A stretch of DNA of 29,239 bases from a virus. The stretch covers positions 1-29,239 of the IMG/VR virus record IMGVR_UViG_3300045790_002671; one strand, 5' to 3'. The stretch's first letter is position 1. Each line of letters starts with the position of its first letter. The notes under the pieces were generated by a model. The model was not told the DNA's origin. It saw only the letters and a list, made by a program, of their open reading frames with translations, and searched no databases. This document shows positions 1-29,239 of the stretch, piece after piece. Made by a program: the position numbers and the translations under genes.

Positions 1-1147
1 TATCATAATAAACCCATTTTTCAAAATCATCAAATCCATTTAGAACTTTATATTTCAAATCTACATATTTTTTCTGATAATTATTAACATAGGTTTGATT
101 AGTAAATGTTCCTGACCATTCCTCTCCGCCATTATATTTTCGTATCTCTGTATCATACTGACCAATTAATTGTAATTTGTATTTGAAATTTTTAATTCTT
201 TCTCCTGCAGAACTAAAATGGATATAATTTTCAAATATAGAATAGTCAATATTTAATGGCACACCTTGTAGACTAGATGAGAATGTAGCATTAATAATTT
301 CCTGTGACGTATCATTATCGGTACCTAATAAATCATTCCAACTTCTAAAATCAGATTCTACTCTTGGAGCTGAATCTAAACATAAATCAAAATTAGGTCT
401 TAATGATTGCTTTAATCTAAAATCAGATTCAGGAACTAAATTAATTCTTTCTACAACCGGAGGAGCTATTTCTGTAGATAACCAACATCGTTGTTTTTTA
501 GTAATGCCTGGTGGCAGTGGTTCGTATAATTTTAATACTATAGATCTAGGTACTGATGCGGTTGTTACATCATCAACCTCCCATCCTGATGCTATTGATA
601 TATTATTCTTACCAAAATTTACTATTAGGTCTACCCAAGATCCTACACAAAATGGTATTGATTTGGATTGACCATTAAATTTTTCATAGTCTCCATAAAA
701 TTTTTGTTGCTTGTCAGGATTTTCTCTTACAGTAGGGACTATACGAATCTCATCCCTAGTATCAGAAATTTCTTGTACATAGAATTGGCTTTCCAGATTA
801 GGAGCCCCTACTCTATCTCTAAAGAAATTATAAGCTACCGTGAAGGCACCTTTTTCAAAATTTAATTTTTTAAGATTATCCGCTAGGGTAAGATTAATAG
901 ATTGTTCCTTATCCTTGTCAAGTGATACAGAGAAATTTTCTACATTATGATCAGATGAAATTAATTTTCCAGCTAGATCATATATATGTAATTCAACCCT
1001 ATCACTAGGATCCTTACCAAATTCCGGATTAAGTAATTGCCCATTAATACTAGGCATTAAATCTATATCCTCAGCCTTATATCTTTCAGCACGAGTCTGC
1101 CCTTTTAATTTTATAGGGTCATCTATATTTTGATATTTTATTGGCAT
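1..1147 (-). CDS. Large virion structural protein (baseplate/tail), C-terminus beyond window
   Basis: An open frame starts at the ATG at 1147 (protein MPIKYQNIDDPIKLKGQTRA...) and runs without a stop to the left edge, giving about 382 residues with the end missing. The start lies 1 nt past the stop of the preceding gene. The N-terminal part is rich in Asp, Asn and beta-prone stretches, for example NVENFSVSLDKDKEQSINLT near residue 70 and FRDRVGAPNLESQFYVQEIS near 110. There is no signal peptide or membrane segment. It is last in the baseplate cluster after gp25 and gp6, so a role as a large baseplate or tail-fibre-network subunit is inferred from position. I do not recognise a named domain. 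Confidence 0.8.
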   Translation of the reverse strand, partial: MPIKYQNIDDPIKLKGQTRAERYKAEDIDLMPSINGQLLNPEFGKDPSDRVELHIYDLAGKLISSDHNVENFSVSLDKDKEQSINLTLADNLKKLNFEKGAFTVAYNFFRDRVGAPNLESQFYVQEISDTRDEIRIVPTVRENPDKQQKFYGDYEKFNGQSKSIPFCVGSWVDLIVNFGKNNISIASGWEVDDVTTASVPRSIVLKLYEPLPPGITKKQRCWLSTEIAPPVVERINLVPESDFRLKQSLRPNFDLCLDSAPRVESDFRSWNDLLGTDNDTSQEIINATFSSSLQGVPLNIDYSIFENYIHFSSAGERIKNFKYKLQLIGQYDTEIRKYNGGEEWSGTFTNQTYVNNYQKKYVDLKYKVLNGFDDFEKWVYYD

Positions 1148-1148
1148 A

Positions 1149-2189
1149 TTAACGCTTTCCGGATTTTATTCTACCAACCAATGATGATGGTCTTGTATCT
1201 ATAACTTCTCTATACTTTTCAGCATCGAAAAATCGTCTATTCAATGAAACATTTAACTTAGATTTATCTTCTCCTTGTATTAATATAATACCGAGATTAT
1301 TTCTATGGTAGGATGTTTTTAATTTTCTTGATGCAGCATACTGTGGATTATCTTTAGATATTTCAATTGGAAATTCCATTACCTGTTCGTCCCAGATATT
1401 TTTCATCTCACTATCAAGATCACCACCAACGGCATCTCTCAATGCTTGTCTTTTAGCTGATGATAATTTTTGTTCAGTTGGAATATATCCTGCTGCACAT
1501 ATCTTTACCTCTGGTGGTGCTGGAGGTATTATTTCCTCAGTAAAGTCTTCTACTACCTCTACAGGCTCCTCTGCATATTCACATCTACCATTTTCCTTAT
1601 TAGCTGATGGATTATAATTTAATGCATTAGGATCCGTACAACCTATAATTGGAATTTCTATATCATTAATAGAATCATTAATATCATTAAGTGTTTTAAT
1701 AATATCTGGAAAATCTAATTTAGGAAGTATCTGTTCCTCTGTATCACATTCCTTTTGATTTGAATTTAATATAGCGGTAGGGTCTACTGTTCCCAATATT
1801 GTTTGAGCTACTGGATTGTCTGCAAATATCTTTGGCGGTCTTGATGGCCTTGGAATAGGCTTTTCCACTTTAGTATTCGATGATAGAATTGCCTTTTCCG
1901 AATTTTGTATTATTTCAGATACAATAGATCTTGGTGGTGGAGTAGCTCCTCCTGTTTTTCTTATAGGGCTTTCACCTGTTGATCTCCTGATAGGTGTTGA
2001 TGCTCTAACAGGCGATACTGTTCTAACAGGCGCTGCAGTTCTAATAGGAGCTGCTGTTCTAATTGGCGCTGCAACTCTAATTGGAGCAGCTGGTAATTGT
2101 GAAGGTGATGGTCTGCCTACAGGTCTAGCCGGAGAAGTATTACTTCTTCTTGATATTCCTGATCTTCTATTGCTTCTATTTATAGCCAT
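1149..2189 (-). CDS. Structural-region protein with APIR repeats and a GCTDP motif
   Basis: The protein has 346 aa. Residues 1-30 are basic (Arg/Ser/Pro). Residues 35-70 are a tandem six-residue repeat (A-P-I-R-T-A and variants), likely extended and disordered. Residues 181-205 carry the motif GCTDPNALNYNPSA...NGRC, which I know from many secreted marine Bacteroidota proteins and phage structural proteins. Residues 220-346 look globular and end in a basic tail. The start overlaps the upstream stop by one base (TAATG), so it is translationally coupled to the DNRLRE-like gene. A virion adaptor or fibre-associated role is inferred from position. The antisense frame over the repeats is a compositional shadow. 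Confidence 0.85.
   Translation of the reverse strand: MAINRSNRRSGISRRSNTSPARPVGRPSPSQLPAAPIRVAAPIRTAAPIRTAAPVRTVSPVRASTPIRRSTGESPIRKTGGATPPPRSIVSEIIQNSEKAILSSNTKVEKPIPRPSRPPKIFADNPVAQTILGTVDPTAILNSNQKECDTEEQILPKLDFPDIIKTLNDINDSINDIEIPIIGCTDPNALNYNPSANKENGRCEYAEEPVEVVEDFTEEIIPPAPPEVKICAAGYIPTEQKLSSAKRQALRDAVGGDLDSEMKNIWDEQVMEFPIEISKDNPQYAASRKLKTSYHRNNLGIILIQGEDKSKLNVSLNRRFFDAEKYREVIDTRPSSLVGRIKSGKR
1980..2087 (-). repeat. 18-bp in-frame tandem repeat (AAPIRT units)
   Basis: About five to six degenerate copies of an 18-bp unit, each encoding A-P-I/V-R-x-A/S, lie in the N-terminal part of the 1149-2189 gene. The copies differ mainly at third positions, so the protein repeat is better conserved than the DNA. 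Confidence 0.85.
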
Positions 2190-3364
2190 TATTTATTCAC
2201 CTTAAAATAGTATCCGTGATCATATTCTACATATGTTCCATCGGATTGAGTTACATGAAATCTTAATTTATAATATCTTTTTGGTAAAAATGAATCCATC
2301 CTTAAATTAAAGTAGTTTCCATCCTTATCACAACTTAAAATTGATCCGGAATTATCATAAGGTACGATCACATCCTCTGTCAATGCATCGGTTACTGAAT
2401 AGTAAGAATGGCTTGGCAAAAATTTTGTAGATTTATAATTAGATGATGTCTGAAAGGTTCTTGAAGGATATCTTTCTCTTGCTGCAACTCTTATCTTTGG
2501 TGTTTCACGTACGGAGTATTCATTTCTTAAATTTTTAAGATGTATAATATTATCCGTATTTCCTAGTCCTTGTAAAGATCCTGTTGTAAATGTATGATCA
2601 TCATATACTACCTCCATTCTTGGTTGATATATTGTATTTGTTTCTCGTGAGAAAAAACTAAGATTACCATATTGAATAGCATTAGTTTCTTCCGACCCGG
2701 ATCTCATTAATATAAACCCTTCATTATCTATAGCAGACTGCGTTGCGTGATTGGATCCGGTTCCTATCCATCTATTAACTATAGGAGTAACATCCATTCT
2801 AACATCAGCTGATTCATAATCAAAACTTTGTGTTCCATAATATTCATGCCACCATGATCCGCCTCCTGAAACATTATTATATAATACTCTGGATGTAGAG
2901 GGTGCTAAATCAGTTCCTGTTAAATCATATGAAGCAGATGTCCATTTAACATCTAAGGGTGAATTTTGTTCATCATATATTTTATTTCTATATAACCAAC
3001 TTGCTCCCCTTGTTTGATTATTTGTTCCTTTGCCTGAGAATCTATTTGCTACTGGTTCCTGCAACTTACCAGTTCCCATTTCCCAAGATTGTGAAACAGG
3101 ATAGGCAACCAAATTATATTTATCCATTAATTCCTGAGCTTCGCCAATGTATAGGTTAAGATAATATTTAGGATTGTACATCGTACCATCAGTAATAAGT
3201 TTATTAAATCCATTAAAATCAAACTGGGTTAATATCCTGGATGTATATATTCCTGCGGATGAGGATGCCTTATTTAATTGTATAAATTCATCTACTCCAG
3301 TATTCAAACTTTTTGAAAGTTCATATATTGTTGTATCCTTTTCTACGTAAAGTGATCTAATCAT
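2189..3364 (-). CDS. Baseplate-region structural protein with DNRLRE-like domain
   Basis: The protein has 391 aa and starts MIRSLYVEKDTTIYELSKSL. Residues ~90-260 resemble a DNRLRE/TGF-propeptide-like beta-sandwich: MDVTPIVNRWI, then GFILMRSGSEETN, then LSFFSRET and PRMEVVYDD. This is the order usual for such domains (dvT..V..W, N.GF.l, f.S.e, P.L.v.Y). The C-terminal ~100 residues form another beta-rich part ending YVEYDHGYYFKVNK. It lies 8 nt downstream of gp6, where T4-like phages carry baseplate wedge genes such as gp7, gp8 and gp10. A host-surface or glycan-binding baseplate subunit is an inference; it could also be a diverged wedge protein. Confidence 0.8.
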   Translation of the reverse strand: MIRSLYVEKDTTIYELSKSLNTGVDEFIQLNKASSSAGIYTSRILTQFDFNGFNKLITDGTMYNPKYYLNLYIGEAQELMDKYNLVAYPVSQSWEMGTGKLQEPVANRFSGKGTNNQTRGASWLYRNKIYDEQNSPLDVKWTSASYDLTGTDLAPSTSRVLYNNVSGGGSWWHEYYGTQSFDYESADVRMDVTPIVNRWIGTGSNHATQSAIDNEGFILMRSGSEETNAIQYGNLSFFSRETNTIYQPRMEVVYDDHTFTTGSLQGLGNTDNIIHLKNLRNEYSVRETPKIRVAARERYPSRTFQTSSNYKSTKFLPSHSYYSVTDALTEDVIVPYDNSGSILSCDKDGNYFNLRMDSFLPKRYYKLRFHVTQSDGTYVEYDHGYYFKVNK

Positions 3365-3372
3365 AATAATTC

Positions 3373-5259
3373 CTATATATTTGTTACCCTACCTTTGATA
3401 TCCGATTTTGGATATTTAACCTCAAAGATGCTCGGATCTAGTGCAGGATAAACCACACCTTCTCTTGTTGCTGTTTTAATATCATAAACATTTCCTGAAT
3501 ACCCTTGTTCTGCATCAAAGAAGTTAATTATATTTGCTGTTGGTACAGACTGAACTCCCTTAACACTTATTAATAAGCTTAGTATATCAGATAATAAAAT
3601 TGGCTCATTTATCTGCCATCTATCAATATTAAAATGATGTACCATTTCATCTATACATTTTAATAATATATCATTTGAATTGAATCCTGGTAAAGTTACT
3701 ATTTCAAAATCCAATCCTATATTAATAATAAATGCATTTTTTAATGTAACAGAATCTGTTAACATTCTATATGGTGTAAGGTAATTTTTTATATTTTCCT
3801 TTGTAGCATTATTATTTTCAATAAGTTTTTTGTTTGCATCATATCCTAATGTATACATATTAATTGCTAACGGGTTATTTAACTTATGTAATTTACTATG
3901 ATTATTTAATTGCTCATCTTGTGCTACATAAGCTTTTGCTACTGATCCAAATCTTGAGGGCATGGTCATTACTCGAATCATATAATCATCTCGAGTAACA
4001 CATCTTCCTTGAGCATTGAAATATGCTAATGCATTACGTCTAATTTCCTCAACAGTCTCTCCTTGTCTACCACCTTGTGCAGCTCCGGGATTAATTAATG
4101 CAATAGAATTTTTAGTATTATTAAATAACGTTTCATCCAATCCATTCCCTGCAGATGATATTTTTAATGTATCTATTTTAGTAATAGCCTGTGATGCTAC
4201 ATTATCCTCTATTCCTCCACCGTAAGTATATTGAATAGTTATTATTGTATTACCAGGAGCCTGACCATATGTTCTAGTGTGCATAAAATTAGTTGGATCT
4301 ATTGCCTTATCTAATTGACTTGCTACACCAGGTAATATAGATCCTACATTATTAGGATTTGGAATAATCTCTTCATCAGGTTGTACATTTCCTCCTGCTC
4401 CAAATTCAACTATCATTTTACCGTCTTCTCTAACTCTTGATATATATCTTTTAGAGGTACGCTTTTGTTTTAGTAAATAAGGAGTCTCATGATTATACTG
4501 AGTTAATTCAGGATCATTAAATTGATTATTGGTTATTTCCTTATATATCGTATCCTGAGCTAAATATGGAACCTGTTGATATTCATTATCATTTGCATCG
4601 GTTACCTTAATTATATCTATTATATTTCCTCTGCCTAAAGCTAATTGTAAAAATGGTTTAGCTGTTCCTACACTAAATGTTTCCGAAGCTACTTTACCGG
4701 ATTCAAATTTTATATTTTTCTTTAATAAATAATACGTAGCTTCTCCTGTTGTATCATCCGTAGTGAATATAGATGTATCAGTAAGATCATTAGAACCTGA
4801 ATAGCTAAAATCAATTGGTTGCTTATTTCTAAATACAGAACCATTTTCTGCTATTACGGTTGCACCTGAATCTACTGCTAGTGCATATCTAAAATCAGGC
4901 TTATTATTATTACCTGCTCCTATTGATGGAACGGTTTGAAATATATCTACATTAACTGCGGCTGCTGTAGTTTGTCTAGGAATGTATCCTAGAGCTTGAG
5001 CCATCGCAGTTACATTTCTTTTTTCTGTAGCGTATGGTAACATCGATTCCTTAAATTGGTTATCAATGTAGTAACTTAATAAGTCTCCAACGTATGCTGA
5101 TGTTTCTAAAAACATCATTCCCGGAGATGATTCATTAAAATCATTAACCGTATTTGGATAATATGTTTTTGCAAATTCAATTAAATTTTCTCGAAGACTA
5201 TTGAAGTCCTTTCCTAAATAATTGATATCCTTTACTATTTTGTTATTAATGTCTGGCAT
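3373..5259 (-). CDS. 6: Baseplate wedge subunit gp6-like (baseplate J family)
   Basis: The protein has 628 aa, close to T4 gp6 (about 660). The N-terminus is typical of gp6 in T4-like marine phages: DINYLGKDFNSLRENLIEFA, then the NDFNESSPGMMFLETSAYVGDLLSYYIDNQ region, then ALGYIPRQTTAA. A baseplate_J-like core follows (residues ~300-480, with RRNALAYFNAQGRCVTRDDY), and the C-terminal part ends FEVKYPKSDIKGRVTNI. In T4, gp6 links wedges into the ring around the hub and drives the change to the star-shaped baseplate. The gene follows gp25 by 8 nt, the standard order. Recognition is strong. Confidence 0.96.
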   Translation of the reverse strand: MPDINNKIVKDINYLGKDFNSLRENLIEFAKTYYPNTVNDFNESSPGMMFLETSAYVGDLLSYYIDNQFKESMLPYATEKRNVTAMAQALGYIPRQTTAAAVNVDIFQTVPSIGAGNNNKPDFRYALAVDSGATVIAENGSVFRNKQPIDFSYSGSNDLTDTSIFTTDDTTGEATYYLLKKNIKFESGKVASETFSVGTAKPFLQLALGRGNIIDIIKVTDANDNEYQQVPYLAQDTIYKEITNNQFNDPELTQYNHETPYLLKQKRTSKRYISRVREDGKMIVEFGAGGNVQPDEEIIPNPNNVGSILPGVASQLDKAIDPTNFMHTRTYGQAPGNTIITIQYTYGGGIEDNVASQAITKIDTLKISSAGNGLDETLFNNTKNSIALINPGAAQGGRQGETVEEIRRNALAYFNAQGRCVTRDDYMIRVMTMPSRFGSVAKAYVAQDEQLNNHSKLHKLNNPLAINMYTLGYDANKKLIENNNATKENIKNYLTPYRMLTDSVTLKNAFIINIGLDFEIVTLPGFNSNDILLKCIDEMVHHFNIDRWQINEPILLSDILSLLISVKGVQSVPTANIINFFDAEQGYSGNVYDIKTATREGVVYPALDPSIFEVKYPKSDIKGRVTNI

Positions 5260-5267
5260 AATTTATC

Positions 5268-5696
5268 CTATGATACCTCTACAGATGAGTCAGATCCAAA
5301 TGCGAATTGTATGGACGACTGTGAAAATGCATCAGCTTTTAATGAAAATGTTATTATTACGTTAACCGTGTATTCATCTATTTGTTTTACTTCTCTAATT
5401 GTACTTACTTTTACAATGGCTACATATGGTAACCAATAATTTACTGCATCTACTATTTCCTGCTTTATACGACTTTCAATACGTTCATCATTCGGTTCAA
5501 ATAAAATCCTTCTTAAATCCGTACCAAAATTAGGTTGCATAAATCTTTCACCCTTTTGTGTTAATAACAAATTCATCAAATTAGTTTTAGTCTGATCAAC
5601 CGTTGTAAAATTTAACGCAAAATTAGATTGACCAGGACCGAATGGTAATTTCAATCCTACAGCTAAGTCCGGGTTTTTATCTAATGATGATGGCAT
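5268..5696 (-). CDS. 25: Baseplate wedge protein gp25-like (GPW/gp25 family)
   Basis: The protein has 142 aa, near the usual ~130. It shows the family core: LPFGPGQSNFALNFTTVDQ at the N-terminus, then LMNLLLTQKGERFMQPNFGT and DLRRILFEPND (residues 41-70), followed by RIKQEIVDAVNYWLPYV and a terminal beta-rich part. Proteins of this fold sit in phage baseplate wedges and in type VI secretion baseplates (TssE), where they help anchor the sheath to the wedge. The gene lies between a small basic protein gene and gp6, forming one transcription unit with 4- to 8-nt gaps. Confidence 0.96.
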   Translation of the reverse strand: MPSSLDKNPDLAVGLKLPFGPGQSNFALNFTTVDQTKTNLMNLLLTQKGERFMQPNFGTDLRRILFEPNDERIESRIKQEIVDAVNYWLPYVAIVKVSTIREVKQIDEYTVNVIITFSLKADAFSQSSIQFAFGSDSSVEVS

Positions 5697-5700
5697 TTAT

Positions 5701-6240
5701 TTATCCTTTTTTCTTATTTATAACTTTCATTAAAGCACTGTAATCTCGAGTTAATGCAGTTGCTATTTCCGGTGCTACTTCTGTTGCTCTTTGAGGTGCT
5801 CCACTAACATTTGTTTTTGGCATCATTTCTTCCAAGGTAGGAGCTGAATTAGAAACCTGTTGGTTCATATCCCCATATCCTAACATACTAGCTAACTTAC
5901 CTCTATCAGGTAATCCAGCTGCAGCTTGTACTGATGTGAATGGTTTATTATTCATTGTTGGATATTCCTTTTCTGCAGGAGCCATTGCCATTGCAGTCTC
6001 ATTAAGAATATCATTGAGATGTTTATTTTTAGTGAATGTTTTTTTAACGACCTTCTTCTTTTTAATCCTAGGTTTGATGCCATCCATTAAGGATACTCCT
6101 TTATTAATTCCTTTATAAAAATCCTCCTTCTTAGAAGGTTTTCTATTTGTCATTTCATTAATAACCTGCTTAACTTCCTTGCGCACCTCTTCCTTAACGA
6201 TTTTACGTATAACCTTTGCTAACTTATTTGTTGTGTCCAT
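5701..6240 (-). CDS. Hypothetical basic/helical protein of the baseplate operon
   Basis: The protein has 179 aa. The N-terminal ~30 residues form a charged helix (KVIRKIVKEEVRKEVKQVIN) likely to be a coiled coil. A Lys-rich stretch near 55-70 (RIKKKKVVKKTFTKNK) follows, then a low-complexity region with many Met, Ala and Pro, and a short C-terminal helix ending VINKKKG. There is no membrane segment. It has a good ribosome binding site (GAGG, 8 nt before ATG) and precedes gp25 by 4 nt. I do not recognise the family. Context suggests a small structural or assembly protein. Confidence 0.75.
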   Translation of the reverse strand: MDTTNKLAKVIRKIVKEEVRKEVKQVINEMTNRKPSKKEDFYKGINKGVSLMDGIKPRIKKKKVVKKTFTKNKHLNDILNETAMAMAPAEKEYPTMNNKPFTSVQAAAGLPDRGKLASMLGYGDMNQQVSNSAPTLEEMMPKTNVSGAPQRATEVAPEIATALTRDYSALMKVINKKKG

Positions 6241-6266
6241 AATAATTCCTCTTTATAGTTTGTCTA

Positions 6267-6275
6267 ATATAAATA
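6267..6275 (-). promoter_or_regulatory. TATTTATAT element (candidate late promoter)
   Basis: The sense strand reads TGATATTTATATTAGAC in the 77-nt gap upstream of the 6240 start. The same 9-mer recurs in five other gaps. A gp55-like sigma is encoded nearby, so a late promoter is possible but unproven. Confidence 0.35.
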
Positions 6276-6317
6276 TCAATTAGGTCGAAATGTTCGTTCT
6301 AATTCATACATTATCAT

Positions 6318-6884
6318 TTATTCTACTCCTACCCATGGTAATGGTGGTCCAGGTATAGGACTTGGTACTGCGGGTATTAATCCTAAATATATACCCATAA
6401 TTTGTTTCATATGATTTTTGAATGCTTTTATTAATGTAGGAGCTATCTTAGCCGCATCCTCTTGAGTAAAGGCATCCATTATTTCTACAGCTAGTGGCAT
6501 TGGCGCTCCTGGAAATATCTGCTGAACTCCAACCACTGGTGCAATGCAGGGTGGATGTGGAGGAACAGGAATATAAATTGGTGCAGCCCATGCAGCTACT
6601 ACTCCACCTGCGGCTGACATATAAGGTACTATTGATAAATCTACAGGTGTTGAAGCCATCTGTGCAAAGCATGCTGCAAATCCACTTTCAATCGATGGTA
6701 TTAAAACACCTCCTGATACTATATTACCTTTACCAACTATAGAAGCGGTTTTAATTGCAGTATCATATGCACTGGCTATTTGTGATGCAGTATCTGCACC
6801 AAAGCTTTGATCCTCTCCACCCTCTCCCATACCATTGAACCACTGGTTTAATATAGATTCTGCTACTGGCCACATTGCTGGCAT
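6318..6884 (-). CDS. Hypothetical hydrophobic Pro/Ala-rich virion-region protein
   Basis: The protein has 188 aa. It has an amphipathic Ala/Gly-rich N-terminal half (ASQIASAYDTAIKTASIVGK), a middle with VVAAWAAPIYIPVPPHPPCI, and a Pro-rich C-terminus (LIPAVPSPIPGPPLPWVGVE). The hydrophobic stretches are broken by prolines and do not look like classical membrane helices. The gene sits 10 nt after the gp5-like spike gene and before the baseplate wedge genes, so a tail or baseplate component is likely. I do not recognise the family. Out-of-frame open stretches on both strands here are shadows of this gene. Confidence 0.75.
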   Translation of the reverse strand: MPAMWPVAESILNQWFNGMGEGGEDQSFGADTASQIASAYDTAIKTASIVGKGNIVSGGVLIPSIESGFAACFAQMASTPVDLSIVPYMSAAGGVVAAWAAPIYIPVPPHPPCIAPVVGVQQIFPGAPMPLAVEIMDAFTQEDAAKIAPTLIKAFKNHMKQIMGIYLGLIPAVPSPIPGPPLPWVGVE

Positions 6885-6894
6885 AAATTATCTC

Positions 6895-8343
6895 TTATGG
6901 TTGTACAAACACAGTCTGACTATATTGTGTAGGTATATCTGCTTTAAGTGCTGCAAGATCTGATTGCTGGGTTCCATACTGTGGAGCCTGTACAGGTGGT
7001 CCTGATGGTCCACAAGGAGTTGGATGTATTTCAGACTGTAATGTAGTTAGCATTGCATCTACTATATCACAAAACCTTGCCTTCCATGAATCATCGACAT
7101 CTCCCATAACAAGAGGATGTCCTGAAGTGCTTCCTACTGTTGGAGCTCCACCTTCAGCTGAATCCTGTTCAACACCTAAATAGATTAATGGACATTCTAA
7201 TTCAAATTTTTCAGTAGCATTAAGATATACTGATGGAGTATCTACTAATAATTCGCTTCCCGCATCTAATGTTAAATCGGTTTCTGTAGTAAGGCCTATC
7301 CCACCTCCACCAAATATATATGTTCCAGCTTCTCTACTATTAAGAACCAATCTATTGGATGTTAATAATATTTGCCCTTGCCTTTCACCTTCTCCATCAA
7401 TTAAATCATCTGTAGTAGGTGCTGTTAAATCCTCTCCTACTGTATTAGTTCCAGCTTCGAATGATAGAGCATCATATTTAGTAGAACCAAATGTTAATGG
7501 AACTGTCTGGCCTCTAGTCATCCAAATAGTAGATGCTTCGAGATCTGGTGTTTCTATTACATGTTCACCACCATCTTCTAAATCCTGATCCTGGCCATTA
7601 CGAATAATTAATATAGGTTCTGCTGGATCATCTGTAGAAGGATCTGACCATACATTAGCTGGCTCACCTTTTACTGCAGAGCCAAATCTTATCGATTGTC
7701 CAAATCTACCCTCAAATGTTATATCACCTTCATAGGGCTGAATAGGTCTTATCTTTGCTTGTTCCTTAAAGGTCTTACCAAATTCAAGGCCATCTTCATC
7801 TCCGGTCTTATTTGGATTACCAAATCCTACTTCCTTATATTTTTCAATCAGATCCTTATCCATTGAATCATCAGCATTAGGATTGGGCACACTAACAAAT
7901 GGCAATGCATTATGGTGGACGGATCCCCACATATTTATTATATTAGAATAATATAATATTTCTGCCTCTGGAGATTCTACCGCTCCTTTATTAATATAAT
8001 TTGTAACCAATACTATTTCATGCTTGATTGGATAATGTTTAATATGAGTATCAATAGGAACGGCAAATGGTAATCTTTCCTCATCAGCAACATCCTGATC
8101 TGAAAATACCCTACGTACCTTTATCATACCAATCTGTTCAGATGGATCTTCGATTTCCGAATCATATAAATCGTGAGTATCATTTAATATAATATCAACA
8201 ACCTCGGCTGGCTCTACTTGGAAAAATTCTTCTGATGGACCTCTTACATTAGAATCATTTACTGTTTGAACTCCTCTATCTATCGATAATGGTGAATCCT
8301 TACCAGCATTTAGTCTTCTATTTTTTCTGCGTTTGTATGCCAT
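6895..8343 (-). CDS. 5: Baseplate hub/central spike protein, gp5/VgrG-like OB-fold
   Basis: The protein has 482 aa. Residues ~45-110 form an OB-fold-like beta domain (EVVDIILNDTHD, then IGMIKVRRVF, then HEIVLVTNYI) and ~200-260 carry the turn GDITFEGRFGQSIRFGS with ILIIRNGQ, features I associate with gp5-like hub proteins of T4-like marine phages. Residues ~340-410 are short beta repeats (LTLDAGSELLVDTPSVYLNA) like a spike helix. I see no lysozyme domain, unlike T4 gp5. The ATG at 8343 is preferred over the in-frame TTG at 8346; GGAG lies 7 nt upstream. It overlaps the preceding gene by 26 nt. Confidence 0.82.
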   Translation of the reverse strand: MAYKRRKNRRLNAGKDSPLSIDRGVQTVNDSNVRGPSEEFFQVEPAEVVDIILNDTHDLYDSEIEDPSEQIGMIKVRRVFSDQDVADEERLPFAVPIDTHIKHYPIKHEIVLVTNYINKGAVESPEAEILYYSNIINMWGSVHHNALPFVSVPNPNADDSMDKDLIEKYKEVGFGNPNKTGDEDGLEFGKTFKEQAKIRPIQPYEGDITFEGRFGQSIRFGSAVKGEPANVWSDPSTDDPAEPILIIRNGQDQDLEDGGEHVIETPDLEASTIWMTRGQTVPLTFGSTKYDALSFEAGTNTVGEDLTAPTTDDLIDGEGERQGQILLTSNRLVLNSREAGTYIFGGGGIGLTTETDLTLDAGSELLVDTPSVYLNATEKFELECPLIYLGVEQDSAEGGAPTVGSTSGHPLVMGDVDDSWKARFCDIVDAMLTTLQSEIHPTPCGPSGPPVQAPQYGTQQSDLAALKADIPTQYSQTVFVQP

Positions 8344-8722
8344 CAATTTTCTCCGAGCTTTTTTCTTTAGTATCCTTAACAGATTTATCTAAATCTTCAA
8401 TCTCACCTAATGTATCTAGTAATTGTTTCTTCTCTTCCTCAGAGATTCCAAAATCGGAATCATTACCAGTACCATTGTTAGCTATCATTCGTTGAACCAA
8501 TGATGATAATTTAACTATCAGCTCATCATTCTTAACTCCTATTTCTAGATAGTCTTTGATTAATGGTACAATAATAGTTGCATCACCTATATTGGAAATT
8601 AAAGGTTTTAATTCCGATATAAGCAAACTAATTTGGCTATCCTTTTTCTTTGAAGTAGAATATATATCCTCTGCTAGATTAGCAAAAGACTTGCCCTTAA
8701 ATATTTCAGTGTCCTTATCCAT
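8318..8722 (-). CDS. Hypothetical helical protein, T4-like structural operon
   Basis: The protein has 134 aa and is mostly helical. It starts MDKDTEIFKGKSFANLAEDI, with hydrophobic heptads at residues 30-90 (ISLLISELKPLI, IIVPLIKDYLEIG, LIVKLSSLVQRMI) and a charged C-terminal coiled-coil-like tail rich in Glu and Lys. It has no signal peptide. The ATG lies only a few bases after a TATTTATAT element and has no clear ribosome binding site, so the message may be almost leaderless. It is first in the unit leading to the spike protein. The family is not recognised; an assembly or tail-hub accessory role is inferred from place. Confidence 0.75.
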   Translation of the reverse strand: MDKDTEIFKGKSFANLAEDIYSTSKKKDSQISLLISELKPLISNIGDATIIVPLIKDYLEIGVKNDELIVKLSSLVQRMIANNGTGNDSDFGISEEEKKQLLDTLGEIEDLDKSVKDTKEKSSEKIDGIQTQKK

Positions 8723-8724
8723 AT

Positions 8725-8733
8725 ATATAAATA
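8725..8733 (-). promoter_or_regulatory. TATTTATAT element just upstream of the 8722 start
   Basis: The sense strand reads CTAATATTTATATATATGG; the ATG is part of the motif's 3' flank. This would imply an extremely short or absent leader if the element is a promoter. Confidence 0.3.
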
Positions 8734-9573
8734 TTAGAAATGTATAGATTTACTTACAGAATTTCTCATTGGCTTATTAGTTTTATATCTTAAATACATT
8801 TCACCATATTCCAGTTTCATAATCTTAACAACCTTAGTAATATACTGTGTTTTAATTCCAGTCATTTCTCTAATCATTATATACAATGCTTTCTTATTAA
8901 ATATTTCAATATTTTCCCTACGTCTAAATAATTCAACTATTGCTGATGCAACTGCAAGGTCTTTCTTTCTAGAAAATTTAGATGGTAAATTATTATCCCA
9001 ATATTCTATCATTAAATCCATAAAATCCTTTTGTGAATCTTTTACATCAGACCGTGTTTGTTCTCCTACTACATCTCTTTTAATATCTACTACATCTAGT
9101 GAAGCCCTCTTAATCATTTTTTTATAATTTTCCTGGCTATTAAATATTAAATAGTTTTTAGCGACTATGCTGAAGTATGAGAATGCTCTCCCCTTATTGG
9201 GTGTAAACTTATCGATCTTCTCTATAAGATAAGCTATGACCTCATTTTGAGTATCTGAGTATCCTCCTGGAAGATTATAGAACTTAAATGTATGTATTAT
9301 ATTTTCAGCTAGTTTCAAAAATGCTTTATGAATATATTTGGTATATATTCTATCTCTCTTATGAGTACATTCTTCACCATTATATGCAATGACTGCTTGT
9401 TCCGTTACTATATTAAAATAATAATTTTTAGTAGCTTTGCGACCACGTTTAGGTTTTGGATTTTTTAATTCTTCTTCATATTCAAGAAGCCATACATAAA
9501 ATGCTTTTGCATCAAATATAGGTTCTTCTAATGGTTCCTGATTTACAGGTTCATTATCATTTTGTGTCATCAT
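8734..9573 (-). CDS. 55: Late transcription sigma factor, gp55-like
   Basis: The protein has 279 aa. Residues ~75-150 resemble sigma region 2 as found in T4 gp55: YTKYIHKAFLKLAENIIHTF, then SDTQNEVIAYLIEKIDKFTP and GRAFSYFSIVAKNYLIF. A basic linker (KPKRGRKATK, residues 40-49) precedes it. T4 gp55 binds host RNA polymerase core and recognises late promoters together with gp33 and the gp45 clamp. The protein is longer than T4 gp55 (about 185 aa), with an extra N-terminal acidic segment and a C-terminal helical part that may act as a region-4 or gp33-like module. It overlaps the upstream membrane gene by 17 nt. Confidence 0.85.
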   Translation of the reverse strand: MMTQNDNEPVNQEPLEEPIFDAKAFYVWLLEYEEELKNPKPKRGRKATKNYYFNIVTEQAVIAYNGEECTHKRDRIYTKYIHKAFLKLAENIIHTFKFYNLPGGYSDTQNEVIAYLIEKIDKFTPNKGRAFSYFSIVAKNYLIFNSQENYKKMIKRASLDVVDIKRDVVGEQTRSDVKDSQKDFMDLMIEYWDNNLPSKFSRKKDLAVASAIVELFRRRENIEIFNKKALYIMIREMTGIKTQYITKVVKIMKLEYGEMYLRYKTNKPMRNSVSKSIHF

Positions 9574-9838
9574 CTTTCCCTAGTGTATTTAATTGTTCCA
9601 TAATGGTTTTTAATTCCTTGAAAAAATAACCTACCTCATCATCAGATTCAAAGGTACCTTTTTTATCAATTTCAGACATCCGGCTTTGCATACCATTTAT
9701 AGATTTTGCAAATCTGTTTACCCAAGATTCTAAATTTTCTATATACTCTTCGGATTGTTCAAATTTATCTAAAAGGTTATATATAACAAATATAGATCCA
9801 ATAAGTGCAAGTGCTAATAGTATAATGGTTATTATCAT
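9557..9838 (-). CDS. Small membrane protein with coiled-coil tail
   Basis: The protein has 93 aa. Residues 2-23 are a strongly hydrophobic helix (IITIILLALALIGSIFVIYN) and the rest is a charged helical tail with ENLESWVNRFAKSINGMQSR, so the protein is probably anchored in the inner membrane with a cytoplasmic coiled coil. The start overlaps the stop of the HD gene by 4 nt (ATGA) and the end overlaps the gp55-like gene by 17 nt, showing tight translational coupling. Function unknown. Confidence 0.75.
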   Translation of the reverse strand: MIITIILLALALIGSIFVIYNLLDKFEQSEEYIENLESWVNRFAKSINGMQSRMSEIDKKGTFESDDEVGYFFKELKTIMEQLNTLGKDDDTK

Positions 9839-10671
9839 GAGAATAGCTCGTCGAATAATTTAGCTGCATCTGATCCTGAATTAAATGCGGATTCCTTTAC
9901 CGTCTTCTTTGCTGGCTTTCCTTCCTTTGGAATAGGTGGATTATATATATCTGATTGAGCAGGAATGTGTTCCTTAATTTTATGCATTGGTGCACCTTTT
10001 AATGTTCTAACATTTTGTAACCCATTTTCTCCAAACTTCCATCTTTCATATTCAATACGTGAAGCCATCATATCAGCTTGATGTAATACATAAGGTAGAT
10101 TGCAGGCCATTCTTGCATCAGGATTGAAACTCATTAAATATGGTTTATTAGAATCATCATACATTCCATCATGCAATTTAATCCCTAAAAATTCATTGTA
10201 GCTATATTTTATACCAAATTGATTTAATAAAAATAAACTACGATCTGGAACTAATGCGAATGGTGTTTCTGGATTAGCTTTATAAAGCTGGCCCTGATTC
10301 TTTCTGTGCCATTCACTTGGATTAGGAATATATGCATCATTATCCATATCTCCTATTTTACCTAGGTCATGATTAAGTGCACTGAATAATAATTCCTCTA
10401 ATGAATAATTTTCCATATACCCTCCTGCACTTGTCCAACTATTGTATACCTCGAATGCACAATCCATAACCCTCAATACATGATCTACATAACCACCTAT
10501 AAAGCAATTATGAAAATGTTCTCTTGAACTAGCTGGTGCGAACATCATTCTTTCTTCAAAATGTTTATACATTTCTAAAAGTTTCTCTTTACGCTCACCA
10601 TCAAATTGATGATCTATTCGACCCATTAGGTCCGCCCAATTTTCTTTAATTTGTTTTTCGTCTAATTTCAT
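9835..10671 (-). CDS. HD-domain metal-dependent phosphohydrolase
   Basis: The protein has 278 aa. The HD signature is present in order: H64 (GGYVDHVLRV), H101-D102 (LNHDLGKIGD) and D200 (LHQADMMASR), the usual metal-binding set. HD proteins of this type hydrolyse nucleotides, cyclic nucleotides or nucleic-acid phosphates; the substrate cannot be read from sequence. The C-terminal ~40 residues are Lys/Pro-rich and end DAAKLFDELFS, a possible interaction tail. Phage genes of this kind usually act in nucleotide metabolism. The start is 1 nt after the ClpP-like stop (TAATATG). Confidence 0.85.
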   Translation of the reverse strand: MKLDEKQIKENWADLMGRIDHQFDGERKEKLLEMYKHFEERMMFAPASSREHFHNCFIGGYVDHVLRVMDCAFEVYNSWTSAGGYMENYSLEELLFSALNHDLGKIGDMDNDAYIPNPSEWHRKNQGQLYKANPETPFALVPDRSLFLLNQFGIKYSYNEFLGIKLHDGMYDDSNKPYLMSFNPDARMACNLPYVLHQADMMASRIEYERWKFGENGLQNVRTLKGAPMHKIKEHIPAQSDIYNPPIPKEGKPAKKTVKESAFNSGSDAAKLFDELFS

Positions 10672-10672
10672 A

Positions 10673-11377
10673 TTATGTTATTATTATATCTATTACGCCT
10701 AATTTTAATGCATCCTTTGAATTGAGATACATATCTGTTTTTATATTTGCATCCCAAAACTTTTTATCTTTATGTGTTTTTGCTTCCAATAAATCATTTG
10801 CCATATTATTAAGATAGTCAAAATACTTTCCGGCAGCTTGAACATCAGATTGTTTACCAGAGGCCATTGATGAGCCTTCATGTAACATAATAGTGCTTCT
10901 TCTGCTAGCCATTCTCTTACCAGTACCAGCTGCTAATATTACTGCTGCTGCTGATAATGCTTTACCTCTACACATGGTATTCATTTTTATTCCTAGATTT
11001 TTATCTAAGCTTTCCATATAATCAATAATGCCAAACATTTCAAAAACATCTCCACCATTACTATCTATAACTAAATTAAGAGGTTCAAATTCTTTATCGG
11101 TGCCTGCATGAAATTTCATTATGGTTCTACACCTTGACATAAAATCATATAAAGCATAATCCTCAATCTCTCCACAAAGATAAATTACTCTATCTTCTAC
11201 GTCAACAGCAAATTCAATTTCCCTATAAAGGTATTTTTTATAATCACTTGGCTGCTTATTAATTATTGAATCAGTCTGAACGGCATTATCATTAATATCC
11301 GTATTTGCAAAAGTACCTTCTTCTAAGGTTTCAATTCTTGGAGATTGGTATTCTTCTCCATATAAATTATCTGTCAT
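10673..11377 (-). CDS. ClpP-like serine protease
   Basis: The protein has 234 aa. After a ~45-residue disordered leader comes a ClpP fold: IYLCGEIEDY, IDSNGGDVFEMFGIIDYM (oxyanion-loop region), GKALSAAAVILAAGTGKR with the probable nucleophile S142, IMLHEGS with H166, and D215 in KTDMYLNSKDALKLGVIDII. The full Ser-His-Asp set therefore seems present. In phages ClpP-fold enzymes often serve as prohead maturation proteases, but no capsid gene is in this window. A free protease that works with host or phage unfoldases is equally possible. The ribosome binding site AAGGAT lies just before ATG. Confidence 0.88.
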   Translation of the reverse strand: MTDNLYGEEYQSPRIETLEEGTFANTDINDNAVQTDSIINKQPSDYKKYLYREIEFAVDVEDRVIYLCGEIEDYALYDFMSRCRTIMKFHAGTDKEFEPLNLVIDSNGGDVFEMFGIIDYMESLDKNLGIKMNTMCRGKALSAAAVILAAGTGKRMASRRSTIMLHEGSSMASGKQSDVQAAGKYFDYLNNMANDLLEAKTHKDKKFWDANIKTDMYLNSKDALKLGVIDIIIT

Positions 11378-11379
11378 AA

Positions 11380-11601
11380 CTATCCTTTAAGTATTTGTTT
11401 AATATTCGTTGCAGAGTCTTCCGTATCTGGATGTGTATTACCAAATGCTTCTTCTACACTTTTACTGCTGTAACCTAATGCACATGCAAGGCGTTTACAA
11501 ATTAATTTGAATTCATGTACGTCTAAATTATCCGTTACATCTAATTCAATCTTTTGGACCTCCTTGGAAAATGTCCCGCGTGTGTAAATTATCTTATCCA
11601 T
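11380..11601 (-). CDS. Hypothetical small protein
   Basis: The protein has 73 aa and starts MDKIIYTRGTFSKEVQKIEL. I chose the ATG at 11601 over the more upstream in-frame ATG at 11634 because GAGG lies 7 nt before it and the overlap with the upstream stop becomes a typical 8 nt (ATGGATAA). The N-terminal half looks like two beta strands and the C-terminal half is helical (FKLICKRLACALGY), ending NIKQILKG. No family recognised. It ends 2 nt before the ClpP-like gene and is probably coexpressed with it. Confidence 0.7.
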   Translation of the reverse strand: MDKIIYTRGTFSKEVQKIELDVTDNLDVHEFKLICKRLACALGYSSKSVEEAFGNTHPDTEDSATNIKQILKG

Positions 11602-11833
11602 TTCTATCCTCGCTAATATACGGTGCTCTCGCATATGCTATTATTACATATATTATATTTAATCCCATCATCATCATGAATGAATTGAAGAATGATAATT
11701 CCTCAAATCCTAATATTGGACTTATTACAAAATTCCAAACTATAAATAATGGTAGTGTATAAAAAAAGAAAAATAATAATACTAGTGTTGTTATTACTGT
11801 TAATGATATTGCTAGTGTTATAAAATCTTTCAT
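11594..11833 (-). CDS. Small two-helix membrane protein
   Basis: The protein has 79 aa with two hydrophobic helices, ~5-37 (LAISLTVITTLVLLFFFFYT) and ~48-68 (FFNSFMMMMGLNIIYVIIAY), and a short charged C-terminus. It could be a holin-like or membrane-modifying protein, but size and topology alone do not prove it. The ATG lies about 8 nt after a TTAGG-N18-GTATATT promoter, so the transcript may be nearly leaderless. It starts a unit leading to the ClpP, HD and gp55-like genes. Confidence 0.7.
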   Translation of the reverse strand: MKDFITLAISLTVITTLVLLFFFFYTLPLFIVWNFVISPILGFEELSFFNSFMMMMGLNIIYVIIAYARAPYISEDRNG

Positions 11834-11840
11834 ATTATAT

Positions 11841-11870
11841 AATATACAAAAATTTTATCACCTATCCTAA
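11841..11870 (-). promoter_or_regulatory. Phage promoter: TTAGG-N18-GTATATT
   Basis: The sense strand shows TTAGG, exactly 18 nt, then GTATATT preceded by a T-run. The TTAGG touches the TAA stop of the 11871-12428 gene (TAATTAGG). The expected transcript start is at or next to the ATG at 11833. Confidence 0.7.
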
Positions 11871-12428
11871 TTATTTCTTAATTTTCTTTGTGACTTTCTT
11901 TTTGATAGGAAAATACTTTCGCTGTATTTTATTGATAGCCGTTTGAATAGGCTTTTTATCTTTTTTTAATTTGGCCTTAGCTAATTTCTTTTTAAGATCA
12001 TAAAGATTAGACATATCGGTTGCTTTAATCTTTTCACGTTCACGTTTAGTAGGTTTTTTCTTTTTCTTCTTAGAAACTATCTTAGTAGGTTTTATTGTAC
12101 CTTTTAATTTAGGTTGTTCTTGACCTTTGTGATATACTGTTCCATCGGAATCTACAAATTCAGACATCCATTGCCATCCTGGAGGTCTACCTGTAGGTTT
12201 ATATCTTGGTGCAATCTTTGGTTGTTCGGTAATTTTATTAACACAGCTGTAGCATAATGTTCCTGTAGCTTCAGATCCGACCTTATTCCAATTAAAGCAT
12301 CTAGGTATATCTTTTAATAATGGCCAGGCCCAATAAGATTTATCCTCCTCACTGTTCCGGCATATCATGTAACGCTCACCTTTCTCGGTGTAGCATTTAT
12401 ATTCTATTTTAGTCTTTTTCTTTGCCAT
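11871..12428 (-). CDS. Cys-containing, Lys-rich hypothetical protein
   Basis: The protein has 185 aa. The N-terminal half carries Cys at 12, 23, 44, 59 and 62 (the last two in CYSC), suggesting a zinc-binding domain. Next is GRPPGWQWMSEFVDSDGTVY with HKGQEQPKLKGT, a conserved-looking segment. The C-terminal ~75 residues are extremely Lys-rich with helical heptads, likely nucleic-acid binding or disordered. Function is unknown; nucleic-acid or ribosome contact is plausible from charge only. A consensus promoter lies 24 nt upstream. Confidence 0.8.
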   Translation of the reverse strand: MAKKKTKIEYKCYTEKGERYMICRNSEEDKSYWAWPLLKDIPRCFNWNKVGSEATGTLCYSCVNKITEQPKIAPRYKPTGRPPGWQWMSEFVDSDGTVYHKGQEQPKLKGTIKPTKIVSKKKKKKPTKREREKIKATDMSNLYDLKKKLAKAKLKKDKKPIQTAINKIQRKYFPIKKKVTKKIKK

Positions 12429-12451
12429 AACATTATTATGTGTTTATATTA

Positions 12452-12481
12452 AATATACAAAAAATAAATTAAATAACCAAA
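12452..12481 (-). promoter_or_regulatory. Phage promoter: TTTGG-N18-GTATATT
   Basis: TTTGG and GTATATT on the sense strand are separated by exactly 18 nt in the 58-nt gap upstream of the 12428 start. The predicted leader is about 17 nt. Confidence 0.7.
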
Positions 12482-12486
12482 TTTTA

Positions 12487-13803
12487 CTATATATTTGTAT
12501 AACCTTTTATGAAATCCTTTGGTCTGTCGCCTTTTGTACGCTTTTTATCTCCGACCTTTTTACGTATTCTTTTCTTAGAATCGCCTCTACGAGTTACTCC
12601 ATGATATAATTCATGCTCATCAGGATCCTGATCCACTTCTTCACTTTCTATGACATCAATTAATTTATCATTAGACTTTGTAAATAATTTTCCTTCATGA
12701 ACTTCGGTGTGCGCTTCGGTATTAGGTAGTAATTTTTCTTCCTCTAATGGTATATTCTCAAGATCATCCATTACAATATCTTTTTTTTCTATTTCAATCT
12801 TATCAATCAAGCTATTAGGATTAGGAGTCTTAGCTACTTCAGTATTCCAATTGTCCTCACTATATTCCTGATCATTTATTCTTGATTGATTGGTACTTAC
12901 TCTTTCCTTTAGCTCAGCACTAGGATTAGGCCAGTCATTAGGTATTGGGTATGGGGTATTAAATTCCATACCATCAGGTATAGACATCTCTATACCATCA
13001 TCTTTTTTTAATTGTGCAAATGCCATATTAGCTGCTACTACTAATGCTATCGCTAATGGATCAAATACAAATATAATTAATAATAGAAACCAGTTAACTA
13101 CTTGATTCATATCCTTACCTGTAGTCTCTGCTAAATATTTTAATGGTCCTAATTCACTCTCCGCTTCATTGGACACTTCCTTATTTATTAAAGCAATATC
13201 GGTTTTATTAATAGAATCCATAATAGCTTCTGTTTTAACATTAATAATATCCCGTTCAGCTATTGAGGTTTTTAATTCACTCTGTAATGCTCTTCTTGCT
13301 GAGGATGATGATGTGGTAATTAATTGTCCTGATTCCTTATCTATATATTGTATCTGTGATGGATTAGATAAAGCTATACGCAAATCAGATATCGATTTAG
13401 ATAATGATACCTTTTCAATTTTAAGATCTTCCTTAGTTTCCTGAAACCTAATATTTTTTTGGTTAAGCATAATAAGAGACTTATCCAACAGCTCTGATTG
13501 ATTAGCAGTAGATTGATATGCACCAGATAGAAATCCATATATACCACCAGATGTAATTAATATTAAAATAAAACATGCAATGCCTAAATAAAATCTTAGA
13601 AATTTATTTATAGTATCCCAGTACTGGTATAATAATGAAGCTACGACTAATTTAGCAAACTCCAATGAGCCTGCCATTATAATTACCTCTGTGCTAGCTC
13701 CGGCAAATAATTTACTTAATCCAAATACTGAATAGAATGCTGCTGAACCAGATACGGCTAAAGCAGACAAAGCTATCAGGAATGGAAATAGTCGCTTCTT
13801 CAT
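12487..13803 (-). CDS. Multi-helix membrane protein with long coiled coil
   Basis: The protein has 438 aa. It has hydrophobic helices at ~5-28, ~38-60 and ~70-95, a long charged helical region ~100-225, a further membrane segment ~235-262 (FLLLIIFVFDPLAIALVVAA), and a hydrophilic Glu- then Lys/Arg-rich C-terminus ending DFIKGYTNI. The layout (three helices, periplasmic or cytoplasmic coiled coil, one helix, tail) suggests a scaffold in the inner membrane. No enzyme motif is seen. It follows the small 13806-13979 gene by 2 nt. The family looks like a conserved marine-phage membrane protein but I cannot name it. Confidence 0.8.
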   Translation of the reverse strand: MKKRLFPFLIALSALAVSGSAAFYSVFGLSKLFAGASTEVIIMAGSLEFAKLVVASLLYQYWDTINKFLRFYLGIACFILILITSGGIYGFLSGAYQSTANQSELLDKSLIMLNQKNIRFQETKEDLKIEKVSLSKSISDLRIALSNPSQIQYIDKESGQLITTSSSSARRALQSELKTSIAERDIINVKTEAIMDSINKTDIALINKEVSNEAESELGPLKYLAETTGKDMNQVVNWFLLLIIFVFDPLAIALVVAANMAFAQLKKDDGIEMSIPDGMEFNTPYPIPNDWPNPSAELKERVSTNQSRINDQEYSEDNWNTEVAKTPNPNSLIDKIEIEKKDIVMDDLENIPLEEEKLLPNTEAHTEVHEGKLFTKSNDKLIDVIESEEVDQDPDEHELYHGVTRRGDSKKRIRKKVGDKKRTKGDRPKDFIKGYTNI

Positions 13804-13805
13804 AA

Positions 13806-13979
13806 TTAATCTTCAAGTTCCAGTAGATCTCTTGTCGCTTCCATTTTTGCTGTTAAAGTTTCAAGTGACTTAATAGTCTCAGCTACTGTTAATTGGTTAC
13901 CTTCTAATTGCTTTACAATATGGCTTACCAAATTTTCCATCGCCTCTAATTGATTTAATAGTTGTTGTTTATATTTCAT
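13806..13979 (-). CDS. Small coiled-coil protein
   Basis: This 57-aa frame starts MKYKQQLLNQLEAMENLVSH and ends ATRDLLELED. It is almost entirely a heptad-patterned helix, so a dimeric or trimeric coiled coil is expected. Support for a real gene: a strong ribosome binding site (GGAGAGG, 4 nt before ATG), a stop 2 nt before the next start, and no better frame. It probably works with the neighbouring coiled-coil membrane protein. A promoter lies about 105 nt upstream. Confidence 0.75.
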   Translation of the reverse strand: MKYKQQLLNQLEAMENLVSHIVKQLEGNQLTVAETIKSLETLTAKMEATRDLLELED

Positions 13980-14001
13980 GTTCCTCTCCTTTATTTATTA
14001 T

Positions 14002-14010
14002 ATATAAATA
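14002..14010 (-). promoter_or_regulatory. TATTTATAT element
   Basis: The sense strand reads AAGTATTTATATATAATAA, 23 nt upstream of the 13979 start. It is the second candidate promoter for this gene besides the one at 14085-14114. Confidence 0.3.
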
Positions 14011-14060
14011 CTTAATATTATATTATTATTATATTAATATATTAATATATTATTATTATA
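14011..14060. repeat. Near-pure AT palindromic tract
   Basis: About 50 nt containing almost only A and T (TATTATTATATTAATAT units), roughly mirror-complementary around its centre. It lies within the 13980-14135 gap, between the stop of the 14136 gene and the 13979 start. It may fold or act as an easily melted region; no protein fits here. Confidence 0.6.
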
Positions 14061-14084
14061 CTTTTTTTCCATTCGTTAATAGAA

Positions 14085-14114
14085 AATATACAAAATTAAT
14101 CAATACGATCCTAC
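14085..14114 (-). promoter_or_regulatory. Phage promoter: GTAGG-N18-GTATATT
   Basis: The sense strand has GTAGG, 18 nt, GTATATT with TAATTTT before it. It lies 20 nt after the stop of the 14136-14381 gene and would give a leader of about 100 nt to the 13979 gene. Confidence 0.65.
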
Positions 14115-14135
14115 TCTTTTACAGATTATTTTTAT

Positions 14136-14381
14136 TTATTTTATTTCTTCGAATTTAACATCTTCTATTACTTCACAGAATAAAAAATTACCATCCTTAT
14201 GAAATACTTTTGAAATGGTTTTATTATTATCTCTTAACCATTCAGCCCAAACCTTAACGATCCTATTTACATCATTAGATTTAATTCCATATGTATTAGG
14301 ATGCATTTGATCTTCAGGTATGGCTCTGTGGATTGAGTATAGTGAACCTTTATAGTTCCAGATTTTATGTTTTAATGTCAT
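14136..14381 (-). CDS. Hypothetical small protein
   Basis: The protein has 81 aa and starts MTLKHKIWNYKGSLYSIHRA. It is a mixed alpha/beta soluble protein with several aromatic residues (W8, Y10, W45, W48) and the segment DVNRIVKVWAEWLRDNNKT. It has no signal peptide, Cys motif or membrane helix. The gene lies immediately beyond the left arm of the inverted repeat that flanks hsp20. No family recognised. Confidence 0.65.
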   Translation of the reverse strand: MTLKHKIWNYKGSLYSIHRAIPEDQMHPNTYGIKSNDVNRIVKVWAEWLRDNNKTISKVFHKDGNFLFCEVIEDVKFEEIK

Positions 14382-14383
14382 AA

Positions 14384-14403
14384 CGTATTGACTGCGAGTC
14401 AGC
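14384..14403. repeat. Left arm of inverted repeat flanking hsp20
   Basis: CGTATTGACTGCGAGTCAGC matches the reverse complement of 14883-14904 with two mismatches and a 2-nt gap. The arm itself contains a TGACT-GCG-AGTCA hairpin followed on the plus strand by TTTTT. Confidence 0.65.
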
Positions 14404-14413
14404 TTTTTATTTG

Positions 14414-14827
14414 TTACTTAATCGTAACCTGTTTTGGCTTTGCTTCATCTGCGATTGGTGCAAATAAAGTTAACAAGCCGTTTTCTAGTTTAGCTTCCAA
14501 TTTTGATAAATCAAATCTTCCACTTATTCTCCATCCAAAGTTAAATGCTCGTTTAGCAATATTTCTCTGAATGTATTCTGCCCCGTTATGGCCAGCTTCT
14601 TTTTTATATTCTACTCGAAGTATATCACCCTCAATAGTGAGCTCAATATCTTTCTTAGTTAACCCAACACAGGCAATATCAATATTAAGACCATCATTGG
14701 CCTCGTATATGTCTACTGGATGGTTTAGTTTAGTTGTATCCGCAAACTGATAGTCTACGTCTGTTTTGAAAAAGTCCTTGAATAGGACGTCGAATGGCGA
14801 TGTGCCGAATGGTGTTAAATTTCCCAT
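14414..14827 (-). CDS. hsp20: Small heat-shock protein, Hsp20/alpha-crystallin family
   Basis: The protein has 137 aa. The alpha-crystallin domain spans ~35-137: HPVDIYEANDGLNIDIACVG, LTKKDIELTIEGDILRVEYK, FNFGWRISGRFDLSKLEAKL and the hallmark ENGLLTLFAPI near 115-125, ending QVTIK. Small heat-shock proteins hold unfolding proteins in a refoldable state; T4-like phages of marine bacteria often carry one. The C-terminal I-x-I anchor is VTIK-like and weak. The ribosome binding site AAGGAG lies 8 nt before ATG inside a tiny hairpin. A promoter lies ~90 nt upstream. The gene is bracketed by an imperfect inverted repeat. Confidence 0.95.
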   Translation of the reverse strand: MGNLTPFGTSPFDVLFKDFFKTDVDYQFADTTKLNHPVDIYEANDGLNIDIACVGLTKKDIELTIEGDILRVEYKKEAGHNGAEYIQRNIAKRAFNFGWRISGRFDLSKLEAKLENGLLTLFAPIADEAKPKQVTIK

Positions 14828-14832
14828 AATAA

Positions 14833-14844
14833 ATCTCCTTAGAT
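14833..14844 (-). promoter_or_regulatory. Hairpin holding the hsp20 ribosome binding site
   Basis: The sense RNA AUCU-AAGG-AGAU can form a 4-bp stem whose loop and 3' arm are the Shine-Dalgarno sequence. It is weak, but placed as in RNA thermometers of heat-shock genes. Speculative. Confidence 0.25.
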
Positions 14845-14882
14845 AATTTTAATTATTAAACATTATTGTTTTAACATAACTT

Positions 14883-14904
14883 GCTGACCCGCAGTATCAA
14901 TAAG
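14883..14904. repeat. Right arm of inverted repeat flanking hsp20
   Basis: GCTGACCCGCAGTATCAATAAG is inverted relative to 14384-14403. It lies in the hsp20 leader and can also pair locally (AACTT with AAGTT around it). Confidence 0.65.
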
Positions 14905-14912
14905 TTACTTTA

Positions 14913-14947
14913 ATATAAATATACAAAAAATTTCTTTAACTACCAAA
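14913..14947 (-). promoter_or_regulatory. Phage promoter TTTGG-N18-GTATATT, fused to TATTTATAT
   Basis: TTTGG and GTATATT have 18-nt spacing (14918-14947), directly abutting the stop codon of the 14948 gene. The 3' end of this element continues into TATTTATATTAAAG (14913-14921), so both candidate promoter types coincide here. It would drive hsp20. Confidence 0.7.
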
Positions 14948-15532
14948 TTAATAGTGAATTATTGGCGTAGTAAATACAATAGGAACTGATACAGAGCCTA
15001 TAAGCATAGGAATCGGTGGATCAGTACAACAAGTTCCATTACTCCAACCACCTGTTGTACAATCATCTAGGACCTCCATAGATATAGTTAATGGATCCGC
15101 CGAGCATGTTGGACCTACAGTTACCTGAAAGCTCATAGTAAAAGGTCCAGCAGAGCTTGTTCCCCAATCTGGATCAAAGGTATTAACAAATCTCCAACCC
15201 GGTCCGAAATTATAACCACCAGTAAATGTATGCTGTAAATCCCATATCCAATTACCAGTAGAACCTGCAGGATTGCCAGGAGTGGTTATTGGCGTGAGGT
15301 TTGTAAATCCTGGTCCTAAAATAATTTGAAATGCATGTATCCAATTTATATTAATTCCAGTAAATGATTGAAGGGTATATGTGAGTGTAATTACCTGACC
15401 AGGTATAAATGTCCCCAATGGTAATCCAGGTGATGATGTTGGTGTATATGAATTGTTTTGAGTTCCAAGGCAGGGTTGTGACATAGCTGTTAAGCTAAAT
15501 ATAAAACATAATATAAATAATAACTTTTTCAT
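14948..15532 (-). CDS. Secreted beta-rich protein (host-surface type)
   Basis: The protein has 194 aa. Residues 1-18 are a signal peptide (MKKLLFILCFIFSLTAMSQ), with cleavage likely after it. The mature part is rich in Thr, Gly, Pro and aromatic residues and looks like one or two Ig-like or PKD-like beta sandwiches (VITLTYTLQSFTGININWIH; FTMSFQVTVGPTCSADPLTI), with a paired CTTGGWSNGTCC segment near the end. It lacks a type IX sorting domain. The start overlaps the upstream stop by 4 nt. Style and composition resemble flavobacterial secreted proteins. Function unknown. Confidence 0.8.
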   Translation of the reverse strand: MKKLLFILCFIFSLTAMSQPCLGTQNNSYTPTSSPGLPLGTFIPGQVITLTYTLQSFTGININWIHAFQIILGPGFTNLTPITTPGNPAGSTGNWIWDLQHTFTGGYNFGPGWRFVNTFDPDWGTSSAGPFTMSFQVTVGPTCSADPLTISMEVLDDCTTGGWSNGTCCTDPPIPMLIGSVSVPIVFTTPIIHY

Positions 15533-16059
15533 CGTATTAAAGTAACCTTTCTTGTAAATCTATTATTATTAACAAATACACTAACCACATAAACACCAGC
15601 TGCACATTCATCACCCGTCCATGGTATATTTCCATCTGCTTCAAATATCCTATTACCCCATCTATTATATATCGTAATATACTCAATATTATCTGCGGAT
15701 TTACCTCCTACAAAATATGTTTCATTAATGCCATCTTTGTTTGGTGTAAATGAGCTTGGAAAGAATAAAGTAGCGTATGGACATGGGTTTATAACTACTT
15801 GATAATCAGAGGTATCTCCATCACACCCAAACCTAGTCGTAAAAACTGTTATAAGGTAGTCTCCTGCACTATCAGGCCATTGCACGATGATAGTGTTATC
15901 TAGCGCAGAAATTATGTCTCCGCGCGTTATTGACCAATAGTATATTTTATCAGCTTCATAATCAACCTGATAAGATTGTGGTTGTAAAATTTCACAATCG
16001 TTATATGTTTCTTGAGCTAATAAATGAAAGGGTAGTAATATTAATACCCACCATCTCAT
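15529..16059 (-). CDS. Secreted protein with type-B T9SS (gliding-motility-associated) C-terminal domain
   Basis: The protein has 176 aa from the ATG at 16059, chosen because it gives a clean signal peptide (MRWWVLILLPFHLLAQE) and lies 1 nt after the upstream stop; the longer frame from 16095 would hide it. A PKD-like part follows (YYWSITRGDI, IIVQWPDSAGDYLITV). The last ~80 residues match the gliding-motility-associated C-terminal domain: FFPSSFTPNKDGINETYF, ITIYNRWGNRIFEADG, PWTGDECAAGVYVVSV, RKVTLIR. In Bacteroidota this type-B domain sends proteins through the type IX secretion system. A phage gene using the host route is inferred. Confidence 0.9.
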   Translation of the reverse strand: MRWWVLILLPFHLLAQETYNDCEILQPQSYQVDYEADKIYYWSITRGDIISALDNTIIVQWPDSAGDYLITVFTTRFGCDGDTSDYQVVINPCPYATLFFPSSFTPNKDGINETYFVGGKSADNIEYITIYNRWGNRIFEADGNIPWTGDECAAGVYVVSVFVNNNRFTRKVTLIR

Positions 16060-16060
16060 A

Positions 16061-16630
16061 TTAAAAGTGTTGGATTGGACCAGTGATAGGTCCATTATTT
16101 ACGGTTACATTTATTGTAGTATTACATCCAGCCATAGAATAAGTTAATACGTAATTACCAACACCAGTAGATGGTTGAAAGTTATTACCTACAACACCTG
16201 TACCAGACCAGGATCCGCCTGCAGGACTTCCTACTAATGGTGTAGTTGGATCGCCAGGACAAAATGGTCCTAATGGATTACCAGATAGATCTAAAATAAA
16301 TACATCTAGGAGTTGTGGAGCTCCAGGACAACCTGCCGCATTAGATTCTATTACTTCAACTGCATTAGCATAAAGACCAGATACTCCTCCCCAATCTACT
16401 GTAATGGAATTTGTAGTTTGACCTGTTTGTAAAATACCACCACCACCTGTAATCGTCCATTGATAGGTTGATGTAGGAGTGACTGCAACCAAATATTGTT
16501 CTCCTGTTGCATTCAAACATACTGTGTCAGGATTAATTGTTGTTTGTCCAAATGTGAATAAAGACGTTGTCATTAATAGGACTGTAATAAATAGTGCTAG
16601 TAATAATTGTTTTTGTTTGTAGTAATTCAT
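16061..16630 (-). CDS. Secreted PKD-like protein
   Basis: The protein has 189 aa. It has an N-terminal signal peptide (residues 1-29, LLLALFITVLLMTTSLFTFG, cleavage near GQT). A PKD-like domain follows: CLNATGEQYLVAVTPTSTYQ, WTITGGGGI and NSITVDWG, as found in flavobacterial adhesins. A second module carries CPGDPTTPLV, GSPAGGSWSGTGVVG and YSMAGCNTTINVTV. It has no sorting domain itself; the next gene (gap 1 nt) carries it, so the two may derive from one split adhesin or act as partners. It is first gene of the three-gene secreted unit. Confidence 0.85.
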   Translation of the reverse strand: MNYYKQKQLLLALFITVLLMTTSLFTFGQTTINPDTVCLNATGEQYLVAVTPTSTYQWTITGGGGILQTGQTTNSITVDWGGVSGLYANAVEVIESNAAGCPGAPQLLDVFILDLSGNPLGPFCPGDPTTPLVGSPAGGSWSGTGVVGNNFQPSTGVGNYVLTYSMAGCNTTINVTVNNGPITGPIQHF

Positions 16631-16653
16631 AATGTTCTCCGTTTAGTTATTTA

Positions 16654-16662
16654 ATATAAATA
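16654..16662 (-). promoter_or_regulatory. TATTTATAT element upstream of the secreted-protein unit
   Basis: The sense strand reads GCTCATATTTATATTAAATAAC, 24 nt before the 16630 start. It is the only promoter-like element seen in this gap. Confidence 0.35.
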
Positions 16663-16686
16663 TGAGCAACTATACTAATACAGTTG

Positions 16687-17544
16687 TTATTTAGGCATTT
16701 CGAATATATAGGTATGAACCAAATTGCCTGCCCTGTTCACTTTCTTACGATATGAACACTCACCCACGTTTGGTTTATCTGCAATTTTATCTTTAAGATG
16801 ATCTAGTCTTGATTTATTTAAGGAACATATTATTAACATGCCATCCATAGATGTACACCTTACTAGGTCGTCATCTAAATTTTCTAATAAGGCACTATTA
16901 AACATATTCTTTACAAATTCATAATCAATCTCTGTCTCAGGAACTATGCCAAATGATTTTAATATATTGATATTAGGAGACCATGGTTTGAATTTTGGTA
17001 TGAGCCTCTTACCACTAACCAGACGCTCCATATAAAAATCAATGTTTTCAGGTTCTAATGTATCAAACCATTTTATGTATTTATTATAATCATTTGAAAA
17101 AATTTCTTCCTTATCAATTGATTTTAATTTTTCCCAAATTAGAGTAGCTATTATTTCATTAGCTTCGGATATCATTTGGGAGTATTGCATTTGTTGATCA
17201 TCATCTAATGATTCAAACCAATCATCAAAATTAAATTCCCTATCTTTAGGATCCCAAAGCTTATCGGTATGTGAAGTCCATTGATCCGTAATAGAATCCT
17301 GATCAGGTAATCTAGGAAAGTGTTTAGGTTCATCAAGTCTTCTAATAGAAGAATCTGGCTTTACTATTTCCTGTCTTTGAAAATCTATAGAGACATCACC
17401 TAAAATTCTATCTCTGGTCTTATCATCAAGCATATCTAAATAATCAAACATTAATTCGTCTGTACAGTTATGGTATTCAAGGTTATACGTTTTATTGTTA
17501 ACCTTGACAACCTTCTTTAGATATGGTGCTACAATTTTTTTCAT
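16687..17544 (-). CDS. Hypothetical acidic protein
   Basis: The protein has 285 aa from the ATG at 17544 (MKKIVAPYLKKVVKVNNKTY). The frame extends to a TTG at 17559, but that codon touches its own GGAGG and lies in the tmRNA coding piece, so I reject it. The protein is acidic with many Asp/Trp pairs (FDDWFESLDDDQQMQYSQMI) and helical. The C-terminus (residues ~225-285) seems a separate alpha/beta unit, with SMDGMLIICSLNKSRLDHLK and GNLVHTYIFEMPK. No catalytic motif. It lies directly downstream of the tmRNA and may share its transcript. Family unknown. Confidence 0.75.
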   Translation of the reverse strand: MKKIVAPYLKKVVKVNNKTYNLEYHNCTDELMFDYLDMLDDKTRDRILGDVSIDFQRQEIVKPDSSIRRLDEPKHFPRLPDQDSITDQWTSHTDKLWDPKDREFNFDDWFESLDDDQQMQYSQMISEANEIIATLIWEKLKSIDKEEIFSNDYNKYIKWFDTLEPENIDFYMERLVSGKRLIPKFKPWSPNINILKSFGIVPETEIDYEFVKNMFNSALLENLDDDLVRCTSMDGMLIICSLNKSRLDHLKDKIADKPNVGECSYRKKVNRAGNLVHTYIFEMPK

Positions 17545-17617
17545 AATAAAAATTTCCAACCTCCACCGGGCTTATACGACTTGCCCTATTAAGTGCCGTT
17601 CGGTTCTGGGTGCTTTA

Positions 17618-17650
17618 TTAAGCCGCCATTGCCATTTCAACATGTTCGCC
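17618..17650 (-). other. tmRNA tag reading frame, GEHVEMAMAA-stop
   Basis: Ten codons from GGC at 17650 encode GEHVEMAMAA, followed by TAA TAA. The end GCTTAATAA is the same as I remember for E. coli tmRNA, and AMAA is a conservative form of ALAA, the signal read by ClpXP-type proteases. The GE start and A-L/M-AA end resemble Bacteroidota tags as I recall them. The resume codon (GGC) is inferred from the tag ending. Confidence 0.8.
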
Positions 17651-17706
17651 TGTTATGCGCGACCTTCCTATATCCTTATCTCAATGTCAATATCCAAGTC
17701 ATCCCC

Positions 17707-17775
17707 ATATTATATGTAATTACATATACTTCATATGCAATTTATTGTATTATATGTTTTCACATATAATCGTTG
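17707..17775 (-). other. Intervening segment of permuted tmRNA precursor
   Basis: These 69 nt lie between the mature 3' and 5' ends and would be removed. They contain a 9-bp hairpin capped by GAAA (17749-17770) and an 18-nt perfect palindrome TATATGTAATTACATATA (17711-17728), both adjacent to the processing points. Confidence 0.75.
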
Positions 17776-17824
17776 TGGAGATGGAGGGAGTCGAACCCTC
17801 GTCCATTTGAGCAGCTAACATAAG

Positions 17825-18091
17825 TCAAGCAGTCGTTTTCTTTTTAAGTATTAGTTCTTTCATACTAACTAATCTTGCACACTTTTCATACGCTTCAATT
17901 GTAATATAATATTCAATCATCGTATCAATTGTTCCTATAGAATTGGCATTAGATAATAACCATGAACCTGGTTTAACCTCATCCATATTTTTATTACCAA
18001 CAAGAAACTTAAATGTGTTATTAACAGCAAGATGTAATAACTTATCATCATCGCTATGTATAGGATCAATATTCATAGGATCCGTCAACAT
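17825..18091 (-). CDS. Small UVR-like repeat-family protein
   Basis: The protein has 88 aa. It belongs to a family within this window that shares a C-terminal motif, here IEYYITIEAYEKCARLVSMK (residues 59-78), comparable to 72-92 of the 21243 gene and 83-104 of the 26300 gene. The motif resembles the UvrB/UvrC UVR helical hairpin (E-x-E-x-A-x-x-L), but that link is tentative. Residues 19-31 (LHLAVNNTFKFLV) also match the 26300 gene. Its tail LILKKKTTA is longer than in the relatives and overlaps the 5' end of the tmRNA acceptor piece. Start 18091 or 18076 is unclear. Confidence 0.7.
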   Translation of the reverse strand: MLTDPMNIDPIHSDDDKLLHLAVNNTFKFLVGNKNMDEVKPGSWLLSNANSIGTIDTMIEYYITIEAYEKCARLVSMKELILKKKTTA

Positions 18092-18187
18092 CCTTTTGGG
18101 CAGTGTGCAACTCTTGGTAACATAAATCTAATAGTAATCATAATTTTCTCTTTAATAATCTTTATAATAAATAGTAATTATGTACTG

Positions 18188-18658
18188 TTAACTGGACGTG
18201 AGTAAAGTGTTTATTTTCTTATGTTCCTTGTATATCGTATTCATACGAAGCTTATGTTCATTATCAATATTATCGATAGCTTCGTAATTAAATATCATAT
18301 CATTGACAAATTTTTTATCTATGATATATAATGACGTATCAAAATTATTTAGATCCTTACTTAATTCAATATTATCTATAAGGATATTCTTAAGAACTTG
18401 TAACTTTGTTCTAAATTTATCTCCCTTAGTACTATCGACATAGTCTTTGGAAACATTATCAATAATTCCACCAATAGCATTTCGTATTCTAGCTCCTTGA
18501 ATAGGATCATTTTCTGCTATACGTTTTAACTCGTCCTGTATTTCTAATTTATTGAGAGTACGATCAGCTAGTTGTTTTAGCTTTTTTCGCTTTTCCTTTT
18601 CCACCCAGGTTAGCTTGCTTGTTGACGATGATGTTGCTCGTGGTTTTTTTCTTGCCAT
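18188..18658 (-). CDS. Hypothetical helical protein
   Basis: The protein has 156 aa. The N-terminus is basic and Ser/Thr-rich (MARKKPRATSSSTSKLTW), followed by charged helices (VEKEKRKKLKQLADRTLNKL) and a mixed central part (NAIGGIIDNVSKDYVDSTKG), ending in a helical segment IYKEHKKINTLLTSS. It is probably cytoplasmic. The start overlaps the previous gene by 95 nt, which is long; a later internal start cannot be excluded, but no better ATG exists within the first 80 residues. Family unknown. Confidence 0.65.
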   Translation of the reverse strand: MARKKPRATSSSTSKLTWVEKEKRKKLKQLADRTLNKLEIQDELKRIAENDPIQGARIRNAIGGIIDNVSKDYVDSTKGDKFRTKLQVLKNILIDNIELSKDLNNFDTSLYIIDKKFVNDMIFNYEAIDNIDNEHKLRMNTIYKEHKKINTLLTSS

Positions 18659-18821
18659 TTCTTTTATAATTTCTCGAAGGCCTTCTTGTTGCTGCTAATG
18701 TAAGCTTTCTTTTAAGATCATTTATAACCTTATTTAATTCTTCTTTTCTTTTTGTATTAACATAATTCGCTGATATGAATCCTGCTACTAAACCTAATAT
18801 TGCTGTTACTATATATAACAT
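18564..18821 (-). CDS. Small membrane protein with basic tail
   Basis: The protein has 85 aa. Residues 2-20 form one membrane helix (YIVTAILGLVAGFISANYVN) and a charged helix follows (KRKEELNKVINDLKRKLTLA). The tail is Lys/Arg-rich (NGKKKTTSNIIV, GGKGKAKKAKTTS). The last ~30 codons overlap the next gene. The ribosome binding site AAGGG lies 7 nt before ATG. Possibly the tail binds nucleic acid or the membrane surface; function unknown. Confidence 0.65.
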   Translation of the reverse strand: MLYIVTAILGLVAGFISANYVNTKRKEELNKVINDLKRKLTLAATRRPSRNYKRNGKKKTTSNIIVNKQANLGGKGKAKKAKTTS

Positions 18822-18848
18822 ATTTTCCCTTTATTTTTTTTTAATAAT

Positions 18849-18905
18849 GTAGGAGATAGACGATATAAATGACGGGTTGTAATTTACATCGCCTACCTTA
18901 TCTAC
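18849..18905 (-). promoter_or_regulatory. Intercistronic stem-loop
   Basis: The sense RNA AGGUAGGCGAU pairs with AUCGUCUAUCU (11 bp, two G-U), extended by GUAG/CUAC after a small internal loop. It lies between the stop of the 18918 gene and the 18821 start and is followed by A-rich, not U-rich, sequence, so it is more likely an mRNA processing or stability element than a terminator. Confidence 0.5.
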
Positions 18906-18917
18906 AAAATACTACTA

Positions 18918-19142
18918 TTACTTCTTAACGAAGAATGAAGCTACCATTAATAAAACGATAAGTCCTACGAACCCACCATTTCCTAATGAAGTAACGATAG
19001 CTGTTAAATTAGCTATTACATCCATTCCGAATACTGAACCACCTGTTAAGACAGTCCAAAGGATTGTTACTGGTAATACTGCCATTAAGACAGTCATTAA
19101 ACCACTAAAGAATCCTGTTACATATTTGATTACATTTTCCAT
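18918..19142 (-). CDS. Small two-helix membrane protein, holin-like size
   Basis: The protein has 74 aa with two hydrophobic helices, ~5-35 (VTGFFSGLMTVLMAVLPVTI) and ~43-71 (IVTSLGNGGFVGLIVLLMVA), joined by a short Gly-rich turn, with FFVKK at the end. This topology suits a class II holin or another pore or membrane-scaffold protein, but many phage membrane proteins look the same. It has a strong ribosome binding site (AGGAG). A stable stem-loop follows the stop. The neighbouring beta-barrel gene suggests an envelope-directed unit. Confidence 0.75.
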   Translation of the reverse strand: MENVIKYVTGFFSGLMTVLMAVLPVTILWTVLTGGSVFGMDVIANLTAIVTSLGNGGFVGLIVLLMVASFFVKK

Positions 19143-19177
19143 ATTATAAATCTCCTATATTTTTACTACTTGTTCTT

Positions 19178-19222
19178 GGACACTATTGTCCCTATTAACT
19201 ATGAAGGCGTCCCATTATGGGA
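19178..19222 (-). other. Two small hairpins between the barrel and membrane-protein genes
   Basis: GGACA-CTAT-TGTCC (19178-19191) and TCCCA-TTA-TGGGA (19210-19222) are perfect 5-bp stems in the 83-nt gap. Neither is followed by a T-run on the minus strand, so termination is doubtful; processing is possible. Confidence 0.4.
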
Positions 19223-19225
19223 TTG

Positions 19226-19660
19226 TTAGAATCGGTAAGCTAAACCTAAATTAAAGCTTCCTGCTCGTTCCCCGTTTTCGTCTTCTTTAAGACCCATTGT
19301 ATAGTTAGGTTCAACTGCTAACCCTTTCCATACATTGAATGAATAACCTAACCCTAAAGTTAAGTTGTCCATCATTTCCTCGGTTGGCGCTTGAACTGAG
19401 ATATACATTTCTGTACTCCAGTTGTACCTACCCCAAAGATCATAACTCGTATTACCTTCAGCGTCTTCGCCATTCTTTACTAGACCAACAATACATTTCT
19501 CGTTTACTGCGTAACCGATACCCATATTGTCTGTTAAATTTGCAACCTCAAATGATTCACCTTCTTCTGCAGCATTGTATGTAGTTACTACCATAAAATT
19601 TTGAGCTGAAGCGAACATTGTAGTTACTGCTAATGTTAATGTTAAAAATAAATTTTTCAT
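19226..19660 (-). CDS. Small outer-membrane beta-barrel protein
   Basis: The protein has 144 aa from the ATG at 19660, chosen over 19699 because AAAGGAG lies before it and a clean signal peptide follows (MKNLFLTLTLAVTTMFASAQ). The mature part alternates beta strands with polar turns (YDLWGRYNWSTEMYISVQAP, LTLGLGYSFNVWKGLAVEPN) and ends in FNLGLAYRF. The C-terminal phenylalanine with alternating hydrophobics is the signal read by the BAM complex. About eight strands are expected. It could mask a receptor against superinfection or alter envelope permeability; both are inference. An operator-like palindrome lies upstream. Confidence 0.85.
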   Translation of the reverse strand: MKNLFLTLTLAVTTMFASAQNFMVVTTYNAAEEGESFEVANLTDNMGIGYAVNEKCIVGLVKNGEDAEGNTSYDLWGRYNWSTEMYISVQAPTEEMMDNLTLGLGYSFNVWKGLAVEPNYTMGLKEDENGERAGSFNLGLAYRF

Positions 19661-19718
19661 ATTAGTTTCTCCTTTTTTATAAATTAAATTTACCTTCATA
19701 GTTAATTGTTAATAAAAT

Positions 19719-19732
19719 ATTCGTGCACGAAT
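19719..19732. promoter_or_regulatory. 14-bp perfect palindrome, candidate operator
   Basis: ATTCGTGCACGAAT lies just downstream of a TATAAT-like box (19747-19752, minus sense) ahead of the barrel gene. A half-site copy (TTCGTGT on the minus strand, 19792-19798) lies further upstream. This fits a dimeric repressor or activator binding site. Confidence 0.45.
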
Positions 19733-19746
19733 CTTATCTGAGAATA

Positions 19747-19763
19747 ATTATAACCCATGGGTT
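19747..19763 (-). promoter_or_regulatory. Candidate promoter of barrel gene with AACCCATGGGTT palindrome
   Basis: The sense strand reads GGGTTATAATTATTC; the TATAAT box is bordered upstream by a perfect 12-bp palindrome (19752-19763). On the plus strand the palindrome is followed by TTTTTT. No clear -35 was found. Confidence 0.35.
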
Positions 19764-19805
19764 TTTTATATATTGACATTTAATATTCTATACACGAACA
19801 CACTA

Positions 19806-20012
19806 TTATTGCACCTTGGCTTTCACCTTTGTTGGCGCTTTATACGCATTCTTTTTAGACTTTTTAGTATTAGTTTTCAGTAGACTGATTACTAAATCTT
19901 TATCGAGCATTCTATTCTTAAGACTGCTGATCTTTCCTTCTAAAAATAAAAAAGTAGCCGATCCTCCTATTAGAAGGCCAGCACATGCAAATATAATTTC
20001 TTTTAATTCCAT
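19806..20012 (-). CDS. Small membrane-anchored basic protein
   Basis: The protein has 68 aa. An N-terminal membrane helix (residues 5-24, EIIFACAGLLIGGSATFLFL) is followed by a short helix (GKISSLKNRMLDKDLVISLL) and a Lys-rich tail (TKKSKKNAYKAPTKVKAKVQ). The layout is like the 18564-18821 protein, which may indicate a related role, but the sequences are not clearly homologous. It starts 7 nt after the stop of the 20020 gene. Confidence 0.65.
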   Translation of the reverse strand: MELKEIIFACAGLLIGGSATFLFLEGKISSLKNRMLDKDLVISLLKTNTKKSKKNAYKAPTKVKAKVQ

Positions 20013-20019
20013 AATTTCT

Positions 20020-20298
20020 CTATAATGTTCCTAAACTTTTGGCTACTCTATATGAATGCTTTCCATCATTCAATACGTCTCCAATTTTACTACATTCTGT
20101 GAACGTCAATGGTACTCTAACATCTCCAATAAGTAATTCTCCTATTGTAGTATTATTATAACCATCTTTACCATCTCCTCTGATTCCTTCCTTAATTACA
20201 AAATCGATTTGGTTCCATAAATTTCCATACTTTTTTTCTCTTGGGTGTGTATGTAATCCCGCTTGGGCTGTACTGCCCTCAAACTTGTTTTGACTCAT
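20020..20298 (-). CDS. Hypothetical soluble protein
   Basis: The protein has 92 aa and starts MSQNKFEGSTAQAGLHTHPR. It contains a compact alpha/beta sequence (LWNQIDFVIKEGIRGDGKDG) and TIGELLIGDVRVPLTFTECS, ending RVAKSLGTL. It has no membrane segment, signal or Cys cluster. A consensus promoter lies 29 nt upstream and predicts a leader near 22 nt. Family unknown. Confidence 0.7.
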   Translation of the reverse strand: MSQNKFEGSTAQAGLHTHPREKKYGNLWNQIDFVIKEGIRGDGKDGYNNTTIGELLIGDVRVPLTFTECSKIGDVLNDGKHSYRVAKSLGTL

Positions 20299-20326
20299 GT
20301 CGTATTATTATTGATTAATTATTATT

Positions 20327-20356
20327 AATATACAAAATTATTTTCATATATCCAAA
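20327..20356 (-). promoter_or_regulatory. Phage promoter: TTTGG-N18-GTATATT
   Basis: The sense strand has TTTGG, 18 nt including TAATTTT, and GTATATT. It lies in the 62-nt gap between the stop of the 20361 gene and the 20298 start. Confidence 0.7.
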
Positions 20357-20360
20357 TGTT

Positions 20361-20699
20361 TTATGCTTTATATCTATTACCGCGTCTTTTATTAATACGG
20401 TTTATTTTAGCCTCCACCATCTCACCTGTAAATTTATCAGGATGGGTTCTTCTAATATTTCTAGATAACTTAACTCCGTACTCGGCTGCATTCTCCCACG
20501 CTTCCCAAATAGTCTTTGATGGAGGTACTAATAGGTCTTCACCTAATACGCCACCATGCCCATTAGATATTAAATATCTACCGTCTAATTGTCTACTTGT
20601 ACTTGCATTTGGATATGCCTTCGTAACCTTTTTTTTCAATTTTGCGAATAACTTCCTTTTCTTATCTGTAGGAAATTCACGTAACTCATTATAATTCAT
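20361..20699 (-). CDS. Hypothetical basic protein
   Basis: The protein has 112 aa with high Lys/Arg content (KKRKLFAKLKKKVTKAYPNA). The middle part reads DGRYLISNGHGGVLGEDLLV and the C-terminal half has WEAWENAAEYGVKLSRNIRR. It ends basic (INKRRGNRYKA). It may bind nucleic acid, judged by charge only. The ATG immediately follows the TAA of the zinc-ribbon gene, so the two are coupled. The antisense open frame of the same length is a shadow. Confidence 0.7.
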   Translation of the reverse strand: MNYNELREFPTDKKRKLFAKLKKKVTKAYPNASTSRQLDGRYLISNGHGGVLGEDLLVPPSKTIWEAWENAAEYGVKLSRNIRRTHPDKFTGEMVEAKINRINKRRGNRYKA

Positions 20700-21179
20700 T
20701 TATATTATTTTTGGTTCTTTACTAAATTCTTTTATGTCTCCGGTGATTAAATCTTCTTCAACCCATTTACCCATAAGATCCGTTTCGCTAGCCATATATG
20801 TAACTCTAGCGTATACTAACTTATCTGCATTCTCTTTTATATTAGCTCGAAAATTAATTAGATCATCATCAGTAGGTACAGGACCCATCTGATAACCTAT
20901 CATATCCTTTTCTTTCAATTTGAATTGTGCTATTGGATTAATTGTGTAATGATTATACTTCGCTTTCCACTTAGCCTTCTCTGATCCTTTCCTAGGACCC
21001 TTTTTATATAATCTATCTTCTAAATTTTCTACTTCAGATCTAACCTGTGTTCCGCATCTTGTACACAACAATGTTTCGGTTAAGGTTTCTGGTGAGGTGG
21101 TTTTGATTGCATGTACATATCCACATCTTGGACATACATCTAATTTTTGGATTTCGTGTGTTTCTGTTTTCATATTCAT
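20700..21179 (-). CDS. Zinc-ribbon protein
   Basis: The protein has 159 aa. CPRCGY (16-21) and CTRCG (39-43) are spaced like a zinc ribbon and would bind one Zn. The rest is charged and mostly soluble (KKGPRKGSEKAKWKAKYNHY; VPTDDDLINFRANIKENADK). Such ribbons occur in transcription-associated and nucleic-acid-processing phage proteins, so a DNA/RNA or RNA-polymerase contact is plausible but not shown. Start 21179 or the third-codon Met (21173) are both possible. Confidence 0.75.
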   Translation of the reverse strand: MNMKTETHEIQKLDVCPRCGYVHAIKTTSPETLTETLLCTRCGTQVRSEVENLEDRLYKKGPRKGSEKAKWKAKYNHYTINPIAQFKLKEKDMIGYQMGPVPTDDDLINFRANIKENADKLVYARVTYMASETDLMGKWVEEDLITGDIKEFSKEPKII

Positions 21180-21226
21180 AACTCTATTAATTACTTAAAA
21201 ATTTTTTTACTTTACTTCCTTTGGAT

Positions 21227-21235
21227 ATATAAATA
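21227..21235 (-). promoter_or_regulatory. TATTTATAT element
   Basis: The sense strand reads GCACTATTTATATATCCAAAG in the 63-nt gap before the 21179 gene. Confidence 0.3.
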
Positions 21236-21242
21236 GTGCCAA

Positions 21243-21521
21243 TCATTCTTTCAACTTCATTAATTCAGCACACTTTTCGTATTCCTCTGTTTCTATAAAC
21301 CGCTCTATTAGCTCGTCTATAAGGCCTTCCTTCTCACTTTTCGATCCAGGTAATTCATCTAAATATGCTGGATCGTCTATGATCACCGCATACATCATCT
21401 TACTCCATATATGGCTCACATCATGCAGCTTATCTAGTATATCTTGTGGTGTTATGTCCTCTCCATTTATATTCATATTGATTGTTTTAAGTCGATTTAA
21501 CAAGAGATCTCTTACTAGCAC
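21243..21521 (-). CDS. Small UVR-like repeat-family protein
   Basis: The protein has 92 aa if the GTG at 21521 is used; ATG at 21476 is the alternative start. It ends in LIERFIETEEYEKCAELMKL (residues 71-90, then KE), the same motif as in the 17825 and 26300 genes, with YEKCAEL identical to the latter. The N-terminal part is different (LHDVSHIWSKMMYAVIIDDP). The helix-turn-helix-like spacing of charged residues suggests a UVR-like protein-protein contact module. Function unknown. It precedes no obvious promoter. Confidence 0.7.
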   Translation of the reverse strand: MLVRDLLLNRLKTINMNINGEDITPQDILDKLHDVSHIWSKMMYAVIIDDPAYLDELPGSKSEKEGLIDELIERFIETEEYEKCAELMKLKE

Positions 21522-21551
21522 ATATACTTAGTAGGTATCGCCTTGAAATAA

Positions 21552-22067
21552 TTATACTATATAATTTAATGCTTTATTCATATCATCCATCGTTCCTTCG
21601 AAACCAGGCATATCCTTATGTGATTCCTTTTCTACAAGGTATTTTATTACACTATCCCAACCTGGAAATTTATTAGATCCGAAATGTAACCATTCTCCTT
21701 CAAAATCCTTTTGGCCTCTATAGAAGGTATCGTCAATTAGATAATCTCCTTTGGCTAAATTTTTATGATGACTTAATATTAATCTTCTTTTAGCTTTAGG
21801 AATATATTTTTCAATCCAATCCTTCTTATGTATCCATGCATCAGGATTTCTCCATGGAGGTGTCGATAGGATATACACATCAAACATTTCAAACAGTAGT
21901 TCAAATGCTTCTATAGCTCCTGGCATAGGATCTAAATTATTAAATACACCAGGCATCATATCATAGGTGCTTTTACTATACTTATCCTTTTCAGGATGTT
22001 TTTGAATGGCTCCATAAAAATCACATAGGACTCCATCCATATCAATGTAACAAATTTTCTTTTTCAT
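21552..22067 (-). CDS. 5'(3')-deoxyribonucleotidase (HAD family)
   Basis: The protein has 171 aa. HAD motif I is YIDMDGVLCDF with D9 and D11; motif II is YILSTPPW (S68/T69); a conserved Lys lies in the HHKNLAKGDY region; motif IV is YLIDDTF (D112, D113). The central FNNLDPMPGAIEAF segment is typical of the NT5C group, which removes the 5' phosphate of deoxynucleoside monophosphates. Phages use such enzymes to tune nucleotide pools or to remove unmodified nucleotides. The start is 7 nt after the stop of the VWA protein gene. Confidence 0.9.
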   Translation of the reverse strand: MKKKICYIDMDGVLCDFYGAIQKHPEKDKYSKSTYDMMPGVFNNLDPMPGAIEAFELLFEMFDVYILSTPPWRNPDAWIHKKDWIEKYIPKAKRRLILSHHKNLAKGDYLIDDTFYRGQKDFEGEWLHFGSNKFPGWDSVIKYLVEKESHKDMPGFEGTMDDMNKALNYIV

Positions 22068-22074
22068 ATTATTA

Positions 22075-24123
22075 TTATTTAGTTAGAAACAAATTATTTA
22101 ATGTTTTAGTTAAAGGAATTAAGGTAGTAGTATTTACATTAGAAGAAGCCTTCCCATACATTCTTCTAAACGAATCATTTACGGTATTGACTTCCATACC
22201 AGAGATAAAGTAACTAAGAATTTTAATTCCTTTCTTTCTCATTTTATCTATCTGGAGCTTGGTATGAGCAGCAGCATGATCACCACCATAATAAAATCCT
22301 TTAGGATTACAATAAGGCTCACCATCAGAAAAATTAATAAAGAAACTTTCTCTATCTCCCGACGCATCTACTAATAGATTTTGAATAGCTTCGAAGCATA
22401 ATCCTTCAGGCGTTAAATTAGAAGGACATATAAATTTGAACAAGCTTCTAATCTTTTTGAAATTATCTACTCTTGAATCATAAGCAATCATTATTGTAGG
22501 AAGACCAGCTTGTCCTGATGTTGTTCTATATGAAACCTGTATATCTAAATTATCAATCATTGAAGCTGCCTTTGCAATAGCTACTACTGATGTCTGACAA
22601 GAACGAAACTTCTCGCCTGACATTGAACCACTAAGATCAATTGATATATGAACATTAGCTGGTGTAAACTTATCATTCATTACCTGACTAAATATTCTTT
22701 CAGCGCCATAACCTAATGATGCAATTAATCTCTTATCAATCTTACCAGATTCTAATCTAGAGAATTTAGTATTTCTTTCTTCACTTCTTAATTTTAATTT
22801 CTTACCAAGCATCATACCTAATCTAACTCCTTTAGATATAGCATCATCATTACCTTCCGTTCTCCATTTTGCATTAGAAAGAAAAGTATAAGCATCACTA
22901 TCAATAAGATTCTTTGATAATTTTTTAATAAGAATACAATCCGTAGTAGCATTGTAATGTTGATTTCTCCATGGCGAAGAATAATCTTTACCAACCTTCT
23001 TTATTTCAGAACCAGACTCTTCTAAAGCTTTCATTTTATTCTGATCCGAATTATTCATCTTCGTCTTTTTAACATTGCTCTCTAAAAAATCATTCTGCTT
23101 TTGAATAGCATTATCTAATTGCTTTTGCTGACGAGGACTTAATTCACTCTCAACAGGATTATTACCACTAGACTTCATAGCCTCATCTCCTTCTGCAGAT
23201 GATCCATCATCATTACTATCACTAGCTTCATTACTCATAGGATCTATTCCACCAGACTGACCTTCATTACCATCTTCCGATCCTTCTCCTTCTCCCTCAC
23301 TCTCTTCTTCTTCACTCGATGTCTTTGGCTCAGGCAAATTATCTTCTACCAACCAAAATATTTTTAATGCTACATCTAATGCATCTTTTGTAGATGTTAT
23401 ATTCTCTATATTTTTAAGATCCATTGTATTCCATATATCCATTAATCCTGGAAGAGCATTAAGATCTCTATTCTCATTTGTAATATTACAAATTCTAAAC
23501 ATATAAGAATTCCAATCTAATTCTCTCTTATCACCTGACACAAGAGCTTTATCAATAATCTTAGCATTAAAATACTTTTCATATAAAGAATGATAATAAC
23601 CTTTATAACCAGGTGCAGACTTAAAGATGAAATTATCTATTCTTCTATCCTCTATTATATTCAATAAATTCTTAACATGGCTAACAACATAATCCCTTGT
23701 ACTACTATCATCAACAAAATTATAATACTTAGCTTGTAATTTACTTATCTGATCCTGAGATATTTTATTGAATCCTAACGATCCATTTATAAAATCTCTT
23801 AGCACATCAAAATCCGTTAACTTAATATGAGATCCTTCATGAAGAGCTAATCCAACAGCTGCATCAAAATCACTATCCTTTAACGCTGCAGATAATACTA
23901 CTCTCTCTCCATCCGTATAAGAATCAGATCCCTTAAATGTAACTGGAATATTTTGACCCGTTACTATATTAACAAAATTAGCGATCGCTCTACGATAGCC
24001 TGCTAGCTTAATTAAATCCGAAGACTTATCTTGTGTAGATTCTCCTGTAAGGACATCTACATCATTACTAAATAGGCTATCTTTTAGCCACCATTGTGAA
24101 TTTGAATTTGTGTTGTATTGCAT
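22075..24123 (-). CDS. CobT-like protein with HExxH peptidase motif and VWA domain
   Basis: The protein has 682 aa. Residues 95-99 are HEGSH, a zinc HExxH motif, and E158 in NIIEDRRIDNF is a candidate third ligand. Residues ~262-325 form an acidic Glu/Ser/Gly linker. Residues ~490-682 are a von Willebrand A domain with the MIDAS set: DLSGS (496-500), T571 (SNLTPEG) and D600 (INFSDGEP). The same order occurs in CobT-like partners of AAA+ CobS ATPases, which T4-like cyanophages encode; a CobS-like gene is not in this window. Residues 328-348 share a motif with the 27111 gene. It is preceded by two repeated promoter-like segments. Confidence 0.88.
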   Translation of the reverse strand: MQYNTNSNSQWWLKDSLFSNDVDVLTGESTQDKSSDLIKLAGYRRAIANFVNIVTGQNIPVTFKGSDSYTDGERVVLSAALKDSDFDAAVGLALHEGSHIKLTDFDVLRDFINGSLGFNKISQDQISKLQAKYYNFVDDSSTRDYVVSHVKNLLNIIEDRRIDNFIFKSAPGYKGYYHSLYEKYFNAKIIDKALVSGDKRELDWNSYMFRICNITNENRDLNALPGLMDIWNTMDLKNIENITSTKDALDVALKIFWLVEDNLPEPKTSSEEEESEGEGEGSEDGNEGQSGGIDPMSNEASDSNDDGSSAEGDEAMKSSGNNPVESELSPRQQKQLDNAIQKQNDFLESNVKKTKMNNSDQNKMKALEESGSEIKKVGKDYSSPWRNQHYNATTDCILIKKLSKNLIDSDAYTFLSNAKWRTEGNDDAISKGVRLGMMLGKKLKLRSEERNTKFSRLESGKIDKRLIASLGYGAERIFSQVMNDKFTPANVHISIDLSGSMSGEKFRSCQTSVVAIAKAASMIDNLDIQVSYRTTSGQAGLPTIMIAYDSRVDNFKKIRSLFKFICPSNLTPEGLCFEAIQNLLVDASGDRESFFINFSDGEPYCNPKGFYYGGDHAAAHTKLQIDKMRKKGIKILSYFISGMEVNTVNDSFRRMYGKASSNVNTTTLIPLTKTLNNLFLTK

Positions 24124-24161
24124 ATAATTTATTGTTTGTTAACTCTCTCTCTTTATCTATG

Positions 24162-24334
24162 ATAAAGATACGAATAATAACTGAGATATCCTACTAAAAT
24201 CATAAAAAGTTATGAACAATTTATATTTAATATGGCTATCGCTTTAATCATCTCTCATCTTTATAATATAAAGATACGAAATATATTTGACATATACACG
24301 CTTTTTGGCATTTATTTTTATAAGTTATGAACAA
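24162..24334 (-). promoter_or_regulatory. Tandemly duplicated leader with two promoter-like units
   Basis: Two 13-nt boxes each occur twice, identical: plus-strand ATAAAGATACGAA (24162-24174, 24268-24280) and AAGTTATGAACAA (24207-24219, 24322-24334). On the sense strand, unit 1 contains GTAGG-N18-GTATCTT (24165-24194), matching the phage promoter spacing; unit 2 keeps GTATCTT but has CGTGT instead of the upstream box. The region upstream of the VWA gene has no protein-coding frame. Confidence 0.6.
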
Positions 24335-24339
24335 AAAAT

Positions 24340-24505
24340 AAAAAAAAAGGCTCTCGGTCGATTATCAGTTGAATATTCAAGTGAGCAACTATAATCTTAA
24401 CACTCTGCACCACGTGAAGGTGGCCTTTATTCGCAGGGCTATGGAAGATAAGAGGTTTGTTTCCACAATTAACGTCTCTTCCATATTACGTAACTACTAA
24501 TGTTA
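24340..24505 (-). ncRNA. Structured noncoding RNA of unknown class
   Basis: On the minus strand, downstream of a GTATATT box, lie three helices: TATGGAAGA/TCTTCCATA (9 bp, 24477-24485 with 24440-24448), CTGC/GCAG enclosing GCCAC/GTGGT (about 24400-24436), and GATTATAGTTG paired with CAACT-G-ATAATC (11 bp with one bulge, 24386-24396 with 24360-24371). The loop of the last helix contains GCUC, which can pair with GAGC just after it, giving a possible pseudoknot. The RNA then ends GAGAGCC followed by nine T (24348-24340). No open frame of note is present. It does not match a class I recognise. Confidence 0.65.
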
Positions 24506-24510
24506 TATAT

Positions 24511-24540
24511 AATATACAAAAAATTTATTTAATATACAAC
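24511..24540 (-). promoter_or_regulatory. Promoter-like element (GTTGT-N18-GTATATT)
   Basis: The downstream box T6-GTATATT is perfect; the upstream box is GTTGT, a weak match. A second GTATATT lies 20 nt upstream (24531-24537). It would start the structured RNA near 24505. Confidence 0.5.
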
Positions 24541-24555
24541 CTTTTCATTGATTAT

Positions 24556-24717
24556 TTACCATTGTCTTGGCTTATCAGGACATTTAGCTCCTGGTATTCT
24601 TGTCTTTACAACCATAAAACATTTACATATACTACATTGTCTAGTAATCTTCCAGAAATTAGGACAAGCTTTACATAAATCCATACGCTTAACAGGGTCC
24701 TTTTCTATACGATCCAT
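24556..24717 (-). CDS. Small zinc-finger protein
   Basis: This 53-aa frame starts MDRIEKDPVKRMDLCKACPN and has Cys at 15, 18, 28, 31, 33 and 46 (CKAC, CSICKC, KCPDK). Two Cys pairs plus extra Cys fit one zinc site. It ends PDKPRQW. The ATG follows the TAG of the upstream gene without a gap, and the Cys pattern resembles short zinc-finger proteins of T4-like and Bacillus phages, so I take it as real. Function unknown. The plus-strand frame over the same DNA is its shadow. Confidence 0.8.
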   Translation of the reverse strand: MDRIEKDPVKRMDLCKACPNFWKITRQCSICKCFMVVKTRIPGAKCPDKPRQW

Positions 24718-25020
24718 CTAATAACTCTTCCAATTGTTATCTACCATCAATCCTTCTATGCGTGTTATCCTATCACCATTATTTCTTACGGTATTATGAG
24801 TGGCTAACATCTGAGCTTTATTGTCTATACCAACCTTACGGATCCTATCTTCGTTTAATAAATTTGAATCATCTACGGTTTTAGCTTCTCTCTCAATAGC
24901 ATCATCAGTATCCATTAGCCTTAGTTCTACCTCGTCTAATCTTTTATTTAATTTGTAATTGGAATGTATCATATAACCTAATATCATGATAGCCATTGTC
25001 GATGTAATTGTAGTAACCAT
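24718..25020 (-). CDS. Membrane-anchored coiled-coil protein
   Basis: The protein has 100 aa. Residues 2-20 form a membrane helix (TTITSTMAIMILGYMIHSNY) and a long charged helix follows (KLNKRLDEVELRLMDTDDAI), then a shorter helical region ending VDNNWKSY. The ribosome binding site AAGGG lies before ATG. It is adjacent to the small zinc-finger gene. It may form an oligomer at the inner membrane; no enzyme motif. Confidence 0.7.
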   Translation of the reverse strand: MVTTITSTMAIMILGYMIHSNYKLNKRLDEVELRLMDTDDAIEREAKTVDDSNLLNEDRIRKVGIDNKAQMLATHNTVRNNGDRITRIEGLMVDNNWKSY

Positions 25021-25175
25021 TTTATTCCCTTTATTTAATAATTTAGTAATGTAATGTTCATATATAAGTATATACTTTGTTTCATATTTATCTTATTTAT
25101 AGTCCATGAAACATAAGACTGATGTATCTTCCTTAATATATATTTTAATAATAATAACGGTGTTTGCATTATCCG

Positions 25176-25700
25176 TTATGAATTAAGATATAACGTAGCA
25201 TCTGTATATCGATATGCTTCAGTCCCTACTGATTCAAGAAAATCTATCTTATTTCTAAATCTCTTATTCATTGCATCACGGACAATATAATACCCTGTCT
25301 TATGACCAGCTTCAACATACACTGTATCTCCATATCTAATTGGTCCATCATTAAACCATAACAGGTCTTGACTTACTGCTATCCAATTCAAATGACTACA
25401 GCTATCTACATTTGGTATCTTTGTTTGATCAGCGGTAATATCTGGGCTGTCATCACACTGACCAACCAAGGGATGGTACATGGTAGCGAATACTTCTATC
25501 TTGTTAGTATCTTCTATCACAATTATAGTATCACCACATACAGGATCTAGTGGTATACTATCCATTATTTGAATAGGTTCTTCCATTTTTAACTGTTCAT
25601 TATCTATGGATCTTTTCAATCCAAAGTATGCACCTATTAAAACGGTGGATACAATCATCCAAAAAATTATCTTAATTCTATTATATACTATTTTCTTCAT
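25176..25700 (-). CDS. Membrane-anchored 3D/double-psi beta-barrel protein
   Basis: The protein has 174 aa. Residues 9-28 form a signal anchor (RIKIIFWMIVSTVLIGAYFG). From ~68 comes a domain like the 3D domain of MltA/RlpA-type barrels: VFATMYHPLVGQCDDSPDIT, WIAVSQDLL, GPIRYGDTVYVEAGHKTGYY and IVRDAMNKRFRNKIDFLESV, with Asp at 112, 142 and 153 as candidate catalytic or structural acids. Such domains act on peptidoglycan, so a role in lysis or wall entry is likely. Cys at 55, 82 and 101 could form disulfides outside the cytoplasm. Exact family not certain. Confidence 0.8.
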   Translation of the reverse strand: MKKIVYNRIKIIFWMIVSTVLIGAYFGLKRSIDNEQLKMEEPIQIMDSIPLDPVCGDTIIVIEDTNKIEVFATMYHPLVGQCDDSPDITADQTKIPNVDSCSHLNWIAVSQDLLWFNDGPIRYGDTVYVEAGHKTGYYIVRDAMNKRFRNKIDFLESVGTEAYRYTDATLYLNS

Positions 25701-25703
25701 ATT

Positions 25704-25955
25704 CTATTGTTTTAGTTTTTCTATTGTTCTTCCAAGTCCTACTATGAAATCGTTAAGCGAAGGTGAATCTGTAGCATCTCTCACTTCTTCCATCATACTC
25801 TTATGTTTCTCTAATTCCACAATTGCTCCTGAATTAAAATTTCCATTTGCGAGTTCATGGATTGCATACAACTCCATACACACAAATATCTTATCCATAC
25901 TTACGTGTTGTGATGTATGACCAAAGTGGTCTTTGTAAAATTCTTCTGCTGTCAT
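25704..25955 (-). CDS. Hypothetical helical protein
   Basis: The protein has 83 aa and starts MTAEEFYKDHFGHTSQHVSM. It is helical throughout, with DKIFVCMELYAIHELANGNF in the middle and DFIVGLGRTIEKLKQ at the end. It has no membrane helix or metal motif. Its last codons (CTAAAACAATAG) are repeated just upstream of its own start, which may be a trace of local duplication. It lies 3 nt before the 3D-domain gene. Confidence 0.65.
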   Translation of the reverse strand: MTAEEFYKDHFGHTSQHVSMDKIFVCMELYAIHELANGNFNSGAIVELEKHKSMMEEVRDATDSPSLNDFIVGLGRTIEKLKQ

Positions 25956-25976
25956 ATCTATTGTTTTAGTTCTTTA

Positions 25977-26087
25977 TTAATAATACCTTCTTCGTTCTTT
26001 ACTCTTACTTAACTGGGCTAATAACATCTCACATACTTCTATTGTGATCTTGTCATCATAATATAATTGGTGTATTAATCTATTCAT
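25977..26087 (-). CDS. Small helical protein, possible UVR-like relative
   Basis: This 36-aa frame starts MNRLIHQLYYDDKITIEVCE and ends SKERRRYY. Support is modest: its ATG overlaps the stop of the 26080 gene by 8 nt (ATGAATAG), the same arrangement as between the 26080 and 26300 genes. ITIEVCEMLLAQLSKSKE is similar in pattern to ITIEAYEKCARLVSMKE of the 17825 gene, so it may be a shortened family member. It could also be chance. Confidence 0.5.
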   Translation of the reverse strand: MNRLIHQLYYDDKITIEVCEMLLAQLSKSKERRRYY

Positions 26088-26307
26088 TCTCAAATGCACT
26101 TTCACTATCAATGATCTTCTGCCCATCAAGGACCTTCTGATCACATTCAGCTAATACCTTATCTATTATTCTTTTATGCTCTCTTGTAGGATCATATGCA
26201 CCACCATCGGTTAATGCATTCTGTAATGCTACTCTTACTGATATCTTTGAATATCTTGGATTCCATTTAGGAATCGGTTTACTTTTAGGTCTTCCTCTTT
26301 TAGCCAT
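26080..26307 (-). CDS. Small basic protein with GRPK motif
   Basis: The protein has 75 aa. It starts MAKRGRPKSKPIPKWNPRYS; KRGRPK resembles an AT-hook, which would bind AT-rich DNA minor grooves. A helical part follows (RVALQNALTDGG; IIDKVLAECDQKVLDGQKII) and the end is acidic. The ribosome binding site AAGGAG lies 8 nt before ATG. It overlaps the stop of the 26300 gene by 8 nt. AT-hook function is inferred from a single short motif. Confidence 0.65.
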   Translation of the reverse strand: MAKRGRPKSKPIPKWNPRYSKISVRVALQNALTDGGAYDPTREHKRIIDKVLAECDQKVLDGQKIIDSESAFENE

Positions 26308-26620
26308 TTGTTCTCTCCTTGTATTTAATTAATTCTGCACACTTTTCATATTCTTCTGATTCTATATAATAGTCAACCATCGACTCTATTAACTCATCAC
26401 TATTTACATCATTATGTAAATGTGGAAATTTAGGATTATAATTTTCATCCATCGGATTAAATAATAAAGCCACATCAGGATTCTGATCTATACCTTTAGA
26501 CCTTCCTACCTTCTCCATGAGATTCTCCCATGTAGCTTTACCAGTTAGGATCTTATATGTATTCTCCATTGCGGATCTTAGCATACGCTGATCATTTTCC
26601 ATTTCATCTATTTCTTCCAT
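26300..26620 (-). CDS. UVR-like repeat-family protein, longest member
   Basis: The protein has 106 aa. Residues ~14-34 (MLRSAMENTYKILTGKATWE) resemble the N-terminal part of the 17825 protein (LHLAVNNTFKFLVGNKNMDE). The C-terminal motif MVDYYIESEEYEKCAELIKY (80-99) is the family mark shared with the 21243 and 17825 genes, followed by KERTNG. The middle, with PMDENYNPKFPHLHNDVNSD, is unique. The ATG follows the preceding TAA without gap. Function unknown. Confidence 0.75.
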   Translation of the reverse strand: MEEIDEMENDQRMLRSAMENTYKILTGKATWENLMEKVGRSKGIDQNPDVALLFNPMDENYNPKFPHLHNDVNSDELIESMVDYYIESEEYEKCAELIKYKERTNG

Positions 26621-27127
26621 TTATTTAATTTTTAATTTTTTATTATTAATTTTAAGATATGTATCAACATTCATACCTTGATCCTCTACTATATGATAAT
26701 ATAATGATTCCGTAGTATCATCCCATGTATCCATTATTTTCATAACATAATCTTTATGCACATCAAACTCCTTACATAAATCTTCTACTAATGTATTAAG
26801 ATGCCTCAATTCCATTTCATGACCATCCTCTCTAAGCCTATTATATCTCTTAATATATTTTCTTCCTATATCATGATATAATGAATCGCCCATATAATCT
26901 CTACCTTGATACTTTGATATAAATTCTTTCTGATCATCCTCCATCCATTTCAATTCCCATCTAGCATGTTCGAATAAAGCTGGATATTCAAAATCACCAT
27001 TCTTTATCCTAGCTAATAATCCTCTACGAGCTGGAAGGTATCTATGAGGTTGAAATCTACGCCACCATGTAAATCTTGATCTATTCCTACCAGTAGGCTT
27101 CTTAGGTATCTTATTTGTACTCACCAT
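26621..27127 (-). CDS. Hypothetical basic/aromatic protein
   Basis: The protein has 168 aa. The N-terminus is basic with Trp and Arg (RNRSRFTWWRRFQPHRYLPA). Then come RWELKWMEDDQKEFISKYQG, YHDIGRKYIKRYNRLREDGH and a helical C-terminal half (VEDLCKEFDVHKDYVMKIMD), ending LKINNKKLKIK. It has no membrane helix. It overlaps the end of the 27111 gene by 17 nt. The cationic N-terminus may touch nucleic acid. Family not recognised. Confidence 0.7.
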   Translation of the reverse strand: MVSTNKIPKKPTGRNRSRFTWWRRFQPHRYLPARRGLLARIKNGDFEYPALFEHARWELKWMEDDQKEFISKYQGRDYMGDSLYHDIGRKYIKRYNRLREDGHEMELRHLNTLVEDLCKEFDVHKDYVMKIMDTWDDTTESLYYHIVEDQGMNVDTYLKINNKKLKIK

Positions 27128-27647
27128 TCAAAAATTGTTTTTGTTTATTAATAGCGCCATCTAATTCTTTACGCTCCGACGAAGATAATTTATCTCCTGT
27201 TGTACTATCCTGCTTGAGATCATTTATATTTATACTTGAACCCCAATCCTGATAATTGGTCTCTTTAAGACCTGAAAAATTATCTACTATTTCTGCATCT
27301 AACATACTAGGTCCACTCATCCAAGCTTCATCTTCATGAGGTCTAGGTACTGTAGGTAGACGAGGCTTATCTGATCTCTCTGCAAGACCATATGTATCTA
27401 TACCATCATAATAAAAATTTGTATCTCTATAAAATACAGGTCCAAAATATTCTTCTTCTATTGTACTAACTACTGGCTGCCTATGAGCAGTAGTATGCTT
27501 TATAATTTTTCTCCTACCTTTCCAAGATCTAAAACATCCAGGTAATACTCTATGCCAAACCAATTTACCTCCTGACTTGAAATATATAAACAGAGCATCT
27601 CCATCAAACGGCTCCCATAACTTTTCTTTGCGATTATCATCACTCAT
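27111..27647 (-). CDS. Hypothetical protein carrying a motif shared with the VWA protein
   Basis: The protein has 178 aa. The N-terminal ~80 residues are beta-rich (DALFIYFKSGGKLVWHRVLP; YFGPVFYRDTNFYYDGIDTY). A Pro/Ser-rich linker follows, and the last ~25 residues contain LSSSERKELDGAINKQKQFL, which aligns with LSPRQQKQLDNAIQKQNDFL at 328-347 of the CobT/VWA protein (11 identities over 20). The two may bind a common partner through this segment. A consensus promoter lies 23 nt upstream. Confidence 0.75.
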   Translation of the reverse strand: MSDDNRKEKLWEPFDGDALFIYFKSGGKLVWHRVLPGCFRSWKGRRKIIKHTTAHRQPVVSTIEEEYFGPVFYRDTNFYYDGIDTYGLAERSDKPRLPTVPRPHEDEAWMSGPSMLDAEIVDNFSGLKETNYQDWGSSININDLKQDSTTGDKLSSSERKELDGAINKQKQFLNGEYK

Positions 27648-27669
27648 ACGATTAATTTTATTATATTAT

Positions 27670-27699
27670 AATATACAAAAAATATATGACATATCCTAA
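27670..27699 (-). promoter_or_regulatory. Phage promoter: TTAGG-N18-GTATATT
   Basis: The sense strand has TTAGG directly after the TAA stop of the 27700 gene (TAATTAGG), 18 nt, then T6-GTATATT. It drives the 27647 gene with a leader of about 16 nt. Confidence 0.7.
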
Positions 27700-27858
27700 T
27701 TATTTAGTACTTTTATTATCTCTTGGATCACCTATTTTTGATTTAGCGGAAGCCCATGCGGATCTCTCTTCTGCAGTTAATGATTCCCACCAAGCTTGCC
27801 ATTCACCGCCATTAATGGTTTGTGACTTGGCCCATATTCGTTTCTCTAATTCATTCAT
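27700..27858 (-). CDS. Small Trp-rich hypothetical protein
   Basis: This 52-aa frame starts MNELEKRIWAKSQTINGGEW and ends KSKIGDPRDNKSTK. It has Trp at 9, 20, 23, 24 and 35. Support: it overlaps the stop of the 27855 gene by 4 nt (ATGA), its own stop is immediately followed by a promoter, and codon use looks like the neighbours. The plus-strand frame over it is a shadow. Function unknown. Confidence 0.7.
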   Translation of the reverse strand: MNELEKRIWAKSQTINGGEWQAWWESLTAEERSAWASAKSKIGDPRDNKSTK

Positions 27859-28097
27859 ATTACTTTCTTTTTTTCTACTATTTCCTTTTCTATCATTTTA
27901 CCATTCTTAAGTTTAATCATATCCAACTTCCATTTAGCTCCATCATATGAAGGGGCACCTATAGGTCCTCTTTGATTTACATCTAAAGCTAATTCTGTTG
28001 TCCATGATACTGCCCATAGGAATGATTTCCTACGCTCAATATAATACATTACTGAATCGGTTAAATGATTTGTTTCTCTTACTATTCTATACATCAT
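27855..28097 (-). CDS. Hypothetical small protein
   Basis: The protein has 80 aa and starts MMYRIVRETNHLTDSVMYYI. Its pattern is a short beta-rich domain (KSFLWAVSWTTELALDVNQR) with a Lys-rich C-terminus (EKEIVEKKKVI). The ribosome binding site AAGGAG lies 4 nt before ATG. It overlaps neighbours at both ends by 4 nt, so it is coupled in translation. Function unknown. Confidence 0.7.
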   Translation of the reverse strand: MMYRIVRETNHLTDSVMYYIERRKSFLWAVSWTTELALDVNQRGPIGAPSYDGAKWKLDMIKLKNGKMIEKEIVEKKKVI

Positions 28098-28477
28098 AAT
28101 TCTCCTTTTTTAATATAGCTATACCATGAAACTGTAATAGCTACTAAGATTAATACTACACCAAATATATATGCTAGGAACCATGGAGATGTCGTATCCA
28201 TCAACATAGTTGGTGTACCCATTACTATTAACCAGGCTAGGAATATAAATCCAGAACTGGTTTCTATTTTTCTTTCAAACTTATAGGTTAGCTCTTTATG
28301 AATAAGTCTACTTAATGCTCCTTGCATATCCTTACCATAAGCTGGTTGCTTATGTATTGTACCATCCACCTCTGCTATAGTAATCATATACTTACAGTAG
28401 CCTGGATTGCTCTTACTCCTGTTTAACAATTTACAGTCGATAGCTCTACGCCTAGTGTATTTACTTTTCTTTGCCAT
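28094..28477 (-). CDS. Two-helix membrane protein with basic cytoplasmic part
   Basis: The protein has 127 aa. The first ~70 residues are soluble and basic (KYTRRRAIDCKLLNRSKSNP; TIHKQPAYGKDMQGALSRLI). Two membrane helices follow at ~76-93 and ~98-118 (FIFLAWLIVMGTPTMLM; FLAYIFGVVLILVAITVSWY), and the end is SYIKKGEL. The layout suggests a protein held at the inner membrane with its N-terminus in the cytoplasm. It overlaps the 28461 gene by 17 nt. Not recognised. Confidence 0.7.
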   Translation of the reverse strand: MAKKSKYTRRRAIDCKLLNRSKSNPGYCKYMITIAEVDGTIHKQPAYGKDMQGALSRLIHKELTYKFERKIETSSGFIFLAWLIVMGTPTMLMDTTSPWFLAYIFGVVLILVAITVSWYSYIKKGEL

Positions 28478-28592
28478 AATTTCTTATTCTATATATTACA
28501 TAACTTACTGCTGGTGCCCCCATTATTAGGGTTAATAAACTTGGATGCGGCTCACCACATATACCCAATAAATGTCTAATTGTTTCTATCAT
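28461..28592 (-). CDS. Small membrane-associated phage protein (CGEPHP type)
   Basis: This 43-aa frame starts MIETIRHLLGICGEPHPSLL, then has one hydrophobic stretch (TLIMGAPAVSYVIYRI) and a basic tail. I recall similar short proteins with a CGEPHP segment in marine T4-like phages, so it is probably real. It overlaps both neighbours by 17 nt. Function unknown. Confidence 0.7.
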   Translation of the reverse strand: MIETIRHLLGICGEPHPSLLTLIMGAPAVSYVIYRIRNYGKEK

Positions 28593-28734
28593 CTTTCTTA
28601 TCATATTTTTTTATATTATCCATTAACTTCTTATCCTGATCAAATCCTGTTCCAAATGCATATTCTATTATTGTCCATACTATCATAGTCATGCATAATA
28701 TTACAAAGATTAATCCTATTACTTTTATCATCAT
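28576..28734 (-). CDS. Small membrane protein
   Basis: The protein has 52 aa from the ATG at 28734 (MMIKVIGLIFVILCMTMIVW). One membrane helix covers residues 3-25 and a charged tail follows (QDKKLMDNIKKYDKKDDRNN). The open frame continues upstream to a GTG at 28812, but that part is GC-rich and unlike the rest, and I treat it as noncoding. The end overlaps the 28461 gene by 17 nt. Confidence 0.65.
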   Translation of the reverse strand: MMIKVIGLIFVILCMTMIVWTIIEYAFGTGFDQDKKLMDNIKKYDKKDDRNN

Positions 28735-28748
28735 TTCATTTCTTTTTT

Positions 28749-28826
28749 GCGGAATACCCGACAGCCGTTCGCGCCATGATCGAAAACCGTAAGCGCCGAA
28801 GGCACGCCACACATTCCTTGGGGGTT
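28749..28826 (-). other. GC-rich islet, possible structured RNA or inserted segment
   Basis: About 75 nt with far higher GC than anything around it. GGAAT (28751-28755) and ATTCC (28813-28817) bracket it and can pair. Inside are two direct repeats CCGTTCGCGCC (28765-28775) and CCGTAAGCGCC (28787-28797), spaced 22 nt, and a small GCC-TTC-GGC hairpin. A cloverleaf does not form convincingly. It lies between the 28828 gene stop and the 28734 start. Confidence 0.5.
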
Positions 28827-28827
28827 A

Positions 28828-29239
28828 TTAAATTGCATACTTACCATCTATTGTTTTAACGCTACTCACTTCCTTATCTAATCGCTTCCCATCTTTATGG
28901 GCATACTTCTTCCAAATCCTATTAAGATTTTTTTGCATATATTCGGTTAGGAATAATGGGCTATCATCATTACCATTAACAATATGATTGCTAAGGATAG
29001 AGGTAACACTAGCCAAATCAATCTGAGCTATCTCATAGGGGATCTGTTCATCTGCTGGCCTACCTGTATTGATCCAATAGTATAACCTATTATAACATCT
29101 GATAACTTTGGGTAAGGCTACATCAGCATCAGACAGATCTTTAGAACTCATCTTAGAAACCTGTAAAGATGAATGAGACATAGGACTGGTAGAGATACTA
29201 TCTGTAGGTGATTCATCGGTTATAGTCTCTATAGCATAT
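28828..29239 (-). CDS. Hypothetical protein, N-terminus possibly beyond window
   Basis: The frame is open to the right edge, so the true start may lie outside; an internal ATG at 29181 would give 117 aa. The visible part has a Ser/Thr-rich N-terminal region, then LPKVIRCYNRLYYWINTGRP, ADEQIPYEIAQIDLASVTSI and LTEYMQKNLNRIWKKYAHKD, ending TIDGKYAI. It is soluble and helical. Arg/Tyr/Trp content suggests nucleic-acid or protein contact, without proof. Family not recognised. Confidence 0.7.
   Translation of the reverse strand, partial: YAIETITDESPTDSISTSPMSHSSLQVSKMSSKDLSDADVALPKVIRCYNRLYYWINTGRPADEQIPYEIAQIDLASVTSILSNHIVNGNDDSPLFLTEYMQKNLNRIWKKYAHKDGKRLDKEVSSVKTIDGKYAI

Follow-up and report, generated by a model that had tools for sequence, protein, structure and literature searches.

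Does a contractile-tailed phage whose host probably belongs to a phylum with one-piece tmRNA carry its own circularly permuted tmRNA gene and, if so, where did the permutation come from? Permuted tmRNA is known from alphaproteobacteria, some betaproteobacteria and some cyanobacteria, and the permuted tmRNAs described earlier from phages were explained as relatives of these alpha, beta and cyano forms. We analysed a window of 29,239 bases, a linear IMG/VR virus record taken whole, for which an earlier note had proposed such a gene on the minus strand. From our analysis it is very probable that this locus works as a circularly permuted (two-piece) tmRNA gene encoded by the phage, and that it belongs to a distinct group carried mainly by phages of Bacteroidota.

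Read directly from the sequence, the minus strand carries the tRNA-like 3' half first, then a spacer, then the 5' half, and ARAGORN reports the locus under its label tmRNA*, which marks permuted genes. The features are as follows.

17527-17868, minus strand: ARAGORN call of a permuted tmRNA, tag GEHVEMAMAA followed by two stops
17776..17834, minus strand: acceptor piece, encoded first, with the helix-2 strands, GGAC, the T arm, CATCTCC and the discriminator A; its 5' end is uncertain
17831..17834, minus strand: helix 2c, GACT, partner GGTC at 17664-17661; third pair C-G, A-U or U-A
17818..17824, minus strand: helix 2b, CTTATGT, partner ATATAGG at 17673-17667; double changes in 5 of 7 pairs
17807..17811, minus strand: helix 2a, CTCAA, partner TTGAG at 17684-17680; double changes in 4 of 5 pairs
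17804-17801, minus strand: GGAC ahead of the T arm (sequence)
17784..17800, minus strand: T arm GAGGG-TTCGACT-CCCTC (sequence, RF04321); 100% paired in relatives, one double-changed pair
17777..17783, minus strand: 3' strand of the acceptor stem, CATCTCC; 100% paired in relatives, one double-changed pair, U-A to C-G
17776, minus strand: discriminator A (sequence)
17707..17775, minus strand: intervening sequence of exactly 69 nt (sequence), presumably discarded
17700..17706, minus strand: 5' strand of the acceptor stem, GGGGATG (sequence, RF04321, alignment); RNase P would be expected to cut before 17706
17651..17660, minus strand: 10-nt linker GCGCAUAACA from helix 2 to the resume codon, with an AUAA tetramer (sequence)
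17615..17650, minus strand: tag frame (ARAGORN), GGC at 17650 to GCT at 17621, encoding GEHVEMAMAA, then TAA TAA at 17620-17615
17568..17599, minus strand: post-tag H-type pseudoknot, ACGGC (17599-17595) with GTCGT (17580-17576) and GGGC (17586-17583) with GCCC (17571-17568)

The layout given by the earlier note, with the 3' half, a 69-nt spacer and the 5' half in that order, proved right to the base. The acceptor G3-U70, T loop, CTCAA/TTGAG helix 2 and GGAC that it cited can all be read directly, and its tag frame with tandem stops is the one that ARAGORN reports. The 5' half runs from GGGGATG (17706-17700) through ACTTGGATATTGACA to TTGAG (17684-17680); its D arm is degenerate, with TTGA as the D-loop letters. 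The acceptor stem has 7 bp, with G3 paired to U70, and CCA is not encoded at its end (CTCC-A-CAA), where, judging by tRNA anatomy, the acceptor piece would finish at 17776. Two A/T-rich hairpins (TATATGT/ACATATA, twice) lie in the spacer and covary among relatives. The hallmarks of tmRNA are thus present, including the resume context, the stop and a tag ending in AA, and a preference for AUAA before the resume codon has been reported (PMC4236655).

The earlier note had suggested covariance-model searches and folding of the joined halves as checks, and the lack of a significant match to any permuted model would have refuted it; such a match was obtained. In the Rfam search, RF04321 matched over its full length (model 1-213) with 54.4 bits and E = 3.5e-8, above its curated cut-off of 47 bits, and was the sole Rfam match above a gathering score within the window; the standard tmRNA model RF00023 scored 23.7 bits in one search and 35.7 bits in another, both under its cut-off. 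The folded transcript recovered the acceptor, T arm and helix 2, with an energy z of -2.3. Pattern scans of IMG/VR returned close relatives with tags of the form GE[HQ]VE[ML]AMAA plus one GEHVDFAMAA, and across an alignment of ten distinct homologous sequences the structure (acceptor, T arm, helices 2a, 2b and 2c) was 97.1% paired. Pairs changed on both sides numbered 12, compared to 4.9 in shuffles, none of 500 shuffles reaching the observed value, and pairing fell to 40-53% when partners were slid by 1-3 columns. The covariation of helix 2 is the independent part of this result, because some of the acceptor and T-loop letters had been set by the search pattern. In the post-tag pseudoknot, GGGC/GCCC becomes GAAGC/GCTTC or AGGAT/ATCCT in relatives, and own partners are 100% paired as opposed to 50% for swapped partners; the strands of the pseudoknot and of the spacer hairpins were picked by eye, and stem 2 of the pseudoknot carries more weight as evidence than either stem 1 or the hairpins.

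The tag itself varies among relatives as coding sequence does (GEQVELAMAA, GEHVDFAMAA), and the tmRNA is retained among phages whose gp6 identity is only 44-63%. A blastn search of the 4.2-kb neighbourhood against phage records gave no match, and the family pattern was not found in the genome contigs of 84,980 species. Judged by the aligned relatives and by the divergence of the phages that carry it, the locus is under selection as an RNA structure. Although the DNA is AT-rich and RF00023 stays below its cut-off, as might be expected of a chance tRNA-like sequence or a pseudogene, the E-value, the covariation and the conservation across diverged phages leave that explanation hardly credible.

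What would such a gene do? Beyond the anatomy, covariation and distribution that we observed, we infer processing, charging, SmpB use, tagging and a benefit to the phage; for processing, CCA addition, alanylation, SmpB use and tagging we do so because they are established tmRNA biology. One minus-strand transcript would be cut by RNase P before G17706 and trimmed after A17776, the 69-nt spacer would be discarded, and the host CCA-adding enzyme would complete the 3' end. Pairing in the 7-bp acceptor stem and in a helix 2 of 5+7+4 bp would join the two RNAs, and alanyl-tRNA synthetase would charge the two-piece RNA via G3-U70. SmpB was not found in 20 phage records of relatives, and therefore host SmpB would be used; with it, the charged RNA would enter stalled ribosomes and append GEHVEMAMAA to the product, which would then be destined for proteolysis, while the ribosomes would be recycled in the course of infection. 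Such recycling may be what the gene is for when infection damages mRNA, and the phage's own tag may alter the fate of the proteins that receive it.

One element is missing. A pseudoknot, PK1, is usual between helix 2 and the tag in tmRNA, although it does not define the molecule: the tmRNA of Oenococcus oeni has no helix 4 and hence no such pseudoknot (PMC1168896). In the window PK1 is absent: helices 2b and 2c with their internal loops fill all but 10 nt beyond helix 2a, and the window family would have no room for it because only 10 nt lie between helix 2c and the resume codon. This absence could point to a decoy, with a tRNA-like part that ties up SmpB and so inhibits trans-translation in the host, as reported for the tmRNA-like RNA of mycobacteriophage DS6A; phages may gain from blocking host quality control, and a tRNA-like RNA of this sort has been shown to inhibit (PMC4131195, PMC11915505). 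However, a decoy would not need the retained tag frame, AUAA context, stop codon and post-tag pseudoknot, and E. coli tolerates a hairpin or a single strand in place of PK1 (PMC3968760, PMC4236655). We therefore regard a decoy as improbable and a functional tmRNA as the better account of the locus.

The window is, by its gene content, a fragment of a contractile-tailed phage. The earlier note had called it T4-like, in agreement with the baseplate wedge gp6 and gp25-like proteins that place it in the T4 type (PHROG matches). Besides an Hsp20 and a ClpP-like protein, it encodes a PKD domain and the type IX secretion signal domain CHU_C, the latter found above cut-off in three sister phages too. 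The nearest gp6 proteins are those of Microcystis phage Mel-JY01 (47%), an uncultured 484-kb phage (39%) and Flavobacterium phage immuto (38%). A permuted tmRNA is absent from these three nearest annotated relatives, and thus it is not required in this phage lineage. A Bacteroidota host, also suggested by the earlier note, is likely but not proven: with CHU_C in the window and its sisters and a Flavobacterium phage among the nearest three, we consider it quite probable, the main counter-evidence being the Microcystis label of the best gp6 match. A Shine-Dalgarno-like sequence precedes only 10 of 31 genes checked, which fits a Bacteroidota host without proving it.

Bacteroidota themselves use one-piece tmRNA, in agreement with the earlier note. 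RF00023 scored above cut-off in 60 of 61 Bacteroidota genomes, and all 101 ARAGORN calls in genomes found by the GE-tag pattern, nearly all of them Bacteroidota, were one-piece. RF04321 exceeded its cut-off in 1 of 395 Bacteroidota, host counts being made with strict filters that can miss weak matches. This lone locus, a permuted tmRNA of the window's kind, adjoins phage-type DNA polymerase and helicase genes, and the assembly's other tmRNA is one-piece (160 bits). One assembly titled Limnohabitans (G018, locus L212) behaves as Bacteroidota in our phylum sampling, where it draws the genomes that a Flavobacterium draws, and is probably mislabelled or mixed.

Permuted tmRNA in phages is already known, and cases from Bacteroidota phages are already in GenBank. 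Two-piece tmRNA is carried by Methylophilales phage Melnitz and Pelagibacter phage Mosig, and ARAGORN found 53 of 133 unique phage tmRNA structures to be two-piece, 50 of them marine or aquatic (PMC9004378). Melnitz and Mosig resemble our phage as contractile-tailed phages, in their case marine, with a permuted ssrA, but their tmRNAs are alphaproteobacterial in sequence, and Mosig has CCA, TCGA and a 78-nt pre-tag segment (measured from the acceptor GGGG to the resume codon). ARAGORN also finds permuted genes, labelled just SsrA in GenBank, in the crAss-like phages cr10_1, cr114_1, cr60_1 and cr50_1 and in Chryseobacterium phage MA9V-3; RF04321 scores above cut-off in all but cr60_1, which falls below. 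These share with the window the permuted order, the unencoded CCA, a Gly-start tag and a short pre-tag segment (59-62 nt), but differ in unrelated backbones, longer tags and spacers of 60-214 nt, and MA9V-3 has TCGA. Our literature search, thin on subscription journals, found no paper on permuted tmRNA in Bacteroidota phages.

The permuted loci in viral DNA fall into two kinds. After deduplication, 34 combined an unencoded CCA with TTGA and 62 an encoded CCA with TCGA, as opposed to two with unencoded CCA and TCGA (MA9V-3 and L110, which break the TTGA rule) and one with CCA and TTGA; the search pattern admits TCGA and TTGA alike, and the counts include related sequences and so are not independent. 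Tags of the no-CCA kind mostly start with Gly and in a few cases with Asp, those of the CCA kind mostly with Ala; Mosig is an exception, with a G tag and encoded CCA. The pre-tag segment measures 56-65 nt in the no-CCA loci (n=33), with one of 75, as against 77-136 nt in alpha-like loci (n=58) and 77-125 nt in one-piece sequences (n=60, mostly Bacteroidota). PK1 would thus be missing in the other no-CCA loci as well, read there from length alone and in the window family from pairing. On these sequence features, the window's group comprises permuted tmRNAs in phages, mainly of Bacteroidota, and is distinct from the alphaproteobacterial-type group; it is widespread and apparently undescribed so far.

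Several observations touch these loci. Two, on contigs of 204 and 360 kb (L331 and L345), lack an encoded CCA and have TTTTGA, yet carry an alpha-like tag region of the AND type and may be intermediates. In two crAss-like contigs, the ribozyme-associated RAGATH-9 (L125, 116-283) and RAGATH-20 (L127, 228-329) lie within a few hundred bases of the permuted tmRNA. GTTGA upstream of GGAC, considered as a common mark of permuted forms, occurs in 6 of 33 and 11 of 58 loci, too weak a signal.

Where, then, did the permutation arise? The earlier note had left it at an independent permutation or a transfer, and our data narrow this choice: they speak against a recent transfer from the alpha-like kind, whereas a single ancient permutation is a possible origin. 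Had the permuted form been acquired recently from alphaproteobacteria or pelagiphages, the explanation put forward for Melnitz, this would account for the identical layout and for RF04321 recognising both. This model, derived from alpha, beta and cyano sequences (PMC11915505), merges RF01849, RF01850 and RF01851; the window has the same gene order and has in common with it the acceptor stem, T arm, helix 2, the spacer between the halves and the tag after the 5' half. Moreover, marine pelagiphages carry permuted tmRNA and the tag of Mosig (GEDNFALAA) starts with GE, so that a GE tag by itself does not prove an origin in Bacteroidota. Against the same model, however, the window has the hairpin/PK1 region largely deleted, no CCA, TTGA in place of TCGA and a Gly-start tag, and the same differences, with the short pre-tag segment, separate it from the alpha-like kind, Mosig included. 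In a tree of the joined halves, one branch (98/96) separates the alpha-like sequences from the window's group and another (92/96) sets apart the Bacteroidota-type one-piece sequences, with the window's kind between; the tree is unrooted, leaves out beta and cyano sequences and takes as alpha-like an A tag with encoded CCA in viral contigs rather than tested hosts. These branches are what disfavours recent transfer. HMM scoring of the 5' half with alpha-like (A) and Bacteroidota (B) sets places the window family near neither, at -6.7 to +7.9 bits (B minus A) compared to held-out control medians of -57 and +68. Such an acquisition is accordingly unlikely.

Alternatively, the alpha-like form and that of the Bacteroidota phages could go back to a single ancient permutation, followed by spread via phages and divergence. 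A clade of alpha-like sequences and the window family was not rejected by the AU test (p = 0.23, long-branch rows removed beforehand), so that one ancient event may lie behind both, and the position of the group between alpha-like permuted and Bacteroidota one-piece sequences in the unrooted tree is in keeping with it. Yet Bacteroidota hosts are one-piece, and TTGA with a GE-type tag resembles their GE-tag one-piece tmRNAs (TTGA in 32 of 42, a set partly collected by tag). Those one-piece genes also share the TAACTGGCGAA resume context, a GE... tag ending in AA and a mostly unencoded CCA, but they are unpermuted, about 350-400 nt long and have the longer pre-tag segment. We hold the single ancient event to be a possibility, if a doubtful one. 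An independent permutation is likely, not proven, from the sequences compared. Its fuller form, a further independent permutation lineage that arose and spread in Bacteroidota phages (T4-like, crAss-like and others) whose hosts are one-piece, and that is naturally free of PK1, we put forward tentatively, at close to an even chance. The one-piece tmRNA of the huge phage LR756508, a gp6 relative, was considered as an intermediate and shows no sign of being one.

A separate group in phages of a one-piece phylum, if true, would mean that phages hold and spread tmRNA forms that their hosts do not use. The short pre-tag segment offers a natural test of the need for PK1, approached so far via E. coli mutants. 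The group also raises the questions of how a host with one-piece tmRNA could make a two-piece RNA that lacks an encoded CCA, and of what advantage a tag of its own gives a phage.

The tmRNA is flanked by two open reading frames.

17825..18091, minus strand: upstream ORF of 88 aa, whose end overlaps the acceptor piece and which replaces the leader TATATTTATAA of most relatives
16687..17544, minus strand: downstream ORF of 285 aa from ATG, for which a family was sought and none found

A conserved leader similar to TATATTTATAA and followed by TGA, promoter-like, precedes the acceptor piece in eight relatives (L013, L018, L035, L046, L047, L078, L112 and L356); as a window-wide promoter it was rejected, with 9 occurrences found versus 10 expected. 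The upstream ORF and two other small minus-strand ORFs (21243-21521 and 26300-26620) appear to be paralogues, with a common C-terminal motif of the type EEYEKCAELMKxKE, and in L047 an ORF with a similar start follows the tmRNA. Between the tmRNA and the Hsp20 gene, three secreted-type proteins are encoded at 14948-16630 (minus strand), one with PKD_6 and one with CHU_C. The ClpP-like protein (10673-11377, minus strand) has apparent Ser/His/Asp motifs and matches Pfam CLP_protease with 95.8 bits and the PHROG head maturation protease, so that a ClpP-like protein and an RNA for a proteolysis tag occur in one phage.
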